Origin: Planctomycetota bacterium
GTDB lineage: Bacteria; Planctomycetota; JAPUJT01
NCBI GenBank assembly: GCA_027296055.1
Contig: JAPUJT010000168.1
Span: forward strand, 1-64,000
Length of the DNA stretch: 64,000 bases
Reading direction: 5' to 3'
The position numbers and the translations under genes are program-made. Under the pieces are notes generated by a model. The model was not told where the DNA came from. It was given only the letters and a program-made list of their open reading frames with translations, and searched no databases. Shown in pieces: positions 1 through 64,000 of this stretch (positions are counted from its first letter, which is position 1; each line of letters opens with the position of its first letter).

Positions 1-1
1 C

Positions 2-1339
2 TACGGGTGTGCGGTGGGAGACATCGACAACGACGGAGACCCCGATCTGTATGTGACGAACTTCGGTCCGAACACGCTCTACGAGAATCTGGGGGACGGG
101 ACGTTTCGCGAGGTGGGCTCGAAACGCGGGGTGGCGGACGGGGGATGGGGGCATTCCGCCGCCTTCGGAGACATCGACAGTGACGGGGATCTGGATCTCT
201 ACGTGACCAACAAGATCGTCTTCGACATCGACCGTCCCCCGAATGAGGGAAGGCCCTGCTTGTACCGCGGGCTGCCCGGGATGTGTGGACCGCTCGGGCT
301 CACCCCCCAGGCGGATAGGCTCTACCGGAACGACGGGCGGGGCGCCTTCGAGGACGTCTCGGAGTCGTCGGGGATTGCCGCCCCTCCTCCCTCGTACGGG
401 CTTGGCGTGATCTTCGGGGACTACGACGACGACGGACGGGTGGACATCTACGTGGCGAATGACTCCCTCCCCAACTTCCTCTTCCACAACCTGGGAGACG
501 GCAAGTTCGATGAGGTCGCCGGGACCGCCGGGGTCGCGGTCAAGGGGGACGGGATCCCCCAGGCCGGGATGGGGGTGGACTTCGGAGACTTCGACGGCGA
601 CCTGCGTCCTGACATCTTCGTGACCAACTTCTCCCAGGATTACTACACGCTGTACTGGAACGCGGGGGAGGGGCTGTTCGTCGACGTGGCCGCAGGGTCC
701 GCTCTGGAGAACGCGACGCGGACCGTGCTCGGATGGGGGACCAGGTTCCTGGACGTGGACAACGACGGGGACCAGGATCTCTACGCGGCGAACGGCCACG
801 TATACCCCGACATCGGGAGCCTCGATCTGGGGAGCACGTACTGGGAACCGGACCAGCTCTTCCTGAACATGGGCGGGAGCGAGTTCCGGGAGGCTTCGGA
901 GCGCATCCGGCTCTCGGGACCTCCGCGGTGCAGCCGCGGGGCCGCCTTCGGGGACATCGACAACGACGGGGACATCGACGTCGTGGTGGTGGAAATGGCC
1001 GACCGGCCCACGCTCCTGGAGAATGTGGGGGGAAACAAAGGCAACTGGATCCGGATCGTGCTCCGGGGGCATGAGAGTAACCGCCACGGGATGGGGGCCA
1101 GAGTCTGGGTGACGGCGATGGAAAAGACCCAGCGGCGGGAGGCGACCCGCGGCGGGTCGTACTGCTCCTCCAGTGACCCGAGGGTCCATGTAGGCCTCGG
1201 CAAGGCGGATCGGGTCGAAAGGATTCGAGTCATCTGGCCGAGCGGCAAGGAACAGGGCTTCTCCGATCTGGAGGTGAACCGGGAGATCGTCATCGACGAG
1301 GACGCCGGCATCGTAAGACGACAGGAGGAGCGGCGCTGA
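2..1339 (+). CDS. FG-GAP/VCBS repeat protein with C-terminal ASPIC/UnbV domain, 5' truncated
   Basis: The reading frame is already open at base 2, so the gene begins before the window. The visible part carries repeated calcium-binding FG-GAP/VCBS blades: GDIDNDGDPDLYVTNF near the start, then GDIDSDGDLDLYVTN, GDYDDDGRVDIYVAND, GDFDGDLRPDIFVTNF and GDIDNDGDIDVVVVE. These should form a beta-propeller. The last ~110 residues match the ASPIC/UnbV domain, with NWIRIVLRG, the invariant-type GMGARVWV, GGSYCSSSDPRVHVGLG and a closing VIWPSGKEQ. This architecture (CRTAC1-like) is secreted and expanded in Planctomycetota and related bacteria. Its biochemical role is not established. It converges on the lipoprotein gene that follows. 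Confidence 0.9.
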   Translation, partial: YGCAVGDIDNDGDPDLYVTNFGPNTLYENLGDGTFREVGSKRGVADGGWGHSAAFGDIDSDGDLDLYVTNKIVFDIDRPPNEGRPCLYRGLPGMCGPLGLTPQADRLYRNDGRGAFEDVSESSGIAAPPPSYGLGVIFGDYDDDGRVDIYVANDSLPNFLFHNLGDGKFDEVAGTAGVAVKGDGIPQAGMGVDFGDFDGDLRPDIFVTNFSQDYYTLYWNAGEGLFVDVAAGSALENATRTVLGWGTRFLDVDNDGDQDLYAANGHVYPDIGSLDLGSTYWEPDQLFLNMGGSEFREASERIRLSGPPRCSRGAAFGDIDNDGDIDVVVVEMADRPTLLENVGGNKGNWIRIVLRGHESNRHGMGARVWVTAMEKTQRREATRGGSYCSSSDPRVHVGLGKADRVERIRVIWPSGKEQGFSDLEVNREIVIDEDAGIVRRQEERR

Positions 1340-1365
1340 GAGGATCTTCGCCGCTTACTGGCCTC

Positions 1366-2580
1366 TTACTGGTAGGTGTAGAAGTCGAGGCAGGGCTGCC
1401 GGCTGCAATCGGTATCCACCACCCTGACGAAGGCGCCGCCGATATTGTCCGCAGGGGGGCTGATCACCTCCAGCGCGCCCCCCGGGAGGAGAGTGACCGC
1501 GGCGACCTCGAAGAGGCCGAAGAAGACCCGATCGGTGGCCGCGAACCCGGTTCCGGAGATCACGATCCTCTGCCCGCCCGCCACGGGTCCTGTGTCTGGG
1601 GAAATGCCCGCCACCGTACAAGGGGGCGTGGGGGGTGGTATCGACCAGGAGACCGCGTCGGGAAGCATGCAGGTGCGACCGTCGGGGTTGGTCACCCCCA
1701 CGGGCAAGCTCGCGCCCAGGACGGGCCCAATCCCTTGCTCGGGGGTGTAGGCCTCGATCGTCCATGGGTCGAGCACCTGCACCCGGACCAGGGTCACAGA
1801 TCCCAGGGAGACGATTGCCCCATCCTGGAAACCATTGCCCATGATCGTGAGCCTCTCGGGCACGTAGGGGCAGATCACGTTCGGCTGGACCGACGTGACG
1901 GCGCACCCCTCGCCGTAGACGTAGCCGTCCGGGAGGCGGCAGATGGTGCCGGACGGTTTCAGCACGGTCACATCCACTGTCCCGGCAATCGGAGATGGAG
2001 GAGTTACGGCCCGGATCTCGAACCAGTCAATGACGGTCACGTCGGGGGATAACTGGGTGCCGAACACCACCTCGGCCCCGGCCAGGAAGCCGTTCCCCAG
2101 GATCCAGATCGTCGAGCCCCCGGCCAGTGGGCCCTCAGCCGGCGCCACGGCCCCGAGGGCGCACCCGGGGCACCCTCCGATACAGGGCCCGTTGTACGTA
2201 TAGCCTCCCCGCAAGACGCAGGTCCGGCCGCTCGGCAAAATGACGGCCACATCGACGACCGCGGCGATGGCGGATGGTGGCGTCTCGACCATGGCGGAAT
2301 TCGGGTCGAGCACGACGACGCTGGGCGACAGACCCGTTCCGAAGACGGCTTGCATTCCCGCCACGAAGCCGGAACCGGTGAGGAGCACCTGCTCTCCCCC
2401 GGCCGGATCGCCCGTGGCGGGGCTAGCGGACGCCAGGGAGCACACCGACCGGCCGCCGCTCTCCCCCCCGCCGTCCGCGCACGACAGGGCGAGGCCCGCC
2501 GTCACGGCCGCCAGGATCCATCCGAGCGAGCGGTTCACCTTCGGCTTGCGCGTTCGTTTATCCATTGGGCGGCTCATCAT
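1366..2580 (-). CDS. IPT/TIG-domain lipoprotein
   Basis: The 404-residue product begins with a basic stretch and a hydrophobic segment ending in the lipobox-like LALSC, so it should be a lipid-anchored exported protein. About four IPT/TIG immunoglobulin-like domains follow, recognisable by repeats of the type 'P..GPLAGGSTIWILGNGF..GAEVVFG', each ending near 'PDGYVYG' or 'RGGYTYN'. The domains are cysteine-rich (CxxGCPGC-like segment, paired Cys at domain ends), which suits an extracytoplasmic location. No catalytic domain is visible. Met6 (MDKRT) is an alternative start. It lies next to three IPT-VWA lipoproteins on the same strand. Its function is unknown; surface adhesion or envelope structure is inference only. 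Confidence 0.8.
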   Translation of the reverse strand: MMSRPMDKRTRKPKVNRSLGWILAAVTAGLALSCADGGGESGGRSVCSLASASPATGDPAGGEQVLLTGSGFVAGMQAVFGTGLSPSVVVLDPNSAMVETPPSAIAAVVDVAVILPSGRTCVLRGGYTYNGPCIGGCPGCALGAVAPAEGPLAGGSTIWILGNGFLAGAEVVFGTQLSPDVTVIDWFEIRAVTPPSPIAGTVDVTVLKPSGTICRLPDGYVYGEGCAVTSVQPNVICPYVPERLTIMGNGFQDGAIVSLGSVTLVRVQVLDPWTIEAYTPEQGIGPVLGASLPVGVTNPDGRTCMLPDAVSWSIPPPTPPCTVAGISPDTGPVAGGQRIVISGTGFAATDRVFFGLFEVAAVTLLPGGALEVISPPADNIGGAFVRVVDTDCSRQPCLDFYTYQ

Positions 2581-2620
2581 GGGCGGCTCATTAGGATTCC
2601 CCTAGGTCCTTCTGTGCCAT

Positions 2621-2653
2621 TGATTTGTATCTGACTCGTATCTGATTTGTATC
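2621..2653. repeat. three tandem 11-bp repeats in a gene upstream region
   Basis: The units TGATTTGTATC, TGACTCGTATC and TGATTTGTATC follow one another without gaps, 40 bp upstream of the IPT lipoprotein start at 2580. One unit is about one helical turn, so same-face protein binding (an operator) is possible but not shown. The rest of the 2581-2800 gap shows nothing else I can name. Confidence 0.6.
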
Positions 2654-2800
2654 CTTGGATCGCCGATTCGTCAACGGAAACCTCTGTCCTCACCCTCTCA
2701 CCCCTCTTTCCCACCTCCTAATAGACGATCCAATGGGGGTCGATACTTCGACGAGTGGTAGGTGAAGTGGGCCTGGCGGATGGACGACAGACGAAATTCC

Positions 2801-5629
2801 TCAGGGGTCGATCTGCGTGAATGTCCCCCCGGTCAGTTTGGAGATGTCCGACAGCACGCGTGCCTCGGAGCCCTTCACCTGGATCCCGAACGAGTGAATC
2901 GCGGCCCCCGAGGTGTTGGCGTTGAACATCGTACAGAGGTGCTCTGCTCCGGAGACGGGCGGGCAGTTCCAGAGCCCATCGGTGCACAGGATGATCGTTT
3001 TGTTCAGCGGGTCGCTCTGAAGCCCCGTCTCCACTGCGTTGGCCATAGCGGTCTGCCCGGCCGGAACGAGGGAATCCAACCAGGTGATCGCGGCGTCCTT
3101 GTTCGCCTGACTGGCTGGCACCGTCGCTCCCTGGAAGGGGATGATGACGGGGACGCAATCGCCCGTCACCGGATCGTTCATTCCCCGGAAGGCGATGACG
3201 GTGAAGCTGAAGCTCGGAGGGAGCTCCGAGATCGACTGGATCATGCGATCCTTGAGAAGGTCCCACTCCGTTCCTGCGGTCATCGTGTTTCCCAATCGAT
3301 CGACGAAGTCCCCGAAGACAATGTTCATGCTGCTCGAAGTGTCGATGACGTAGACGACCCGGTCGTCTGGCGCCGGGATCTGCCTCCCGAAAATCTCTAT
3401 CGTCTGCGGGCCGCCCGCTGGAGGAAAGACGGTGAAGGGCTGGCCGATCGACGCCTGCCCGGCGACATCCACGATCACCAGTCCTGACGATGTGAACGGC
3501 ACCCTCACGAGGAGCTGGGTCGGGGACGCGGTCACCACCTCGGCCCACGCGTTGTTGATCGTGACGAAGTTATTGTAGACCTCGGGGTTGAAGTTCATCC
3601 CCTCGATCAGGAGGCCGGAGTCCTGCTCCCCGGCCACCGGGGAGAGGCGAGTGATGACCGGCGGCGGCGGGGGCGGCGTCGTCACGGTGAATGTCTCCTG
3701 GAAGACGACGGTGTAGAGGCCCCCGACCTCCACATAGGCGAGGCCGGTCGTGGCCCCCGCCGGCACCTGCGCCGTGATGATCACGTTCAGGATGTCCGCG
3801 GCGTTCACGGTCAGCACCGGCGCGCGCAGTCCGTTGAACCAGACGGCGTTGTCCTCGATGGTCGGGCTGAAGTACTCGCCCGTCAGGGTGACGGTCGTCC
3901 CGACGGGGCCCGAGTCCGGCGTCATCGACATCATCCTCGGCCACGGGACGCTGGGCGTCTGCACGCAGAAGAAGACAGCGTTGCTCGGCACACCGTTGAC
4001 CTCCACCCACACCGCACCGGCGGATGCGTCCCAGGGCACCCAGGTGTCGATCTGGGTCGTGGTCGCCAAGACGACCTGAGCGATGTAGTTGTTGAATCGG
4101 AGCACGTTCTCCGAGCGGACGGGCGAGAAGTTCTCCCCGATCAACGTGATCGGGTCGCCGACCTGCCCCGAATCCGGAAGGATCGCCGTGATCTTCGGCG
4201 AGGTAACGGTAAAGAGGACCCCGTTCGATACGAGCCGGTCCACTTCGACCCGGAAGTCACCGGTACGGCCCTTCGGGGGGACATAGACGACGAGCTGCGT
4301 CTCCGAGGCGGTCTGGACGGGAGAAGGCTCTCCGTCCAGCCTGACTACGTTTCCTGCTTCCGTCGGGGCAAAATTCACCCCGTCGATCACGACCCGCTGA
4401 CCGATCGGTCCTGACGTCGGGTTGATCGCCGTGATGTAGGGGGCGCCCCCGGACAGTGGCACGTACGTAAACCCGTTGGGCAGCGTCCCGGTCCCGAAGC
4501 TGTTCGTGGCGTCCACATCAACCACGCTGGGCTGCGCGTGCGGCGGCGTCTCGCCGGTGACGGTGTTCACATCGACGATCATCTGGTTGTCGATCGGGAC
4601 TCCATCCAGGCTGACGACCGTCCCCGCGAGGAAGTTCGTTCCCGTGATCGTGACGGGCGTGCCCCCGTCGACATCGCCAACGTTGGGGTTGATGTTCGCT
4701 ACCGTCGGGATCGGGGCGAAGACATAGTCGTAACCGTCCACCAGCGTGTCGCTCGGGCCCCCCGGGTTCGTGACGATCACATCGACCGGCCCCGTCGCCC
4801 CACCTGGCGATGGCGGCGTGAGCCCCGTCAGCTCACTATCGGAGACGAACCCGAGGTTGATCACCGTCACGCCGCCGATCGTGGCGGTCGCCCCCGGGGC
4901 GAAACCCTGCCCGGTGATCGAGATGAACGTATTTCCGTCCGTCGATCCGCTGCTCGGGGTGATCGCCGTGATCTGGATCCCGCCGCTCGTGAAGGTGTAG
5001 GTGAATCCGGCGGGGAGGACGCCGGTCTGAAGATCCGGATTGATCACCGTGACCGTCGCCGGACCCGGAGCGCCCGAAGGGGTCGTCCCGGCGATCTGGT
5101 CTGGCGAGACGAAGATGACCGATGTGGCGGGCCGGCCCCCCACGAACAGGAGGGCCCCAGAGATGAAGTTCGATCCGTCGACCGTGACAGGGGTCCCGCC
5201 CGTCGGCGGTCCCCGATCCGGCGTGACCTGGGTGACCGTCGGCGCCGGGCCTCCGCCGGGACCCGTCGTGTAGGTGTAACTCCCAGGCAGCGATCCGGTG
5301 GTCCCGTAGGACGGGTTCAGCACCCGCACGTCCACGATCCCCACGGCGCCCGGTGGCGAGAAGACGTCGAGCTGGGTGCTGGAGACGTACAGGACGTTGG
5401 CCGCGTCACGGCCCCCGAACTCGACCTGCGAGTCGCTTTGAAAATGGGTCCCCGTGATCGTGACCCCGGTCCCCCCTCCCGCCGGACCCGAGGCGGGCGC
5501 GACGTCGGTGACCTCCGGCACGGGCCCCTTCGCCGTCCTCAGCTTCTTCTTGCTGCAGCCCGCCAGGCCCATCCCGACCACGGCGACGGTGAAGACGACG
5601 ACCCAGATCCCACCGCGGCTCCCTTTCAT
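2801..5629 (-). CDS. multi-IPT/TIG lipoprotein with C-terminal von Willebrand A domain (paralogue 1 of 3)
   Basis: The product has 942 residues. The N-terminus has a signal segment ending in the lipobox GLAGC. About eight IPT/TIG domains follow, each starting with the pattern 'P..G...GGT.VTITG.NF..G..V..GG'. The last ~190 residues are a VWA domain with an intact MIDAS start, VVYVIDTSSSM, and a second acidic strand IILCTDGLW. The domain order (lipid anchor, Ig-like stalk, VWA head) suggests a surface protein that holds a metal-dependent ligand-binding module away from the membrane. Two paralogues with the same C-terminal plan lie immediately upstream on the same strand, so this looks like a tandem duplication. 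The ligand is unknown. Confidence 0.85.
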   Translation of the reverse strand: MKGSRGGIWVVVFTVAVVGMGLAGCSKKKLRTAKGPVPEVTDVAPASGPAGGGTGVTITGTHFQSDSQVEFGGRDAANVLYVSSTQLDVFSPPGAVGIVDVRVLNPSYGTTGSLPGSYTYTTGPGGGPAPTVTQVTPDRGPPTGGTPVTVDGSNFISGALLFVGGRPATSVIFVSPDQIAGTTPSGAPGPATVTVINPDLQTGVLPAGFTYTFTSGGIQITAITPSSGSTDGNTFISITGQGFAPGATATIGGVTVINLGFVSDSELTGLTPPSPGGATGPVDVIVTNPGGPSDTLVDGYDYVFAPIPTVANINPNVGDVDGGTPVTITGTNFLAGTVVSLDGVPIDNQMIVDVNTVTGETPPHAQPSVVDVDATNSFGTGTLPNGFTYVPLSGGAPYITAINPTSGPIGQRVVIDGVNFAPTEAGNVVRLDGEPSPVQTASETQLVVYVPPKGRTGDFRVEVDRLVSNGVLFTVTSPKITAILPDSGQVGDPITLIGENFSPVRSENVLRFNNYIAQVVLATTTQIDTWVPWDASAGAVWVEVNGVPSNAVFFCVQTPSVPWPRMMSMTPDSGPVGTTVTLTGEYFSPTIEDNAVWFNGLRAPVLTVNAADILNVIITAQVPAGATTGLAYVEVGGLYTVVFQETFTVTTPPPPPPVITRLSPVAGEQDSGLLIEGMNFNPEVYNNFVTINNAWAEVVTASPTQLLVRVPFTSSGLVIVDVAGQASIGQPFTVFPPAGGPQTIEIFGRQIPAPDDRVVYVIDTSSSMNIVFGDFVDRLGNTMTAGTEWDLLKDRMIQSISELPPSFSFTVIAFRGMNDPVTGDCVPVIIPFQGATVPASQANKDAAITWLDSLVPAGQTAMANAVETGLQSDPLNKTIILCTDGLWNCPPVSGAEHLCTMFNANTSGAAIHSFGIQVKGSEARVLSDISKLTGGTFTQIDP

Positions 5630-5647
5630 CGATCCTGCCCTTTCTCC

Positions 5648-6589
5648 CTACGGTACAACGTCCGTGTAGGTTCCCCCGGTTTGCATTGCAATATTCTCGA
5701 GAAAATCGCGGTCCAACCCCGCCACATCGATCCCAAAAGTATGGATGGCCGCCCTCTGCACGTTGGCCGCCAGAATAATGGCCGTGTGTCCGACATACCC
5801 GGTAGCTCCACAGTTCGGGGAGCCGGTGTCTACCAGGAGAAACGTCAGTGTGCCGCTGTCCCGAATCAGGGCATCTTCCACGCCAGGTCCCGTCCCCGCC
5901 CCCCCCCAGGGGAAGTGCCCGTTGATCCAGGCGAGCGCCGCACTCTTGTTGGTGCTGGTCGCGGGCACGACACCAAGGGCGATGAAGGCGTCCCGGTTGC
6001 AGGCGAAGGTAACCACATTGAAATCGACCGTTTCGGGGAGGCTCTCAAAAGAACTGAGCATCTCGTACTTGATCTGATCCCATCGTGTGCCGGTGACCGT
6101 CGTGCCCTGGGGCGTAACGAAGGTCACGGTGTCATCCATGTCCGCGCTCCGGTTCAGGACGTACACGACGCTGTCCGACGGAAGAGGAATCGTCCGACCG
6201 AATAGCTCGACCGTGCGATAGGCGTAGGTGAACCCATCCCGAAGAATGCCCGTCTCGGGGACTCCGGTGCTCTCGACCCTCACGTCCACGGGTCCCGTCC
6301 GTACGGCGGCCGGCGTCTCCGCCAGGATCCATCCGCTGCTCAGTGCGGTGGTGTTCGTCGCCCCAATCCCTCCGATATACAAGAGAGGGGCATCGATCGT
6401 GAAATCGTCCTGGAAGCCGAGAGTCTCGACGACGACCGTGTTTCCTCCCAAATGATATCCGTTATCAGGAACCGCCCGCACGATCCGCGGCCCCGCAGGC
6501 CCCTTGCGGTCATGGTCATCCTTCCCGCAACCGAGAACCAAGAGACCGAGGAGCAAAGCGCTGCCAATTTTCATACGAACCATCTTCAC
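5648..6589 (-). CDS. short IPT-VWA lipoprotein with degenerate MIDAS (paralogue 2 of 3)
   Basis: The 313-residue product has a lipobox LVLGC, a single IPT-like domain and a VWA-like domain. It aligns by eye with the C-termini of its two neighbours (shared: 'GRTIPLPSDSVVYVL', 'TGTRWDQIKYEM', 'AAIHTFGIDV', 'TGGTYTD'). The metal-binding motif is altered: DTSSSM in paralogue 1 and DASGTM in paralogue 3 become NRSADM here. The first Asp and a later Ser are lost, and metal-dependent binding is doubtful. It is much shorter than its neighbours, which carry about eight IPT domains. Met6 (MKIGS) is an alternative start. Either it has specialised away from MIDAS chemistry or it is decaying. Confidence 0.8.
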   Translation of the reverse strand: MKMVRMKIGSALLLGLLVLGCGKDDHDRKGPAGPRIVRAVPDNGYHLGGNTVVVETLGFQDDFTIDAPLLYIGGIGATNTTALSSGWILAETPAAVRTGPVDVRVESTGVPETGILRDGFTYAYRTVELFGRTIPLPSDSVVYVLNRSADMDDTVTFVTPQGTTVTGTRWDQIKYEMLSSFESLPETVDFNVVTFACNRDAFIALGVVPATSTNKSAALAWINGHFPWGGAGTGPGVEDALIRDSGTLTFLLVDTGSPNCGATGYVGHTAIILAANVQRAAIHTFGIDVAGLDRDFLENIAMQTGGTYTDVVP

Positions 6590-6594
6590 GACCC

Positions 6595-9336
6595 CTACGG
6601 AACGATGTCCGTGGAGGTTCCGCCCGTCAGAGCGGCAAGGTCATGGAGAAACTGCTGAAATTCACCGAACGTATCGATAGCGAACGTGTGGATCACCGCG
6701 CCTTGCTCGTTGGCGGCGAGGGCCTCACAGAGGTGACCCTCGACCCCGGTGGGTCCGCAGGAGGCCTGTCCGTCGGAGGCGATCAGGATCGTGCGGTTCT
6801 CCCTCTCCTCGAGGGCCAGAGACACGGCGGGCCCCGTGCCCGTTCCCCCCAGCGGCACGAGCGCATCGACCCACGCCTCCGCCCCCGTCTTGTTCGCGGT
6901 GTTGGCGTCCAGGGTAACGCCCGACCAAGCGTACGTGGCGCAGTCGAAGGCGATCACGTTGAATCTCGCGGTGCTCGGCAGGCCCTGGATCGATGAGATC
7001 ACGCGGTCTTTGATCAGGTCCAGCCGTGTGCCGGTGACCGGGGTGCCGAAGCGATCCGTGTAGGCCCCGAACGTCCAGGCCATCGTCCCCGAGGCGTCGA
7101 TCAGGTACGTGACCCGATCGGACGGGATCGCCACCGACTGGCCGAAGAAGTCGGCGGTCAGGGCGCCCGCGCTGAGACCCGTGATCGTGAAGGTCATGCC
7201 GTTGCTCGCCTGTCCGCCCACCCCCACGGTGAGTGGTCCGGTCGAGGTGAACGGGACGGAGGCCAGGAGCCAGTCCGAGGAGCCCGCGGCGACCTCCGCG
7301 GCGACGCCGTTGAACTGGACTACGTTGCTCCGCGGCTCCGGATCGAAGTTGCTCCCCTCGATGTAGACGGCGTCCCCCTCTTCTCCCGAGTCCGGATAGA
7401 TCGCGGTGATCGCAGGGGCGGGTGGCGATGGGGAGGTCACCGTGAACGTCGGGCTCGACGGGGCGGGCCTGCCCTCCACGACGACGGTCACGGGCCCCGT
7501 CGTGGCGGAGGCGGGTACGGTGACCGTCATGCTCGTGACCGTCGCGGAGGCAACCGTCCCGATCACGCCGTTGAACCGGACGAGGTTGTTCGAGGGGATC
7601 GTGCTGAAGTCAGCGCCGGTGATCGTCACGGACGATCCGGTGCCCCCGCTCGTAGGGCTGATCGTGAGCAGGGCCGGGTCCGGCGGCGCCGGCGGCGTCA
7701 CACAGAAGTCGACCCCTGGCGTCGTATAGCCGGCTATCTTCACCGTCACTGGCCCCGAGACGGTCCCGACGGGGACGTGGGTGACCAGGTGGGTCGGCGT
7801 GGCGGCGACGACGGCGGCCAGGGTCCCGTGGAACCGCACCTCGTTGTCCAACGGATTGGGCGAGAAGTTCTCCCCGATGATCGCCGCCGGGTCCCCGACG
7901 GCTCCGGCGGCGGGGCTCACGAATCGGATGCGCGGCGAAGTCACGGTGAAGTCGACGTCGTTGCTCGGAACGAAGTTCACCTCGACATTCACCGGACCGG
8001 TCCTGGCCCCCGGAGGGACGACGGCGAGGAGATTGCTCGGGCTCGCCAGGAGGACCGGAGCGCGAAGGCCGTCGAAGGTGACGAGGTTGGCCCCCGGTGT
8101 GGACCCGAAGTTCACCCCCTGGATGTCCACCCGCGATGCGATAGGGCCCTGAGGAGGAACCAGGGCCGTGATGATCGGGAATACCGGCGGGCCCACCGTG
8201 TAGGTGAAGGCATCCGGAAGGATGTCCATGCCCACCGAGTTCGTCGCCACGACGTCCACCTTTCCCGTGATCGCCGACGGGGGCGCAGATCCCGTTATCG
8301 TGAAGAGATCAACGATCGATTGGCCCAGGAGGGAGTTGCCGCCGATCGTGACCTGCGTGTCCGCCGTGAACCCTGCCCCCTCGATCGTGACCGGAGTCGG
8401 CGCTGCCATGTCCCCCGCCCAGGGAAGGATGCGGAAGAGGGCGAGCGGGTTACCCGTGTACTCGAAGCCGTCGATGAGCGTATCCGACTGGCCGTCGGGG
8501 TTCCTCACCACGACATCGACGAACCCGAAAACCCCCACGTCCGTCACTCCCGTCAGCACCGTCGACGAGACGAACCCCGCGCTCAGGACCGCGATCCCGC
8601 CCAGCTCGATCTGCGCCCCCGGCTGGAAGTTGTCTCCGACGATCGTGATGATCGTCCCGCCGCCGATGGGACCGTCGTCCGGCGCAATGCTCGTGATCGA
8701 TGGAGGCGGGGCGGCGGTGCCGTAAATAAAGCCGCCGGGGAGATTGTCGGACAGCAGGTCCGGATTGATCACCGTCACGTCGGCAGGGCCGTCCGTCCCC
8801 GGAGGGGTCGTTGCGAGGATCTGGGCGGGGACGTTGACCGTGATCCCGCTCGCGGGGATCCCGCCGATCGTCACCGTGGCCCCCGCCTGGAAATCCGACC
8901 CGGCGATCGTGATGCCCGTCCCGCCCACCGTCGGGCCTCGGTCCGGGGTGATGGAGAGGATCTGGGGAGGGGACCCCTGGTAGACGAACCCCCCCGGCGC
9001 CTCGCCGAAGGTCGAGTCGGGGTTGATCACGAGAACGTCTGCCGGGCCCGGCGCTCCGGCGGGCGTCACCGTCGCGATCTCGGACTCGGAGACGTAAGTC
9101 ACGGCGGGGGCCGCCGTGCCGCCTACCTCGACGTTCGCGCCCATCTGGAACCCGGAGCCGATGATGGTGATCGGGGTTCCGCCCATGGCAGGTCCCCGCG
9201 AGGGCGTCACCGATTGGATCTCGGCAGTCGGACCACGGAGGGTGGACGTGCGATCGTTACGGCATCCGATGGATACGAACGCGGAGAAAAGAAGCGCGAC
9301 CATCAGGACGCGCACGATGTTTGCTTGCCGTGTCAC
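6595..9336 (-). CDS. multi-IPT/TIG lipoprotein with C-terminal von Willebrand A domain (paralogue 3 of 3)
   Basis: I choose the GTG at 9336 because a good ribosome-binding site (GGAGGTAGGGAGA) precedes it. It also places a signal segment and lipobox (FVSIGC) within the first 25 residues. The open frame extends 77 codons further upstream but that part has no signal peptide logic. The 913-residue product has about eight IPT/TIG domains and a C-terminal VWA domain with MIDAS DASGTM and 'TILIASDGQASCG'. It follows the same plan as the 942-residue paralogue downstream. The three genes have very short gaps (5-18 bp) and are probably co-transcribed from here. Confidence 0.85.
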   Translation of the reverse strand: MTRQANIVRVLMVALLFSAFVSIGCRNDRTSTLRGPTAEIQSVTPSRGPAMGGTPITIIGSGFQMGANVEVGGTAAPAVTYVSESEIATVTPAGAPGPADVLVINPDSTFGEAPGGFVYQGSPPQILSITPDRGPTVGGTGITIAGSDFQAGATVTIGGIPASGITVNVPAQILATTPPGTDGPADVTVINPDLLSDNLPGGFIYGTAAPPPSITSIAPDDGPIGGGTIITIVGDNFQPGAQIELGGIAVLSAGFVSSTVLTGVTDVGVFGFVDVVVRNPDGQSDTLIDGFEYTGNPLALFRILPWAGDMAAPTPVTIEGAGFTADTQVTIGGNSLLGQSIVDLFTITGSAPPSAITGKVDVVATNSVGMDILPDAFTYTVGPPVFPIITALVPPQGPIASRVDIQGVNFGSTPGANLVTFDGLRAPVLLASPSNLLAVVPPGARTGPVNVEVNFVPSNDVDFTVTSPRIRFVSPAAGAVGDPAAIIGENFSPNPLDNEVRFHGTLAAVVAATPTHLVTHVPVGTVSGPVTVKIAGYTTPGVDFCVTPPAPPDPALLTISPTSGGTGSSVTITGADFSTIPSNNLVRFNGVIGTVASATVTSMTVTVPASATTGPVTVVVEGRPAPSSPTFTVTSPSPPAPAITAIYPDSGEEGDAVYIEGSNFDPEPRSNVVQFNGVAAEVAAGSSDWLLASVPFTSTGPLTVGVGGQASNGMTFTITGLSAGALTADFFGQSVAIPSDRVTYLIDASGTMAWTFGAYTDRFGTPVTGTRLDLIKDRVISSIQGLPSTARFNVIAFDCATYAWSGVTLDANTANKTGAEAWVDALVPLGGTGTGPAVSLALEERENRTILIASDGQASCGPTGVEGHLCEALAANEQGAVIHTFAIDTFGEFQQFLHDLAALTGGTSTDIVP

Positions 9337-9794
9337 TCTCCCTACCTCCCGGGACGGGCCACCCGCCTGCGCCGTGCAACCTCCCCCCCCATGACGGCGA
9401 GCTGGCCTGGACCTATTTCCCCCCAGATCCTTGACACTAGGACCCTCCCATTGGATCCCTGCACCTGGCGGCTGGCTATATCGGAATGATTGACGGGACG
9501 AGACAGGGCCAAGCCGTCCTGCCTTTGCCCCCGCTCCCACGATAAGGCCGCGGTCCCTACGATTCAAGATGAATCCTCGGTCAGCAAGGGAGCCGAAATC
9601 CGCCCGTGGAGACCCCCTTGGCGCAGGGCGAGGACCGAACGGGCAGACCTTGCAAAGCTACTGGACCACGTGAAGTTGCGGGGATCTCCGGAGCTCCCGC
9701 CGGGGTGGCCTTCGAATCGCCCCACATTCCTCTGGTCATCGGCGTCTGCTCATGAGATCTTGGCGGCCGGGCCGCTACCGGAGATCGACGCGCG
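9337..9794. other. 458-bp divergent intergenic region, no gene supported
   Basis: This stretch separates the leftward IPT-VWA genes from the rightward phosphodiesterase-like gene and should hold promoters for both. I could not find a convincing -35/-10 pair in it. The open frames that cross it lack homology-like motifs and look like GC-rich chance frames. Confidence 0.5.
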
Positions 9795-11864
9795 ATGGGA
9801 CCAGGATTCTGGATTCTCCCTTTGACCTACATCGGACCTGGGGCCGGCTTCGCCCTGGTCGGTGGGTTCTTCATCATCCTCCTCACGATGGCCGCCGCCG
9901 CCGCTGCCCTGTTCCGGATGCCGTTCCGGATCGTCCTGGGCGCCGGCTTCCGCAGACGGACGGCCCCGAAGGGACCCTACCGCCGCGTCGTGATCATCGG
10001 CCTGGACGGGATGGACCCCGGCCTCGCCCGGCGATTCATGGATGAGGGGAGGATGCCGAACTTCAGCCGTCTTCGTGACCAGGGCGGCTTCCGCGATCTG
10101 GCCACCACGACCCCATCGATCTCTCCCACCGCCTGGTCCTCCTTCATGACAGGCGTGGATGCCTCCCGGCACGGAATCTTCGACTTCCTGACGCGGGACG
10201 CTAAAACCTACGCTCCGATCCTCTCCTCCGCGGTCGTGCGCGGCCCCAAGAGGTCGCTGCGGATCGGCAAGTACACAGTCCCGATCGGCAGGCCGAGGGT
10301 GAAACTCCTGCGAAAGGGGATCCCGTTCTGGAAGCGGCTCGGAGATCGGGGGGTCTTCAGCACGATCATCCGGGTGCCGATAACTTTTCCCCCCGAAAAG
10401 TTTCATGGTTGCTGCCTCTCGGGGATGTGCGTTCCGGATCTTCGCGGCACGCAGGGATCCTTCACCCATTTCACCTCGGAACCCCCGGTGGATGGCGCCG
10501 GCCCCGGCGGCACGGTGGTGCGGGTCGAGGTGAAAGGGGGAGAGATACGGACGGAGCTTCCGGGGCCGATGAATCCTCTCTCGGAGAAGGGTGGAGACCT
10601 CGGGGCGCCGATGCGCGTCCGGATCCTCTCGGGCGGGAAGGAGGCCGAGATCCGCCTGGGGGGGAAGAAGATCCGGCTCGGGCTCCGGGTCTTCTCCGAC
10701 TGGATACGTGTTCCGTTTCGTGCCGGACTGGGCATCCGGGTACGTGGGATTGTCCGAGTCTACATCAACTCCCTCTCCCCGCGATTCGATCTCTATGTCT
10801 CGCCGATCCAGATCGATCCGGAGAGACCCGCGCTGCCGATCTCTCACCCGCTCCTCTACTCGGTCTACCTCGCCAAGCTGAACGGGACCTACGGGACCCT
10901 CGGACTTGCGGAGGACACCTGGGCGCTGAACCAGGGCGTGATCGACGAGAAGGCGTTCCTCGAGCAGGCTTATCTCTATCACGAGGAGCGCGAAGCCATG
11001 CTGTTCGACGCACTGGACAAGAACCGCTCGGGTCTTTGCGTGTGCGTCTTCGACACGACGGATCGAATCCAGCACATGTTCTACCGGACCCTTGAGCCGG
11101 ACCACCCGGCGAATGCGGGGCGGGAGGTTACAGCGTACAAGGGGGTAATCGGCGATCTGTACGCCCGGATGGACGGGCTCCTCGGAAGGATCCAGGAGAG
11201 ACTCGGGCCCGAGACGCTCCTGATGGTGATCTCCGATCACGGCTTCACGAGCTTCCGTCGAGGAGTGAACCTGAACGCCTGGCTCCAGGAGAACGGCTAC
11301 CTCTCCCTGCGCGAGGGCGCCAAGGAATCGGGGGAGTGGCTGGCGGGGATCGACTGGGAATCCACCCGCGCCTACAGCCTGGGACTGGCCGGGGTCTTCC
11401 TCAACCGGAAGGGCCGTGAGAAGAGCGGCGTCGTCGAGGGACGGGAGGAGATCGCCCGGCTGAAGGAGGAGATAAGCAGCCGCCTGAAGGAGCTGGTCGA
11501 TCCGAAGACGGGGAAGACGGTCTGCAAGGAGGTCTACGACGCGGAGGCGGGGATGGCCGGGCCGTTCACCCGGGATGCCCCGGACCTGCTCGTTGGGTTC
11601 CAGGAGGGGTATCGGGTATCCTGGGAGGGGGCAACGGGGAAGATCTCCGATGAGGTGATCAGTGACAACGTCAAGGCCTGGAGCGGGGACCACTGCGTGG
11701 ACCCGTCCCTCGTCCCTGGAGTCTTCTTCTGCAGCGAGCCGGTGGAGACGGATGAGATCTCGATCCTCGACATCGCCCCGACCGTCCTGGATCTCTTCGG
11801 GGCCCCGATCCCGGGGCAACTCCAAGGCAAAAAGATCCCGTTGCGCCTCATGAAGGAGGGTTGA
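9795..11864 (+). CDS. membrane-anchored alkaline phosphatase superfamily (type I phosphodiesterase/nucleotide pyrophosphatase-like) enzyme
   Basis: The product has 689 residues. One transmembrane helix spans roughly residues 15-42 and an AP-superfamily catalytic domain follows. The first metal ligand sits in VVIIGLDGMDPG (Asp71), and the likely nucleophile Thr112 in SPTAWSSFMTG. A second metal pair is seen in CVFDTTDRIQHMFYR and in VISDHGF, and a last His in SGDHCVDP. This matches enzymes that hydrolyse phosphodiesters or transfer phospho-groups, such as the phosphodiesterase and phosphoglycerol transferase branches. The substrate cannot be read from the sequence. The middle (about 160-330) carries an insertion rich in Gly/Arg and beta-like segments. 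A tiny gene starts 2 bp after the stop, so the two are probably translated together. Confidence 0.88.
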   Translation: MGPGFWILPLTYIGPGAGFALVGGFFIILLTMAAAAAALFRMPFRIVLGAGFRRRTAPKGPYRRVVIIGLDGMDPGLARRFMDEGRMPNFSRLRDQGGFRDLATTTPSISPTAWSSFMTGVDASRHGIFDFLTRDAKTYAPILSSAVVRGPKRSLRIGKYTVPIGRPRVKLLRKGIPFWKRLGDRGVFSTIIRVPITFPPEKFHGCCLSGMCVPDLRGTQGSFTHFTSEPPVDGAGPGGTVVRVEVKGGEIRTELPGPMNPLSEKGGDLGAPMRVRILSGGKEAEIRLGGKKIRLGLRVFSDWIRVPFRAGLGIRVRGIVRVYINSLSPRFDLYVSPIQIDPERPALPISHPLLYSVYLAKLNGTYGTLGLAEDTWALNQGVIDEKAFLEQAYLYHEEREAMLFDALDKNRSGLCVCVFDTTDRIQHMFYRTLEPDHPANAGREVTAYKGVIGDLYARMDGLLGRIQERLGPETLLMVISDHGFTSFRRGVNLNAWLQENGYLSLREGAKESGEWLAGIDWESTRAYSLGLAGVFLNRKGREKSGVVEGREEIARLKEEISSRLKELVDPKTGKTVCKEVYDAEAGMAGPFTRDAPDLLVGFQEGYRVSWEGATGKISDEVISDNVKAWSGDHCVDPSLVPGVFFCSEPVETDEISILDIAPTVLDLFGAPIPGQLQGKKIPLRLMKEG

Positions 11865-11865
11865 G

Positions 11866-12060
11866 ATGTTCGGAAGTCCGAAGGTCAAAATCGATCCGGA
11901 GCTGTTCGAGAAGGCCAAGGAGGCGGCGTCGCGCCTCGGCTACGCATCGGTGGAAGAGTTCATAACTCACTTGATCGAGACGGCGATCGGGGGCGACGGG
12001 GAGGCCGAGTCGGATCGGGAGATCCAGGAACGTCTAAAGGGTCTGGGGTACATATCATAG
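11866..12060 (+). CDS. 64-residue ribbon-helix-helix-like small protein
   Basis: The short protein begins with VKIDPELFEKAKEAA, followed by SVEEFITHLIETAI. This pattern of one strand and two helices is like ribbon-helix-helix proteins. It ends with an acidic linker and the tail ERLKGLGYIS. A very similar 'LK.LGY' tail is common at the ends of sulfatase and phosphatase-superfamily proteins, so this small gene may be a detached C-terminal partner of the upstream enzyme rather than a DNA-binding regulator. It starts 2 bp after that enzyme's stop, which implies translational coupling. The function is inference. Confidence 0.7.
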   Translation: MFGSPKVKIDPELFEKAKEAASRLGYASVEEFITHLIETAIGGDGEAESDREIQERLKGLGYIS

Positions 12061-12081
12061 GCCAGATCGGGCCCCTGACTC

Positions 12082-12109
12082 TTGACTCCGTGGGTCTATC
12101 TGGTACAAT
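12082..12109 (+). promoter_or_regulatory. sigma-70-type promoter
   Basis: TTGACT at 12082-12087 and TACAAT at 12104-12109 are separated by 16 bp, with a TG just upstream of the -10 box (extended -10). Transcription should start near 12116 and serves the small gene at 12166. Confidence 0.7.
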
Positions 12110-12165
12110 TTAGCATAGGTCAGACCCCCATTTCTCCCCCCCGGGGGGGCAGGGAGAAGCGACGA

Positions 12166-12441
12166 ATGCAGGACCGCAAGAAGATCATGAAATACATCCG
12201 GGAGCTGGGCAAGATCTTGCAGGAAAACGTCCAGAGCTCCAAGGAAGTCGAAGGGATCCTCTCCAAGCTGCGGGAGGAAGGCGTCGCCCTTTCACTCAAC
12301 TTTGTCGCGATGGTCTCGGGGAAGAGCCTCAACTTCAATCTCGGAAACGTTGGCTTGGTCGAGGAGTTGAAGTTCGAGATCAATGCCGAGGACAAGAAGT
12401 TCCTCGAGTCCCTCGGCATCGAAGCGCCCACCGAAACATAG
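12166..12441 (+). CDS. 91-residue protein of unknown function
   Basis: I chose the ATG at 12166 because it follows a GGGAGAAG ribosome-binding site and lies downstream of a clear promoter at 12082-12109. The longer open frame would start inside the promoter. The product MQDRKKIMKYIRELGKIL... appears to be an N-terminal helical half (about residues 1-38). A beta-rich middle follows (VALSLNFVAMVSGKSLNFNL) and then an acidic end. There is no signal peptide or transmembrane helix. It converges with purD. I do not recognise the family. Confidence 0.65.
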   Translation: MQDRKKIMKYIRELGKILQENVQSSKEVEGILSKLREEGVALSLNFVAMVSGKSLNFNLGNVGLVEELKFEINAEDKKFLESLGIEAPTET

Positions 12442-12463
12442 AAACGGTGACAGTTCCTGTTCT

Positions 12464-13720
12464 CTACCGCGCGATGTCCTTGCGGTAGTGCATCCCCGCA
12501 AAAGAGATCTTCCGGACCCCCTCGTAGGCCTTTCGCCGGGCCTCCTCGACGTCGGCCCCCGTCGCAGTGACGGACAGGACCCGCCCACCGGCTGTTAGCC
12601 ACTTACCATCCTGGCGCTTCGTCCCCGCATGGAAGACTATGGCGCCCTCGATGCCCCCGTCCTCGTCCAGCCCCAGGATCTCCTTGCCCTTCTCGTAAGA
12701 TCCCGGGTATCCGCCCGAGGCGATCACCACCGCGACGGAGGATCCGTCCTTCCATTTCGGGTCGACCTCGCCGAGGCGGCCCTCCACCGTCGCTTGCAGA
12801 ATCTCGACCAGGTCGGATTCGAGGCGCGCGAGGATCGGCTGTGTCTCCGGATCGCCGAACCGGACGTTGAATTCGAGCACCTTGGGTCCCGCTTGTGTCA
12901 CCATCAGGCCAACGTAGATGACGCCCCGGTACGGGATCTCGCCGATCCTCAGGGCATGCAGCAGGGGGATCAGGACCTCGCGCTCCACCTGCCCGTGGAT
13001 CTCCGGCGTCAGGGCCGGGGCGGGACAGAAGGCGCCCATCCCGCCGGTGTTGGGACCTTCATCCGCGTCGAGGACGCGCTTGTGATCCTGAGCGGAAGGG
13101 AGGCAGAGGACCGTCTCGCCATCCGTGAGCGCGAGAAGCGAGGCCTCCGTTCCCTGCAGCAGTTCCTCGGCGACGATCACGCGACCCGCCTCCCCGAACT
13201 TTCCCTCCAGCATCATCATCTGGAGCGCCCTCTCCGCTTCCTCCGCGGTGTGACAGATGGCGACGCCCTTTCCCGCCGCGAGGCCGTCCGCCTTGATCGC
13301 CAGCGGGAGGCGTGGAGGAAGGCAGTACTCGACGGCGTCCTGGTACCGGTCGAATACGCGGAACGAGGCGGTCGGGATGTCGTGCCTCCTCATCAGATCC
13401 TTGGCAAAGGCCTTGCTCGACTCGAGCTTCGCTCCCTCGGCCCCGGGGCCGAAGATCGGCCTGCCCTCCCTGGCAAACATGTCCCCGATCCCCTGGGCGA
13501 GCGGCGCCTCCGGACCGACGACGCAGAGATCTATTCCTTTCTCCATGGAGAAGCGGAGCAGCCCTGGGCAGTCCTCCTGGCCTATGTCGACGCACTCTGC
13601 CACCTGGGCGATACCCGCGTTTCCGGGGGCGCAGTAGAGCTTCTCGACTCGCGGGGAGGCGGCGATCTTCCAGGCGAGGGCATGTTCTCGCCCACCGCCG
13701 CCTACGATGAGGACCTTCAT
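12464..13720 (-). CDS. purD: phosphoribosylamine-glycine ligase
   Basis: PurD joins phosphoribosylamine and glycine using ATP in the second step of de novo purine synthesis in the cytoplasm. The 418-residue length is typical. Visible hallmarks are the N-terminal MKVLIVGGGGREHALAWK, the AVGPEAPL-like CVVGPEAPLAQG, and SKAFAKDLMRRHDIPTA at the start of the ATP-grasp domain. Further hallmarks are the family signature SAQDHKRVLDADEGPNTGGMG, FNVRFGDPETQ and a C-terminal domain ending in MHYRKDIA. It stands alone, without other purine genes nearby. Confidence 0.97.
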   Translation of the reverse strand: MKVLIVGGGGREHALAWKIAASPRVEKLYCAPGNAGIAQVAECVDIGQEDCPGLLRFSMEKGIDLCVVGPEAPLAQGIGDMFAREGRPIFGPGAEGAKLESSKAFAKDLMRRHDIPTASFRVFDRYQDAVEYCLPPRLPLAIKADGLAAGKGVAICHTAEEAERALQMMMLEGKFGEAGRVIVAEELLQGTEASLLALTDGETVLCLPSAQDHKRVLDADEGPNTGGMGAFCPAPALTPEIHGQVEREVLIPLLHALRIGEIPYRGVIYVGLMVTQAGPKVLEFNVRFGDPETQPILARLESDLVEILQATVEGRLGEVDPKWKDGSSVAVVIASGGYPGSYEKGKEILGLDEDGGIEGAIVFHAGTKRQDGKWLTAGGRVLSVTATGADVEEARRKAYEGVRKISFAGMHYRKDIAR

Positions 13721-13785
13721 CTCCGAGTCTCCCTATGTTGAGCCGAAACGGATCGTTCGCATGGTAGCTTGGGCCTCCCGGGCGA

Positions 13786-14730
13786 TCAACTCGAGATCCG
13801 CAGGCGTCGAGAGAGGATCATCGAAGGAATGACGAGGGTGATGGGAATCAGCGCCAGGTAAACCTGGCCGGTTGCGTAGAGCAGATGGGCGTCCAGGAAG
13901 AAAAGACCCAGGAGAAGAGTTCGGACCGTCTGGAAAGTCGAGTGCTTGCTGGAGTCCCTCGAAGCGACGAGACGCCAGAGCACGATGCTGAATAGCAAGT
14001 AGAGAGGATCGAGCAGACGATCCGGATACGGATGGGTCCCGCTCAAGGGACCCTGGAAGCTGAGACGGGCCATGAGCGCGAACAGGATCAGCATAGCGAT
14101 GGCCACCCGAGGGTGATGCCCGCTCCCGCGCGGTCTCTTCACCTCTTCCGCCGTGCTGATCCAGGTGATGCAGGCGATGTAGATGAATACGTAGGTGGCT
14201 GGCCCCGACAATGCGTCAGTCGACAGGATGATCCCGGTGCCCAGAGCAGACCATCCGAGCAGGACGTTGGCTCCCCGGATCATCCCCATGACTACAGAAC
14301 CCGCGAGGTCGAATCGTTTCAGCCAGGCGTTGTATGCCAGGATGAGAAGAACGATCCCCCCGGTCGTTGCCATTCCCTGGCTGCCGATCCCCATGGATGC
14401 AACGAAGGCAAACACAGGGAGCCAGACCGCCAGCCTCCACGCGAAGCGGAGGCTGACACGACCTGAAGGCAAGGGCCGTTGGGGATGCAGCTTCCGATCC
14501 CGCCCCCGATCGAAGATGTCGTTCGTCGCCATGCCGAACGAATAGAGGCAGGCAGAGGCGAGACAGACGAGGAGGAGTGGGACGATCCGGATCTCCTTCG
14601 GGGGATCGATGCAGAAGTAGCCGACGAGGACGTCCCCCGTCGTCGAAAAGACCATCGGGGCCCGTATCAGCCGGAGCAGATCCGCCATCCGGGGTCTATC
14701 CCTAACCGCTTGCGGCTCCATTCCTTCCAC
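13786..14730 (-). CDS. UbiA-family prenyltransferase
   Basis: This is a polytopic membrane enzyme of 314 residues. UbiA-family proteins transfer an isoprenoid chain to an aromatic or other acceptor. The first diphosphate/Mg-binding motif is clear at residues 70-78 (NDIFDRGRD), followed by the family tail LHPQRPLPSG. About eight hydrophobic segments are visible. The second Asp-rich motif is less obvious (the region around TAEEVKRPRGSGHH). The acceptor cannot be inferred, because the neighbours (purD and a HAMP-like protein) do not form a quinone or lipid pathway. Met15 (MADLLRL) is an alternative start. Confidence 0.85.
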   Translation of the reverse strand: MEGMEPQAVRDRPRMADLLRLIRAPMVFSTTGDVLVGYFCIDPPKEIRIVPLLLVCLASACLYSFGMATNDIFDRGRDRKLHPQRPLPSGRVSLRFAWRLAVWLPVFAFVASMGIGSQGMATTGGIVLLILAYNAWLKRFDLAGSVVMGMIRGANVLLGWSALGTGIILSTDALSGPATYVFIYIACITWISTAEEVKRPRGSGHHPRVAIAMLILFALMARLSFQGPLSGTHPYPDRLLDPLYLLFSIVLWRLVASRDSSKHSTFQTVRTLLLGLFFLDAHLLYATGQVYLALIPITLVIPSMILSRRLRISS

Positions 14731-14867
14731 CGTCAGCCCCCCTCCCCGTTCCTTGACGCATCTCCGGACCCGTTGTATTCTTGCCGCGGGTGGTGAGGGA
14801 GGTCGCAGAGCGCCCTCCTCCGGAGTCCATTCTTCATACCGTATTCCCCCTTCATCTTAGAGGAACC

Positions 14868-15485
14868 ATGGAAGAGTTGAACGCGAAATTGAGTGGACCC
14901 GCGCCCGACAAATCCAACCGGCGGCGCACCAATCTGGTGAAGAAGTCCTTCCAGCTCAAGGCGTTTCTGTTCATCTTCATGATCACTCTTTGCGCGATCT
15001 CCCTTCATTCCTTCTTCCTCGTGCATCTGATGAGCATCTCCTCGGCCTCCGGCGGCGGCACCGGGCTGACCATGAAAATCATCGTCCAGGACTTCTGCAT
15101 CACGATGGTCCTGTTGATCGTCCTCGACTACGTGATGGGAATCCTCGGCACACACCTCGTGGCTGGACCGATATTCAAATTCCAGAAGTTCATGCACAGG
15201 ATGGCGCGAGGCGACATCTCCGGCGAGGTCTATCTCCGCAAAGGGGACGCCCTCAAGGACGTCGCTCAGGACCTCACCGAGACACTTGTCGGCCTTCGGA
15301 CCCTCGTCGAACGCGACCGGGTGCTCCTCGGAGAGGTGCGCTGTGAAATCACCGAGGCGCTCGATGACGAGGAAATCCTCGAGCCGATCCTCGCCAAGAT
15401 GGACCGGATCACGGCCGGCTATCGGCTCTCGGAGGAGGACCCCGTGCCTTCCCCCGAGGAGATCAGTCTCACCCCCTGGGTCTAA
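14868..15485 (+). CDS. two-helix membrane protein with HAMP-like segment
   Basis: I chose the ATG at 14868, which follows TTAGAGGAACC. It gives a 205-residue protein. A basic cytoplasmic N-terminus is followed by transmembrane helices at about 32-54 and 74-94, then a HAMP-like region (about 96-145, HLVAGPIFKFQKFMHRMARGD). A charged helical segment and an acidic tail complete it. It resembles the membrane and HAMP part of a chemoreceptor or histidine kinase without an output domain. Such stand-alone HAMP proteins occur in Gram-negative bacteria. No partner is adjacent, and the role is unknown. Confidence 0.7.
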   Translation: MEELNAKLSGPAPDKSNRRRTNLVKKSFQLKAFLFIFMITLCAISLHSFFLVHLMSISSASGGGTGLTMKIIVQDFCITMVLLIVLDYVMGILGTHLVAGPIFKFQKFMHRMARGDISGEVYLRKGDALKDVAQDLTETLVGLRTLVERDRVLLGEVRCEITEALDDEEILEPILAKMDRITAGYRLSEEDPVPSPEEISLTPWV

Positions 15486-15545
15486 GGTTCTCGCACAGGC
15501 CGCCCGATCGGATTTGGATCCGATCCGGTTGAATGTGCAGGGCAG

Positions 15546-16559
15546 TTGAATGAGCACGATACCCTGGCAATGATGGGTATCGTGAAGGCCCCGAATCTAG
15601 ATCTGCTCCAGTACTTCTTCCGCCTCCGCGACCGGTGGGTCCTTCCGCAGGCGATCGCCAGCGATCTGGGCGGAAGCTCGGAGGACATCCATCGTGCGAC
15701 GGAGGAGCTTCTGCGGGAGGGGTACGGCATCGAGTACCACCCGAGCTTCGGCTATCGATTCCGTCCCGCGGACGACTCTCTGGATCCGCACCGCCTCCGG
15801 GAGGGCCTCGACACCACGCTCATCGGGAGCGAGGTCCACTGCCTCCTCGAAGTCTCCTCCACGATGGACAGCGCCTGGGCGCTCCACGAGGAGGGTCGCC
15901 CCAGCGGGGCTGCCGTCCTGGCAGAACGGCAGCGGAAGGGGCGGGGTAGATTCGGTCGGCCCTGGGAATCCCCTCGGGGGGGGGGCATCTGGATGTCGAT
16001 CATCCTCAAAGGCGAGGACGTCCCCATCCCGCCTTCCCTGCTGACCGTGGCTTCCACGATCGCCGTTGTCGAGGCCGTCGCAGAGGAGTCGGGCCTGCCC
16101 TCTCGAATTCGCTGGCCGAACGATATCGTCATCCGGGACAAGAAGGTGGGTGGCATCCTCATCGAGATGCGCCAGCAGGGGGCCAAGCCCGCGCCTGTCG
16201 TCATCGGCGTCGGCCTGAACGTCTCGATTCGCCCGGAGGAACTTCCGGAATCCCTCAAGGCGATCGCGACGTCTATTACTGCAGAGGGGGGGAAGGGGGC
16301 ATCGAGACCGGACCTGATCCGGGCCGTCCTCCGCTCCCTGGATAACTGGATACGACGCACGTTGGGGGGTGACAGCCACCAGCTCAAGACCCGCTGGCGG
16401 GACCTTTGCGGCAATCTGGGGAAGCGAGTGGCTCTCCTTCGAAACAAGGAGCGGTTCGAGGGCGTTGTGGTGGACTGTGACCCGATCCGCGGACTCGTCC
16501 TCGACCTTGGCGCAGGGGTCGTGCGGGCCTTCCCCGCGGAACAGGTCACGGTCTTGTAG
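15546..16559 (+). CDS. birA: biotin-[acetyl-CoA-carboxylase] ligase with N-terminal HTH
   Basis: The enzyme activates biotin with ATP and attaches it to the biotin carrier protein. The N-terminal ~65 residues look like the winged-helix repressor part of BirA. The catalytic domain has EVSSTMDSAW, the biotinyl-AMP loop KGRGRFGRPWES, RIRWPNDIV, KKVGGILIEM and VVIGVGLNVSI. The C-terminal SH3-like domain ends FPAEQVTVL. The TTG at 15546 gives the longest version (337 residues); ATG at 15570 or 15573 is also possible and the ribosome-binding site does not decide. With the HTH it may also repress biotin genes, but none lie nearby. Confidence 0.93.
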   Translation: MNEHDTLAMMGIVKAPNLDLLQYFFRLRDRWVLPQAIASDLGGSSEDIHRATEELLREGYGIEYHPSFGYRFRPADDSLDPHRLREGLDTTLIGSEVHCLLEVSSTMDSAWALHEEGRPSGAAVLAERQRKGRGRFGRPWESPRGGGIWMSIILKGEDVPIPPSLLTVASTIAVVEAVAEESGLPSRIRWPNDIVIRDKKVGGILIEMRQQGAKPAPVVIGVGLNVSIRPEELPESLKAIATSITAEGGKGASRPDLIRAVLRSLDNWIRRTLGGDSHQLKTRWRDLCGNLGKRVALLRNKERFEGVVVDCDPIRGLVLDLGAGVVRAFPAEQVTVL

Positions 16560-16585
16560 CCATCCGGCGAACTCCATGGACCTGA

Positions 16586-16614
16586 TAGACTTCGGCAGAG
16601 AATCCTGATATATT
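16586..16614 (+). promoter_or_regulatory. possible sigma-70-type promoter upstream of the kinase
   Basis: TAGACT at 16586-16591 and TATATT at 16609-16614 are 17 bp apart and lie 49 bp before the kinase start. The -35 box is imperfect. Confidence 0.5.
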
Positions 16615-16662
16615 GGGGCTCTCAGGCGCCTTCCATTTCGCCTGGTTCAGGACCAGAAAAAT

Positions 16663-19600
16663 ATGGCCGCACGTAAGCGTTTCGGGGAGCTTTGCGTAGA
16701 GCTAGGGTTCACCTCGAATGAGAGTGCGACCCGAGCCCTCCAGATCCAGAAAGAGCTCCAGGCGGGAGGCATGGACCCGCCCTTCATCGGCGAGATCCTC
16801 GTCCGGGAAGGGTTCATCACGGCCGAGCAGCGGGACCAGGTCCTCGAGGCTTCCGGAGACATCCCGGCGGATTTCATACCCGGCTACGAGGTGCTCAGTC
16901 GCATCGGCCGCGGCGCTCGCGGGATCGTCTACAAGGCGCGGCAGAAGAGCATGGACCGCCTCGTCGCCTTGAAGATCCTCCCCCGGAAGATGGCCGAGGA
17001 TCGAAAGTGGAGCGAGAAGTTCACCCGCGAGGCGAAGTCCGTCGCCAAGCTGAACCACCCCAACATCATCAGTGGAATCGACGTTGGCGAGCACGAAGGT
17101 TGCCATTTCTTCGTGATGGAGTACGTGGATGGGATCTCACTCGCCGCGCTCATCCGATCCGGCACGCAACCGATCGATAAGGTCATCGACCTGGCCCGAC
17201 AGCTCGGGGAGGCCCTCGAGCACGCCCACTCGCACGGGATCGTCCACCGGGATATCAAGCCGGACAACATCCTGATCACCCGGGACGGGGTGACCAAGCT
17301 TTGCGACTACGGCCTCGCCGGGCAGGTGACGACGAGCGCCCCGGGCCAGCGTCTGAAGAAGGTGGAGGGGACGCCCCAGTATCTCTCCCCCGAGCAAGCC
17401 AAGGGCCTGCCCGACATCGACATCCGTAGCGATCTCTACAGTCTTGGCGCCACCTTGTTCCACGCCTTGACGGGCGAGCCCCCCTTCAACGGGTCCGAAG
17501 CGATCGAGATCATGAAGAAACACCTGAACGAGAAGGCGCCCACGTTGAAGGAGAAGGGCGTGTCGGCGCGCCCGTCTCACCAGAAGCTACTGGATCGTCT
17601 CCTGGAGAAGGACAGAGAGAAGCGTTTCCAGACGCCTGGGGAGCTTCTCGACTTCCTCGGCGGGCTCTCCAAGGGTCCGAGGCGGGGATCGCCCGGAGAT
17701 TCTGCCTCGGGGTCAGGTTGGAAGCAGCGGAAGAAGCGGCAGCTTCTGGGCTCCGGCGTCGGGGGCTTGCTGATAGCCGCGCTTCTCGGCGCAGTCCTCT
17801 TCGCCCTGCCCAAGGGCGATTCCGCCAACGCCGGCACGGAGCCGAGGCGGACGGCCGCCGGTACGGATACGGGAGAGAAGCCCCGGACAGAGATCAACGG
17901 AACGGGGAACAGTGGGAGGGAGCGAGCCCCGCCTCCGGGCTCGGCGTCCGCGGAGGAGAGGGCCGCGGCGGCCGAATGGGACACGATCATGGACTTGACG
18001 GACGATTCGGTGGATTCCCTCGGCAAGACCGCGGAGGTGATCCAGAGGATCGAGGAATACATCCAGAAGCATCAGGGGAGCGCCGGGGCGCGTCAGGCGG
18101 AGATGATCCTGACGTATCAGGGGGATATCTACGAAGCGCTCCTCGGGGACGAGTTCGCTCACCTCGAGGACAGGGTGGACAAGGCCACACAGAAGGGAGA
18201 GTTCCGGAAGGCCGCGAAGCTTGCCGAGGAGTTCCAGGGGAAGCACGAGGATCCTTCCTATGCACTGAGGGCCTCCGGCCTGATCCAGCAGGTCCAGACG
18301 GACAACGACAAGGCCTTCGACAAGGCAACCCGGAAGGCGGATGGGTTCTTGAAGAAGGAGAAGTTCAAGGAGGCCTCGAAAGTATTCACCAATCTGGCGG
18401 CCACCTCGACAGATTCGGTGGAGGCGCGATGCCTCGAGAAGGTCGAGGCGATCGGCTCACTCCTTGCGAAGAAGGAGGGTGCGGAGCGTCTCGCCGATCT
18501 CCAGATTCGCATCGAGGCCTACATCAGCGAGAACAAGTTCGCCGAGGCGCTCGAGGCCTGCGCCGCGCTGAAGGCGAAGGAAGAAGATCCAGACGTCCTC
18601 GCCGAGGTGGCGAGACGCGAGGAGACCCTGGGCAGGATGACGAAGACCTTCTCCAATCTCCGGGCGAATCTCGATAAGGCCGCCTCGTCCGACAGGAGCA
18701 CCAGGTTCACCTTGTCCGACGGCGAGACGGTGGAGGGCCGGATCACCCGGGTGAATCCGGAATCCCTCCAGATCGTGATCAAGGTGGCGGGGGAGCGAGA
18801 GTCGGTGACCTGGGAGCTGTCCCGTCTGTCGGGGGAGATGTTGGACAAGCTCGCTCGTGGCGGCGGGAACGATGAAGACGACTCCTTGAACGGAGCGATC
18901 TTCTTCCTGGTCAAAGAGAACTACCCAGCGGCGCATCTGATGTTCGAGGCGGCGGTCAAGGAGGGTGCCCGCGTCCCCGACTGGGTCTTCCCCGCCATGG
19001 TTGCCTCGCGCAAGTCGTATCGCGAGGACCGGGCCGAGGAACTCCTCGCCAAAGCCCAGACAAAGATGGATGGCAAGTTGTGGAAGAGCGCCGCGAATAT
19101 CCTGAAGGGCCTGATCGGCGAGCTGGAGGATACCTCCATCTACGAGAAGGAGAAAAATCGGATCCGCTCGATGTACTATACCTGCAAGGTCGAGATCGGC
19201 ATCCTCGATGGCCCGTCGGCGGTCCTGAAGGGTCAAGTCGACGCGCTGAGGAAAGGGGTTCACAGATTCACGTACGATTTCGCCAAGGCCGAGCAGCTAG
19301 AGGATTGGATTCCGGACACGGTTCTGTTCCCCGCCTCGGTCCACAAGCATCAGAAGAAGGTGATGCAGATCTTCGGGAAGGTGGACCACCGGGTCCGATT
19401 CGTGGGCGACATTTCGGTCGAGTTCACCGCCGCGTCCCGGGCGGCCAGGAACCCCAACATCAACATCCTCCTCAACGATGGGGCCGAGACGGGATATCTG
19501 TTCGGCCTCGGGTTCAAGCCGAGGACGGAGTGGGTATCTCTCCAAATGCAGCGTGGGCAGGGGCTCCAGCCGGGCCAGGTGGTCTTGCCGGCGAATGTGA

Positions 19601-19950
19601 TCGTCGGCTGGCCCAGGCCGCCCATGAACGGAGGGCTGGGGCCGCGGGCCTTCCTGGAGGCGTTGAGATTGGCCGGCGTCTGGGGGAAGATGAAGCCGAT
19701 CGCGACGGTGAATCGCAAATACAAGGTCAAGGTATCCCACCAGGGAAAGGTCCTGAGGTTCGTGGGATTGAACAAGACCCTGGTGCAGATGCCGGAGTAT
19801 TCGGACAAGGACACGGGGGGGTCAGTCTCGTTCGTCCCGTTCGGTTCCACGATCCTGATCCATCGGGTCGTGATCACCGGGAAGTACGATAAGGAATGGT
19901 TGGAAGAGGAGATTAGGGAAGAGGTGGACAAGCTGTTCGCCAAGGATTGA
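16663..19950 (+). CDS. membrane Ser/Thr protein kinase with N-terminal type II secretion ATPase-like domain
   Basis: The product has 1095 residues. Residues 1-65 (FGELCVELGFTSNESATRAL, then IGEILVREGFITAEQRDQVL) resemble the small N-terminal domain of GspE/PilB ATPases. A Hanks-type kinase follows: glycine loop GRGARG (82-87), Lys104 in VALKIL, catalytic HRDIKPDN (195-202) and DYG (215-217) in place of DFG. A transmembrane helix lies at about 365-385. The extracytoplasmic part is mostly helical and coiled, followed by a C-terminal beta-rich region. The kinase should phosphorylate Ser/Thr in the cytoplasm in response to an envelope signal. The signal and targets are unknown. A secreted metallopeptidase gene follows after 34 bp. 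Confidence 0.9.
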   Translation: MAARKRFGELCVELGFTSNESATRALQIQKELQAGGMDPPFIGEILVREGFITAEQRDQVLEASGDIPADFIPGYEVLSRIGRGARGIVYKARQKSMDRLVALKILPRKMAEDRKWSEKFTREAKSVAKLNHPNIISGIDVGEHEGCHFFVMEYVDGISLAALIRSGTQPIDKVIDLARQLGEALEHAHSHGIVHRDIKPDNILITRDGVTKLCDYGLAGQVTTSAPGQRLKKVEGTPQYLSPEQAKGLPDIDIRSDLYSLGATLFHALTGEPPFNGSEAIEIMKKHLNEKAPTLKEKGVSARPSHQKLLDRLLEKDREKRFQTPGELLDFLGGLSKGPRRGSPGDSASGSGWKQRKKRQLLGSGVGGLLIAALLGAVLFALPKGDSANAGTEPRRTAAGTDTGEKPRTEINGTGNSGRERAPPPGSASAEERAAAAEWDTIMDLTDDSVDSLGKTAEVIQRIEEYIQKHQGSAGARQAEMILTYQGDIYEALLGDEFAHLEDRVDKATQKGEFRKAAKLAEEFQGKHEDPSYALRASGLIQQVQTDNDKAFDKATRKADGFLKKEKFKEASKVFTNLAATSTDSVEARCLEKVEAIGSLLAKKEGAERLADLQIRIEAYISENKFAEALEACAALKAKEEDPDVLAEVARREETLGRMTKTFSNLRANLDKAASSDRSTRFTLSDGETVEGRITRVNPESLQIVIKVAGERESVTWELSRLSGEMLDKLARGGGNDEDDSLNGAIFFLVKENYPAAHLMFEAAVKEGARVPDWVFPAMVASRKSYREDRAEELLAKAQTKMDGKLWKSAANILKGLIGELEDTSIYEKEKNRIRSMYYTCKVEIGILDGPSAVLKGQVDALRKGVHRFTYDFAKAEQLEDWIPDTVLFPASVHKHQKKVMQIFGKVDHRVRFVGDISVEFTAASRAARNPNINILLNDGAETGYLFGLGFKPRTEWVSLQMQRGQGLQPGQVVLPANVIVGWPRPPMNGGLGPRAFLEALRLAGVWGKMKPIATVNRKYKVKVSHQGKVLRFVGLNKTLVQMPEYSDKDTGGSVSFVPFGSTILIHRVVITGKYDKEWLEEEIREEVDKLFAKD

Positions 19951-19984
19951 CGAATTCTCCATGGCGGGCTTCGGGGGTAAGAAA

Positions 19985-21949
19985 ATGCTTCGAACTCTTA
20001 GATATGTGACTCTGCTTATCGTCGCGATCGGCCTGACGCCGGCGCTCTGGGCCGACAGGATCGTCCTGAAGAATGGCGAGACGATCGAGGGGACGATCGT
20101 TCTGGAGGCCTCTGGCAAGTTGACGATCCAGACGGCCACGGGGATTCGCAAAATTCGCATCCGGGATATCCTGAGTAGGGAGAAGGGCGAGTCCGCCCTC
20201 GACATCTACCGGGAGAAAGCCGGAGCCATCGGGCCTCGCGACGCCAAGGGTCACTACGAACTCGGTCTCTGGTGCAAGGAGCAGGGCCTCGCCGCCGAGG
20301 CCAAGGCCGAGTTCCAGGAGACGATCCGTTTCGACCGTGACCATGATGGGGCGCGTAAGGAGCTTGGCTACATCCTGCGCGGCGGACGGTGGGTCCTCGG
20401 CCAGCCCAAGGCGAAGAAGAAGAGGCCTTCGGGCGATGCGCCCCCCAAGGGAGGTGATGTTGCCAAGGGACCGTCGAAAACCGATCCCGCCAAGAAAAAG
20501 AGCGAGAAGACGGTCGACCCGTCCAGCCCTTCGACCGGGGGCCTCACCCCCGAGCAGCAGGAGAACCAGAAGATCGCAAGGGCGAACTGGCGGAAGAGGA
20601 TGGCGGAGTACGAAGGAGTGCCCTGGGAGAAGGCCTGGAAGATCCAGGGGCCGGGGTACGTCCTGCACTGTAGTTCCACCTACGAGAACGCCCTCTGGTA
20701 CGCCAAAGCCATCGCCAAGATCGATCAGGAGCTGAGGCGCTTCTTCCGCAAGGCCAAGATCATCCGCTTCCAGAACTCCGACACGTCCGTCTACGTCTAC
20801 AAGAGCCGCGAGGAGTTCATGGAAAGGACAGGCAGCGGCGCGGGAGGGTTCTTCCGGATCAACACCGGGGCGATCCACGCCTACCACGGGACATTCGGCA
20901 ATACGGGGAACACCATCTCCGTCCTGGGCCACGAGTACACCCACAAGTGGGAGTCCAAGGTGGTCAACGGCTTCATGAACATGCCCCCCTGGATCTTTGA
21001 GGGGTTGGCGGTCTACTTCGGGGATGGGGTCATCGTCCCCCGCAAGGGGAAGGCGAGGGCGAAAGCCCGCCAGATCCCCCGGGACCGGCTGCTGGTGGTG
21101 CAGAGGGCCATCGTGGAGGACCGGTACGTCAGGATCAGCGACCTGATCCGCACTCCCCAGTCGCGATTTTCGGGGTTCCACTACGCCCACGCCTGGTCCG
21201 TCATCTACATGCTGGTCAATACCAACGATAGCAACCGGGATGTCTTCAACCAGATCTTCACGAACTGCGTAAACAACAAGATGAATCCTTCCGACTTCGA
21301 GGACGTCTGCCGGGGAATCGGCGGGGTCACGGCCTTCGAAGACAAGTGGAAAGCCTGGGTGATGAAGCAGAAGATCCCCCCCGCGGGGGGCGTGGAGGAA
21401 GGTGTTTTCCTCAGCGATTTTGCCAATTTCAGCGTCGCCCAGCCGGACGAGACCTGGGTCTTCGATCAGGACTCCACCTCCGTGCCCCCCGGCGACGTCG
21501 CCTGGTTCCAGATAGCCATCAAGAAGGAGAAGGGGCTCATAGCAGTCCTGGCGGGGAACAACGAGGAGCGCCTCTCCGCGGACGCCGTCGTGAGCCGCAA
21601 GAAGGAGCAGCTCGATAAGACCCACGAGGTGATATCCACGGACCGGCTGATCGCTAACGGCTACGAGGCGTACGAGATCGTCTACAAGGAAAAGCCCCCG
21701 GAGAAGAAGGAAGAGCCGAAGAAGCCCAAGGTCCCTTCCCGGGCCCCCTACGTGGGTCAGGAGGGGGACGAGGGGAAGAAAGAGGGGGAGGAGAAGAAGC
21801 CGGAGCCCCTGAAGAAGTTCCGGAGGGTCTACCTCACGACCGTTCCCCACGTGATCATGCTGGAGCTCTCAGCCCCTGTTGATGAATTCGACAAGTACAG
21901 CTCCGACTTCGAGAAGACGGTGCAGAGCATCCTGCTCACGCTGCGCTGA
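19985..21949 (+). CDS. secreted HExxH metallopeptidase-like protein
   Basis: The start at 19985 is preferred over 19961 because GGGGG lies 7 bp upstream. It also gives a clean signal peptide (TLLIVAIGLTPALWA). The 654-residue product begins with a small beta domain of the type found in planctomycete proteins ('DRIVLKNGETIEGTI'), then a TPR-like helical part. The peptidase-like core follows: HEYTH at 316-320 and a downstream Glu339 in PPWIFEGLAVYF, as in gluzincins. The C-terminal third has a lysine/proline-rich linker. It probably acts in the periplasm or outside the cell. Its substrate is unknown. Its position after the membrane kinase suggests shared regulation, which is inference. Confidence 0.82.
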   Translation: MLRTLRYVTLLIVAIGLTPALWADRIVLKNGETIEGTIVLEASGKLTIQTATGIRKIRIRDILSREKGESALDIYREKAGAIGPRDAKGHYELGLWCKEQGLAAEAKAEFQETIRFDRDHDGARKELGYILRGGRWVLGQPKAKKKRPSGDAPPKGGDVAKGPSKTDPAKKKSEKTVDPSSPSTGGLTPEQQENQKIARANWRKRMAEYEGVPWEKAWKIQGPGYVLHCSSTYENALWYAKAIAKIDQELRRFFRKAKIIRFQNSDTSVYVYKSREEFMERTGSGAGGFFRINTGAIHAYHGTFGNTGNTISVLGHEYTHKWESKVVNGFMNMPPWIFEGLAVYFGDGVIVPRKGKARAKARQIPRDRLLVVQRAIVEDRYVRISDLIRTPQSRFSGFHYAHAWSVIYMLVNTNDSNRDVFNQIFTNCVNNKMNPSDFEDVCRGIGGVTAFEDKWKAWVMKQKIPPAGGVEEGVFLSDFANFSVAQPDETWVFDQDSTSVPPGDVAWFQIAIKKEKGLIAVLAGNNEERLSADAVVSRKKEQLDKTHEVISTDRLIANGYEAYEIVYKEKPPEKKEEPKKPKVPSRAPYVGQEGDEGKKEGEEKKPEPLKKFRRVYLTTVPHVIMLELSAPVDEFDKYSSDFEKTVQSILLTLR

Positions 21950-22349
21950 TTCGACGAGCGCCCGCGAACATATCATGGGAACGCCGCGTCCCATTCAACA
22001 TCGGCCCCTTATGGGCCGGCATCGCAAGAATCTTTACATGTCAGGGCCTCGGGGCCCTGCTCTATGTCTCGTACCCCCTTCCCGGGGCGTGGCACGGGTC
22101 TTGCTTATCAGTGATCCAGGCAGCCGGTCCGCCCGATGTCCTTGACAGGCTTCTACATGGAGTATATTTATCAGAGTAAGTTGCAATTCCTTGACCACCC
22201 CAGCCCTGCCCCCCACTTGGAGCAAGGAATCGGGTAGGTCGGCCCTGGACGGCCTGGAACGGCCGTGCGGACCGGACGGGGGCCCCAGAAGGTTCGGGTC
22301 TCGCCCACTGAGCGTTCACGCTGCCGACTTCCGTCCCTCCGTGGTGAGG
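21950..22349. other. 400-bp intergenic region before the ESCRT-like cluster, with hairpins
   Basis: There are two short GC-rich hairpins, CGGCCC/GGGCCG at 22002-22018 and CAGGGCC/GGCCCTG at 22042-22059. Neither has a following T-run. They may end transcription of the upstream gene or be part of a leader. A promoter candidate lies at 22142-22170. A 170-base leader between it and the first gene has no recognisable riboswitch. Confidence 0.5.
22142..22170 (+). promoter_or_regulatory. sigma-70-type promoter of the ESCRT-like gene cluster
   Basis: A perfect TTGACA at 22142-22147 is followed after 17 bp by TATTTA at 22165-22170 (TATATT with a 15-bp spacer overlaps it). It is the best promoter match upstream of the ten-gene run 22350-32603 and would drive it as one operon. 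Confidence 0.6.
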
Positions 22350-23195
22350 ATGGCAGTTGGTCCACCTGGAGACGAACCATTGAAACGAACGGCTCTGAGC
22401 CGAGCCGAGGCGAGGGGATTGGAGGAGACCTACACCGACCGGTTCGAGCTGGGACTCCAGCGCGTCGGGGAGGTGCTGAATCCACTGGATGGGAAGGTCT
22501 ATTCGCTCAGCCAGAGTTCCTCGCCGAGGTACTATCACAAGGAAGCGGACGTGGCGGACCGGATGAAGTCGCTCGGAGTCTTCGAGCGCGACATCCTTGG
22601 AGAGATGCCTCGCAACCGCCTCGGAATCCTTAGAATCCGTAAGTCCGGATTCTTCTCCTCGAAGGTGACCCGCCTGGTGATCGTCGCGGCGACCTGCAGC
22701 CCCCTGGAGGAGTTCATCCTGGAGGGCTCTTCGTCCCGGCGGCTCGACCTGGCCGAGATGAACCGGGTGGTCGACGAGGTGGTCAAGCAGGAGGACATCT
22801 TCTACTTCATCGGCGTCCTCTCGACGACGGGTTGGTCGGACGACTGCAAGGGCAGGCTTCCCCAGGGCCCAAACTACCTCCTCGCGGCCGTCGAGAACAT
22901 CGGAGGCTCGCGCTGGCAGGTCGACAAGACACCCGACAGGCGATGGGGCCGGGTCTTCTCCGCCTTCGACGCGGAGACCCGACCCGAGAAGCTGGCGCGC
23001 TGTCAGGCCTACTTCGCGGAGAATACAGACCTCGCTCTGAAGGGAGGCCATGTCGTCCTCGAGGTGGCCAGTGAGGTGCTGGGCGTCCCGGATGACATCT
23101 TCCGCCGAGCGGTGGATGAGGCGGCGCGACGCGACCCGGATCTGGCTGTGATGGAGGTCTCGGGCAAGAAGATCCTCAAGAGAGCGAGAATCTAG
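22350..23195 (+). CDS. unknown protein opening the ESCRT-like cluster, possible C-terminal winged helix
   Basis: I place the start at ATG 22350 (281 residues); a TTG at 22380 with GGAG upstream is possible. The frame stays open further upstream, but that part lies in the leader. I do not recognise the family. The middle has mixed alpha/beta character (LGILRIRKSGFFSSKVTRLVIVAATC). The last ~45 residues (VVLEVASEVLGVPDDIFRRAVDEA, then LAVMEVSGKKILKRARI) have the helix-helix-strand-strand look of a winged helix. Eukaryotic ESCRT-II subunits are built from winged helices, and the gene lies 4 bp before an ESCRT-III-like gene. That makes an adaptor role tempting, but it is only a hypothesis. Confidence 0.65.
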   Translation: MAVGPPGDEPLKRTALSRAEARGLEETYTDRFELGLQRVGEVLNPLDGKVYSLSQSSSPRYYHKEADVADRMKSLGVFERDILGEMPRNRLGILRIRKSGFFSSKVTRLVIVAATCSPLEEFILEGSSSRRLDLAEMNRVVDEVVKQEDIFYFIGVLSTTGWSDDCKGRLPQGPNYLLAAVENIGGSRWQVDKTPDRRWGRVFSAFDAETRPEKLARCQAYFAENTDLALKGGHVVLEVASEVLGVPDDIFRRAVDEAARRDPDLAVMEVSGKKILKRARI

Positions 23196-23199
23196 AATC

Positions 23200-23895
23200 A
23201 TGCTATTTGACAAGCTGAAAGCCCTGTTGAGTCGGCATGCGGTCTCGGATGAGGCGCGACTTGTCGTGGCGAAGTCCGGCAGCACGCGTGACATCCTGCA
23301 CGGCCTCGACGCCTTGCACACCCGCAACGAGATGGAGTTCAATGATGTCACTCGCGAGATCGAGAAGCTCGAGGAAATCGAGGAGCAAGAGATGGGCAAG
23401 GTCCGCAGCAGCGGCCTGTCCGATCGACGGAAGAAGAACGCCCTTCTCCGGATCCGGCGCCTCCGCAAGCAGATGGAGAATCTGGACAATCGCCTGAAGA
23501 TCTTCGACCGAAACATGAGCCTCCACCTCAATCTGATCGGCAAGGTTCAGGACATGGAGGCGATGTCTCTGCGGGGCCTCGACGAGACGCAGATCGACAA
23601 GATCCTCATCGACTTCGAGGAAAAGCTCGAGAGCTACATGGATACCGTCGCCTCCGCCAAGGTGGTGGAGGAGAGCCGGGAGATCGCCGACGTGGCGTCG
23701 GAGCGCGAGCTACGGGAGATCGAACGGGAGGTTCTCGGCGAGGGACCGGAAGAGACCCCGAAGGCGAAGGAAGAGTCGCTCGAGGAGCTCGAGCGAAGGA
23801 TCATGCGAGAGGATACGCCCAAGGCGTCCGAGAAGAAGAAGAAGAAGAAGGAAAAGGCCGCTCCCGAACGGGAGAGTCAGCTCGAATCGGAGTAG
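23200..23895 (+). CDS. ESCRT-III-like helical protein A
   Basis: The 231-residue protein is almost entirely charged helix. A long basic/acidic helical hairpin (about residues 40-110: EIEKLEEIEEQEM, loop RSSGLSDRR, then ALLRIRRLRKQMENLDNRLK) recalls helices 1-2 of the ESCRT-III core. A Met-containing helix follows (QDMEAMSL, then IDKILIDFEEKLESYM). An acidic C-terminal region contains LEELERRIMRED (193-204 region), close to a MIT-interacting motif, before a lysine-rich tail. No transmembrane segment is seen. It sits with two similar helical proteins and two Vps4-like ATPases. By fold logic it would assemble on membranes and be remodelled by those ATPases. This is the weakest of the three ESCRT-III-like calls alongside protein B. 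Confidence 0.6.
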   Translation: MLFDKLKALLSRHAVSDEARLVVAKSGSTRDILHGLDALHTRNEMEFNDVTREIEKLEEIEEQEMGKVRSSGLSDRRKKNALLRIRRLRKQMENLDNRLKIFDRNMSLHLNLIGKVQDMEAMSLRGLDETQIDKILIDFEEKLESYMDTVASAKVVEESREIADVASERELREIEREVLGEGPEETPKAKEESLEELERRIMREDTPKASEKKKKKKEKAAPERESQLESE

Positions 23896-23913
23896 ACCGC
23901 AGGGAGGCATCGA

Positions 23914-24531
23914 ATGGGGATCTGGTCCAAGCTCTTCGGCAAGGAAGTCACGGCGAAGGAGTTGAAGGTTTCCCTGCGCAAAATTGAACGGGAGAGGCGC
24001 AGGCGCCAGCAGGAGATCCGGAAGCTGGAGGCCAAGCGCGGGACCGTCGTCGAGCGTATCAAGACGGCGCGCAAGCAGGGGAACAACCTGGAGGTCGACT
24101 ATCTCTGGGAGGATCTGACCCAGCTCAAGATGGAAGGCGTCCTCGCAATGAAGAGCGCGCGCCGCAGCAATCTCGAGGCGATAGGTCTCAAGAGGTACGT
24201 CCGCGGGCTCGAGCGCCTGGAGAAGAACAAGGACAAGGAGGGCATTCGCAAGCTCTTCACGAGGGTCGCGGAGAGCGGTCTCGACACCAAGCTCGGCGTG
24301 GAGGAGATCAACGAGGAGGAGTATCTCGACGAGCTGCAGATGATCCTCGAGGACGCCGGCCTGAACGACCAGGAGCTGGATCGGGAGGATGAGGACCCGG
24401 AGAAGGCCAAGTTCCTCAGCCAGATAGACGCGATCAACGAAGCGGAGGAAGCTGGCGACTTCGAGGCCGCCACCCAGAAGGAAGAAAAGCTCAAGTCCGC
24501 CGTCGAACCGATGGCCGAGGAAGAAGACTAG
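23914..24531 (+). CDS. ESCRT-III-like helical protein B
   Basis: The 205-residue protein starts MGIWSKLFGKE, like the short amphipathic starts of CHMP proteins. A basic helix follows (residues 16-56, ELKVSLRKIERERRRRQQEI to ERIKTARKQG) and then a second helix (LWEDLTQLKMEGVLAM). The motif 'IKTARKQGN' at a helix turn parallels the 'I+.+.K.GN' turn between helices 1 and 2 of Snf7 proteins. The basic N-terminal half and strongly acidic C-terminal half (EEINEEEYLDELQMILEDAG and the tail) follow the charge layout of ESCRT-III. It lies 18 bp after protein A and 41 bp before the first AAA ATPase. The function is inferred from architecture and context. Confidence 0.65.
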   Translation: MGIWSKLFGKEVTAKELKVSLRKIERERRRRQQEIRKLEAKRGTVVERIKTARKQGNNLEVDYLWEDLTQLKMEGVLAMKSARRSNLEAIGLKRYVRGLERLEKNKDKEGIRKLFTRVAESGLDTKLGVEEINEEEYLDELQMILEDAGLNDQELDREDEDPEKAKFLSQIDAINEAEEAGDFEAATQKEEKLKSAVEPMAEEED

Positions 24532-24572
24532 GCAGGATGAATACGACGAACAGTTGATCTGAAAGATTGTCC

Positions 24573-25760
24573 ATGGATCTCAGCGCCGATCTCCGAAAAG
24601 CCCTCCGCGACGCCATGAAGCGCGCAGACGGCTGCATCTCCGGCGGCAACAGCACCGGGGCGGCGGAAGCCCTCGCGGCGGCATCCCGCATCTCGTTCCA
24701 CCTGGCGGAGCACGCTCCGAGCCGGGACGCGGAGATCCGCGAGAAGAAGCGGGCGATTCGCCTGCGCGAGCGATCCAAGGGCCTTCTCGCGGGAGACGAC
24801 TCGGCAGAAGAAAACGGCGAGAATGCGCCGCAGTCCGACGCGGACGGGATCGGCGCCCTCGTCTCCGAATTGATCCACACATCCAAGGTGACCTGGGACC
24901 AGATCGGCGGCCTCGAGGAGACCAAGAGCGAGATCAAGTACTCCCTCGGCCTCACCCTCGCCAATCGGCCCGATGGGGTCGAGCTGGCCGGATGGCGGGC
25001 CATCTTGTTCTACGGGCCGCCGGGGACGGGAAAGACGCTCCTCGCCGCCGCCACGTCGAACGCCATCAGGACTACCGAGAAAGACCGGGCCGTCTTTTTC
25101 AACGTGAAGGTTGCCAACGTCCTCTCCAAGTTCTTTGGAGAGTCTTCCAAGATCATCAGTGAGCTGTACGGCACCGCCCGCGACATGTCCCCCTCGATCA
25201 TCTTCCTCGACGAGTTCGAGGCCCTCTGCGCCAGCCGCGACGGCGCCGATTCGGGACCGGAGCGGCGAATCCTCTCCACGATCCTCTCCGAGCTGGACGG
25301 CCTGGCGGAGAAGGGGCGCGACGATCTGTACGTCCTCACGATCGCAGCGACGAACCGCCCCTGGGATCTCGACCCGGCGATCCTCTCCCGCTTCGAGAAG
25401 AAGATCCTGATCCCGCTCCCGGACAGGGATGCGCGCGAGGCGATCCTCGACATCCACCTCTCCCGGAGGGGAATCAGGAGCAAGGTGTCGATGGAGGATC
25501 TCGCGGGGATGACGGCGGGGTTCAGCGGGAGGGAGCTCGAGAGCTTCTGCAAGCAGGTGATTTACAAGATGATCCGGGAGCGGAACGAGTCGCTCCCCGA
25601 CATCGTCGATCGGGGACTCGACGCGGTGCGCTCCTACAAGATCAAGGTCCGGGAGCTTGCTCGCCCCGACTTCGAAGACGCGGTGCAGGCGATCCGTCCC
25701 CAGACGAGCCCCGAGGAGGCAAAGCGCTACCTCGAATGGGGCACACGGCTGGACGCGTAG
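24573..25760 (+). CDS. Vps4/katanin-type AAA ATPase A
   Basis: The start is set at ATG 24573 (395 residues). The N-terminal ~72 residues are helical and MIT-like. The AAA domain has IGGLEETKSEI, Walker A GPPGTGKT (148-155), pore-loop SKFFGESSK (185-193), Walker B IIFLDE (209-214) and sensor 1 ATN (259-261). It also has LSRFEKKILIPLPDRDARE (272-290), almost the Vps4/katanin signature 'RRFEKRIYIPLPE'. The end, DFEDAVQAIRPQTSPEEAKRY, is the meiotic-clade C-terminal helix. These features point to an unfoldase that pulls on helical filament subunits, not to FtsH or ClpX. Phe187 replaces the usual pore Trp. It is co-directional with three ESCRT-III-like genes. Confidence 0.85.
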   Translation: MDLSADLRKALRDAMKRADGCISGGNSTGAAEALAAASRISFHLAEHAPSRDAEIREKKRAIRLRERSKGLLAGDDSAEENGENAPQSDADGIGALVSELIHTSKVTWDQIGGLEETKSEIKYSLGLTLANRPDGVELAGWRAILFYGPPGTGKTLLAAATSNAIRTTEKDRAVFFNVKVANVLSKFFGESSKIISELYGTARDMSPSIIFLDEFEALCASRDGADSGPERRILSTILSELDGLAEKGRDDLYVLTIAATNRPWDLDPAILSRFEKKILIPLPDRDAREAILDIHLSRRGIRSKVSMEDLAGMTAGFSGRELESFCKQVIYKMIRERNESLPDIVDRGLDAVRSYKIKVRELARPDFEDAVQAIRPQTSPEEAKRYLEWGTRLDA

Positions 25761-25786
25761 GGCCCCACGGCACAGGAGGAATCTGG

Positions 25787-26380
25787 ATGGGTCTGTTCAA
25801 GTCGAAGGCCGAGCGCAAGATGGAGCGCGACCTCGAGATTCGCAAGGGAATCAACCATATCAAGAGGCAGATCCGGGATCTCGATCGCAACGAGAAGGAC
25901 TACATCACCAAGGCGAAGCGCGCCCGGAAGATGGGAGCGAACGATCAGTTCTCCTTCCTCAGGAAGACCCTCAAGAAGACGGCCTCGCAGAAGATCCTCC
26001 TGGAGAGACAGCTCTTGAACATCGAGACGGCGTACCAGATCAAGAATCAGGCGGAGGCCCATGCCCAGTTCGCCAAGAGCATGAATGCCGTCTCTCACTC
26101 GATAGCAGAGACATTCGGGGCCACCGATCTCGCAGCGACGCAGAGAGACTTCGAGCAGGCCCTGATGAAGGCCGAATCGATGGAGCAGCAGATGGAGATC
26201 TTCCTCGACTCGGTCTCCGAGACGATGGGGATGGACCCGACCTCCTCCGCCGACCTGGTATCGGATGAGGATATCGATCGAATGGTCGATGCAGAGATCG
26301 TCCACGAGGAAGGTGAGCCGCTCGACGCCGAGATCTCCGATGGCCTGAAGGAGATCGAGAAAGAGCTCGGAAAAGAATAG
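25787..26380 (+). CDS. ESCRT-III-like protein C (CHMP2/Vps2-like)
   Basis: The ATG at 25787 follows a strong AGGAGGA site and gives 197 residues. This is the most ESCRT-III-like of the three helical proteins. MGLFKSK is followed by a basic helix (IRKGINHIKRQIRDLDRNEKD) and the turn KAKRARKMGANDQ. Then come helix 2 (SFLRKTLKKTASQKILLERQ) and a CHMP2-like segment AQFAKSMNAVSHSIAET with MEQQMEIFLDSVSETMG. The acidic tail ends in LDAEISDGLKEIEKELG. Residues 180-191 fit the MIM1 spacing (D/E)xxLxxxLxxL with conservative Ile substitutions. The layout of basic N-half, acidic C-half and terminal MIM is the ESCRT-III plan. It is not PspA/Vipp1, whose N-terminal signature is absent. A Vps4-like gene follows after 5 bp. 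Confidence 0.78.
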   Translation: MGLFKSKAERKMERDLEIRKGINHIKRQIRDLDRNEKDYITKAKRARKMGANDQFSFLRKTLKKTASQKILLERQLLNIETAYQIKNQAEAHAQFAKSMNAVSHSIAETFGATDLAATQRDFEQALMKAESMEQQMEIFLDSVSETMGMDPTSSADLVSDEDIDRMVDAEIVHEEGEPLDAEISDGLKEIEKELGKE

Positions 26381-26385
26381 CGAAC

Positions 26386-27540
26386 ATGTCTGTACGCTTC
26401 GCGATGGAGAACTTCGAGCGGTTCAAGGAGCGAGGGCTCCGCTCCTACCGGGAAGGGGATTTTCGAGAGGCGCGCTACAGCCTGCTGAAGGCGGCCGAAT
26501 ACCTCTTCCAGGTGGCCGCCAAGTCGGAGGGGAAGCTCAAGGAGGTTCGCAAGGAGAAAGCGTCATCGCTCCTGAAGATGGCCAAGAAGATCGATCCAGA
26601 GGCGCCCCCGAAGAAGCGCCGGGGGGCCAAGATGACCGATTCGAAGGACGAGGAGGATGGGGAAGCCCCCTTCGAGACGGTGGAGAAGCCCGACGTCAGC
26701 TTCGCCGACGTTGCCGGTCTCGAAAACGTCAAGGAAGAGATCCGGATCAAGCTGATCTACCCTACCCTGCATCCGGAGAAGGCCGACCGGTACCGGATTC
26801 GAAAGGGAGGAGGCCTCCTCCTGTACGGACCGCCGGGCACCGGGAAGACGCTCATGGCGAGAGCGATCGCGGGTGAGATCGAGGCGGCGTTCTTCACGGT
26901 CAAGCCGTCCGAGGTGATGTCGAAGTGGGTGGGGGAGGCGGAAAAGAACGTGGAAGCGCTCTTCCACACGGCCCGACAGCACCCGCTCTCGATCATCTTC
27001 GTCGACGAGATCGAGGCCCTGATCCCGAAGCGTCGCACATCGCAATCGAGCGTGATGCAGCGGGTGGTTCCCCAGTTCCTCGCGGAGCTGGAGGGTTTTC
27101 ATTCATCCGAGGAGAACGCCCTCCTCTTCATCGGCGCCACGAACGAGCCGTGGAGCTTGGACCCGGCGGTGCTTCGTCCGGGCCGATTCGACGAACGAGT
27201 CTACGTCGGGCTCCCCGATGCCGAGGCGCGGCAGAAGATCCTGGAGATCCACCTCCGGGGGCGCCCGCTTTCCGAGGATGTGAACCTCGGCGATCTAGCG
27301 CAGAGGATGGAAGGTTACAGCGGGGCAGACATCCGAAACGTCTGCGAGAAGGCGGCGGCGGCGGCGTTTCTCGTCGCGGTGAAGGGGGAGGAGGCTCCCC
27401 CGATCTCCGCAGAGTATCTCCAGACAGCGATCGGAGAATCGCCTCCATCCGTTTCGGTGAAGGACCTGAAAAAATTCGAATCCTTCGGCAAGAACAGTCC
27501 CCAACCAACCGGTGGGGGGTCGAGCTCAGGAGCCAATTGA
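26386..27540 (+). CDS. Vps4-type AAA ATPase B with MIT-like domain
   Basis: The product has 384 residues. Residues 7-72 resemble a MIT three-helix bundle (YREGDFREARYSLLKAAEYL, then VRKEKASSLLKMAKKID), compare 'Y.EAL.LY..A.EY' in Vps4. The AAA core is complete: DVAGLENVKEEI, Walker A GPPGTGKT (148-155), pore loop SKWVGEAEK (Trp181), Walker B IIFVDE (203-208), ATN (251-253) and Arg fingers in LRPGRFDER. The end has EYLQTAIGESPPSVSVKDLKKFESF, the Vps4/katanin C-terminal helix. It is expected to bind the C-terminal motif of an ESCRT-III-like protein and thread it through the ring using ATP. It starts 5 bp after ESCRT-III-like protein C, the same pairing as archaeal CdvB-CdvC. Confidence 0.87.
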   Translation: MSVRFAMENFERFKERGLRSYREGDFREARYSLLKAAEYLFQVAAKSEGKLKEVRKEKASSLLKMAKKIDPEAPPKKRRGAKMTDSKDEEDGEAPFETVEKPDVSFADVAGLENVKEEIRIKLIYPTLHPEKADRYRIRKGGGLLLYGPPGTGKTLMARAIAGEIEAAFFTVKPSEVMSKWVGEAEKNVEALFHTARQHPLSIIFVDEIEALIPKRRTSQSSVMQRVVPQFLAELEGFHSSEENALLFIGATNEPWSLDPAVLRPGRFDERVYVGLPDAEARQKILEIHLRGRPLSEDVNLGDLAQRMEGYSGADIRNVCEKAAAAAFLVAVKGEEAPPISAEYLQTAIGESPPSVSVKDLKKFESFGKNSPQPTGGGSSSGAN

Positions 27541-27541
27541 G

Positions 27542-29413
27542 ATGGCATCGTTGGATATCAAGGACTTCGTAAAGAACCCGGACTTCTTCGCCGCCTCGTT
27601 CAAACGGAAGGATCTGCCGGGGATCTTCGAGAAGAAGGTCCGCGTGCCGGCGGGTGCCGTGGCCCTGGTCACGACGCGGGAAGGCAAGCGAGAGGTGGCG
27701 AAGGCGGGCGAGGCGCGAGCGGATCTGGATGAGGTCCTCTTTGTACGTGAGGACGAATCCGGCATAGGGTTCGACGTTCACGCTCTCCTCTCTGGCAACG
27801 GGATGCCGTTCCAGGTCTCCCTGCGGCTCGTCCTTGGCATCCGCAAGGAGGAGATCGATCTCAACCTCTTCCGGCGGAATATCCTCAAGGGAAAGAAGAC
27901 GTACACGATGGACGACCTGCGGGATTACTTTTCCCCGCCGGTCCGGGAGTTCCTCACGTCGTTCGTTCGCGCCCGCAATGCCGATGAGCTCTACCAGCCC
28001 GACATGCCGGGCCACCTGGGCCAGGGAGTCCGCGAGGGACTGAAGCCGTACCTCTTCGAGGGGGGAATCAAGCTCTCCGCCGTCCACCACATCGAGATCC
28101 GTTCGGAGCCGTTCGAGCAGGAGAAGGTCGCGGCCGAAGAGATCCGCAGCGAGGAGCGGGTCGAGGCCCTCCGGCAGGCTCTCTCCTTCCGCCAGGCCGA
28201 GGAGGCGATCGACCTCCAGTCGAAGCTGAAGGAAAAGCGAGTGGATGAGGCCCTCCGCAGGTACGAGGACATCCGGGGGAGGCTCGGCAACGACGACCTG
28301 CGGGCGACGATCATGCTGCTGCAGGATGAAAAGACGAAGGCTCGACTGATCAAGACCCTGATCGAGAAGGAGATGCCCGAGGAGGCGAAGGAGAAGCTCG
28401 AGGCCTCTCGGCTGCGCTCTGACGTGAAGGGCTGGATCAGCGAACTGGCCACGCAGATGCGAATGCGGCTCGGCGACGGAGCGCCCCGGGAGATAGCGAA
28501 GACCCTCTACGCCGTCGGCGGCAAGGAGGTGATGGAGCTCGACGCCCAGGACTTCGGGCCGCGGGCCCGGCCGAAAGCGACGCACGATTTCAGCGAAGGG
28601 GATCTGGGATACCTCCGCAGCGTTCGATTCGATCAGGGCAAGGGGCTCCTGCTCGTGGGCGCCCAGGACGGCGTTTACGTCAAGGACTCGAAGACTGGGG
28701 ACGTCCGGGAGTTCCCCTTTCCGAACAGGGGCAAGGGCAGGGGGGGAGTCAACTCGATCGCTCTTTATGGCTCGGATCTCTTCGCCACCCATTCCGAGCA
28801 GGGGCTGGTGAAGTGGGACCTGCACGGCATCTCGCGGGGCGAGCCGATCCTGAAGGAGGCGACCTCCCGCAACTCCTCGACCCGATCGGCCCAGGTTGCG
28901 GACGGCAAGCTCTTCTTCTCCACCGGGTCGGAGGTCTTCGGGGTCGATCTCGTCAAGTGGAAGTCGACCTCCTTTCGGGGCTTCGGGGACCCGATCACAG
29001 CGGTCGCCGTTGCCCCTCCGTATCTCTTCGCCGGAACGAAACTGGGCGTAATCCTGCGCTGGAAGATCGAAGAGCCCGACAACCCACAGGCCCTGAACCT
29101 GCGCGAGGCCAACCCGATCTACATGATGAAGGTGGCGCCGGTGAGCAACACGGTCTCATTGATCATCGGGGCCAAGGACTTCCGCGTGAACGTCAAGGGG
29201 ATCGACGACGACCTGATCACCGCCTTCCTTTCCGGTGTGGCGATCCGTTGGGTCGATGGCGCCTCCGACGCCGTCTACGGCGTGGACCGGGAAGGTTACA
29301 GGATCTACGTCTGGGAGGCGGGCGTTCCGCAGAAGCCGAAGGCGAGCATCCGACTGGATGAGAAAGTTCAGGACATCCATCTGACCCGTGAGGAGGTCGA
29401 CGCAACCGCTTGA
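27542..29413 (+). CDS. SPFH-like domain plus beta-propeller protein
   Basis: The ATG at 27542 lies 1 bp after the upstream stop, with AGGAG just before it. The 623-residue product has an N-terminal region (about 25-195) with SPFH/band-7 character: VRVPAGAVALVTTREGK, FQVSLRLVLGI and GGIKLSAVHHIEIRSEPFEQEK. A charged helical region (about 195-310) follows. From about 345 there are repeated short beta blades (LLLVGAQDGVYVKDSKTGDV, LFATHSEQGLVKWDL, YLFAGTKLGVILRWK) that suggest a WD-like propeller. There is no clear transmembrane helix. SPFH proteins form membrane-associated rings or scaffolds, and a propeller gives protein contacts. It may be the membrane platform of the system. The SPFH call is moderate. 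Confidence 0.68.
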   Translation: MASLDIKDFVKNPDFFAASFKRKDLPGIFEKKVRVPAGAVALVTTREGKREVAKAGEARADLDEVLFVREDESGIGFDVHALLSGNGMPFQVSLRLVLGIRKEEIDLNLFRRNILKGKKTYTMDDLRDYFSPPVREFLTSFVRARNADELYQPDMPGHLGQGVREGLKPYLFEGGIKLSAVHHIEIRSEPFEQEKVAAEEIRSEERVEALRQALSFRQAEEAIDLQSKLKEKRVDEALRRYEDIRGRLGNDDLRATIMLLQDEKTKARLIKTLIEKEMPEEAKEKLEASRLRSDVKGWISELATQMRMRLGDGAPREIAKTLYAVGGKEVMELDAQDFGPRARPKATHDFSEGDLGYLRSVRFDQGKGLLLVGAQDGVYVKDSKTGDVREFPFPNRGKGRGGVNSIALYGSDLFATHSEQGLVKWDLHGISRGEPILKEATSRNSSTRSAQVADGKLFFSTGSEVFGVDLVKWKSTSFRGFGDPITAVAVAPPYLFAGTKLGVILRWKIEEPDNPQALNLREANPIYMMKVAPVSNTVSLIIGAKDFRVNVKGIDDDLITAFLSGVAIRWVDGASDAVYGVDREGYRIYVWEAGVPQKPKASIRLDEKVQDIHLTREEVDATA

Positions 29414-29426
29414 GTAAGACGGACCC

Positions 29427-30281
29427 ATGTTCAACCTCGTAGGCAAGGTGGCCAGCGTTGTCTTCCTCGTGGCGGTGATCGCCGTCGGCGTGGTGGTCGG
29501 GGTCAGCCTCATCCGATCCGACGGGGGCGACGACCGGGTCGACACCTTTCGATACATCCTGGCGGATCGCGCCGCCGGCGATGCAGCCGCTTCCATTGGT
29601 CACTATTCCGACATCGAAAAGATCTGCCTTCTCCCCGTGGGCGGCGACATTGATCGTGAGATGACGGAACTTCTAGAGGAGCACGTCCGCGCCCTGGGAG
29701 CCTTCCGTCTGATCGAGTCCGGGAAGGTCCGCGACGCTATCGAGGAGGTGATGGAAGGCAAGGAAGGGGACCCGATATCGATCGTCCAGGCGATCGATAT
29801 CGGACGTCGCGTCGGGGCGGAGGCGGTCATGATGGGCAATCTGAAGAAGTTCCTCCCTCCAAAGAGAGGGGCGCCCGCGGAGATCGACTTCGACCTCGAT
29901 GTCATCGATGTCAAGAAGGCGAAGACGATCGGGGAGGCTCACTACGAGGAGACTCTGGACAGGAAGTTCTCGCTCGCCTACTTTTCCGCCTGGATGAGCG
30001 AATCGAGCGGGTGGATCCGGCTGCTCGCCTGGATCGTCATCTCGGGCGGCGCTCCGTTCGCGACTTCTTTCCTCGTCCAGCGGGTGACGAGGATGGAGCG
30101 GAACGCGGCAAACCTCGCCCTCCTCAGCGGTTACACCCTTTTCGATATCTTCCTGGCGTACTTCCTCCTCGGATTCCTCGTCCGGGGGTTCTGGCTGGGC
30201 CTGCTCGTTCTGATCGGGTTTCTGGCCGCTGCAATTTACAATTACATCGCGTGCACCATCATATACGAGATGGGAAAATAG
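29427..30281 (+). CDS. polytopic membrane protein with TolB/CsgG-like periplasmic domain
   Basis: The 284-residue product has an N-terminal transmembrane helix (about 8-29). A soluble domain follows (about 40-190, IEKICLLPVGGDIDREMTELL, then DIGRRVGAEAVMMGNLKKF), and about three further membrane helices end the protein. The soluble part has the 'variable Rossmann' look of TolB-N/CsgG domains, in which a short helix precedes 'AEAVM.G'. It starts 14 bp after the SPFH-propeller gene and is clearly part of the same transcription unit. It could anchor the cytoplasmic ATPase/filament system to the membrane. No enzyme motif is visible. Confidence 0.7.
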   Translation: MFNLVGKVASVVFLVAVIAVGVVVGVSLIRSDGGDDRVDTFRYILADRAAGDAAASIGHYSDIEKICLLPVGGDIDREMTELLEEHVRALGAFRLIESGKVRDAIEEVMEGKEGDPISIVQAIDIGRRVGAEAVMMGNLKKFLPPKRGAPAEIDFDLDVIDVKKAKTIGEAHYEETLDRKFSLAYFSAWMSESSGWIRLLAWIVISGGAPFATSFLVQRVTRMERNAANLALLSGYTLFDIFLAYFLLGFLVRGFWLGLLVLIGFLAAAIYNYIACTIIYEMGK

Positions 30282-30312
30282 GGTAGGGCCCCAGCAGGGC
30301 CCGGGGAGAGAG

Positions 30313-31752
30313 ATGGGCACCGCTCTGCTGAAACCTGGCGACCGGATCTCCGAATACCTGCTCGAAGAGAAGATCGGGCAGGGTGGGTTCGGCGAAGTCT
30401 GGCGCGCCCGTCATCACCTCTGGGCGGACCAGCAGGTCGCTGTGAAGATCCCGCTACACGCCGACTGGGTCCGGAAGCTCAAGAAGGAAGGGATGATCCA
30501 GCACGACCTTGGCGGGGACGGAGTGGTGAAGACCCTCGGCCTGGATCCGGACAATGACCCGCCGTATCTGATCCTCGAATACATCGACGGAGGCTCCCTC
30601 CGGGATCAGATCGACAAGGAGGGCCGGTTCCCGGTCGCGCGCGCCCTGGAGATCGCTGCCGACACGATGCGGATCCTGGTGGGGGCCCATGCCAAGGGAA
30701 TCACCCATGGCGACATCAAGCCCGAGAACATCCTGATGGAATCGACGGGGAAAGTCCTGCTCGCCGACTTCGGGTTGAGCCAGATGATGCAGGAGGCCGC
30801 CCAGGACGGGGACCTGGCGGCGAGCCTCTTCACCCAGCAGGGCGAGGGCATCCAGGGGACGATTGCCTACATGTCCCCGGAGCAAAAGGACCCGCGGCGG
30901 CCCGTCGATCACCGCACCGACATCTACTCCCTGGGATTGGTCTTTTTCGAGATGTTGACCGGTTCTCTCCCGGAGGGGGGGGAGGTCCCGAGCGATTTGC
31001 ATCCCGGATTACCCGTGGAGGTGGACCGGTTCTTCCGTCGCTGCTACGCGAGGCTGGAGAAACGGTTCGCCTCGGCCGCCGACGCTCTCGAGGAGCTCGA
31101 GCGACTCGGAAGGACTACGGCGACCGTCAAACCGCCGCCCTTGCCAGCGCCTCCTGAGCACCAGGGACTCTTGACCGAGAAGGAGGCCGCATCCTTCCTG
31201 AGAATCGACATCGTCCAGTTTCGGCGGCAAACCGCCGGCGGGTGGTTGTCCCCGATCAGGCTGCAGACAGGGGAAGAGGGCTTCCGCCTGGCCGACCTGG
31301 CCCCGATTCGACGCAAGATCCGGGACGAATTACTGAAACCCGTCGGGCAACGGGGTCCCCACCAGGCGCACTACGCGGGTTACCTCGTGCGCAGCACGGC
31401 ATTCGTCATAGACTCCCTGGCCGTGATCGTGGTCCCGATTTCCTGGCCTCTGGAACTGTCGGGACTCTTCGTGGCCATCCCGGGCCTCGCACTGATAATG
31501 TTGGCACACGGAGTTGTGGGACACGGCGTCTGGGGAAAGACCCTGGGGAAGGCCATCCTCGGCCTCCGCGTGGTTCGTCGTCCTGGGCAGGAGATGGGCG
31601 CCGGCACAGCCGTGGTGCGATCGTTCGGGAAGATCTTCTCGTTCCTTCCATTCTTCATGGGGTTCTTCATGGCGGGCCTGCATCCTCAGAAGCGGGCCCT
31701 GCACGACCTGATCGCCGAGACCTGGGTGATCCACGACAAGAGAAGTAAATAA
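30313..31752 (+). CDS. Ser/Thr kinase fused to HTH and RDD membrane domain
   Basis: The product has 479 residues in three parts. Residues 1-275 are a Hanks-type kinase: GQGGFGEV glycine loop, VAVKIPL lysine, catalytic loop HGDIKPEN (Gly replaces the Arg of HRD), ADFG and MSPEQ. About 290-345 is an excisionase/MerR-like helix-turn-helix (LLTEKEAASFLRIDIVQFRR, then GFRLADLAPIR). About 355-475 is an RDD membrane domain (YLVRSTAFVIDSLAVI, GKTLGKAILGLRVVRR, KRALHDLIAETWVI). The missing Arg marks a non-RD kinase, usually not activated by activation-loop phosphorylation. It follows the membrane protein by 31 bp, so it may control the ESCRT-like system. Confidence 0.86.
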   Translation: MGTALLKPGDRISEYLLEEKIGQGGFGEVWRARHHLWADQQVAVKIPLHADWVRKLKKEGMIQHDLGGDGVVKTLGLDPDNDPPYLILEYIDGGSLRDQIDKEGRFPVARALEIAADTMRILVGAHAKGITHGDIKPENILMESTGKVLLADFGLSQMMQEAAQDGDLAASLFTQQGEGIQGTIAYMSPEQKDPRRPVDHRTDIYSLGLVFFEMLTGSLPEGGEVPSDLHPGLPVEVDRFFRRCYARLEKRFASAADALEELERLGRTTATVKPPPLPAPPEHQGLLTEKEAASFLRIDIVQFRRQTAGGWLSPIRLQTGEEGFRLADLAPIRRKIRDELLKPVGQRGPHQAHYAGYLVRSTAFVIDSLAVIVVPISWPLELSGLFVAIPGLALIMLAHGVVGHGVWGKTLGKAILGLRVVRRPGQEMGAGTAVVRSFGKIFSFLPFFMGFFMAGLHPQKRALHDLIAETWVIHDKRSK

Positions 31753-31781
31753 GAGGCCTATTACTCACCGGGAGGTGCACC

Positions 31782-32603
31782 ATGTTGCGGAGTGTGTTCG
31801 TTCTCTCCCTGATCGGCTTGGTCGGAGCGGCGCCTGAGAAGGTCATCTTCGGCATCGTTCCGGTCAAGGACGGCGACTTCGTTCGGGTTTCTTATGTGCT
31901 TCCCCAGTCGTCCGCCGCCGCGGCCGGACTGAGGAAGGGAGACATTCTCCACGCCCTCGGCGAGAAGAAGATCCGGGAGGTCGGAGATGTCAAGGAGGCC
32001 CTCGCGAGGAAAGCGCCGGGCGATCCGCTCGAGGTCTTCTACATTCGCAAGAAGAAGAACAAGAAGAAGAAGGTCCGACTCCTCGGGCGGAACGAGTACC
32101 GGGGAGAGTCGCTTCGCAGCAGGACTCGCGGAAGCAAGGGCTTCCCTGCGCCCGAGTGGCACGCCTACGCCTGGGGGAACTTGAAAGAGGGACAGGAGCC
32201 GCCCACTCGCAATAACACCCGCGGGAAGGTCGTGGTTATCCACTGCTTTCAATCGTGGTGACCAGGGTGCCATTCACGGGGGTTCCCCGTGACGAAGAAG
32301 CTGGAGGATCGGTTCGCCAAGGCGAAGGACGTCGTGGTTTTCCATCTCCAGACCGTCTTCGAGGGGCACGGTACCAATACGCCTGAGAGGGGACCCCGGG
32401 AAGTGAAGAAGTACGACATCAAGGTCCCGGTCGGCTACGACGGGCACATCGACGGTGACGAGACGAGCGTCTTCATGCGCCAGTTCGGGACGGGCGGCAC
32501 GCCGTGGACGATCATCATCGACAAGAAGGGGATCGTCCGGGTGAACGAGGTCACCCCGAATGACGTGGACCGCCTCGCGAAGGTGATCAACGACCTCCGC
32601 TAA
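31782..32603 (+). CDS. PDZ-thioredoxin-fold protein, candidate selenoprotein (UGA = Sec160)
   Basis: A GGGAGGTG site precedes ATG 31782. Reading through the in-frame TGA at 32259-32261 gives one 273-residue protein. It has a signal peptide, a PDZ domain (about 20-105, PQSSAAAAGLRKGDILHALG), a basic linker and a TlpA/redoxin fold (about 125-273). The redox motif reads HCFQSW-U-PGC-HSRGFP. The UGA falls exactly on the first Cys of the expected WCxxC, and the second Cys is kept. Downstream the fold continues in the same frame, with the cis-Pro segment GGTPWTIIIDKKG. A hairpin beginning 13 bases after the UGA fits a bacterial SECIS. The alternative, a nonsense mutation or sequencing error at exactly this codon, is less likely. 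It probably acts as an extracytoplasmic thiol-disulfide oxidoreductase. Confidence 0.82.
32275..32291 (+). promoter_or_regulatory. SECIS-like hairpin
   Basis: CACGGGG (32275-32281) pairs perfectly with CCCCGTG (32285-32291) around a GTT loop, within the coding sequence. If the U of UGA is base 1, the loop edge G falls at base 23, the position of the SelB-contacting G in the E. coli fdhF element. A bulged U inside the stem is not obvious. Confidence 0.65.
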
Positions 32604-32606
32604 TTA

Positions 32607-32651
32607 AAGGGACACTCACTTAATTCAAAATAGATAAGTGAGTGTCCCCTT
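32607..32651. terminator. long inverted repeat between convergent genes, terminator-like and part of a dispersed repeat
   Basis: The arms AAGGGACACTCACTTA (32607-32622) and TAAGTGAGTGTCCCCTT (32635-32651) form a near-perfect 16-bp stem between two convergent genes, so it can stop transcription from both sides. A degenerate relative lies at 52011-52051 and half-site-like sequences occur at 39078 and 12116. Confidence 0.75.
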
Positions 32652-32659
32652 ATCTCCGA

Positions 32660-34132
32660 TCAGTCCATCCTCTCGTACCGGAAAGTGGCTTCCAGGGTCA
32701 ACAGGTTGATGGCCGTGGAGTAGACCCGTCCACCGGCGATACCCCACTCGCCGGTAGGGGCCCAGGAGCCGGCCTCACCCACCGCGGAATCCGTGTTCTG
32801 GGCAGGGATGAGGGCCTTGATGACCGCTCGGTGCCACTTCTTCCAGCGGGGGTCATGCGGCCCTCGGGAGGCCTGAAAGAGGGCGTAGGTCCCGTAGTAC
32901 CAGTAGTAGTGATTCACCAACCGCCCGGCGGGGTCGGGCAGAGATTCGAGAAGCACACTCACCCCCTCCCGAATCTTGGAGTCCTTTTTCGATTGCCCGG
33001 TCAAGCGCCGGCAAAGAACGGAAACAGCGGTCATGGTGGGGATCGCTTCATACATCCCCTCCTGCATCGCCAGGTACGAGCTCTCCCCATCCATGCCGCG
33101 GTAGCCGGCGATCCCGGTGGAGTGCGTTACCCGGTCCAGGAACGCCCGGGCGGATCGGAACGTCTCGTCTGGCACTTCGATATCGGCCATCCGCGCCGCC
33201 TTCAGGGCGAGGAGCATCCAGCCGGTGACGGAGGTGTCGTTGTCTCCGGAGCGAGACTCGTACCGCCACGCCAGGTCCGGGTTCTGGGCGCGGAGACAGA
33301 AGTTGACCGCCGCCTGCGTCGGCCGGATGAGGGTGTGTCGATGCGCGCCCGCCATGGCCCGCACCTCGCAGAGGGCCATGGTGGCGATGGCGTGGTTGTA
33401 CATCCAACCCTCCGCCTCGCTGCGTCCGATGGCCCCGTCCTTCTCCTGCTGTGAGATCAGCCAGCGGACGGCCTTCCGGACGACCTTGCGGTGTTTGCCG
33501 TGCCAGGGTGTGTTGCCGACGCCGGTGAAGGCGAGGACAGCGAGGGCCGTCACCCCCACGTCGTAACCGGCGAATCCCGTCCCCGAGCACTTGTTCCCGT
33601 CGCACTCCTCCTGGAACCCGGCGCACTTCCACGAGCCGTCCTTCGACTGGTGCTTGGCCAGCCACTCCTGTCCCAGCTCGAGCTGCGGTACGTGACCCCC
33701 GAGCGATCCCCGCTCACGCTCCCGGCCCTCCATTCCATCAGGAAGGCCCGCATGCCCGACAGGACGTCCACCGATTCCGAACGGGTCCCTGAGCCCTACG
33801 TCGTGCTCGATGAACTTGTCGGTGATCTCTTCAGGATCGCCTTTGGCAATCTCCACCACCAGTTCCTCCGGATCGAGGACGACACGGGGGGTTTCCCGGA
33901 TATCGGGGAGCGGGACTTTGGGCCTCTTGACGAACCTGGGGGGCAAGGTCCTGTCCTCCCAGTCGACCCGTTCTCGCGCGGCGGGCTGAATCTGGACCTC
34001 CCTTGCCTCTGCGGGTGCCTCCGTGAAGACCAGGACCGTGGCGATGAGGGCGAGAATCAGGTGAAAAACGCCAGACAGGACCCAGGGTGGGGCTCTTCGG
34101 ACCCAGACGGGCATAGCATCCAGATTTTGCAT
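32660..34132 (-). CDS. membrane-anchored squalene-cyclase/prenyltransferase-fold protein
   Basis: The start at 34132 follows a strong AAAGGAGGTGGGCC site; the frame extends 34 codons further but without support. The 490-residue product has a short cytoplasmic N-terminus, one transmembrane helix (about 17-38) and a proline-rich, charged linker. An alpha/alpha-barrel repeat domain follows (LGQEWLAKHQSKDGSW, VTALAVLAFTGVG, VRWLISQQEKDGAIG, YNHAIATMALCE). The QxxDGxW-type repeats belong to the squalene/oxidosqualene cyclase and prenyltransferase fold. The cyclase DxDD motif is not seen, so it is probably not a triterpene cyclase. Such anchored copies are common in Planctomycetota. Its role is unknown. 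Confidence 0.82.
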   Translation of the reverse strand: MQNLDAMPVWVRRAPPWVLSGVFHLILALIATVLVFTEAPAEAREVQIQPAARERVDWEDRTLPPRFVKRPKVPLPDIRETPRVVLDPEELVVEIAKGDPEEITDKFIEHDVGLRDPFGIGGRPVGHAGLPDGMEGRERERGSLGGHVPQLELGQEWLAKHQSKDGSWKCAGFQEECDGNKCSGTGFAGYDVGVTALAVLAFTGVGNTPWHGKHRKVVRKAVRWLISQQEKDGAIGRSEAEGWMYNHAIATMALCEVRAMAGAHRHTLIRPTQAAVNFCLRAQNPDLAWRYESRSGDNDTSVTGWMLLALKAARMADIEVPDETFRSARAFLDRVTHSTGIAGYRGMDGESSYLAMQEGMYEAIPTMTAVSVLCRRLTGQSKKDSKIREGVSVLLESLPDPAGRLVNHYYWYYGTYALFQASRGPHDPRWKKWHRAVIKALIPAQNTDSAVGEAGSWAPTGEWGIAGGRVYSTAINLLTLEATFRYERMD

Positions 34133-34234
34133 GGCCCACCTCCTTTCATGGCCAAAAGTAGCATGACTTGCGTTTTTGTCAATACTAATTCCAAAATGAA
34201 ATCCCCAAAACCTCAATCTATGCCTTTCCTGCAA

Positions 34235-34289
34235 TTCATGACGCGCACCAAATTCCGGGTTTGGAGCCGAGTTTGGTGCGCGTCATGAA
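34235..34289. repeat. palindromic repeat, copy 1
   Basis: The 18-bp arms starting TTCATGACGCGCACC (34235) and ending GGTGCGCGTCATGAA (34289) match perfectly around a 19-base centre CCGGGTTTGGAGCC-like. A second copy lies 170 bp away. It is REP/MITE-like; no transposase is nearby. Confidence 0.8.
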
Positions 34290-34409
34290 ACTCGAAAACC
34301 GTCCGTACTGGCCTGAAAGGCAGGGTTGAAGGATTCGGAGGGGCAGATTGGGTGCTTCACCAGGTCGCCGATGTCCCTTCCAGCGCTGAAAAGGCACATC
34401 TGGAGTTAA

Positions 34410-34458
34410 ATGACGCGCACTAAACTCCGGGTTCGGAGCCGAGTTCGGTGCGCGTCAT
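34410..34458. repeat. palindromic repeat, copy 2
   Basis: ATGACGCGCACTAAACTC and GAGTTCGGTGCGCGTCAT form arms with two non-Watson-Crick positions. The centre CCGGGTTCGGAGCC matches that of copy 1 with one change. It ends 6 bp from the stop of the leftward YkgJ-like gene and could act as its terminator. Confidence 0.78.
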
Positions 34459-34464
34459 GAAACT

Positions 34465-34950
34465 TTAGCTGAGCCAGAAGTGGAGGAAGGAGTCCCAGCC
34501 CATCTCCTCGATGAGCTTCTTGACCTTACGCTCGGCCTTGGGCTGGAAGGACTTGTAGACCGTTTCGGCGGCTGGGCAGGTGGGGTCTTTCACCAGGTCG
34601 CCGGTGTCCCCGTCAATGGAGAAGGGATAGATCTGGCAGATCGCCGGCCGGACGGGGTGCACCGAGCAGAGTCCCTTCTTGAGGTACTTGCACGGGTCCC
34701 CCTCGTGGACGTAGTAGTTCTCGTGCTTCTCGAAGTGGTCCTCGCCGGAGTATTCGACGATCCTCTTGTGTTCCGACTCGGTGGCAAGGATATACCCGTT
34801 GCAGCACGGATCGGTGCAGGCGGTGCAAAAGGGAAGGAAGTACTCGCTGTCCTTGTTGCCACCGGCGATCTTCTTGATCTGTCGCCTGGTCAGAGGGCCG
34901 GGATCATAAGGTGACGCCTTGGCTGAGTCCGACTTTTTCTTTTGTGGCAT
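34465..34950 (-). CDS. YkgJ-family cysteine-cluster protein
   Basis: The 161-residue protein has the metal-binding cysteine pattern of the YkgJ/Fe-S oxidoreductase-like family. It shows FCTACTDPCCNGY near residue 42, then DPCKYLKKGLCSVHPVRPAICQIYPF and PTCPAAE. The Cys-rich core is thought to bind zinc or an Fe-S cluster; the reaction is not established for the family. There is a lysine-rich N-terminus and no signal peptide, so it should be cytoplasmic. It stands alone between the palindrome region and the Xer gene. Confidence 0.85.
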   Translation of the reverse strand: MPQKKKSDSAKASPYDPGPLTRRQIKKIAGGNKDSEYFLPFCTACTDPCCNGYILATESEHKRIVEYSGEDHFEKHENYYVHEGDPCKYLKKGLCSVHPVRPAICQIYPFSIDGDTGDLVKDPTCPAAETVYKSFQPKAERKVKKLIEEMGWDSFLHFWLS

Positions 34951-34991
34951 GCGTTCATCATGAACGAATCGCCGTCGGCGTCAAGTGTAGG

Positions 34992-35894
34992 TTAGTTATT
35001 GGCGGCGCGGACGGGAAAGGCTCGGTCGTAGACCTCGCGGATCCTGTGGGTCGTGAGGTGGGTGTAGACCTGAGTCGTGGCAAGGCTGGCGTGCCCGAGT
35101 AGTTCCTGCACCGATCGGAGATCCGCTCCGGCGTCGAGGAGGTGCGTGGCGAAGGAATGTCTCAAAGTGTGCGGGGATGTATCCTTCGGCAGGCCGCTCA
35201 GAAGGGAGTACTTCTCGAGCAGCCGGCCCACGCTCCGAGTCGTCAAGCGCTTGCCCGACCGGTTTATGAACAACGCCTTGTCCGCCACGTGTTTGTCTCG
35301 AAGGAGCCGCTCACGCTGCGGGAGGTAGACGCGGATGGCGCTCACCGCCGGGCCTCCGAGCAGGGCCAGCCGCTCCTTGCGACCCTTCCCCATGGCCCGC
35401 GTCACTCCCGATGAGAGGTCCAGATCCCCCACGTCCAGCCCGACCAGCTCGCTCACGCGCAGCCCGCCGCTGTAAAGGGTCTCCAGGATGGCCCGGTCTC
35501 GTGTCCCGAGGAAGCCGTCCACCTGGGGCGAGGCGAGCAGCGACTCCACCTGGGCGAGGTTGAGGAAGCTGGGGAGGCGCTTCTCCGGCCGGGGCGGCCG
35601 AATGCTCGCCGCTGGATTCGAGTCAATCCGGCCGTGCCGCACGAGGAATCGAAAGTAGGAGCGCACCGCGGCGACTTTCCGGCCGATCGTGCGTGGGGAG
35701 CTCAACCCCTCGCCGAGGCTCGAGACGAACTGCCGGACGATCAGCCGCGTCGGAGTCTGGTCACCGAGGAACTGACCGAACTGCTGCAGGTCCCGCGTGT
35801 ATGCCCGGACGGTGTGCTCCGAGAAGCCCTTCTCAGCATGAATGTGTCGAATGAAATCCCGAAGGTTGCCGTCGAGGGGGGAGACGTTCTTCAC
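34992..35894 (-). CDS. tyrosine recombinase XerC/XerD family
   Basis: The 300-residue length is typical of chromosomal Xer recombinases, which resolve chromosome dimers at dif by strand exchange. The N-terminal SAM-like domain covers about 1-90. The catalytic residues are all present: Arg146 (SGGLRVSEL), Lys170 (GKGRKERL), His242 and Arg245 (HTLRHSFATHLL), His268 (LLGHAS) and nucleophile Tyr277 (TTQVYTHL). I cannot tell XerC from XerD by reading. There is no att site or phage gene nearby, so a housekeeping role is likelier than integration. It follows two small genes on the same strand after 13 bp. Confidence 0.93.
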   Translation of the reverse strand: MKNVSPLDGNLRDFIRHIHAEKGFSEHTVRAYTRDLQQFGQFLGDQTPTRLIVRQFVSSLGEGLSSPRTIGRKVAAVRSYFRFLVRHGRIDSNPAASIRPPRPEKRLPSFLNLAQVESLLASPQVDGFLGTRDRAILETLYSGGLRVSELVGLDVGDLDLSSGVTRAMGKGRKERLALLGGPAVSAIRVYLPQRERLLRDKHVADKALFINRSGKRLTTRSVGRLLEKYSLLSGLPKDTSPHTLRHSFATHLLDAGADLRSVQELLGHASLATTQVYTHLTTHRIREVYDRAFPVRAANN

Positions 35895-35907
35895 GAGGGG
35901 AGCCCAG

Positions 35908-36135
35908 TCAAGCAGGGAACTTGTAGACCGCGTGGCTCTTCGTGTAGATCTCCTTGGAGATCAAATCCAGGATCTCTGGGAGCACGAGGTTGAAGCGCGA
36001 ATCCAATGCGTAGTCGATCAGGGTGTAGCAGAGGGAGAGCTCGTTTCCACTCTCGTACTTGAAGAAGTACTGCTCCTCCCCCTTGAGCAGGATCAGGAAC
36101 CGGAACTTCTGGGAAGTGGTGGCGCTCTTGCTCAC
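35908..36135 (-). CDS. 75-residue conserved-looking protein upstream of xer
   Basis: The small protein (MSKSATTSQKFRFLILLKGEE, then YALDSRFNLVLPEILDLISKE) starts within a 4-bp ATGA overlap with the stop of the upstream lipoprotein gene and ends 13 bp before xer. This spacing supports a real, translationally coupled gene. Its amino-acid make-up is balanced and unlike the Arg/Pro/Gly-rich chance frames nearby. It is probably a small alpha/beta cytoplasmic protein. I do not recognise it. Confidence 0.7.
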   Translation of the reverse strand: MSKSATTSQKFRFLILLKGEEQYFFKYESGNELSLCYTLIDYALDSRFNLVLPEILDLISKEIYTKSHAVYKFPA

Positions 36136-36692
36136 GATTCGGTCTCCTCGACGTCCAGGAGGATCGGTCGAAGGCTCCAGACCCGTCCGCCTGAACTGAA
36201 GTAGATGCGTCCCTCGGGACTGCCGTCGCTCGTCCAGACGGTCCGTTCGGCGCGTGCCACTCCCGAGTGGAGCAGGTACGGCCAGGTCCCGTCCGCCTGG
36301 GAGATCCAGATATCACCCTCCTTGTTTTCATTGCTTGGTGTGACGACGAAGACTATCCGGTTCCCATCGGGAGACCGCGCTGGCGTCCGGACCGGCCGAC
36401 CCAGGAGCCGGGACATCCGCCGGATGAACCTGGCCGCCTCGGGCTCCTTGCGGAACGCCGTGGCGCCGACCGGCTCGAACCCCAGATCCTCATTCCGCAG
36501 CTCGCTATAGAGGGGCACGGCGAGAGGCGCAGGGAGGCCGGTCACGACGGGCTGAGGCGTCTCGGTCTCGATGGAGAGAGGGGTCGCACACCCCTCCAGG
36601 CCGACAGGTCCGAGCAGGGCGAGGCGGAAGATGTGAAGCAGGATTCGCGTCTTGAAAAGTAGCCTGATTTGCCCTTGGCGCGCTCGAAACAT
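36132..36692 (-). CDS. lipoprotein with TolB-like propeller fragment
   Basis: The 186-residue product has a basic N-terminus, a hydrophobic segment and the lipobox-like LEGC, so it is probably lipid-anchored. The C-terminal half shows one or two TolB/WD-like blades (PARSPDGNRIVFVVTP, GDIWISQADGTWPYLL, ERTVWTSDGSPEGRIYFSSGG). This is too few for a full propeller, so it may be a shortened relative or may pair with other blades. It overlaps the next gene by 4 bp and forms a three-gene operon ending in xer. The function is unknown. Confidence 0.7.
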   Translation of the reverse strand: MFRARQGQIRLLFKTRILLHIFRLALLGPVGLEGCATPLSIETETPQPVVTGLPAPLAVPLYSELRNEDLGFEPVGATAFRKEPEAARFIRRMSRLLGRPVRTPARSPDGNRIVFVVTPSNENKEGDIWISQADGTWPYLLHSGVARAERTVWTSDGSPEGRIYFSSGGRVWSLRPILLDVEETES

Positions 36693-36882
36693 GGGGTCCT
36701 CCTCGCCACGCCCTGGAAAGGGTCTCCCCTCAGGAGATGTGGCGCCTCGATCTTGTTTCGGCGTGACGGCAAATTTTCTTTAGCCAAAGGGGCACAGAAA
36801 ATTACGGCGATCCGCGGCTTGATCGGGATCCAGGCTCTACCTATGATTGGATGGGTCATCGATCAGCCCGGGAGGCCCCTTG

Positions 36883-38241
36883 GTGAGCACCGAAATGAGT
36901 GGCTGGAGAGAGGTGAATGCCCCGCCCTCCCCCCTCGAGCGGCTGCGCGAGAGGCGGGAAGAGCCCTATCCGTGCCTCCTCGAGTCGGCATTGACGAGCC
37001 CGGACCTCGGGCGGTACTCGTATCTGGCCGCCGAGCCCTTCCTGATATTCCGGTCGAAGGGGAAGAATCTCACGATCCGGACGGCCGTCGAGAATCGCAC
37101 CCTCGAAGGCGACCCGCTGGAGGCGGTCGCCTCACTCCTCCGTGAATACCGCTTGCCGGACCTCTCATCTCCCGTGCCTTTCGGACCGGCGGCGATCGGT
37201 TACCTGGGATACGACCTCAACCGCCTCCTCGAGCGACTCCCGTCTCTGGCGTCGGACGATCTCCTCCTGCCGGACATTCACCTGGCCTTCTACGATCGAG
37301 TCGAGGTGTGGGATCACCACGAGGGCCGGGCCTTTCGATTCCGATCCGAAACGGTCCGGCCCCCCGTCGAGCCGGAGCCGACCGATGCCTTCGGGTCCCG
37401 CCCGTCGGGCGTCTGCTCCAACTTCACTCGCGAGGCCTACCTGGATGCGATCCGCACCGTGAAGCGGGCGATCGAGGAGGGGGAGATTTACCAGGCCAAC
37501 CTCTCACAGCGGTTCCAGGTGGCGACGACCAGTTCGCCCATAGACCTCTATGCGAGACTCCGGGAGAGTACCGCCGCCCCCTTCGCCTGCTACATCGACG
37601 CCGGGCCGTTTCAAGTGATCGGAGCCTCCCCGGAGCGCTTCTTGAAGGTGCGCGGACGAAAGGTCGAGACCCGGCCGATCAAGGGGACGCGGAGGCGGGG
37701 GCGATCGTCGGCGGAGGACGACCGGCTGTCACGCGACCTGCTCGAGAGCGAGAAGGACGCGGCCGAACTGGCGATGATCGTGGACGTCGAGAGGAACGAC
37801 CTGGGACGGGTCGCCGAGTACGGCACCGTCCAGGTGACGGAACGGAAGGTCCTGCGAAAGTGGCCGACGGTCTTCCACCTCGAGGCGACGGTGGAGGCGA
37901 CTCTTCGCCAGGAGTGCGGGGTGATGGACTTGATCCGGGCATCGTTTCCCGGTGGGTCGATCACCGGCGCCCCGAAGATCCGGGCGATGGAGATCCTCGA
38001 GGGGATCGAGCCGACACGCCGAGGTGTCTACACCGGGGCGGTCGGCGCCTTCGGTCTCGACGGCGACTGCGACCTGAACATTGCCATCCGGACCCTCGTG
38101 CTGAAGGACGGCGTCGCATCCTTTCAGGCGGGCGGCGGGATCGTCGCCGACTCGGATCCGGAGGCGGAGTACCAGGAGACACTGGACAAGGCTCGCGCCC
38201 TCTTCGAAGCCCTGGAGATCACCGAGGGGGCCCTTCCTTGA
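36883..38241 (+). CDS. pabB: aminodeoxychorismate synthase component I
   Basis: PabB converts chorismate and ammonia to 4-amino-4-deoxychorismate, the first step towards p-aminobenzoate and folate. The GTG at 36883 with GGGAGG seven bases upstream gives 452 residues, the usual size. Hallmarks are the N-terminal LGRYSYLAAEPF and the chorismate-binding core with EGEIYQANLSQRF, VIGASPERFLKV, ETRPIKGTRRRG, MIVDVERNDLGRV and the signature GGSITGAPKIRAMEI. The chorismate-lyase-type neighbour pabC, overlapping by 4 bp, favours PabB over TrpE. The amidotransferase partner PabA is not in the window. Confidence 0.93.
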   Translation: MSTEMSGWREVNAPPSPLERLRERREEPYPCLLESALTSPDLGRYSYLAAEPFLIFRSKGKNLTIRTAVENRTLEGDPLEAVASLLREYRLPDLSSPVPFGPAAIGYLGYDLNRLLERLPSLASDDLLLPDIHLAFYDRVEVWDHHEGRAFRFRSETVRPPVEPEPTDAFGSRPSGVCSNFTREAYLDAIRTVKRAIEEGEIYQANLSQRFQVATTSSPIDLYARLRESTAAPFACYIDAGPFQVIGASPERFLKVRGRKVETRPIKGTRRRGRSSAEDDRLSRDLLESEKDAAELAMIVDVERNDLGRVAEYGTVQVTERKVLRKWPTVFHLEATVEATLRQECGVMDLIRASFPGGSITGAPKIRAMEILEGIEPTRRGVYTGAVGAFGLDGDCDLNIAIRTLVLKDGVASFQAGGGIVADSDPEAEYQETLDKARALFEALEITEGALP

Positions 38242-39077
38242 CGATCGTCTATCTGAACGGGGAGTACGTAGATCAGGAGGAAGCCCGGGTCCCGGTCATC
38301 GACCGCGGGCTGCTCCATGGGTTCGGTCTCTTCGAGACCCTGCGCGTCTATGGAGGTGTCCCGTTCCGGCTCGGGGCACATCTGGATCGGCTCTACGCCT
38401 CCGCCCTGGAGCTCGGATTCTCCCTCCCCGCTTCGCGCGAGGAGCTCGAGGAGGCGATCCCCGAGGTCGTCCGACGCTGTAGCCTGAAGGACGCCCGGGT
38501 GAGGGCGACCGTCACCGCCGGGGATGCCGCCACGTTTCAGGAGGGGTCGGCCCTCGTCACGGCGGTACCCATCGAAGGACTCCCGCCCGAGATCTATGAG
38601 GAGGGGGTCCGCCTGATCAGCACGCCCCTGGACAAGGGGGTGAGCCTGGCCCGGCATAAGACCACCAACTTCATGGCGAAGATGCTGGCCCACAAGCAGG
38701 CGACGGAGGTGGGGGCCTTCGAGGCGATCTTCAGGAACCCCTCCGGCCGGATCTCCGAATGCGCCACCAGCAATATCTTCGTGGCGAAAGAGGGCAAGCT
38801 GAGGACCCCCCTCGTCTCGGAGGGAATCCTGCCCGGGATCACCCGGGAGATCGTCATCCGCCTCGCCGCGGAGCAGGGCATCCCCGCGTCGGAGGGCCTC
38901 CTGGAGAACGAGGACCTCTTCCGGGCAGACGAGGCCTTCATCACCGCTTCCGTGAAGGAGATCGTCCCCGTCGTCCGGGTCGGCGATCGTACGATCGGAA
39001 GTGGTCGTCCGGGACCCCTGACCCGGCGCCTCCTTCAGGCCTACCGGTCCCTCGTCCAGCAAGAATGTCCGGAATAG
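38238..39077 (+). CDS. pabC: 4-amino-4-deoxychorismate lyase (PLP fold type IV)
   Basis: PabC removes pyruvate from aminodeoxychorismate to give p-aminobenzoate. The TTG start at 38238 lies in a TTGA overlap with the pabB stop and gives 279 residues. Family features are LNGEYVDQEEARVPVIDRGLLHGFGLFETLR, the PLP lysine in LARHKTTNFM, ISECATSNIFV, and GILPGITREIV. D-amino-acid and branched-chain aminotransferases share the fold. The coupling to pabB decides the call. Confidence 0.9.
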   Translation: MTIVYLNGEYVDQEEARVPVIDRGLLHGFGLFETLRVYGGVPFRLGAHLDRLYASALELGFSLPASREELEEAIPEVVRRCSLKDARVRATVTAGDAATFQEGSALVTAVPIEGLPPEIYEEGVRLISTPLDKGVSLARHKTTNFMAKMLAHKQATEVGAFEAIFRNPSGRISECATSNIFVAKEGKLRTPLVSEGILPGITREIVIRLAAEQGIPASEGLLENEDLFRADEAFITASVKEIVPVVRVGDRTIGSGRPGPLTRRLLQAYRSLVQQECPE

Positions 39078-39145
39078 GTGACTGTCCCCTTTTCCGGGTG
39101 TAGAATGGTCTTCATCGAGGATTGCAATCTGATGGGAGAAAATCG

Positions 39146-40768
39146 ATGAGGCTCACTCGTACACCGCTGATTTTCCTTCTCCTGACCATCGCCTTCGCAG
39201 GCATCACCGTGGGACCCGCCGTGTGGAGCACTTGTGGCGGAGGCGGCGGCGGCGGCCGCGGCCAGGCGTATCAGACCAGGTGGGTGACACTCCCGGACGC
39301 CCTCGCCGTCGCTCCGGAGAAGAAGACCGGCATCCTGATCTACTTCCCCCCCGAAGGGGTCATGGACGTGCACCCCCTCTTCAAGACGAAGATGATGGCC
39401 GAGCTCAGCGCCGACCGCCCGTTCGTGAAGATGCCGGGCGCCCTTGATGAGCCGCTCCGCGAGGCGATGGATGTTCCTCCCACCCCCACGGTCGTCGTCT
39501 CCGACTGGTTTGGCAACAAGAGTCACATTTGGGTCGCCAGGAAGCTCTCCGATAAATTTCCCTGGGAGCAGATCCAGGAGAGCATTGAGAAAATGCCCAA
39601 GATCGTCAAGAGGCTCGAGAAGAAGCTGAACAGGATGCTGAAGAAGGGAGAGAATAGGCTCAAGCGGAAGAAGTACGGCGATGCTCTCCGTCTCTTCGGC
39701 GAGATCATGGAATTCAAGGGGTACGACGCGATCGAGAGGGCAGACGAGGCCTATGACGAGTGCCTGGTGGCCGGCGATGAGGCCGTCGCCAATGCGGTGG
39801 AGCTGGCCAAGGAAGACTCGAAGAAGGCCGCCTCCGCCCTGAAGAAGCTCGTTCGTGAATTCAAGGACACCAGGACCGGGGATACCGCCAGGGACGCCCT
39901 CGAGGAGATACAGGGGAAGAAGAAGGATGGCGATTCGTCCCCCGAGCCGATGGAGCCCTTCGTGTGGGTGCACTCCATCGATCCGCTGGAAGGGATCTCC
40001 GAGATGATCGAAGAGATGGCTTCGGAGATCAGCGACCTTCCGGAGAGGGTCACCGCTCATGTCCACAACGGCATGGAAGCGGAGGTGGCGGCGATGTACG
40101 AGGAGGCCCGCCGGGAATACCAGACGGCGGTCCGGCTCGCCCCCGACGATCCGGTGCCGGCGCGCTTTCTCGGAGAGCTGTTTCGCCACCATATCGGCGA
40201 TTGGGAAGGGGCCCGCAAGCAGTTCGAGAAGGTGGTCAAGCTCGGAGGCGATTCCTATTCTACGGCGATCGCCCTTCACGGCCTTGGCAAGATGACGATC
40301 GCCGCAGGCGAGTTCGAGAAGGGTCTCGCCCTGATCGAGAAGTCGATCGAGGTCCACCCGACCGCTCTCGCCTACCGCAACCTGGCGGTCTACTGGAATT
40401 CGGAAGAGGACAGTATCATGGCCGTGAGCTACGTGGCCAAGGCCGTCGCGCTCGAGCCGGACGATCCGTACAACCGCGTGTTTGCCGCCGTCTACGCGGC
40501 CCGCGCCGGAAGGGGCGAGCTAGCCCTGCGTACGCTGAAGGAGACCCCGAGGGACCCGTCGATGAGCTACAACGTCGCCTGTATCTACGCGGAGCTAGGA
40601 GACAGGGAGCTGGCGCTCACGCACCTCTCGAAGCACTTCTACGAGTTTGAGAAGTACGACGCGGTCCGCCGCCACGAGATGGCCGAGGCTCGTAGCGACA
40701 TCAACTTCCGCTCCCTCAAGGACGACCCCGAGTTTCTGAAGATCACTTCCCTCGCTGACGAATCCTGA
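39146..40768 (+). CDS. exported thioredoxin-like/TPR protein
   Basis: The start at 39146 follows GGGAGAA and gives a signal peptide (FLLLTIAFAGITVGPAVWS) and then a Gly-rich stretch. The next ~110 residues have a thioredoxin-like pattern without CxxC (GILIYFPPEGVMDVHPLFKTKMM, then PPTPTVVVSDWFGN with a cis-Pro-like site). A Lys/Glu-rich helical part follows, and then TPR repeats to the end (EEARREYQTAVRLAPDDPVPARFLGELF, and a final AELGDRELALTHLSKHF). It is probably a periplasmic scaffold rather than an oxidoreductase. A GT39-like membrane protein with C-terminal TPRs follows. Confidence 0.75.
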   Translation: MRLTRTPLIFLLLTIAFAGITVGPAVWSTCGGGGGGGRGQAYQTRWVTLPDALAVAPEKKTGILIYFPPEGVMDVHPLFKTKMMAELSADRPFVKMPGALDEPLREAMDVPPTPTVVVSDWFGNKSHIWVARKLSDKFPWEQIQESIEKMPKIVKRLEKKLNRMLKKGENRLKRKKYGDALRLFGEIMEFKGYDAIERADEAYDECLVAGDEAVANAVELAKEDSKKAASALKKLVREFKDTRTGDTARDALEEIQGKKKDGDSSPEPMEPFVWVHSIDPLEGISEMIEEMASEISDLPERVTAHVHNGMEAEVAAMYEEARREYQTAVRLAPDDPVPARFLGELFRHHIGDWEGARKQFEKVVKLGGDSYSTAIALHGLGKMTIAAGEFEKGLALIEKSIEVHPTALAYRNLAVYWNSEEDSIMAVSYVAKAVALEPDDPYNRVFAAVYAARAGRGELALRTLKETPRDPSMSYNVACIYAELGDRELALTHLSKHFYEFEKYDAVRRHEMAEARSDINFRSLKDDPEFLKITSLADES

Positions 40769-40805
40769 GCCCCGGCGGGCGAGGGAGGAGACGATTTCAC
40801 AACAG

Positions 40806-42671
40806 GTGCCACCTCAGGCAATCGATCCGACCGAGGTGGAGGCCTTCGCCCTGAGGAGACGGAGGCTCGCCTTCCTCTTCGCCTTCGCCTTCGCTATCCG
40901 TCTGGCCCACATCCTCCTGATCCGGACCAACCCGTTCTTCGAGCATCCCTGGGTCGACGCAGACTTTGGTGTTTCATGGAAGCACGAGTTTTCGAGATAC
41001 GGTTTTCTGGGCGAGGGCGTCTATTACCAGGCCCCCCTCTACCCGTACTTCCTCGCATTGATCTCCAAGGTCTGGGGATTCGACTTCCTCCTCCCCAGGT
41101 TGCTCCAGGCGGTGATCGACGCTGGCTCCTGCATCCTCACCTACGTCCTGGCCCGGAGGGTGGGCGGCGATCGGGTCGGCTGGATCGCCGGGATTATCGC
41201 CGCTCTCTACGGCCCGCTCATCTTCTTCCAGGGGATGCTGCTCGAGACGATACTGAGCCTGTTCCTGATCGAGGCGGCCCTGGTCTCTCTAATCGGATTG
41301 TCGCAAGGGAAGAGTCTCCTGAGGTGGCTCGGCTCGGGACTCCTCCTCGGCCTGGCCTGTCTGGCGCGTCCGAACATGCTCATCGTCCTTCCCTTCCTGA
41401 TGGGCTGGGGGGCGTGGGCTCTACGACGGGCCGACGGGTATAGGGCGCAGAATCGACTGGCGATCTGGCTTCGCATCTCTCTCCTCGCCCTCGGGACCGT
41501 CCTCCCGATCATCCCCGTGACCTGGCGGAACTACCGGGTGGCCTCCGACGTCGTCCTCATCTCTTCCGACGCGGGACACAAGTTCTTCATCGGGAACAAC
41601 CGACTCAACACGACCGGCTCCTACTACCAGTTCGACAACGTCCGGAGTTATCCCCGGCATGAGGCGGAGGACTTCCGCAAGATCGCGGAAGAGAGCATCG
41701 GAACGCTCCTTGAGCCGTCGGAAATATCCAGGTACTTCTTCCGGAGGGGGCTCGAGTTCATCAGGACGCATCCAGGAAGCTACCTCGTCCTGCAGGGCAA
41801 GAAGCTGCTCCTCTACCTGAACCATCGGGAGGCGCCGGGCTACCAGCATATGGAGGTGTTCCGGAGGTTCTCCCTGATCCTGCAGCTCCCCCTCCCCGGA
41901 TTTGGTCTGATTGCCCCCTTGGGCTTGGCCGGTCTGGTGCTCCTCTGGCGACGCCATCCGGGTTACCGACTCCTCGCGATCTACACCGTCGCCTATTCCC
42001 TGTCCGTGATGACCTTCTATGTCCTGGGCCGTTACCGGATCCCGATCGTCCCCACTTTGATCGTCTTCGCCGCCGGGGCGATCGACGCACTCTGGCTTGC
42101 AGTCTCCGACAAGAAGTGGGGAGACTGCAAGAGATGGGCCGCCCTCATCGTCCCCTTCGCTGTCGTCGTCTGGATCCCCCTTCCCTTCATGGACTGGCAG
42201 CTTCCCCAGGCGCACGCCCGGCTCGGCCGGGCCTACATGATTCCCCGCCCGAGAGCCGAGGCGATCCCCGCCTTCGAGGAGGCGGTGCGCTTGGACCCCG
42301 AGAACGCGGCTTTCCATTCCGGTCTCGGGTTCGCTTGCCTCTGGACGGGCGACCTCGACCGGGCGGAGAAGGCCTTCCTCGAGGTGATCCGCTTGCGGCC
42401 CCGAACGGCGTCCTCTCATTGGAAGCTAGGTTTCCTTTACGATCAGATGGGAAGAAAGCAGGAGGCGAAGAAACTCTACCTGGATGCGATCGAGATCGAG
42501 CCGAGCTTCCTGGACGCTCACTGGAGTCTCGCGATGATGCTCGACCGCATGGACGAGACCGATGAGGCGATCCAGATAGTGACCGCCGCGATCAAGACCA
42601 ATCCGCCCAACGTCGGGGAGCTAAAATGGCTACGAGCGTGGTTGGTCCAGAGAAGGCAGGCGCCGCGTTGA
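40806..42671 (+). CDS. GT39-like membrane glycosyltransferase with C-terminal TPRs
   Basis: The product has 621 residues and about ten transmembrane helices. The first loop carries the acidic motif HPWVDADFG and then YYQAPLYPYFLA, as in ArnT/PMT-type (GT39/GT-C) enzymes that use polyprenyl-phosphate sugars. A periplasmic region follows the membrane part. The last ~140 residues are three TPRs (AIPAFEEAVRLDPENAAFHSGLGFA and two more). Sugar and acceptor are unknown. The GTG at 40806 has only a distant ribosome-binding site, so the start is uncertain. Confidence 0.8.
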   Translation: MPPQAIDPTEVEAFALRRRRLAFLFAFAFAIRLAHILLIRTNPFFEHPWVDADFGVSWKHEFSRYGFLGEGVYYQAPLYPYFLALISKVWGFDFLLPRLLQAVIDAGSCILTYVLARRVGGDRVGWIAGIIAALYGPLIFFQGMLLETILSLFLIEAALVSLIGLSQGKSLLRWLGSGLLLGLACLARPNMLIVLPFLMGWGAWALRRADGYRAQNRLAIWLRISLLALGTVLPIIPVTWRNYRVASDVVLISSDAGHKFFIGNNRLNTTGSYYQFDNVRSYPRHEAEDFRKIAEESIGTLLEPSEISRYFFRRGLEFIRTHPGSYLVLQGKKLLLYLNHREAPGYQHMEVFRRFSLILQLPLPGFGLIAPLGLAGLVLLWRRHPGYRLLAIYTVAYSLSVMTFYVLGRYRIPIVPTLIVFAAGAIDALWLAVSDKKWGDCKRWAALIVPFAVVVWIPLPFMDWQLPQAHARLGRAYMIPRPRAEAIPAFEEAVRLDPENAAFHSGLGFACLWTGDLDRAEKAFLEVIRLRPRTASSHWKLGFLYDQMGRKQEAKKLYLDAIEIEPSFLDAHWSLAMMLDRMDETDEAIQIVTAAIKTNPPNVGELKWLRAWLVQRRQAPR

Positions 42672-42690
42672 GCCTCGGTCTGGAGCCGGA

Positions 42691-43524
42691 TCAATCTCCG
42701 CCTTCGGCCAGAGCGGTAGCGGCTCTCTCACGGACCTCGGCCGAGTCGTCGTATTGCATTGTCTCTCCCAGGGCGCCCCGCACGCTCTCATCCTCGTTGA
42801 AATAGGCTAGCGTCGCTATGGTCTCGAGTCGGACCCCGTTGTCGGATTCCGATGTCAGCATCTGGAGGAGCCCGACGATCATCTCGGGATACCGAAGGCC
42901 CCGAAGCCCCTGCAGGATCTTCGTCCTCATTTCCGGGTCGGTGGCCGACCCGAGGAGGAGTTCCATCATCGACCGGGCCGCCTCGGGCGTGCGGGCGCCA
43001 TGCTGGCGGAGTATGTCGAGGGCCGCGAGCCGAGACGCCAGGTCCCACGTATCATCCAGCACCCGCCGCTGATACACCTCGAGGGAGCGGCCGAGCCGGT
43101 TCGACCGTCTGTACTTCTTCGCCATTTCGATTCTCTTCTTCTCCTTCTCTCTCTTCTCGAACCGATCGAGTTTCCGTCGGAGCTCCATCTTCTCGCTCTG
43201 GAGCCTCGCCCTATCCGCCGCCCCCGCCGTGTCGATCGCAGGAACCGGTGTCGGTGTTTTCTCCGCCGCCGCCACCGCCTTCCTCAGCGACTCCAGCTCG
43301 GCCTCCTGTTCCTTGATGTGCCTGCTGGCCTTGTCCAGGTGCACAGAGAGAAGAGTAATTCTTGCCCCTCTCTCTTCCAGCATCGCCTGTCCGGCGAGGT
43401 CCTGCACCGCGTTCGCCTGGTTCCAGGTCCAGAAAGCTGCTCCTCCGCCGATGGAGAGCACGAGCAGGCCGGCGACGACGATGCCAGACATGGTGCCGTT
43501 CGTAGGGTTCTGCTCAGGATGCAT
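42691..43524 (-). CDS. membrane-anchored coiled-coil/HEAT-repeat protein
   Basis: The product has 277 residues. A transmembrane helix (about 14-33) is followed by a coiled coil (about 45-140, rich in Glu/Lys/Arg with heptad-like Leu) and then HEAT/PBS-type repeats (SRLAALDILRQHGARTPEAARSM, EMRTKILQGLRGL, GVRLETIATLAYF, EVRERAATALAEG). The repeats suggest protein binding in the periplasm. No enzyme motif is present. It is convergent with the GT39-like gene. Confidence 0.72.
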   Translation of the reverse strand: MHPEQNPTNGTMSGIVVAGLLVLSIGGGAAFWTWNQANAVQDLAGQAMLEERGARITLLSVHLDKASRHIKEQEAELESLRKAVAAAEKTPTPVPAIDTAGAADRARLQSEKMELRRKLDRFEKREKEKKRIEMAKKYRRSNRLGRSLEVYQRRVLDDTWDLASRLAALDILRQHGARTPEAARSMMELLLGSATDPEMRTKILQGLRGLRYPEMIVGLLQMLTSESDNGVRLETIATLAYFNEDESVRGALGETMQYDDSAEVRERAATALAEGGD

Positions 43525-43559
43525 GACTCACCTCACAACGAAGTTTTCAGGCAGGTGCA

Positions 43560-45077
43560 CTAACCGAGGACTCCCTTGTTTACCCCCTCCAGATAGGCCT
43601 GGTACGAGATGGCGAAGCCCACAACGATGATCAGTGCGGAGCTGACGACGGGCAAGACGCGTATCCACCGGCTATTTTCGCCAATACCTGTACGGGCGGC
43701 CAGAGTCGATTTCCCGAGGACCAGGACCACACCGATCGAGACGAGCACAAGCCCCAGCCCGAGGCTGAAGGCGAAGAGGAGCCCGATCCCCAGGACCGGC
43801 TCCTTTCTCGTGAAGGCGAGGATGATCACGACGAGACCCGCCGGACAGGGAACTGCCCCGCCGCTGATCCCCAGAGAGATCAGACTCGCAAGACGCATCC
43901 TGCGCGAATCGCCGGTGTGTGGATGGTCGTGATCGTGAGAGTGTCCGTGGTGTTGGTGGCCGTGGTCATGACCATGATCATGATGGTGACCCGGGCCGGG
44001 ACTTCGCCACGCCCGAAATCGCCGTGGCAGCAAGAATGCGCCGATCCCGCCGACCAGGACACCCGAGCCAATCCCCACCCAGGTCTGGATCACCGCCTGG
44101 CTCCGATCCATCGTGGCGTAGAAGACCCATATCAGCAAGAGGCCGATCGCGAAGATGCTCGCCGTGTGCGCCACCGTGGCGCTCCCGCCTAGAATGAAGG
44201 CGTCGCGAACCTTTCCGCGTGTCCCGACGAGGTAAGCCGCCACCATGCTCTTTCCGTGCCCAGGTCCGAGGGCGTGCCCCGCTCCATAAAAGGCCGCGAT
44301 GAATATGGCCGCGACCAACCCCCACCCGCCTTCGGCGGCCCGCTGGAAGAGCGCCCGGAAATCCTGCGTCTCCACCTCCTCCTCGCTCTTCTCCCTCTCC
44401 GGCCGGAAAGGCTTGTCGGCGCCAGAGGATGGGGGCGGCGTCACCTCTTCGTCCGACTCCAGCTCCAGCACTCCGAACTCCATCTCGATCCGCCGGTGGT
44501 TGTCCACCTTCAGGGCGCCCCGTTCCGTCTGGATCCGGTTCACGTCGGGGGAGACGATCAGGAAGCTGTCCACTTCCTGCTCCTCGAAGCTGAGGTAGAA
44601 GAGCTGCTGCGCCACCTCACCGTCGTAGGTATTGTCCAGGTAGACGATCCGGTACGTCCTGTCCGGCTCGATCGTCTCGAACCGGTACTTCAGGATCCAC
44701 CAGGTCTCGAACGGAAGGGCGTCGATGCGTCCCTTGAGCAGGCTGTTGGACTGCTCCAGCTCCACGCTTGCCGGTTGGATCTCCTTTCCATCGAGGAAGA
44801 ACGACGTCTCCTTCTCGATCCGCTCGCCCATATACTTGATGATCGCGTCTCGCTCGGCAGAGTCGAGATCCCTGTCGCGGTTCTTGTCGAAGCGCGTCAT
44901 CACTTCGAGGGCCTTGAGGGTGGCGTATTGAAGATTGAACGCCACCTCCACCTCGTTCCGTCGAAGGATCATCACGGCCTGCGAGCCGACGCCCACGACG
45001 ATCCGGTGCGCCCAGACCTCGGGCGTCGGGGCGGCGAGCAGAAACAGGGCGGCCAGCAGGAAGGTGGAGCGTCTCAT
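43560..45077 (-). CDS. NicO/RcnA-like nickel/cobalt exporter with exported N-terminal domain
   Basis: The product has 505 residues. A signal peptide (LAALFLLAAPTPEVWA) is followed by a beta-rich N-terminal domain containing an EF-hand-like loop DKNRDRDLDSAE. The membrane domain has the NicO signature GAGHALGPGHGKSMVAAYLVG. A His/Asp-rich loop follows (HHHDHGHDHGHQHHGHSHD) and then further helices with GGAVPCPAGLVVI. This family exports Ni/Co or related metals. The His-rich loop binds metal. Its start overlaps the helicase stop by 4 bp, an unlikely functional pair. Confidence 0.87.
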   Translation of the reverse strand: MRRSTFLLAALFLLAAPTPEVWAHRIVVGVGSQAVMILRRNEVEVAFNLQYATLKALEVMTRFDKNRDRDLDSAERDAIIKYMGERIEKETSFFLDGKEIQPASVELEQSNSLLKGRIDALPFETWWILKYRFETIEPDRTYRIVYLDNTYDGEVAQQLFYLSFEEQEVDSFLIVSPDVNRIQTERGALKVDNHRRIEMEFGVLELESDEEVTPPPSSGADKPFRPEREKSEEEVETQDFRALFQRAAEGGWGLVAAIFIAAFYGAGHALGPGHGKSMVAAYLVGTRGKVRDAFILGGSATVAHTASIFAIGLLLIWVFYATMDRSQAVIQTWVGIGSGVLVGGIGAFLLPRRFRAWRSPGPGHHHDHGHDHGHQHHGHSHDHDHPHTGDSRRMRLASLISLGISGGAVPCPAGLVVIILAFTRKEPVLGIGLLFAFSLGLGLVLVSIGVVLVLGKSTLAARTGIGENSRWIRVLPVVSSALIIVVGFAISYQAYLEGVNKGVLG

Positions 45078-47236
45078 TCGTCATCCTCCTTCCTCAGCGG
45101 GGCGAAGTGGAGCACGAGCTTCTTTCTCCCCACCTGATCGAAGTGGACAGATGCTCGTTGCCGGGTCCCCTCTCCCGAGATCTCGAGTATGCGCCCACGT
45201 CCGAAGCTATCGTGCGCCACCCACTCGCCCACCCGGAATGTCTGCCGCATGCCTCCGTCGGTCGGCTCCGGCGCCGGGGGTGGTTCCGCCTCCTGCCGCG
45301 CTCCGATCGTGGGGCCCATCTCCTCGAGGAATCGGGACGGGAGGCACGGCCGCATCACTCCGAAGAGCGTGCGTGTCCCGGCGCTCGTCAGTACCAGATC
45401 CTCTCTCGCCCGGGTGACGCCTACGTAGCAGAGCCGTCTCTCCTCCTCCAGTTCCTCGTCCGTGTCCAGCGATCGCTCGTGCGGGAAGATGCCCTCTTCC
45501 ATCGCCACCATGTAGACCACGGGGAACTCCAGTCCCTTCGCCGCGTGGAGTGTCATCAGGCTGACGGCACCGATCTCCTCGTCCCACTGGTCCACGTCAG
45601 AGATCAGGGCCACCTCCTCGAGGAAGCCGTCGACGTCCCCGCCCGGCTGCTTCCGGTCGTATTCCTCTGCCGCGCTCACCAGTTCGAGGATGTTCTCCAC
45701 CCGGATCGTCGCCTCGGGTGTGTTCTCGGCGAGGAGGGCCTTCTCGTACCCGGAGATCCGGATGGTCGCCTCGACGACGGCGCGGGCCGGGGACGGAGGA
45801 AGGGCCCTTATCTCCGAGATCAGCCGATGGAAATCCGACAGCGATTTCCTGGCGCGCGCCCCGAGGGAGTCGATCGCCGGTGCCCGGGCCGCCGCCTCGA
45901 GGAGTCCCTCCTCGGCGGCCGCCTCCCGGAGCCGATCGAGCGACGTCTTCCCGATCCCTCGCGGCGGGGTGCGGACAGCTCGCATGAACGAAATGTTGTC
46001 CCTCGGGTTCCGCGCGAGCCGGAGGTAGGAGAGGACGTCCTTGATCTCCTTCCTCTGGTAGAACTCGACGCCGCCGACGATCGTGTACGGGATGCCCCGA
46101 TCCCGCAGCGCCGCCTCGAGAAGCCGCGAGAGATGATTCGCCCGGTAGAAGATCGCCACGTCCGACCCGCTGCGCCCACCCCGGATCCGCTCCTGTATCA
46201 TCTCGCCGATCCACTCCGCCTCCTCCCGCTCCGAGGCCACGAAGCAGACTTCGACCCGTGACCCCTCCGGGTTCTCCGTCCAGAGCCGCTTCTCCTTTCG
46301 CTGCTCGTTGTGAGCGATAACCGCCTCGGCAGCCGCAAGGATGTGCTTCGTGGATCGGAAGTTTTGCTCGAGGCGCACGGCGCTGGCCGGGGCGAACTGC
46401 TCCTCGAATTGGAGGATGTTCTGGATGTTGGCGCCGCGCCACCCGTAGATCGACTGGTCCGGGTCGCCGACGACGCAGAGGTCGCGCCCCTCGGGGAAGA
46501 GCTGCTCGGTGAGGAGGAGCTGGACTCGATTGGTGTCCTGGTATTCGTCGATCAGCAGGTGCCGCAGGCGGCCGCGGACCCGCTCGCGCGAATCGGGCCG
46601 TTCCCGGAGGATGCGGACGAAGCTGGTGAGGAGATCATCGAAGTCGAGGGCGTTCATCTTGACGAGGGCTTCTTCATACGTCGCGAAGATCTCCGAGACG
46701 ATCTCGTCGAAGTAGGACGTCGCCTGATCCCGGAAGCTGTCCGGAGTGTGCAGCTCGTTCTTGGCGCGGGAGATCGTGCTCACGACGAGGCCCGGTCGGA
46801 ACTGGGTCGCGTCGATCGCCTTTTCCTTCAGGATGCCCCTGATCAGCGCCAGCCGATCCCCTTCGTCCAGGATCGTGAAGTTTCGGTCGAACCGTCCCGG
46901 TTCGGTCTCCTGACGCAGCGAGCGAGCGGCGAAGGAATGGAATGTCAGCAGGCGCACCCGGCCCTCCCCGCAGAGCCGATCGACCCGCTCGCGCATCTCC
47001 CGGGCCGCTTTGTTCGTGAAGGTGATCCCCAGGATCGAGTCGGCCGGCTCTCCCTCACGCAGCAGTTGAGCTATCCGGTGTGTGATCACGCGGGTCTTCC
47101 CCGAGCCGGCCCCGGCCAGAACGAGGAGGGGCCCGGCCCTATGGGTGACGGCTTGCTGCTGGGGCTCGGTCAGCGGATCGAGAATCGGGTCTGGAGAGCC
47201 GGGGGCCGACACGGTCGCTTCCTCCGAGACGCACAT
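45074..47236 (-). CDS. UvrD/PcrA-type ATP-dependent DNA helicase
   Basis: This is a superfamily 1A 3'-5' helicase of 720 residues, used in repair and replication restart. All motifs are visible: LTEPQQQAVTHRAGP (Q motif), Walker A LAGAGSGKT, motif Ia GITFTNKAA, TFHSFAAR, Walker B LLIDEYQDTN, and motif III GDPDQSIYGWRGA. Motif IV region QNFRSTKHIL, motif V TLHAAKGLEF and motif VI YVGVTRARE are also clear. The C-terminal end (FRVGEWVAHDSFGRGRIL, KLVLHFAPL) matches the RNA polymerase-binding Tudor-like domain of PcrA, so PcrA is the closer relative. Confidence 0.93.
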   Translation of the reverse strand: MCVSEEATVSAPGSPDPILDPLTEPQQQAVTHRAGPLLVLAGAGSGKTRVITHRIAQLLREGEPADSILGITFTNKAAREMRERVDRLCGEGRVRLLTFHSFAARSLRQETEPGRFDRNFTILDEGDRLALIRGILKEKAIDATQFRPGLVVSTISRAKNELHTPDSFRDQATSYFDEIVSEIFATYEEALVKMNALDFDDLLTSFVRILRERPDSRERVRGRLRHLLIDEYQDTNRVQLLLTEQLFPEGRDLCVVGDPDQSIYGWRGANIQNILQFEEQFAPASAVRLEQNFRSTKHILAAAEAVIAHNEQRKEKRLWTENPEGSRVEVCFVASEREEAEWIGEMIQERIRGGRSGSDVAIFYRANHLSRLLEAALRDRGIPYTIVGGVEFYQRKEIKDVLSYLRLARNPRDNISFMRAVRTPPRGIGKTSLDRLREAAAEEGLLEAAARAPAIDSLGARARKSLSDFHRLISEIRALPPSPARAVVEATIRISGYEKALLAENTPEATIRVENILELVSAAEEYDRKQPGGDVDGFLEEVALISDVDQWDEEIGAVSLMTLHAAKGLEFPVVYMVAMEEGIFPHERSLDTDEELEEERRLCYVGVTRAREDLVLTSAGTRTLFGVMRPCLPSRFLEEMGPTIGARQEAEPPPAPEPTDGGMRQTFRVGEWVAHDSFGRGRILEISGEGTRQRASVHFDQVGRKKLVLHFAPLRKEDDE

Positions 47237-47376
47237 CCGAGGCCTGATCGGTGGCTGAGAGTCACATTGTATCCCTGCGAGGCGGGGGTGTCTATTGGAG
47301 GCGTCGGGGCGGCCGTCTGCCGTAACCCCTTGTAGGGAAAGGGACAGGACGGTTCAAGGAGCGCGGGCCGGTGCCC

Positions 47377-47404
47377 TTTACAGGCGGACCTCTCTTGTTA
47401 TACT
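47377..47404 (+). promoter_or_regulatory. sigma-70-type promoter
   Basis: TTTACA at 47377-47382 and TATACT at 47399-47404 with a 16-bp spacer lie 70 bp before the TPR/alpha-CTD gene at 47474. Confidence 0.65.
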
Positions 47405-47473
47405 GTAGGATTCGAATCGGAATTCTCAGGCCCGGCCCCCGCCGGGTCTTTCAATGAATCAGGGAGAGGTGCA

Positions 47474-48805
47474 ATGGCGGCTGAACTGGCGGAAATCTCT
47501 CTACCCGAAGTCTTCGAATCCGAAACGATCCACATGGACACCTTTGTCGAAGTGCGCAAGCGTGTCCGTGGGATCGCTACCTATCGGAACGAGGCGAAGC
47601 GAATCCTCGATGCCTGGTCTCAGATCCGGGAAAAGGCAAGGGACGCGGAGTCGCTCGCGATCCGGGAGGCGTTTCTGTATTTCCTCCTCGGCGAGCTGGA
47701 CGAGGCGATCCCCATCCTTGACGGTCACCGGGAGAACGAAGTCGCCTCCGTGGTCCTCGCCTGGTCCTATCGGGAGAAGGGGAATCTGGAGGCGGCCGAG
47801 TCCGTCCTGGAATCCGCCCTCAGCCGGCACAGCGGCAGCGCGACGATCCTCTTCGCCCTCGCCGAGACCCAGCTCGAACAGGTGAAGATCGACGAAGCGA
47901 ACGAGGTCCTGTCGGCGGCCGAGGATAAGTTCGGTGACACGATGACCTACCGGTTCCTCCGTGTCTACCAGCAGGAGATCTCGGGAGATTACGACGGGGC
48001 GATGGATGCCTACCGGGGGCTGCTCGAGGAGAGCCCGAACGATTGCCGTGTCCTCTTCCGCCTCGCCTACAACGAGGACCTGCGAGGGGAGCAGGAGAAG
48101 GCGCTCGAGCTCTACGAGAGGTGCGTCGAGCAGACGCCGATCTACTCGAACGCCATGGTCAACCTGGGGCTCCTCTACGAGGACCTCAGCGAGTACCAGA
48201 AGGCCGCCGATTGTTACGAGAAGATTCTCAAGGGCGATCCTCTGCACGATCGGGCACGCATGTACCACGTCGATGCCAAGGCGTCGATGACGATGTACTA
48301 CGACGAGGACAAGCAGAAGCGGACGGATCGGCGAAACCTGATCCTGAAGACCCCGATCACCGATTTCGAACTCTCCGTCCGAAGCCGCAACTGCCTGAAC
48401 AAGATGGATATCCGTACCCTCGGCGACCTGATCTACAAGACCGAGGTCGAGCTTCTGACCTACAAGAACTTCGGCGAGACCTCCCTCACCGAGATCAAGG
48501 ACATGCTGTCCCAGAAAAACCTCACTCTGGGCATGAAGCGGGAGGAAATGGTGGACGGCCTAGAGCAGCCGCTGGACGGAGAGATCGAGCCCGTTGACGA
48601 GGACGAGGTCTCCAGCCGGCCCGTCGAGAGCCTCGAGCTCTCAGGCCGCAGCCGCAAGGCGATCGAGGCCCTCGGAATCGTCACGCTCGGCGACCTCTTG
48701 CAGAAGAACGAGACAGAGCTCCTGCTCGTCAAGAACTTCGGCTACACCTCCTTGAACGAAGTCAAACGCAAGCTCGACGACCTTGGTCTCGCGCTGAAGG
48801 ACTAA
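47474..48805 (+). CDS. TPR protein with two RNA polymerase alpha-CTD-like domains
   Basis: The product has 443 residues. The first ~285 are TPR-like helical repeats (EAFLYFLLGELDEAIPIL, AWSYREKGNLEAAESVLESAL, MVNLGLLYEDLSEYQKAADCYEKIL). Two copies of an alpha-CTD-type helix-hairpin-helix module follow. Copy one (about 290-350) has TDFELSVRSRNCLNKMDI, TLGDLI and NFGETSLTEIKDML. Copy two (about 382-442) has LELSGRSRKAIEAL, TLGDLL and NFGYTSLNEVKRKL. In RNA polymerase this module binds DNA UP elements and activators. Here it probably lets a TPR scaffold contact DNA or the transcription machinery. It is cytoplasmic and has its own promoter. Confidence 0.88.
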   Translation: MAAELAEISLPEVFESETIHMDTFVEVRKRVRGIATYRNEAKRILDAWSQIREKARDAESLAIREAFLYFLLGELDEAIPILDGHRENEVASVVLAWSYREKGNLEAAESVLESALSRHSGSATILFALAETQLEQVKIDEANEVLSAAEDKFGDTMTYRFLRVYQQEISGDYDGAMDAYRGLLEESPNDCRVLFRLAYNEDLRGEQEKALELYERCVEQTPIYSNAMVNLGLLYEDLSEYQKAADCYEKILKGDPLHDRARMYHVDAKASMTMYYDEDKQKRTDRRNLILKTPITDFELSVRSRNCLNKMDIRTLGDLIYKTEVELLTYKNFGETSLTEIKDMLSQKNLTLGMKREEMVDGLEQPLDGEIEPVDEDEVSSRPVESLELSGRSRKAIEALGIVTLGDLLQKNETELLLVKNFGYTSLNEVKRKLDDLGLALKD

Positions 48806-48820
48806 CCCGGCCGCCGACCC

Positions 48821-48862
48821 GAATCCGTGTATCTGAATCCGTGTATCTGAATCCATGTATCA
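48821..48862 (+). repeat. three 14-bp tandem repeats spanning the ruvA start
   Basis: Two identical units GAATCCGTGTATCT (48821-48834, 48835-48848) are followed by GAATCCATGTATCA (48849-48862). The third unit contains the ruvA ATG. The first two have GTG at the same place, but in other frames that stop soon. Confidence 0.85.
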
Positions 48863-49433
48863 CCACCTAACCGGTCGCATCGTCGAGAAAACCCCGACCC
48901 TCGTCGTCCTCGACGTCAGGGGCGTCGGCTTCGAGATCGCTATCCCCGTCTCGACCTACGAACGACTCCCCGACGCCGGCGAAGCCACCCTGCTTATCCG
49001 CCGGATCTCCCGCAACGAGGACGTCCGCCTCTACGGATTCCTCACCAAGGAGGAGCGCGAGGTCTTCCGCCTCGTCATGACCGTCCAGGGCGTCGGCCCC
49101 TCCGGGGCTCTCTCGCTGCTGTCCACATTGAATCCGTCGGCGTTCCGGAACGCCGTCACCGAGCAGGATCTTCCCGCCTTGATGCGGTCCAAGGGTATCG
49201 GCCGTAAGACCGCCAGCCGGATCGCCACCGAGCTTCTGGACAAGGTCCAGGCCCTGCCGGTGAACGGCGAGACTCCCGCCCGAAGCATCACCGACACCGC
49301 CACGGCGGCGCTCATCAATCTGGGGTATTCGAACAAGGAGGCGGAAAAGGCCGTCTGGAGGGCCGAGAAGGCCCTGCCCACGGGAGCGGGCCCCGAAGAC
49401 CTGATCCGCCACGCCCTGAAGTCTGCAGGCTAG
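48855..49433 (+). CDS. ruvA: Holliday junction DNA helicase subunit RuvA
   Basis: RuvA binds four-way junctions and recruits RuvB for branch migration. The product has 192 residues with the OB-fold N-terminus (MYHHLTGRIVEKTP, VVLDVRGVGFEI). Two helix-hairpin-helix motifs (VQGVGPSGALSLLS and SKGIGRKTASRIATEL) and the C-terminal RuvB-binding domain (AALINLGYSNKEAEKAV) are also present. The start lies inside a 14-bp tandem repeat and lacks an obvious ribosome-binding site. RuvB and RuvC are not in the window. Confidence 0.95.
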   Translation: MYHHLTGRIVEKTPTLVVLDVRGVGFEIAIPVSTYERLPDAGEATLLIRRISRNEDVRLYGFLTKEEREVFRLVMTVQGVGPSGALSLLSTLNPSAFRNAVTEQDLPALMRSKGIGRKTASRIATELLDKVQALPVNGETPARSITDTATAALINLGYSNKEAEKAVWRAEKALPTGAGPEDLIRHALKSAG

Positions 49434-49475
49434 ACAAGCCCGGCGGTCACGAAGTTACAATAGGTTTCCTACTGT

Positions 49476-49552
49476 GGGCGATTAGCTCAGTTGGTTAGAG
49501 CGCTTGCTTCACACGCAAGAGGTCACTGGTTCGAGTCCAGTATCGCCCACCA
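49476..49552 (+). tRNA. tRNA-Val (anticodon CAC)
   Basis: The cloverleaf is complete. The acceptor stem GGGCGAT pairs with ATCGCCC. The D arm contains AGTTGGTTA, and the anticodon arm is CTTGC-TTCACAC-GCAAG, giving CAC. The T arm ACTGG-TTCGAGT-CCAGT follows, and the CCA end is encoded. TACAAT at 49456-49461 may be its -10 box. Confidence 0.95.
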
Positions 49553-49576
49553 TTCATACCAAGAACTTACGTTGAT

Positions 49577-50497
49577 TTACTCTTCGCCAGGTTTGGCGAT
49601 GTGCCCAGGCTTACTGCCCTCGTTCTTCTCGCCAGAGAGGCCTCCGTCCCGGGCCCCCGCAATCTCGAAGGTGTACACCGCCCAGAAGCTCTCCCAGTCG
49701 GCGGCCTTCTTGTCCGAGGAGATGCGCATGTGCACGAGCCTCATCACCCACAGCCCCGCCTCTTCCAGGCGGAAGGCGACCACCCCATTGGCGTCCGTGC
49801 GGGCCTCGAGCCGGGTGAAGCCGGTCTCTTCGCCGCGGTGATGCGCCATGACGTCCTTGCCGGCCAGGGGCTTTCCTTCGAAGAGGACCTTCGCCCGGAT
49901 CGACGTGCCTGGCTTCGCGGCGAAGGGATCGTCGAGAAGGACGATCTCGATGTCCTGGCCGACAACCTTCCCGGCAAGGCGGCCGGCGCCCGTCGGTCGG
50001 GCGCCCTTCTCCTCGACCACCCGGACGAGGGACTTCAGGCAGCGCTTGTAACGCTCACGCTCCTTCTTCCGGTGGCCGATCTTCTCTCGGAGCTTCTCGA
50101 TCTCGCCCAGCCCCTCGTGCTCGAGGTATTCCGAGAACTTCTCGTCCTCGAGCTCGATGAAGGCGAAGGCGCGGTCCATGACGAGCAGGACGGCTCCCTC
50201 GTCCTCCATTTTTCGGCGGAGGACCGGCGTCGTCCCGTCCTCCGCGCCTTCGAGCAGGTCGATGGCTCGCTCCGAGGTGACGAGGGCGAACCGCTCGGTT
50301 CGATCCTTCTGCAACTCGCGCTCCGTCTCCGGTTCCAGGGCCATGCCCACGTGCAGCCGAACGACGAGCGACTCTCCCTTCTTGACCGAAAATTTCTCGG
50401 GGGCGAGCCAGTAGTCGTGGGCGAGCGCCGGGGCAGTCGCCAGGAGCACGAGGACGATGGCCGCAATTCCGCCCTTGAACGAGTTCTTCGGTCGCAT
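49577..50497 (-). CDS. DUF4198-like exported protein
   Basis: The product has 306 residues and a signal peptide (IVLVLLATAPALA) followed by HDYWLAPEKFSVKKGESLVVRLHVG, the usual start of DUF4198 periplasmic proteins. A helical charged middle is followed by a beta-sandwich end (GTSIRAKVLFEGKPLAGKDVMAHH, ARTDANGVVAFRLEEAGLWVMRLVHM). Family members often sit with nickel/cobalt uptake genes. A NicO-like exporter lies 4.5 kb away, but not in the same operon, so a link to metals is only suggested. Confidence 0.8.
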   Translation of the reverse strand: MRPKNSFKGGIAAIVLVLLATAPALAHDYWLAPEKFSVKKGESLVVRLHVGMALEPETERELQKDRTERFALVTSERAIDLLEGAEDGTTPVLRRKMEDEGAVLLVMDRAFAFIELEDEKFSEYLEHEGLGEIEKLREKIGHRKKERERYKRCLKSLVRVVEEKGARPTGAGRLAGKVVGQDIEIVLLDDPFAAKPGTSIRAKVLFEGKPLAGKDVMAHHRGEETGFTRLEARTDANGVVAFRLEEAGLWVMRLVHMRISSDKKAADWESFWAVYTFEIAGARDGGLSGEKNEGSKPGHIAKPGEE

Positions 50498-50530
50498 CCT
50501 TTCCTCCGCGGGTCGGGCCCAAGGCTGTTG

Positions 50531-50860
50531 CTATCTCGGCAAAGCGGGTACTGACTCCGACGATCCTTCCCAGGAGTCAGGGCCGTCAGGCGCCAACCAA
50601 TAGGACGGGGGTACTAGATCGAAAATTCCATCCGGCCAGTCAGAATCGTAACTGTTCGCCTCATCGGCGGAGTCGAGATCGAGTCGGAATTGCACCGACT
50701 CATAGTATTCTGCCAGCGCTTTTCGAAGCCCGTCCGAGACGGCCCCGTCCGAGACGGTGACAGAAGGTTTCTCTGCTTGCTGCGAAGGGAGGCTCAGGTA
50801 GAGGCACCACCCCGAGACGATCAGCATTGCCACCAGCAGGAGAAGGCGTCGAGAAATCAT
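50531..50860 (-). CDS. small exported or membrane-anchored protein of unknown function
   Basis: Starting at ATG 50860 gives 109 residues with one hydrophobic segment (LLLLVAMLIVSGWCLYL). A polar, acidic C-terminus follows (ALAEYYESVQFRLDLDSADEAN, then DGIFDLVPPSYWLAPDG). The upstream part of the frame is Arg-rich and probably not translated. It lies 33 bp downstream of the DUF4198 gene start, on the same strand. No family is recognised. Confidence 0.5.
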   Translation of the reverse strand: MISRRLLLLVAMLIVSGWCLYLSLPSQQAEKPSVTVSDGAVSDGLRKALAEYYESVQFRLDLDSADEANSYDSDWPDGIFDLVPPSYWLAPDGPDSWEGSSESVPALPR

Positions 50861-51170
50861 TCCGGCCGGGCTCCTCAGGCTTCGCACTAACGCGCCGGGT
50901 GACCACCGGCGACCCGCAGACCTCATACGCTGGCGCTGACCCTGATCCTATCCCAATGCCGATTGCCGTTGCAAGCGAAGTGCCGCAACTCTCCGGAAGG
51001 GGGGGAGGAGCCCAGAACCGGCCAAGTTAGCAACTTCCGCGAGTCTCGAGGCGTCTATTCGACCAGCGTATCGGGGCGGTCAGGAGCTGGTGAGAGCGCT
51101 CGCCTCGTCCCCGTTCTGGGAGGGGAAGATGGTGACTCAGAGACCCGGGATTGACACTGGCCTTCCTTCC
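50861..51170. other. 310-bp divergent intergenic region
   Basis: It separates two divergently transcribed exported-protein genes. The sequence is less GC-rich than its surroundings in places. I see TTGACA at 51151-51156 on the plus strand but no matching -10 at a useful distance. Nothing else is recognised. Confidence 0.4.
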
Positions 51171-51980
51171 ATGATTCTGAATGGCTCCAGGTCAACGAGT
51201 CGATCCGCACTCATCAACATCTCCCTTCATTGCTTGATCTGTTTGATCATCTGTTCCGCCCTGGGGTGCGGATTGCCCACGCCGTACGTCGCGGGGGGTG
51301 CACTCGTACGCACTCCCCGATCCCGAGTATTGGGGGATGACGCCGCAGCCCTGGGGGCAATATCATCAAGGCACCCGAGACCGGACAGTCCGCTTGAAGT
51401 CCTCGCCTCGCTCGAACGACCACTCACGGACAGTGCCTCTTCTAGACCCGCCCCCGAGTCTCTGTTGGTCACGATTCGAGGGTACTACGGAGGCGGACCC
51501 GATTTGAGGGGCGGGCTTGTGATGCTAGACGGAGAGTACAGGCTCACGAAGGGATTCTCGGTCGGTGCCTCCGCGGGCTTCTACGGCTACCGCGCGAAAC
51601 TCCATCTTAGCTACGCGTTGGACAAAGATGGAAGTCGCGACGCTTTCGAGGAGGAGGATGGGACTGGCGTGGGTGTAATGACGAACCTACGGTGGTATGT
51701 CAGTCGCGACCCCTTTCAGGGACTGTACTTTGGATGGGGCGGCGGTGTGTACTACGGGCGCTGGGATCGGGAGGTGGGAGCCTTTCGCTCCGGAGATACC
51801 GGGGAGGGAGCCATATTCGATCTCCATACTACTCTGGGGTACTCGCAACGTATCGGGGACTCGTTCTACATCGGCCCCGAGGCTATCGGTGGCTACTGGT
51901 TCGTCTTTCGAGATTCTTCCGGGTCGGGAAGTCTCGATTTATTCGGAGGCATCGGTCTTCGGGCTGGCTTCGCCTTCTGA
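51171..51980 (+). CDS. putative outer-membrane beta-barrel protein
   Basis: Starting at ATG 51171 gives 269 residues and a hydrophobic signal segment ending in a lipobox-like SALGC. A Ser/Pro-rich linker leads to a region of alternating short beta strands: VTIRGYYGGGPDLRGGLVMLDGEYRL, FSVGASAGFYGYRAKLHLSY, MTNLRWYVS, GLYFGWGGGVYYGRW, GEGAIFDLHTTLGYSQRI and FGGIGLRAGFAF. It ends in an aromatic residue (Phe), as many outer-membrane barrels do. The strand count (about eight) fits a small OmpA/OmpW-like barrel. Codon use is somewhat less GC-biased than the neighbours. Confidence 0.68.
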   Translation: MILNGSRSTSRSALINISLHCLICLIICSALGCGLPTPYVAGGALVRTPRSRVLGDDAAALGAISSRHPRPDSPLEVLASLERPLTDSASSRPAPESLLVTIRGYYGGGPDLRGGLVMLDGEYRLTKGFSVGASAGFYGYRAKLHLSYALDKDGSRDAFEEEDGTGVGVMTNLRWYVSRDPFQGLYFGWGGGVYYGRWDREVGAFRSGDTGEGAIFDLHTTLGYSQRIGDSFYIGPEAIGGYWFVFRDSSGSGSLDLFGGIGLRAGFAF

Positions 51981-52010
51981 TGGGGTGGCCGGGACGGCGT
52001 CAATTACCAA

Positions 52011-52051
52011 GGAGACACTCACCCATTTCGGGATAGATAGGTGTGTGCCCC
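52011..52051. repeat. degenerate copy of the inverted repeat at 32607
   Basis: GGAGACACTCACCCATTT and ATAGGTGTGTGCCCC resemble the two arms at 32607-32651, with a shared GATAGATA-like centre. It also lies between convergent genes. Confidence 0.55.
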
Positions 52052-52092
52052 ACGATCTCCTTCGGCAGCGATTCTCGTCGAGGGGCTGCGGA

Positions 52093-53124
52093 CTAGCGCC
52101 GCTCCGCGGTGAACAGCCCGTTTGTCAGGGTCAGTGTGTCGTTGGGAACGGAGATGTTCTCCACGACCCCGGAGAATGTCCCAGCGCTGATCCCCCCTGA
52201 AGTCGTCGAGTACTGGTTATAACAGCCAGAGACGTCATAGAAACAGGGGCTTTCCCAGTACAGATTCCCTGAGGGGCTGAAGATGTCGACGAAAACGAAG
52301 TCGAAGCATGTATCGAAGCACCCCGGGCTCGCGTCGGGGCCGAAGACATAGATATCCATGTACCAACCAGGGGGGCTCGAGTCGTACATATCGACGACGG
52401 TGGCACCGAAGCCGGAGTCGTAGAAGTGGTCGGCCGTATCGAAGGTGATGAGGTTGCCGTCTATCTCGACCGAGGCGGCCCCCACGGGAACATAGATGTA
52501 GGTATACCCACCGGCCAGGGTGCAGTTCCTGTTCGGGCTGATGACTGTGACGTCAACGGGTCCCGCCGGAGGCGTCCGGGTGTCTGGTGGGGTGACAGCC
52601 TGGATCACCTCGTTGCTGAGCCAGACAGCCGGGACAGAGTTTCCCCCGAACTCGACCCTCAGGGACGGATCGTCCTCGAAGTTGACGCCGAAGATTATGA
52701 CGGGCTCTCCCCCCGGCGAGTCCCCCATGTCCGGGCTCACTTCCGTGACCGTGCAGTTGGCGAGGTACGTGAATCCACTCTCGAGCGTACACACCCGATT
52801 GGCGCTGACGACCCGGATGTCCACGGGACCCCCCGTGGGAAGCCTCGTATCCGGCGGCGTCGTGGTCAAGATCGCCGTCTCGCTGATCCACGATACCGGG
52901 ACGGCATTGGCTCCGATCACGACCGTCAGGGAGGGGGTGTTCTCGAACCCGCTCCCCCTGATCAAGAGGGCCGCGCCCCCCTCGGGGTCGCCCGTGGCCG
53001 GCTGCACCGTCGAGATGGTGCAGCTCACTCGGGGCCGATTCGAGCCGCTACTGTCCCTGCAGCTCGGGATGACCGTCGCCGCAGCCACGAGACACATGAG
53101 AAACACCGGACGGCCCATTCCCAT
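52093..53124 (-). CDS. IPT/TIG lipoprotein with C-terminal unknown domain
   Basis: The start at 53124 follows AAGGAGGGTGCC; earlier in-frame codons lack support. The product has 343 residues and a signal segment ending in VIPSC. Two or three IPT/TIG domains follow (VQPATGDPEGGAALLIRGSGF, VSPDMGDSPGGEPVIIFGVNF), each closed by a Cys-bearing turn (NRVCTLESGFTY, NRNCTLAGGYTY). The last ~130 residues are Tyr/Asp/Cys-rich (SPGCFDTCFDFVFVDIF, SPCFYDVSGCYNQY) and probably a disulfide-stabilised beta domain. It is related in style to the IPT lipoproteins at 1.4-9.3 kb but has no VWA domain. Confidence 0.78.
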   Translation of the reverse strand: MGMGRPVFLMCLVAAATVIPSCRDSSGSNRPRVSCTISTVQPATGDPEGGAALLIRGSGFENTPSLTVVIGANAVPVSWISETAILTTTPPDTRLPTGGPVDIRVVSANRVCTLESGFTYLANCTVTEVSPDMGDSPGGEPVIIFGVNFEDDPSLRVEFGGNSVPAVWLSNEVIQAVTPPDTRTPPAGPVDVTVISPNRNCTLAGGYTYIYVPVGAASVEIDGNLITFDTADHFYDSGFGATVVDMYDSSPPGWYMDIYVFGPDASPGCFDTCFDFVFVDIFSPSGNLYWESPCFYDVSGCYNQYSTTSGGISAGTFSGVVENISVPNDTLTLTNGLFTAERR

Positions 53125-53348
53125 GGCACCCTCCTTGATACATCGCCACGTCCTGAACAACAGCCGACGCCTTCCCCAAGCCGCTTCGAGGGCAGCCCAG
53201 GAGTCCATTCTAAGAGAACCTGGGCGCCAGACCAAGTCGAATGAGACTTTTGCGATTTTCGCGCCGCACCGGACGGCCTCGCCGGCCCCGGCATGATGGC
53301 ACCCCTGCCCATTGACAGTGGGCCCCCAGGATCTAGGATGGGGGCTCC

Positions 53349-55982
53349 ATGCGTTTCACCGTAACTTCCGCAGTATTGGCCGGGGTCCTCGCCGTCTTTG
53401 TGTTGGCTTGCGATGGCGGAGGGGGCAAGAGGCGAGCCGGTGCTTCCGGCCTTCCTTGCGGGATCGAGGTCTCGGGCAGCATCAGCGGATCGGGTCAGGT
53501 CACGCCCATCTTCACGTCCCGCAAGTCGGTCGCCTTCTACGACCTTGGGTCTCTCCCCCAGGAAGTCACCGCCGTCAACATCATCCTCAGCAGCACAAAC
53601 GGCGACGCCAACCTCCACCTGGCGGCTCCCGGGGTGACACGGGGAAGCACCAACCCGGCGGATTACATCATTTCATCCCAGGCGGCCTTTCCTATCAACG
53701 TGGACAGCCTCCGGATCTCCCTGATCGGGATCGAGGGGCCCGGATTCTCCATCCCATCCCCCACCCTGAAGGACTACATGGACGCGGGAGGGGGGGCCTC
53801 TTTCGCCATCTGGGGAGTTCTGCCCCAGACACGTTACGACTTGCAGATTACCTGCGAGAGTTTCCTGGCCATTCCCTGCGGGCGGGACGTGGCAGGGTCC
53901 GTACCGGGTTCGGGGACGGCGCCGCCCGATTTCGCCGCGGGAACAGAAGTCCAATTCTTCGAAATCAGGAGCCTCCCCATCGGGCCCGGATCCGTCTCGA
54001 TCCTGGCAACGTCCCTCACGGGGGACACCAACCTGTATGTGGGGAGGCCCGGCATGACATCTCCCAGCGGAGACCCCGCCGACTGGATCTTCTCCTCCAC
54101 GGCGCCGGAGAGCGCCTCCATCAACGATCTGGTCATCATCGACAACAGCGGGCTTCATGATGTCTTCGGCGCAACGAACCCCACGATCACGCTCACGGAC
54201 TACCGGTTCTCGGGCGGCACGCTCTGGTTTGCCACCGCTGGACTGGCCGGCTCGAACGAGTACACGTTGCGGGTTTCCTGCTCCATGGTGGACAGGCTCG
54301 GATGCGGCGACAACCTCAACGGCGTCGTGAACGGTTCCTCGCTGTCGCCTCCGGATCTCGCCAATCCCTTGGAGACGCGGTTTTATCGAATCGATCCGCT
54401 GCCGCCGACCGCCACCCGTGTCGAGATTACTTTGCAGAGCCTCTCCGGGGCCGATGCCGACTTCTACCTGGCCGCGCCGGGCGTACCACCGGGCAGCGAC
54501 GTCGGAACGGACTACGTCTTCTCCTCGGAAGTGCGATCCCCATCCAGCCGGGACCAGATCATCATTGACATGGCCGGAGTGCGGGACGGTCTGGGCGGGT
54601 CGACAACCGCGGTCACCCTGGATGACTATCTGCAGGCAGGGACCCCTCTGGGCCTGGCGGTGGCGGGATATGAACCGCTGACGAGCTTCACTATCTCCAC
54701 TTCTTGCGTGGCGCCCCCGCAGATCCTGCCGATGGCTTGTGGGGGGAGCGTATCAGGGGCGGTCGCCGGGAGCGGACAGGACCCTCCGGACCTGAGTGAT
54801 CTGGGGGAGAACGTATGGTACGAGCTGATGGGGATCCCGCCAGGCACCAGCCGGATCGAGATCTTTCTCGAGGTCTTGAACGGCGACGCGGATCTCCGTC
54901 TCGCGGCCCCCGGGGTGCCGCCCGGAAGCCAGAGTCTCGGCTCGTATCCCGTGGTGAGCGACTCCCCGTTTGGAGATGAATACGTGGTCATCTGCGCCAC
55001 CGGGACGGTCTCTACCCGGGGGTCACGGCCCGCGCCGACGCTGGCAGATTACGCCGGGGCGTCGGAAAACCTCTCTCTCGTCATCTCCGGGACCTCCGCC
55101 TTGACCTCCTTCAATCTCACCGTCCGCTGCTCGTCGGGCCCGTCCCAGATCCCGGCCAGCACACTCTCCTGCGGCGGTGCGGTGACCGATCAGGTCTCGG
55201 GCTCCATGCGCTTCCCCCCTGACTTTACGATCCCCGGAGAGGTCCGATTCTACGAGACGCCGGTCGCCCCGGGGAGCCAGTTCCTGTCCATCTCCCTCTC
55301 CTCTGCTCCTGGGGGGAACGCGGATATCTACCTGGCGGCTCCTGGAGTCGCCCCGGGAAGCACCTGCAACGCAGACTACCTGATCGGCTCGACGCAGTCC
55401 TTCAGCGATGACTTGATCACCATAGCCCCCTGCGGGATCAGCGCGGGCTTCTTCACCCTCTCCTCGCCCTCCATCGCCGACTACGAGGCGGCGGGATCCG
55501 TTTCCTTCGTCGTCGTCGGATTCGCCCCCCTCACGACATTCACCGTGGACGTCTCCTGCGGGGGCGGCCCGAATCCGGTGCGGCCCATCGACTGCGCGGG
55601 CACGGCCACCGACACGGTCCAGGGTGGGTTCTCCTTCGCGGACCCTACGGTGAGCCACATTTACGAGATCCCCTTGGCATCGGTGCAGGCGGCTTCGTCG
55701 ATCCGCATGGAGGCTGACGTGGGCTTTTCCGATGCTGACCTCTACCTGGCAGTCCCTGGCGTCGTCCCCGGTTCCGTCTGCGCTTCGGACTATCCCTTCT
55801 CCACTTTCTCCGTGAGCAATCCGGACTGGATCCAGATCGACACCAACGGTTTCTCGGCGGCCGACGGCACCTTCTTCCCCTTCGTCACCATCGCCGACTA
55901 CCAGGCGGCTTCCACGAATCTCTCTTTCGTGGTTCAGGGTTGGATTACCACCACATACACGCTCAGGATCATCTGCAACTGA
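53349..55982 (+). CDS. lipoprotein with six tandem PPC-like domains
   Basis: The product has 877 residues and a signal segment ending in FVLAC. Six repeats of about 130-150 residues follow, starting near 'PCGIEVSGSISGSG', 'PCGRDVAGSVPGSG', 'GCGDNLNGVVNGSS', 'ACGGSVSGAVAGSG', 'SCGGAVTDQVSGSM' and 'DCAGTATDTVQGGF'. Each has a 'FYEI..LP' strand and a 'GDADLYLAAPGV.PGS' core, and closes with 'F.L.V.C'. One Cys at each end suggests a disulfide per domain. The fold resembles bacterial pre-peptidase C-terminal (PPC) beta-sandwiches. No catalytic part is attached, so it is probably a surface-binding or structural protein. Confidence 0.75.
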   Translation: MRFTVTSAVLAGVLAVFVLACDGGGGKRRAGASGLPCGIEVSGSISGSGQVTPIFTSRKSVAFYDLGSLPQEVTAVNIILSSTNGDANLHLAAPGVTRGSTNPADYIISSQAAFPINVDSLRISLIGIEGPGFSIPSPTLKDYMDAGGGASFAIWGVLPQTRYDLQITCESFLAIPCGRDVAGSVPGSGTAPPDFAAGTEVQFFEIRSLPIGPGSVSILATSLTGDTNLYVGRPGMTSPSGDPADWIFSSTAPESASINDLVIIDNSGLHDVFGATNPTITLTDYRFSGGTLWFATAGLAGSNEYTLRVSCSMVDRLGCGDNLNGVVNGSSLSPPDLANPLETRFYRIDPLPPTATRVEITLQSLSGADADFYLAAPGVPPGSDVGTDYVFSSEVRSPSSRDQIIIDMAGVRDGLGGSTTAVTLDDYLQAGTPLGLAVAGYEPLTSFTISTSCVAPPQILPMACGGSVSGAVAGSGQDPPDLSDLGENVWYELMGIPPGTSRIEIFLEVLNGDADLRLAAPGVPPGSQSLGSYPVVSDSPFGDEYVVICATGTVSTRGSRPAPTLADYAGASENLSLVISGTSALTSFNLTVRCSSGPSQIPASTLSCGGAVTDQVSGSMRFPPDFTIPGEVRFYETPVAPGSQFLSISLSSAPGGNADIYLAAPGVAPGSTCNADYLIGSTQSFSDDLITIAPCGISAGFFTLSSPSIADYEAAGSVSFVVVGFAPLTTFTVDVSCGGGPNPVRPIDCAGTATDTVQGGFSFADPTVSHIYEIPLASVQAASSIRMEADVGFSDADLYLAVPGVVPGSVCASDYPFSTFSVSNPDWIQIDTNGFSAADGTFFPFVTIADYQAASTNLSFVVQGWITTTYTLRIICN

Positions 55983-56030
55983 ATCGATCAGGGCGGAGGG
56001 ATCGTACGGGGGGGGGCCGGCTCAGGCCTC

Positions 56031-56852
56031 TTATTCGACGATAACCAGCCTTCTCACGCCCGTGACGAATCCCCGGGGGGTGGGGGGGCCGATCGGGCCG
56101 GCGGGAAATTCGTCGGTGGAGACGCCCAAGGCCTGTCCGGTGATGATCGACTCCTGTCCATCATCGCCGATCACCCTGAGCAGGATCTTGGCTACCTCGA
56201 TCTTCCCTGTCGGCGATGGGCCGCCGGCCGGGTTGTGGGCGTTGGAGAACTCGATCTCACCCGGAGTGTCCTTGCGGACCGCGGTGGGCGCTCCCAGATC
56301 GACCCCCGCCCCCACGAATACGAGGTGGAGCTGCGCAGGGTCGTAGGTGACGCGGACCCGGTAGGACCCGAGGCCCAGGACCCCGGCATTCACGACCAGA
56401 GGAATGGCCACGGTGGAGCCCTTCTGAATGGGCACGGAAAGAGCGACCAGGTCGAAATCTCCTTCGGTAAGGGCTGGAGTGAAGTCGGAGCGGACCGGGA
56501 TGGAGGAGACGATGGCTCCGTTGGAGATACCGATGAGACCGCTCCCCGGGCCTGCAGGGGTGACGAGCCCTTCCGCCGAGACTGTCGCGACCGCAGGATC
56601 CGTGGAGAGGTAGCGGGTGCCCTCGGATGACGAGGTCAGGTCCCGCGTCTTCCCGGTGCTCGTTATCCCCGTAACCTGGAGCTGGAAGGGGGAGGTCCTG
56701 TCTCGAAGGAGGACCACGGTCGGCGAGACGCGCAATTCTTGAAGGACGCCCGGGCCCTTGCTTCCGGAACTGTCGCAGGAAAGGGCCAAGCTCAGGAGGA
56801 CCATGAGCGCTGCCCGGCGGATAGCAAACATTTTCGCTGCCCGGATACTCAT
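56031..56852 (-). CDS. lipoprotein with Big2 and cohesin-like domains
   Basis: The product has 273 residues. The signal segment ends in the lipobox LALSC. Residues about 36-120 form a bacterial Ig-like (Big2) domain (LRVSPTVVLLRDRTSPFQL, STDPAVATVSAEGLVTPAGPG). Residues about 130-270 look like a cohesin: VAIPLVVNAGVLGLGSYRVRVTYDPAQLHLVFV, GEIEFSNAHNPAG and TGKIEVAKILLRVIG. Cohesins bind dockerin modules. The gene immediately upstream in the same operon (7-bp gap) encodes a metallopeptidase with a C-terminal dockerin, so this lipoprotein is a likely surface anchor for it. Confidence 0.78.
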   Translation of the reverse strand: MSIRAAKMFAIRRAALMVLLSLALSCDSSGSKGPGVLQELRVSPTVVLLRDRTSPFQLQVTGITSTGKTRDLTSSSEGTRYLSTDPAVATVSAEGLVTPAGPGSGLIGISNGAIVSSIPVRSDFTPALTEGDFDLVALSVPIQKGSTVAIPLVVNAGVLGLGSYRVRVTYDPAQLHLVFVGAGVDLGAPTAVRKDTPGEIEFSNAHNPAGGPSPTGKIEVAKILLRVIGDDGQESIITGQALGVSTDEFPAGPIGPPTPRGFVTGVRRLVIVE

Positions 56853-56859
56853 GGTGCCC

Positions 56860-59640
56860 CTAAAAGTCGATCAACCCGGCTACCTTCGCCAGGATGGCCG
56901 CCCCATCCCTCTCGTCAAGAATCCCGTTCCGATCCACGTCTCCCGCCTCCCTGTCCCCTTGGGGGAGCGAACGGGCCCCCACGGCAAACTTCATGGCCAG
57001 GTGGGCGTCTGTGACATCCACCACGCTGTCGGCATTGATATCCCCAGGCATCCGCGATTGCGTGTACGAGATCCGCAGGATCGGCCTCTGGCGAGCGGCC
57101 GTCGGGTCCTCGTCGAATCGGTCGTAGCCGCTGTCCCACGAGAAGAGGTTGTTCACCCCGAAGGGCCCGTCTATGCGGAGCGAGATGGATCCGAAAACGA
57201 TTCGGTTGTGGAGGGCGGGAAGCTGCACCGAGGTGACGCTGAAGAGGTTTTTCCCTCCGGGGACGAGGTCGCTGTTTCTGAGCGGAGGATCCAGGGTGAA
57301 GAGCACCGGAGCATTCACGATGTCGTCGTATCCTCGGTTCTCCCAGTCCGTATCCAGATCCTCCGAGAGAAGCTTCAGGGACCAGTTGCCCCCGGTCGGC
57401 GCCTTGGCGCTGGCATCCTGACCCGTGAACTCTACCGTCACTCCGGTGAAGATGACGCCGGAGGTCCCCCCCGGAATCACAGGCACGCGGAAGAGGCCGG
57501 CGCCACGGTAATCGAGACCCGTGAGGTACCCGGCGTAGACGTCGTCGTCCCCGAAGAAGTTAGCATTCGGCGCGTCGTTGCGCACGAAACCGATGTCCGT
57601 CTCCTCCGGATAGATCACGATCTCCCCGGGCTGGCTCACGTCGATTTGCATGCTATGGGAAGCGGTCTTGCCCGAGTCATCCGTGACGGTCAGTCTGGCC
57701 GTGTAGCTTCCCACCCCGGCGAAGACATGGGAAACATTCGGGCCTCCGGACGGGATCACCGTGCCGTCTCCCAGGTCCCAGGAGTAGTTCTGGATGAACC
57801 CATCGTCCACGGCGATTCCACTGAAGAGCACCGGGAGGGGCGCCATGCCGACAGCTGGCTCGCCGGCGACGCGGACGAAAGGATCCGTGGATGGAGCCGG
57901 TCCGATACCCCGTTCGAACATGAGTTGCTCGATGATGAATTTATGGGCGCCGTTGAAAAGCTGGATGTCGGCCTGGACGATGCCCTCCCGGCCGTCGATG
58001 AAGAGCGGGTCCGGCGGGAGGAAGAAAAGGCCCTCGAAGGCGACGACATCCGCCACGCTCGCCCCGACAGCCTTCCGGATGTCCCAGAGGGTGCCCCCCC
58101 ACACCTCGCCACCGTAGTGCGGCTCGAAGCCGAAAGTGATCAGATAGTCCGGGTAGATCCGCGGCGGGATGAAGGTCTTGTTGTCGAGATCCCGGGCCAG
58201 CCCGCCCATGATGTCGACCGACTCCCCATTCACCGAGTCATCTCCGAAGGAGCAGGAGAAGTAGTCGGCTCCCCCCTCCTGCATCGCCCCCACCTCGCTG
58301 AAGCCATAGCCCATGGAAATCGCCACGTCGAACATGAAGTGGCCGTACTCGTGGTAAATAATGTCGTCCTGAGCCATGTTGGAGACAAAGAAACCGTCGC
58401 CATCCCCGAAGGCGATCATGGTCCCATCGTAGAAGGCATTCCCGAAGGCGGTTCCAAAGTGGACCATGGCGGGTAGCTCCCGGTCGGCCCCGCTGAAGCC
58501 GAGCGTGGACTTGACGTAGTCGTGAAACAGGTTGACGTGATAGAAGACGTTGATCTCGTCGAAATGCGTATCAGGGACCGGGTAGGACCAGAGGACATCG
58601 GGGGAGCCCGAGTAGGTCGCCTCCGCCACGTCCTCGTTGAGCACGTCCACGTACGGCCCCGAGAGGGCGGTGGTTACCATCGTCGCTCCGTCGTCCTCGT
58701 AGTCACCGAGGGCGTCGGTCACGACGGTATCGCCGTTCCGGGTGACGTAGGCATCGCGGAACGGGAGGGTGGAGAGGCCCGGGCTGCGGATCCGGTTTTG
58801 CGGCCAGACGTCTCCCGAGACGTTGCCGTGGATGATCCTGTCCTGCGCCTCCAGAATCGTCTTGTCCCGTGCATCGACGAAGACGCGCCAGCGCCCGTGC
58901 GGCCGCACCGTGTGGAAGTCCACCTGCCAGGCGAGATGAAAGGCCCCGTTCAGCGGGTAGATGATCAGCGTCTCCGAACGCGGCTCGGTCGGGATGGAAC
59001 CGTGCGCCACCTGATCAGACGCGAAGGCGCTGGCATCCTCTTTTCTCACCGTCGGCTCCGTGTCGAAGGTGTCGGGGATGCCCGAGAAGTATTTCCCCAT
59101 GGCGGAGACCACCTCACGAACGACGGCTCCACCTGGTCCGGGCCTTTGCCGGAGGGTCACGGTGTAGCCTCCCCGATGTACCTTGATATCGCCGTGGTAC
59201 TGCAACACTCTCACGTGCTCGAGAGATCTCCGAGGGGTGACCCGGGACACTCGAAGGGGAGAGGTTCGTGGGTCAGCGAAGGCATCGGCGGCAAGGGGGT
59301 CCAGGATGAACACTTCCGCCCGATGGGAGAGAAACCGACGCACCGCCTCGCTCGCCGCGCCCAGGAACGGACCGGAGAGCCGGCCGGAGATGGCCCCGGG
59401 CGCCCCCGTCTCGAGGTCCCATCGGATGGTCGCTCCCTCACCGGCAGTCGCCTGCAGTGCATCCCAGGCCTTTCGCTGGCCCTCGCTGGGTGATTTTCGA
59501 GGAGGGTTCCGAGGCATGTTTCCGGGGAATGGGGGAGGACGTCCCTGGGCTGCCGAGCCGCGAACGTCGTTCATCTGGATTGCCAGGCAGAGCGTGCCTG
59601 CAACAAGAAAGAGCCCGATCGCCCTCTTCCGGGATTTCAC
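56860..59640 (-). CDS. secreted M4/M36-like metallopeptidase with PKD and dockerin domains
   Basis: The GTG at 59640 with GAGGG upstream gives 926 residues and a signal peptide (AIGLFLVAGTLCLA). A propeptide with FTP/PepSY-like features (about 50-270) is followed by a catalytic domain. HEYGH at 430-434 and the downstream Glu in GAMQEGGADYF give the zinc site of thermolysin/fungalysin-type enzymes. A PKD domain follows (NYSWDLGDGTVIPSGGPNVSHVF) and then a beta-sandwich. The C-terminal type I dockerin has two Ca-binding repeats (GDINADSVVDVTDAHLAM and GDVDRNGILDERDGAAIL). It should be exported, self-processed and docked on a cohesin, probably the lipoprotein encoded next. Confidence 0.87.
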   Translation of the reverse strand: MKSRKRAIGLFLVAGTLCLAIQMNDVRGSAAQGRPPPFPGNMPRNPPRKSPSEGQRKAWDALQATAGEGATIRWDLETGAPGAISGRLSGPFLGAASEAVRRFLSHRAEVFILDPLAADAFADPRTSPLRVSRVTPRRSLEHVRVLQYHGDIKVHRGGYTVTLRQRPGPGGAVVREVVSAMGKYFSGIPDTFDTEPTVRKEDASAFASDQVAHGSIPTEPRSETLIIYPLNGAFHLAWQVDFHTVRPHGRWRVFVDARDKTILEAQDRIIHGNVSGDVWPQNRIRSPGLSTLPFRDAYVTRNGDTVVTDALGDYEDDGATMVTTALSGPYVDVLNEDVAEATYSGSPDVLWSYPVPDTHFDEINVFYHVNLFHDYVKSTLGFSGADRELPAMVHFGTAFGNAFYDGTMIAFGDGDGFFVSNMAQDDIIYHEYGHFMFDVAISMGYGFSEVGAMQEGGADYFSCSFGDDSVNGESVDIMGGLARDLDNKTFIPPRIYPDYLITFGFEPHYGGEVWGGTLWDIRKAVGASVADVVAFEGLFFLPPDPLFIDGREGIVQADIQLFNGAHKFIIEQLMFERGIGPAPSTDPFVRVAGEPAVGMAPLPVLFSGIAVDDGFIQNYSWDLGDGTVIPSGGPNVSHVFAGVGSYTARLTVTDDSGKTASHSMQIDVSQPGEIVIYPEETDIGFVRNDAPNANFFGDDDVYAGYLTGLDYRGAGLFRVPVIPGGTSGVIFTGVTVEFTGQDASAKAPTGGNWSLKLLSEDLDTDWENRGYDDIVNAPVLFTLDPPLRNSDLVPGGKNLFSVTSVQLPALHNRIVFGSISLRIDGPFGVNNLFSWDSGYDRFDEDPTAARQRPILRISYTQSRMPGDINADSVVDVTDAHLAMKFAVGARSLPQGDREAGDVDRNGILDERDGAAILAKVAGLIDF

Positions 59641-59837
59641 GCAACCGCCCTCTTGAAGAGCGTCGTAGAAAGGAGGTGTCCCAACGCCGGATGGTACCTT
59701 CTCTGGAGGATGGAAGTCAACGGAGGGAGGAGAATTGATTTGATGGGACACGAGTGGCATATTTGCGATGATCGCCTTGCTGGCAGGGTGGCCAGTCTCG
59801 CCGCGCGATTCGGAGACTCACCATTGGAGAAGGTTGG

Positions 59838-61017
59838 ATGAAGCTGATTATCTCGTTCTCCCTGGTCTTGATCCCGGTCATGCTCATTCCTTTCGCCGAG
59901 GGGGACGATGGGGATAAATCCAAAGAAACCATCACGCTGAAGCTGGCCCCCGAATCGTACCTCGCCAAACCCAAGGCGGGGGGGAAGGTGTCCGGTCGCC
60001 CCCGCTGGTCGCCCAAGAACGGAAAGATTCTCCTCGAGGAACAAGCGGAAGGCTATGGAGGTGTCCTGCCGTTCGGGCCTGCGGGAAGGATCACCAACCT
60101 GCAGGTGCGTAGATCCAAGGCCGGTGTGATCGACACGCTCCTCGTCGATCTCGACGGAAACGGGAAGTTCAAACGAAGAGAAGTCTTTTCCGGCCAACCC
60201 GGAAAGGACTCCCAGGGTCTCCTGGGTCTTTCCCTTGCAGTTACAGTTTCCGGATCTGAAGACCACCCTCGACTGCCCGATATGGATCATGTACCTACCA
60301 CCCGATGACGACGAACAGACTCCGGCGGTCCTGCGCTACTCTCACCGGGGCTTCATGCAGGGGGGCGGGAGAGTCCCGGGCCTGGGAAAGGTGGAGGTCA
60401 TTCTCGTGGACTTCAACCAGGATGGGCAGTTCACGCTCGACCGCGATCGCTGGGCCCTGGCCCCGGCGGGCGACCGGGAGACCCTCTACGACCCCAGGTC
60501 AGGTCGTGCCATGAGCCGACACAACTGGATCGAGGACAAGGCCTTCAAGGCCGTCTCGCTGACGGCGGACGGACGAGAGCTGAGAATCGCGCCCACCACG
60601 ACGGAGCATACCCGCGAGGAAGAGCAACGCCTGGACGATCCGTATCACGCGGACAAACAGGAGCCACACTCAGGACCATCGGTAAAGTTCCTGCACGATT
60701 TCGAAAAAGCGGAGAAGATGGCGAAGAAGAAGGGCAAGATCCTCCTCGTCGATTTCGAGACGACCTGGTGCGGGCCCTGCGCCATGATGGACAAGTACGT
60801 CTACTCGGCAGACAAGCTCGTCGCCGCGGCCAAGGACTACGTCTGCGTGAAAGTCGACGGGGACATACGAAAGGACCTGAAGAAACGCTTCGTTGTGACG
60901 AGGTATCCGACCCTGATTCTCCTTGACCCCCACGGCGAGGAGATCGGCAGGCGCGTGGGCTATCAGAGTGTCGCTGGGCTCTCGGAGTGGTTCGCCCGGA
61001 CAGGGAAGGCCGACTGA
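59838..61017 (+). pseudogene. secreted thioredoxin-like protein, frameshifted
   Basis: From ATG 59838 (after GGAG) the first frame gives a signal peptide (LIISFSLVLIPVMLIPFAEG) and a beta-rich domain with the Ca-binding-like DLDGNGKFKRREV. It runs out of sense after about 60210. A second frame, shifted by one base, continues with FPDLKTTLDCPIWIMY, VDFNQDGQFTLDRDRW and a thioredoxin domain (LLVDFETTWCGPCAMMDKYV, cis-Pro in RYPTLILLDPHG) to 61017. Together they form one ~390-residue protein. The break lies between about 60200 and 60240. No slippery heptamer is apparent, so an assembly or sequencing indel, or a recent mutation, is likelier than programmed frameshifting. Confidence 0.75.
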
Positions 61018-61158
61018 GCCTGAGCGCGCGCCCTCTCCTGTTCTTTGCTGACAGCATATAGATGAGGTTCATCCGCGATCGACCCTGACTCGCGGGAATT
61101 GTCGGATCTGCGGGATAGAATCAGTGGTGCTCCGCTAGAGAAGAAGGAGGCGGTCCTA

Positions 61159-61186
61159 TGGATCGGCTGAATTGGATCGGCTGAAT
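61159..61186 (+). repeat. 14-bp tandem duplication at a translation start
   Basis: TGGATCGGCTGAAT occurs twice in direct succession (61159-61172, 61173-61186). The first copy overlaps an ATG (61158) that is well placed behind AAGGAGG. Because 14 is not a multiple of three, that ATG now reads into a stop after eight codons. Confidence 0.9.
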
Positions 61187-61495
61187 CCGCAGACCGTGAT
61201 CTCGGAAGTGGAGCGCATCGTCAAGAGGGAATTGCCGGAGGGCTACAGGCTGGAAAAGGTAGACCTTGGCTATGGAATCCTCCCCCTCGCCCTCCCCTCC
61301 CTTGGTCCTACGTTTCAGGTTCAGATCCACGTATTGCAGGGCAGGTCCGTCGCCCATCCGGCGGGGTGGGGGGGCAAGGTGGCCCGCCGAATCCGGGAGA
61401 AGTGGTCCGCCGAAGACCTCGGCATTTCGGTGCTGGAGCGGCCGAAGGGGTGCCCCCCGTTCGGTTCCGGTAGACCGAGAGGACCGAGGCGCTAG
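61172..61495 (+). CDS. 107-residue protein of unknown function, start disturbed by a duplication
   Basis: The frame from TTG 61172 encodes MDRLNPQTVISEVERIVKRE..., with a helical N-terminus and a beta/Gly-Pro-rich middle (GYGILPLALPSLG, QVQIHVLQGRSVAHPAG). Without the 14-bp duplication, ATG 61158 would read straight into the same protein behind a strong AAGGAGG site. That supports the gene having been real. In the present sequence translation depends on a TTG about 21 bp from that site. The last ~15 residues are Arg/Gly/Pro-rich. No family is recognised. Confidence 0.55.
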   Translation: MDRLNPQTVISEVERIVKRELPEGYRLEKVDLGYGILPLALPSLGPTFQVQIHVLQGRSVAHPAGWGGKVARRIREKWSAEDLGISVLERPKGCPPFGSGRPRGPRR

Positions 61496-61760
61496 CCAGG
61501 ACTATTCCCTTCAGTCGGTTCGTTGATCGGAAGGGGCGCACTCATCAGGTGGCCGTACGATTCACCGAAGCGACGGCTCCCTGGGCTCTCGAACGAGAGT
61601 GGCATTCCAGGCAAAATATCACGCGCGGCAAGGACGGCAGCGCCACGCTCTCCTTTCCCGCACTGAGCCTCGAGTCATAGGCCGGCATCCCTGCCCGCCT
61701 TGTAACCGGAAACAGGGCCCGCTAGAATCTCTCCATCGTCGCCATCGAAGGAGTGTAGCC

Positions 61761-64000
61761 ATGTCGAGGGCCCGAGACTCGGGAGGCGTTGTTGTTCCGC
61801 GGCCTTCCAATCTGACCCTTTCCATCATCTCCCTTGCGGTCTTCTTGATCGCCGCTTCTTCCTTTCCCACGCAACCAGATACGACGGAGGATCAGCTCCA
61901 GGTCGAGCGCGCGGCGTACGCCCGCCTCTACTTCTTCTTCCAGGACATCGCGGACGAAGGGAGGCGGATCGGACTCTATCGAAGGGTCGCGAGAGATTTT
62001 CGCACGCACATCGAGAAATACCCGGATGGGGAGACGGTCCCCCATGCCCGCTATTACCTGGGCGAGTGCCATTGGGTGCTCGGCCAGAAGGAGGAGGCCA
62101 TCCGCCTCTGGGAGGGGGTCACCGAGTCTCCGAACGAGTCCCTCGCCACGAAGGCCGACATCCGATTGGCCGACCACTTCCTCGCCGAGAAGGAATACAA
62201 GAAGGCCCTGCCGCACTTCCGTGTCGGCGCCGACCTCGCGGTAGGTGAGGAGGAGAAGCGGCGCTGCCGCCTCCACGTAGGTGTCTGCCACTACTTTATC
62301 GGAGAGAAGGGGAAGGCGAAGGAGATCCTCGCCAAGTTCGTCGCGGAGGTCACCGGAGGGATCCTCCACGACACGGCCGAGCGGTATCTCGATCGTCTCG
62401 ACGCGGGCCGGGGGGAGCACACGGCCCGGAAGGCTGTTCAGCAGTACCGGCAGGACTACGGCGAGTACCGGGTCCTGAAGGAAGGGAATCGCAAGAGTCT
62501 CGTGGCGGAGTTGATCCGGGAGAATCTTCAAACCTGGGACGGGATCGATCACAAGAACATCCTGAAGCTGCTCCGATCCATCGTGGCCACGAGAAAGCAT
62601 CCTTTCGCCGCCGATGCGATCCGTGAGCTGGCCCAGATAGGCACGCCCGAGGCGGTGGGTCCCCTCCTTCGGAAGCTGCAGGACAGAAACGACTTCCAGA
62701 GAACCGCCATCCTCTCCGCCCTCGTCGCGGGAAGGGTCTTCATCAACGACGAGTTCGTGGAGAAGATCTTCGAAGACCGCACGGTGAGGACCCCGGGTCT
62801 GCGAGGAGCGGCCGCCGACTACATCGCCATGCGGGACACGGCGGAGGCCGTGGTAAAGCTCCTGGCGGGGATCGTGATCCCGGAGACAGGCAAGGAGCCG
62901 AGAAGCGATCTCCTCCTCAACGAGAGGATCCGCAAGGCGCTGGCAAGGATGAGATCGAAGGAAGCCGCCAAGGCCCTCGGCCGGGTCGCTCGCGACACCA
63001 GTCAGCCTTCCCTCTACAGAGAGTTCGCCCTCGAGGCCCTCTCCCACATGGCCCATCCGGAGACCCTGAAAGACCTCATCACCCTCCTCCGGGATGGCCG
63101 GATCGAAATCCTCTCCCTGGCAGTCCGAGCTCTCGGCCAGACCGGGGAACCCAGGGCGAGAGACGCCCTCCTGAAGCTCCTCCGGAAGAAGCCGAAGAAC
63201 CCTCGTCTTCTCACGAGTCTCCTGAGCGGGCTGGATCAACTGGGGGTCACGGAGAAGCATGAGAAACTCTTTGTCTCCCTCTCGAAATCGGGAAACGTGG
63301 ATGTCCGCATCCTGGCGCACTCTCTCCTCAGACAATCGGGGGGAAGGGCCGCGCAGAGGCGCCTGCGGGTCGCCCTCGACGACAAGCTCTGGCAAGTTCG
63401 CTGGCAGGCGGTCCGCGCACTCGGCCAGGGAGAACCGTCCGTGGATAGCATCACGGCTCTCATTGGTCGTCTCCCGAGGGAAAAAGGTCGACTGGGGCCG
63501 CAGATCCTCAAGTACCTCATCCGGATGACGGGTGTGAACCTCGGTCCGGAGCATGACGAATGGAAGAGGTGGTGGGAGTGGGCGAGGGAGACGTACGATC
63601 CGAACAAGGTCGACCTGGCCACGCAGGCCCTCGGTGGCGGGGAGAAGAAGACCGTCTCGAGGGCGATTGCGAACAACGAGTATTTTGGCCTGAAGATCGA
63701 CAGCGATAGGGTGATCTTCATCCTGGATGTCTCCGGAAGCATGCAGGTGTTGATCACCGTCCCGCCCCTGGGAGGGGAGGCCACCAAGCCCCGGACGGAC
63801 AGCAAGATCAACATCGCCCGGTCGGAGTTGATCCGGGTCCTGACGAAGTTTCCGAAGACGACCTCGTTCAATATCTACTGGTTCTCGACCGGATGGTCTT
63901 CTCTCTGGAAGTCGCTGAGGCCCGCGGTCCGGGACAACGTCTCCCATGCGAGACGCGAGATCAACAAGATCCCCGCGGTGGGGGGAACGAACATCTATGA
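61761..64000 (+). CDS. TPR/HEAT-repeat protein with von Willebrand A domain, 3' truncated
   Basis: The ATG at 61761 follows AAGGAG by seven bases; the gene runs off the window. At least 746 residues are visible. A signal or anchor segment (LTLSIISLAVFLIAASS) leads to TPR-like repeats (about 50-200, HARYYLGECHWVLGQKEEAIRLW). A long HEAT/PBS-type array follows (about 280-600, ALGRVARDTSQPSLYREFALEAL, ILSLAVRALGQTGEPRARDAL, RWQAVRALGQGE). A VWA domain begins near residue 652 with an intact MIDAS, VIFILDVSGSM. This order (repeats then VWA) is common in Planctomycetota. It probably acts as an envelope scaffold with a metal-dependent binding site; partners are unknown. Confidence 0.85.
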   Translation, partial: MSRARDSGGVVVPRPSNLTLSIISLAVFLIAASSFPTQPDTTEDQLQVERAAYARLYFFFQDIADEGRRIGLYRRVARDFRTHIEKYPDGETVPHARYYLGECHWVLGQKEEAIRLWEGVTESPNESLATKADIRLADHFLAEKEYKKALPHFRVGADLAVGEEEKRRCRLHVGVCHYFIGEKGKAKEILAKFVAEVTGGILHDTAERYLDRLDAGRGEHTARKAVQQYRQDYGEYRVLKEGNRKSLVAELIRENLQTWDGIDHKNILKLLRSIVATRKHPFAADAIRELAQIGTPEAVGPLLRKLQDRNDFQRTAILSALVAGRVFINDEFVEKIFEDRTVRTPGLRGAAADYIAMRDTAEAVVKLLAGIVIPETGKEPRSDLLLNERIRKALARMRSKEAAKALGRVARDTSQPSLYREFALEALSHMAHPETLKDLITLLRDGRIEILSLAVRALGQTGEPRARDALLKLLRKKPKNPRLLTSLLSGLDQLGVTEKHEKLFVSLSKSGNVDVRILAHSLLRQSGGRAAQRRLRVALDDKLWQVRWQAVRALGQGEPSVDSITALIGRLPREKGRLGPQILKYLIRMTGVNLGPEHDEWKRWWEWARETYDPNKVDLATQALGGGEKKTVSRAIANNEYFGLKIDSDRVIFILDVSGSMQVLITVPPLGGEATKPRTDSKINIARSELIRVLTKFPKTTSFNIYWFSTGWSSLWKSLRPAVRDNVSHARREINKIPAVGGTNIY

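Follow-up and report, generated by a model that had tools for sequence, protein, structure and literature searches.

Reviews restrict ESCRT systems with Vps4 to archaea and eukaryotes (PMC10936438), and bacteria are described as lacking a clear Vps4 (PMC7615534). In the crenarchaeal Cdv system, CdvB has no MIM1 and contacts CdvC by way of a proline-rich MIM2 (PMC5840170, PMC7240154). SPFH and ESCRT-III genes are linked in archaea, and a role for SPFH proteins as platforms has been suggested for archaeal ESCRT and PspA loci (PMC10936438). For bacteria, the main text of Ravi et al. 2024 describes scattered Snf7/AAA associations as well as Vps4-like ATPases without snf7; a search of that main text alone found neither a MIM-MIT pairing nor a Planctomycetota system (PMC11237479). 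In the literature searched, preprints being outside its scope, no mention was found of a Vps4 or an ESCRT system in bacteria.

Here, we scrutinized a window of 64,000 nucleotides from a Planctomycetota genome, in which an ESCRT-III-like gene lies between two MIT-AAA ATPase genes. Coordinates refer to this window, and all features lie on its + strand. From the established homology, MIT-domain fold, conserved motif, locus, and co-occurrence, we interpret the cluster as an ESCRT-III/Vps4-type system with which Planctomycetota remodel membranes, with a probability of roughly 0.78; that the filament protein polymerises, binds the ATPase, and is disassembled by it, and what the system does in the cell, are inferred. 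A bacterial ESCRT-III with a MIM1-like tail and MIT-AAA ATPases across an FtsZ-less phylum would alter the archaea/eukaryote-only picture and give a candidate, open to testing, for the means by which some Planctomycetota sever or mould their membranes. It would also inform the question of whether MIM-MIT recognition is ancient, was acquired by transfer, or evolved convergently.

The ESCRT-III-like gene and its neighbors

The ORF at 25787-26380 has an ATG start with an AGGAGG ribosome site just 5' of it and encodes a 197-aa protein, which the original prediction had called ESCRT-III-like. Profile, fold, and evolutionary evidence support its assignment as ESCRT-III/Snf7-like, although its own match to Pfam Snf7 (PF03357; E 2e-4 to 3.3e-4, 20.8 bits) fell under the curated cut-off of 27.3. 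When 13 homologs were each searched on their own, 11 matched the same model. Residues 11-152 matched human CHMP3 by phmmer (E 1.3e-5), and a profile of 38 ESCRT-III homologs, searched against 177,635 PDB sequences, returned eight matches, all of them ESCRT-III (CHMP3, SNF7, and CHMP2A). The AlphaFold (AF2) model (mean pLDDT 74.6) comprised helices at residues 7-48, 52-109, 115-147, 160-175, and 178-195, in the ESCRT-III-like order of an alpha1-alpha2 hairpin and an alpha3-alpha5 core, with the last helix (178-195) separate. ESCRT-III proteins occupied eight of the top nine Foldseek ranks, the best natural matches being CHMP2A/CHMP3, Sulfolobus CdvB, and CHMP1B; E-values were weak (0.08-0.4), as is usual for helical proteins.

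The ATG of the downstream ATPase gene, here AAA2 (26386-27540; 384 aa), lies five bases 3' of the ESCRT-III stop codon (26378-26380), so the ORF coordinates bear out the 5-bp gap reported previously. A N-terminal fold other than a MIT bundle would have refuted the original prediction. However, residues 1-80 were predicted to form a three-helix bundle (AF2, pLDDT 94.5), and the folds nearest to this MIT-like domain (residues 3-68; 26392-26589) were MIT domains. The best three Foldseek matches were Sulfolobus CdvC/Vps4-like MIT domains (2w2u, 2v6y; probability 1.00), followed by those of SKD1, Spartin, Vps4, NRBF2, and MITD1, with the best TM-score (0.78, 1.4 Å rmsd) recorded for the yeast Vps4 MIT domain (4niq). 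Sequence-profile matches were weaker (chitin synthase MIT 2mpk, E 3.5e-4; CdvC MIT, 0.047). AAA2 has a single classical AAA core (PF00004, E 1e-41; AAA_lid_3, 3e-10) with Walker A/B (GPPGTGKT and VDE motifs), and a C-terminal Vps4_C-like segment (27394-27492; PF09336, E 3.3e-4) that scored 21.0 bits, 0.3 bits below the cut-off of 21.3; nine of 16 AAA2 orthologs matched this model, the best at E 2e-6. The NCBIfam CdvC model aligned residues 12-367 to model positions 13-364 of 370, MIT domain and C-terminus included, but AAA2 failed the equivalog cut-off by a wide margin (218 bits vs. 650), scoring 249 bits to Cdc48 (core alone) and 227 to PAN. Given these scores, AAA2 is called Vps4-like in architecture and not a CdvC ortholog. 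Its Vps4 character resides in the MIT domain and C-terminal helix, not in the family score of the AAA core. Thus, of the MIT-like region joined to a Vps4 AAA core proposed earlier, the MIT fold is retained, whereas the core is not specifically Vps4 by score.

A second MIT-AAA ATPase gene, AAA1 (24567-25760), lies directly upstream of the ESCRT-III gene and had been overlooked; its translation likely begins at an ATG at 24573 rather than at 24567. The profile of its N-terminus (MIT domain, residues 9-76; 24591-24794) matched human VPS4B MIT across the full domain length (E 2.2e-6), the best match besides TPR proteins and a stronger sequence-profile match than that of AAA2. Profile-profile comparison of the two MIT domains (hhalign) gave E 2.7e-8 and a probability of 95%. 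The CdvC model aligned to AAA1 (102-395/92-368), eight of 19 orthologs carried Vps4_C (best E 3.3e-6), and the core bears a PW-x-LD...SRFEKK signature, here NRPWDLD...SRFEKK, which we take to resemble the Vps4/katanin group. No Vps4-like ATPase other than AAA1 was found in the f22 family. In the absence of binding data, AAA1 and AAA2 are equally plausible partners of the ESCRT-III tail.

Upstream of AAA1, the cluster comprises a gene conserved across loci (22191-23195), with a MerR-type HTH in a distant ortholog, and two coiled-coil partners, cc1 (23200-23895) and cc2 (23914-24531), likewise conserved in the locus and possible co-polymer subunits. Both cc proteins have amphipathic starts (MxLLxxIKxLF in cc1; MGxFxxLF, ESCRT-III-like, in cc2). 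Tested as ESCRT-III paralogs, they had no Pfam support and hhalign probabilities of only 1-18%: homology of cc2 to the Snf7 profile was not established (9-18%), and cc1 had no homology to Snf7 detectable by hhalign. Hence, they are kept only as candidate co-subunits. Downstream of AAA2, a conserved gene (27542-29413) encodes an SPFH (Band 7) and beta-propeller-like protein; orthologs match Band_7, including one above the cut-off (E 2.7e-5), while the propeller-like C-terminal half is an inference from the sequence. A membrane protein with a weak LpoB-like region (29427-30281), conserved in the cluster, is followed at the cluster end by a Ser/Thr protein kinase with an RDD membrane domain (30313-31752; Pkinase, 3.4e-34; RDD, 7.2e-17) that is conserved at many loci. 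In one f22-family genome, AAA1 and the ESCRT-III gene are separated by a kinase-like gene (L133:9918-10829) with a WaaP/Kdo-kinase-like HRDYY motif read by eye.

Recurrence of the cluster and of the MIM1-like tail

Scanning the genome collection with an ESCRT-III alignment recovered 48 loci, nearly all in Planctomycetota MAGs, which share in whole or in part the order upstream gene, cc1, cc2, AAA1, ESCRT-III, AAA2, SPFH/propeller, LpoB-like, and Ser/Thr kinase. With recurrence in 48 loci and in 55 of 392 Planctomycetota genomes, the pairing of ESCRT-III and ATPase is not a chance neighbourhood. Among the 55 genomes with the ESCRT-III gene, 42 encode AAA1 orthologs and 33 encode AAA2 orthologs; 53 have one or both, compared to only six of the 337 genomes without ESCRT-III. 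Five of these six are at most 80% complete, and the two ESCRT-III genomes with neither ATPase (G103 and G214) are both fragmented f22 genomes. Fisher's exact p for this co-occurrence, 4e-56, overstates the evidence because the genomes are related. Six or more relatives have AAA2 elsewhere in the genome, not beside the ESCRT-III gene; hence, the pairing is conserved at the genome level and not by strict adjacency. Adjacency had been put forward as the strongest argument for the system, a place that belongs instead to genome-wide co-occurrence and conservation of the tail.

Mis-binned archaeal contamination was ruled out, since the locus occurs on Planctomycetota contigs of 0.9 and 2.5 Mb (L056, L059). 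Two loci with other labels, one Hydrogenedentes (L036) and one 'bacterium' only (L052), both carry AAA1 plus ESCRT-III. As the gene was found in just one of 68 genomes of the phylum to which L036 is assigned, transfer and mis-binning cannot be distinguished there.

The 197-aa protein ends in LDAEISDGLKEIEKELGKE, within which DAEISDGLKEI (residues 180-190; 26324-26356), followed by EKELGKE, forms a MIM1-like C-terminal helix and the proposed MIT ligand. These residues follow the spacing [DE]xxFxxxFxxF (F, hydrophobic). Relative to the strict MIM1 consensus in a C-terminal helix, [DE]xxLxxRLxxL[RK], the window tail (DAEISDGLKEIE) keeps the hydrophobic spacing and has Gly in place of Arg. The claim that the tail fits MIM1 spacing is thus upheld with this exception. 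The spacing occurred near the C-terminus in 32 of 32 readable genomes encoding AAA2, where shuffled tails would give 2.1; in the protein core, it occurred in 11% of 35-residue windows. Nine AAA2-encoding relatives have the strict Arg/Lys form, [DE]xxFxx[RK]FxxF (e.g., EDKVSSRLDSLRERF), and the textbook [DE]xxLxxRLxxL is found in some relatives. No proline-rich MIM2 was seen in the tail. One AAA2-encoding genome (G160) that appeared to be MIM1-negative was rejected as such and excluded from the count, since its motif is present behind an in-frame TAA. At L038:8880, an in-frame TAA precedes a MIM1-like tail (GVDKDIEKGLKDIQNELDKEK after it), reflecting either a nonsense change or an assembly error.

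The f22/f80 clade and G005 are truly without AAA2; their tails have mostly lost the third hydrophobic (REELDREIARELGED) or are absent, with three f22 genomes still matching the pattern via Met. Two genomes that are 79-81% complete (G101 and G288) keep the motif with AAA2 undetected, and may simply be incomplete; in G279 AAA2 begins at a contig edge, and in G036 a divergent AAA2 adjoins the ESCRT-III gene. On the ESCRT-III core tree the AAA2 label changes four times, approximately two of these changes being credible losses. Tail erosion accompanies the loss of AAA2 in both lineages concerned, amounting to only about two independent events.

Charges on MIT alpha3 and the tail are complementary (Spearman -0.67): Arg tails are neutral and paired with an acidic alpha3, whereas Gly tails are acidic and paired with a basic alpha3, the alpha3 differences sitting at positions 60 and 67. 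Without clade f19/f52 the covariation vanishes (rho -0.21, p 0.33), so it represents essentially one event. Residue-level covariation carried by a single clade was rejected as independent proof of the pairing.

Proposed mechanism and competing explanations

In the system we propose, the 197-aa subunit would polymerise on the inner membrane through its N-terminal MGLF... segment and alpha1-alpha4 hairpin; cc1 and cc2 would probably contribute additional subunits to the filament. The MIM1-like helix would dock on the MIT domain of AAA2, and possibly on that of AAA1, whereupon the ATPase could pull the subunit through its pore, with filament turnover leading to membrane constriction or repair, or to release of the membrane. 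The SPFH/propeller protein, a plausible membrane platform, and the membrane-anchored kinase would likely localise or regulate the system. FtsZ (TIGR00065) was not detected in the window genome (92% complete), nor was it found in 382 of the 392 genomes of the phylum, consistent with its general loss in Planctomycetota (PMC6952346). FtsZ was therefore dropped as a discriminating feature, as carriers cannot be told from non-carriers by it, and its phylum-wide loss permits a division role without demonstrating one. A tentative and rather unlikely extension is that the cluster is a genuine ESCRT-III/Vps4 scission machine by which Planctomycetota without FtsZ divide, bud, or remodel compartments. 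Such a machine would employ two specialised MIT-ATPases and a MIM1-type recognition known elsewhere in Asgard archaea and eukaryotes.

The ESCRT-III core could instead be a divergent envelope-stress protein of PspA/Vipp1 type, beside AAA chaperones by chance and with no ESCRT-III/Vps4 machine. PspA and Snf7 do belong to one superfamily (PMC8281802), and bacterial PspA is sometimes encoded near AAA+ ATPases and SPFH proteins (PMC11237479, PMC10936438). However, PF04012 (PspA_IM30) was absent among the matches listed for the 197-aa protein and its 13 homologs, most of which matched Snf7, and the PDB profile search retrieved no protein other than CHMP3, SNF7, and CHMP2A. Neither a MIM1-like tail nor MIT ATPases are PspA features. 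Furthermore, PspA (PF04012) was not detected in the 92%-complete window genome, and elsewhere carriers possess PspA as a gene of its own in addition to the ESCRT-III gene. Taken with these observations, a PspA-type protein is very improbable. We regard as unlikely, with less assurance, that AAA2 is a Cdc48-like unfoldase with other clients, the tail a generic amphipathic helix, and AAA1 the only true partner of ESCRT-III. In its favor, the AAA2 core scores highest to Cdc48, and three-helix bundles are common. The MIT match of AAA1 is the stronger of the two, AAA1 is as often directly 5' of the ESCRT-III gene (16 loci, <200 bp), and tails of AAA1-only genomes retain D-x-[ED]-I-A-x-x-L. Yet the best structural matches of the AAA2 N-domain are specifically MIT domains, every readable AAA2-encoding genome preserves the third MIM1 hydrophobic that AAA1-only f22/f80 and G005 have mostly lost, and 11 genomes with AAA2 and without AAA1 retain the motif.

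A different question is whether bacteria evolved MIM1/MIT pairing by convergence, on a scaffold of the PspA/Snf7 superfamily, as opposed to receiving an archaeal/eukaryotic-type ESCRT by transfer. Convergence is a matter of origin and not of mechanism, and it can hold together with the ESCRT-III/Vps4-type system favored here. The almost exclusively Planctomycetota distribution, an AAA core closer to Cdc48, and low identity to any archaeal ESCRT-III are in line with convergence, while the joint presence of a Snf7-type core, MIT, AAA, and Vps4_C, and a nearest single-sequence relative in CHMP3, speak against it. Convergence remains a serious possibility, albeit not the one we would favor.

Comparison with described systems

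Bacterial PspA/Vipp1 (IM30) shares the ESCRT-III filament superfamily with the 197-aa protein, and SPFH partner genes are reported at PspA loci; PspA/Vipp1 differs in having no MIM and no MIT-AAA partner, and the Pfam PspA model does not match the 197-aa family. In the bacterial associations set out in the main text of Ravi et al. 2024, Vps4-like genes are accompanied by a TPR/6TM gene instead of snf7, and Snf7/PspA bearing a TM segment is encoded alongside AAA and transporter genes (PMC11237479). As in the Planctomycetota cluster, archaeal Meth_adaptin ESCRT loci encode SPFH together with ESCRT components including Vps4, although these loci are archaeal and have adaptin-like and ProX components (PMC10936438).

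Like Sulfolobus CdvB-CdvC, the locus has an ESCRT-III gene beside a MIT-AAA gene, a MIT fold nearest to that of Sulfolobus CdvC, and an ATPase that aligns throughout with the CdvC family model. Unlike Sulfolobus Cdv, the cluster encodes a pair of distinct MIT-AAA ATPases along with an SPFH protein and a kinase, its host is bacterial, and no cdvA-like gene was recognised among family matches at the locus. The original prediction that the gene pair mirrors archaeal cdvB-cdvC therefore applies to gene order and not to the motif. Since CdvB uses MIM2 without MIM1, the Planctomycetota tail resembles eukaryotic and Asgard Vps2/24/46 rather than CdvB. In contrast to Asgard and eukaryotic Vps2/24/46-Vps4, the window tail lacks the MIM1 Arg, the AAA core is nearer Cdc48, no ESCRT-I/II was found at the locus, and there is no direct evidence of endosome-like membranes. 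The likeness to Vps2/24/46 (CHMP1/2/3)-Vps4 lies in the Leu/Ile C-terminal helix, whose MIM1 spacing some relatives show in its strict form, and in CHMP3 as the top sequence match.

Follow-up and report, generated by a model that had tools for sequence, protein, structure and literature searches.

UxxC redoxin selenoproteins, with selenocysteine (Sec) in the first position of the motif, have already been catalogued. They include Prx-like 3 of the Global Ocean Sampling (GOS) survey (PMC2398784) and an entry named Redoxin family protein (PF08534, UxxC), which is listed as a selenoprotein (PMC13188914; also PMC9312934). The NCBIfam family NF041199, Trx7/PDZ domain-containing selenoprotein, combines a PDZ domain and a thioredoxin-fold domain, and has Sec in the second position of the motif (CxxU) in its Thioredoxin_7 domain. 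TlpA/ResA/DsbE-like oxidoreductases, e.g., PDB 3eyt (SPOA0173) and 3lor, have Cys in place of Sec and no PDZ domain.

The gene at positions 31782–32603 of the 64-kb stretch of DNA that was analysed (the window) has similarities to each of these. It almost certainly encodes a selenoprotein, as judged from the sequence and its homologues, in which UGA would be decoded as Sec via a SECIS element; the product would be an exported TlpA/ResA-like oxidoreductase. It shares with the Redoxin family UxxC selenoproteins a redoxin domain, Sec at the first CxxC position and a bacterial SECIS just downstream. The likeness to this family (representative HEU0032618.1) is by PF08534 domain, motif and description, and both the domain and the motif (U160-P-G-C163) are present. 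Unlike the catalogued entries, whose accessible descriptions mention no PDZ domain, the window protein has an N-terminal PDZ domain and a putative signal peptide. It resembles NF041199 in having both a PDZ and a thioredoxin-fold domain, but its motif is UxxC and not CxxU. The match to NF041199 covers the PDZ part only, not the full length, at 28.2 bits against a cut-off of 300, and membership in that family was rejected. The features of the locus are as follows.

30313–31752, forward strand: Ser/Thr protein kinase that also has an RDD membrane domain, upstream of the selenoprotein gene (Pkinase, E 3.4e-34; RDD, E 7.2e-17)
31769–31776, forward strand: putative Shine-Dalgarno-like GGGAGGTG, 5 nt 5' of the ATG (sequence reading)
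31782–32603, forward strand: predicted selenoprotein gene, 273 residues with Sec160; signal peptide, PDZ and redoxin (in-frame translation, Pfam, homologues, AlphaFold model)
31782–31832, forward strand: putative N-terminal signal peptide, about residues 1–17 (by eye)
31851–32078, forward strand: PDZ domain, residues 24–99 (Pfam PDZ_2, PF13180, E 1.1e-10)
32211–32582, forward strand: redoxin/TlpA-like thioredoxin-fold domain, residues 144–267 (Pfam PF08534, E 4.9e-9; fold match 3eyt)
32259–32261, forward strand: TGA codon, predicted Sec160, first position of U-P-G-C (same-column TGA in eight homologues, Cys in others)
32268–32270, forward strand: TGC, Cys163, predicted resolving cysteine (alignment column invariant)
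32274–32292, forward strand: predicted bacterial SECIS hairpin, 8-bp stem, GUU apical loop 20 nt after the UGA (folding, covariation, published model constraints)

The reading frame is open from the ATG at 31782 to the TAA at 32601–32603 except for the TGA at 32259–32261, and consists of 159 codons, TGA and 113 codons. There is no frame damage elsewhere in the gene. An in-frame UGA with intact coding on both sides, as is characteristic of bacterial selenoproteins, is present in 31782–32603. The surrounding sequence, ...HCFQSW-U-PGCHSRGFP..., puts the TGA where a thioredoxin-type CxxC has its first Cys (W-U-PGC). The Redoxin match (residues 144–267) is over its Pfam cut-off and spans residue 160; AhpC-TSA is a second, sub-threshold match. 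Frame and Pfam domains thus bear out the original prediction that the TGA splits one PDZ-redoxin protein at the first CxxC position. A random stop at this codon had also been called improbable, in agreement with a scan of the 64-kb window, in which no other TGA has well-coded stretches longer than 45 codons both before and after it. The N-terminus of PDZ-redoxin is hydrophobic with, by eye, a V-G-A|A-like cleavage site, and a helix is predicted at residues 3–12 with low pLDDT.

An AlphaFold model of PDZ-redoxin (mean pLDDT 89.9, pTM 0.82) displays a PDZ domain and a Trx fold. Helix 161–177 begins directly after U160, and a Thr-Pro is found at 240–241. The model is consistent with the TlpA/ResA-like arrangement of a Trx fold with a cis-Pro loop and with a redox CxxC where helix 1 begins, where the TP is judged by position. 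The best PDB fold matches are 3eyt (TM 0.87 by target length, 35% identity) and 3lor (32% identity). Both have the same fold and align CPGC to the UPGC of PDZ-redoxin; their annotations are thioredoxin-like superfamily protein and thiol-disulfide isomerase. Later matches are mostly DipZ, DsbE, ResA and CcmG-type oxidoreductases. Because the two best matches carry CPGC and the later ones are mostly of these oxidoreductase types, PDZ-redoxin is most likely a periplasmic thiol:disulfide oxidoreductase, with Sec160 as the nucleophile and Cys163 as the resolving thiol.

The alternative that survives best is a selenoprotein with peroxidase-like (Prx-like) activity instead of thiol:disulfide exchange. 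The Pfam matches to Redoxin (PF08534) and, below threshold, to AhpC-TSA are compatible with such an activity, and related selenoproteins are called Prx-like in reviews. However, the active-site UxxC occupies the Trx position, the closest solved relatives carry thioredoxin-like and isomerase annotations, and most of the further fold matches are ResA/DsbE/CcmG-type; one peroxiredoxin, 4kw6, ranks 45th. A peroxidase is thus the less likely of the two. As a thiol:disulfide oxidoreductase, the protein would be made when SelB and tRNA-Sec decode the UGA at 32259–32261 as Sec under the direction of the SECIS hairpin (32274–32292), and would then be exported. By analogy with the fold family, Sec160 at the N-terminus of helix 1 would attack disulfides or oxidised substrates, and Cys163 would resolve the selenenyl-sulfide. 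Docking of the enzyme on a partner protein or on a complex in the membrane is the probable role of the PDZ domain. A DsbD-family protein is encoded in the genome, and a DsbD-type transporter may supply electrons to PDZ-redoxin.

Homologues were sought in 199 relatives and then, with a profile, in 392 genomes from the phylum. Eight further Planctomycetota homologues (genomes G131, G026, G013, G045, G043, G185, G018 and G202) have exactly one TGA each, always in the same column; together with the window sequence they make up nine TGA forms. No further TGA form came from a search of the class to which G131 belongs. Most of the TGA forms have the site motif UPGC; G185 has UPHC and G018 has UHVC. 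Cys is in the same column in G062, G211, G056, G044 and G157, and in relatives from many phyla. The contig scan across many phyla used a CPxC peptide pattern that could return Cys forms only, and it shows breadth, not Sec frequency. Cys had been expected in this column among homologues, and the alignment has either Cys or TGA there. Two of the Cys forms of PDZ-redoxin are on contigs G062:C20 and G211:C618. A tree of the redoxin domain has at least five Sec/Cys changes, at least three of which are forced by well-supported (starred) branches, and the Sec form of G185 and the Cys form of G157 are sisters.

The hairpin downstream of the TGA consists of TCACGGGG (32274–32281), the loop GTT (32282–32284) and CCCCGTGA (32285–32292), or TCACGGGG-GUU-CCCCGUGA as RNA, and has an energy of -13.1 kcal/mol. 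A perfect 7-bp hairpin with a G-starting loop at the right distance had been described. The hairpin is real and its GUU loop is 20 nt from the UGA, but the stem is 8 bp when the outer U-A pair is included. The published bSECIS model has a loop of 3–9 nt with G in the first two positions, a stem of 4–16 bp, a distance of 16–37 nt from the UGA and an MFE of at most -7.5 kcal/mol (PMC13188914). The hairpin at 32274–32292 agrees with it in loop, G position, stem, spacing and energy. Of all the window's TGA triplets, 5.3% are followed by a SECIS-like hairpin of at least 7 bp; such hairpins also appear in 3.0% of synonymous recodings, and because of these frequencies the hairpin taken alone is moderate evidence for a SECIS. 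The exact geometry is found after 2 of 1618 TGA triplets in the window and in 42 of 5000 synonymous recodings.

Comparison of the nine TGA forms shows an unchanged stem position, an identical 20-nt spacing and an invariant GUU loop. Pairing is maintained in 98.4% of the cells of the stem alignment; the G131 stem has one C-U mismatch. There are compensatory double changes in four of the seven stem pairs, with 13 double-changed cells. The stem covariation score is 0.631 vs a shuffled mean of 0.151, a value reached in none of 500 shuffles, and sliding the partner columns destroys the signal. For four Cys homologues, pairing in these columns is 60.7% vs 56.5% when shuffled, i.e., the stem falls apart and the covarying hairpin is confined to the TGA forms. 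The GGG-TTC-CCC of the stem also codes for an invariant Gly-Phe-Pro. Since these codons partly fix the three inner pairs, the covariation evidence rests on the four outer pairs. This conservation of pairing in homologues is taken as decisive for the predicted bacterial SECIS.

These comparisons bear on the possibility of a pseudogene, i.e., that a true nonsense mutation truncated a formerly Cys-containing PDZ-redoxin. One base change makes TGA from TGC or TGT, and the table 11 open reading frame does stop at residue 159. A pseudogene is nevertheless highly improbable, given that eight other genomes have TGA in the same column, that in all eight the protein sequence encoded 3' of the TGA is conserved, that the gene has no further frame damage and that the covarying hairpin is present only in TGA forms. 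A sequencing or assembly error at a TGC or TGT codon is conceivable in a fragmented draft genome, but a base-call error is untenable because the same-column TGA is found in eight independent homologues from unrelated assemblies, each paired with a SECIS hairpin.

A selenoprotein gene is also in keeping with the content of the source genome, a MAG-like draft of 5.26 Mb (91.7% complete, 5.6% contamination). The four genes to which the original prediction pointed as a check, selA, selB, selD and selC, were all found in it. tRNA-Sec scores 65.9 bits against a 47-bit cut-off and has a UCA anticodon, SelB scores 338 bits and is over its cut-off, and SelA and SelD score 569 and 368 bits. The Sec genes are on contigs of the same assembly other than that of PDZ-redoxin. 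The GC content of these contigs, 0.60–0.65, is in keeping with the 0.63 of the window, and the closest named homologues of PDZ-redoxin are from Planctomycetota. In the SelD gene (G000:C95:1258-2181) the motif SAG-U-AGK likewise contains an in-frame TGA, and 16 nt beyond this TGA lies the loop of a SECIS-like hairpin. The SelD gene is apparently itself a selenoprotein gene, and thus a second gene independently points to the use of Sec; at least two selenoproteins are predicted for this genome. Among the homologues, seven of the eight TGA genomes were taken into the machinery count (G202 was left out), and all seven have SelA and a tRNA-Sec over the Rfam cut-off. In G056, a genome with a Cys form, selA is absent and no tRNA-Sec scores above the cut-off. 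G062, also with a Cys form, has SelA and no tRNA-Sec over the cut-off; it is possibly a lineage that is losing Sec, or an incomplete bin. A genome-wide reassignment of TGA to Trp or Gly instead of local Sec recoding is compatible with the open frame by itself, but its probability is negligible: TGA is not generally reassigned, because no other TGA in 64 kb separates long well-coded stretches, the homologue residue is Cys and neither Trp nor Gly, and the genome has tRNA-Sec(UCA) with SelA, SelB and SelD. The Sec machinery, the Cys/TGA column and the covarying hairpin together support the selenoprotein reading first proposed for this gene.

The kinase gene ends 29 nt 5' of the selenoprotein ATG, and the two genes possibly form one transcription unit. 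A conserved partner was sought in the gene neighbourhoods of the homologues and none is consistent; besides the source genome (G000), only G018 has a kinase next to PDZ-redoxin, and there it is on the opposite side. At 32609–32648 of the window, just past the stop codon, is a REP-like palindrome (GGGACACTCACTTA...TAAGTGAGTGTCCC). A 14-mer of this palindrome has 98 copies in the genome at one mismatch or fewer (56 exact) vs 1 for a reversed control, often in inverted pairs 12 nt apart. The palindrome has no match in the examined loci of other genomes, and in its whole length none in viral contigs. Elsewhere in the genome tRNA-like genes, some of them low-scoring, are densely arrayed: about 19 lie within 1.7 kb at G000:C79:15936-17603 and 6 at G000:C78:12252-12735. 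These arrays resemble the degenerate tRNA clusters reported for planctomycetes (PMC4807772).

With PDZ-redoxin from an uncultured lineage of planctomycetes, the UxxC redoxin selenoproteins known so far gain a PDZ-fused architecture. No paper naming a PDZ-redoxin UxxC selenoprotein was found in the part of the literature covered. It is an evenly balanced question whether the exported PDZ-redoxins (UPGC, also UPHC and UHVC) represent a separate Planctomycetota selenoprotein subfamily absent from current catalogues, with the SECIS loop inside the Gly-Phe-Pro codons and several Sec/Cys exchanges. Covariation in the nine homologues makes a clean case for a bacterial SECIS. Sec/Cys pairs occur naturally within one taxonomic family, which makes them useful for testing what Sec adds. 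The PDZ-redoxin gene would be annotated as two fragments or as a pseudogene, and a redox enzyme would thereby be hidden.
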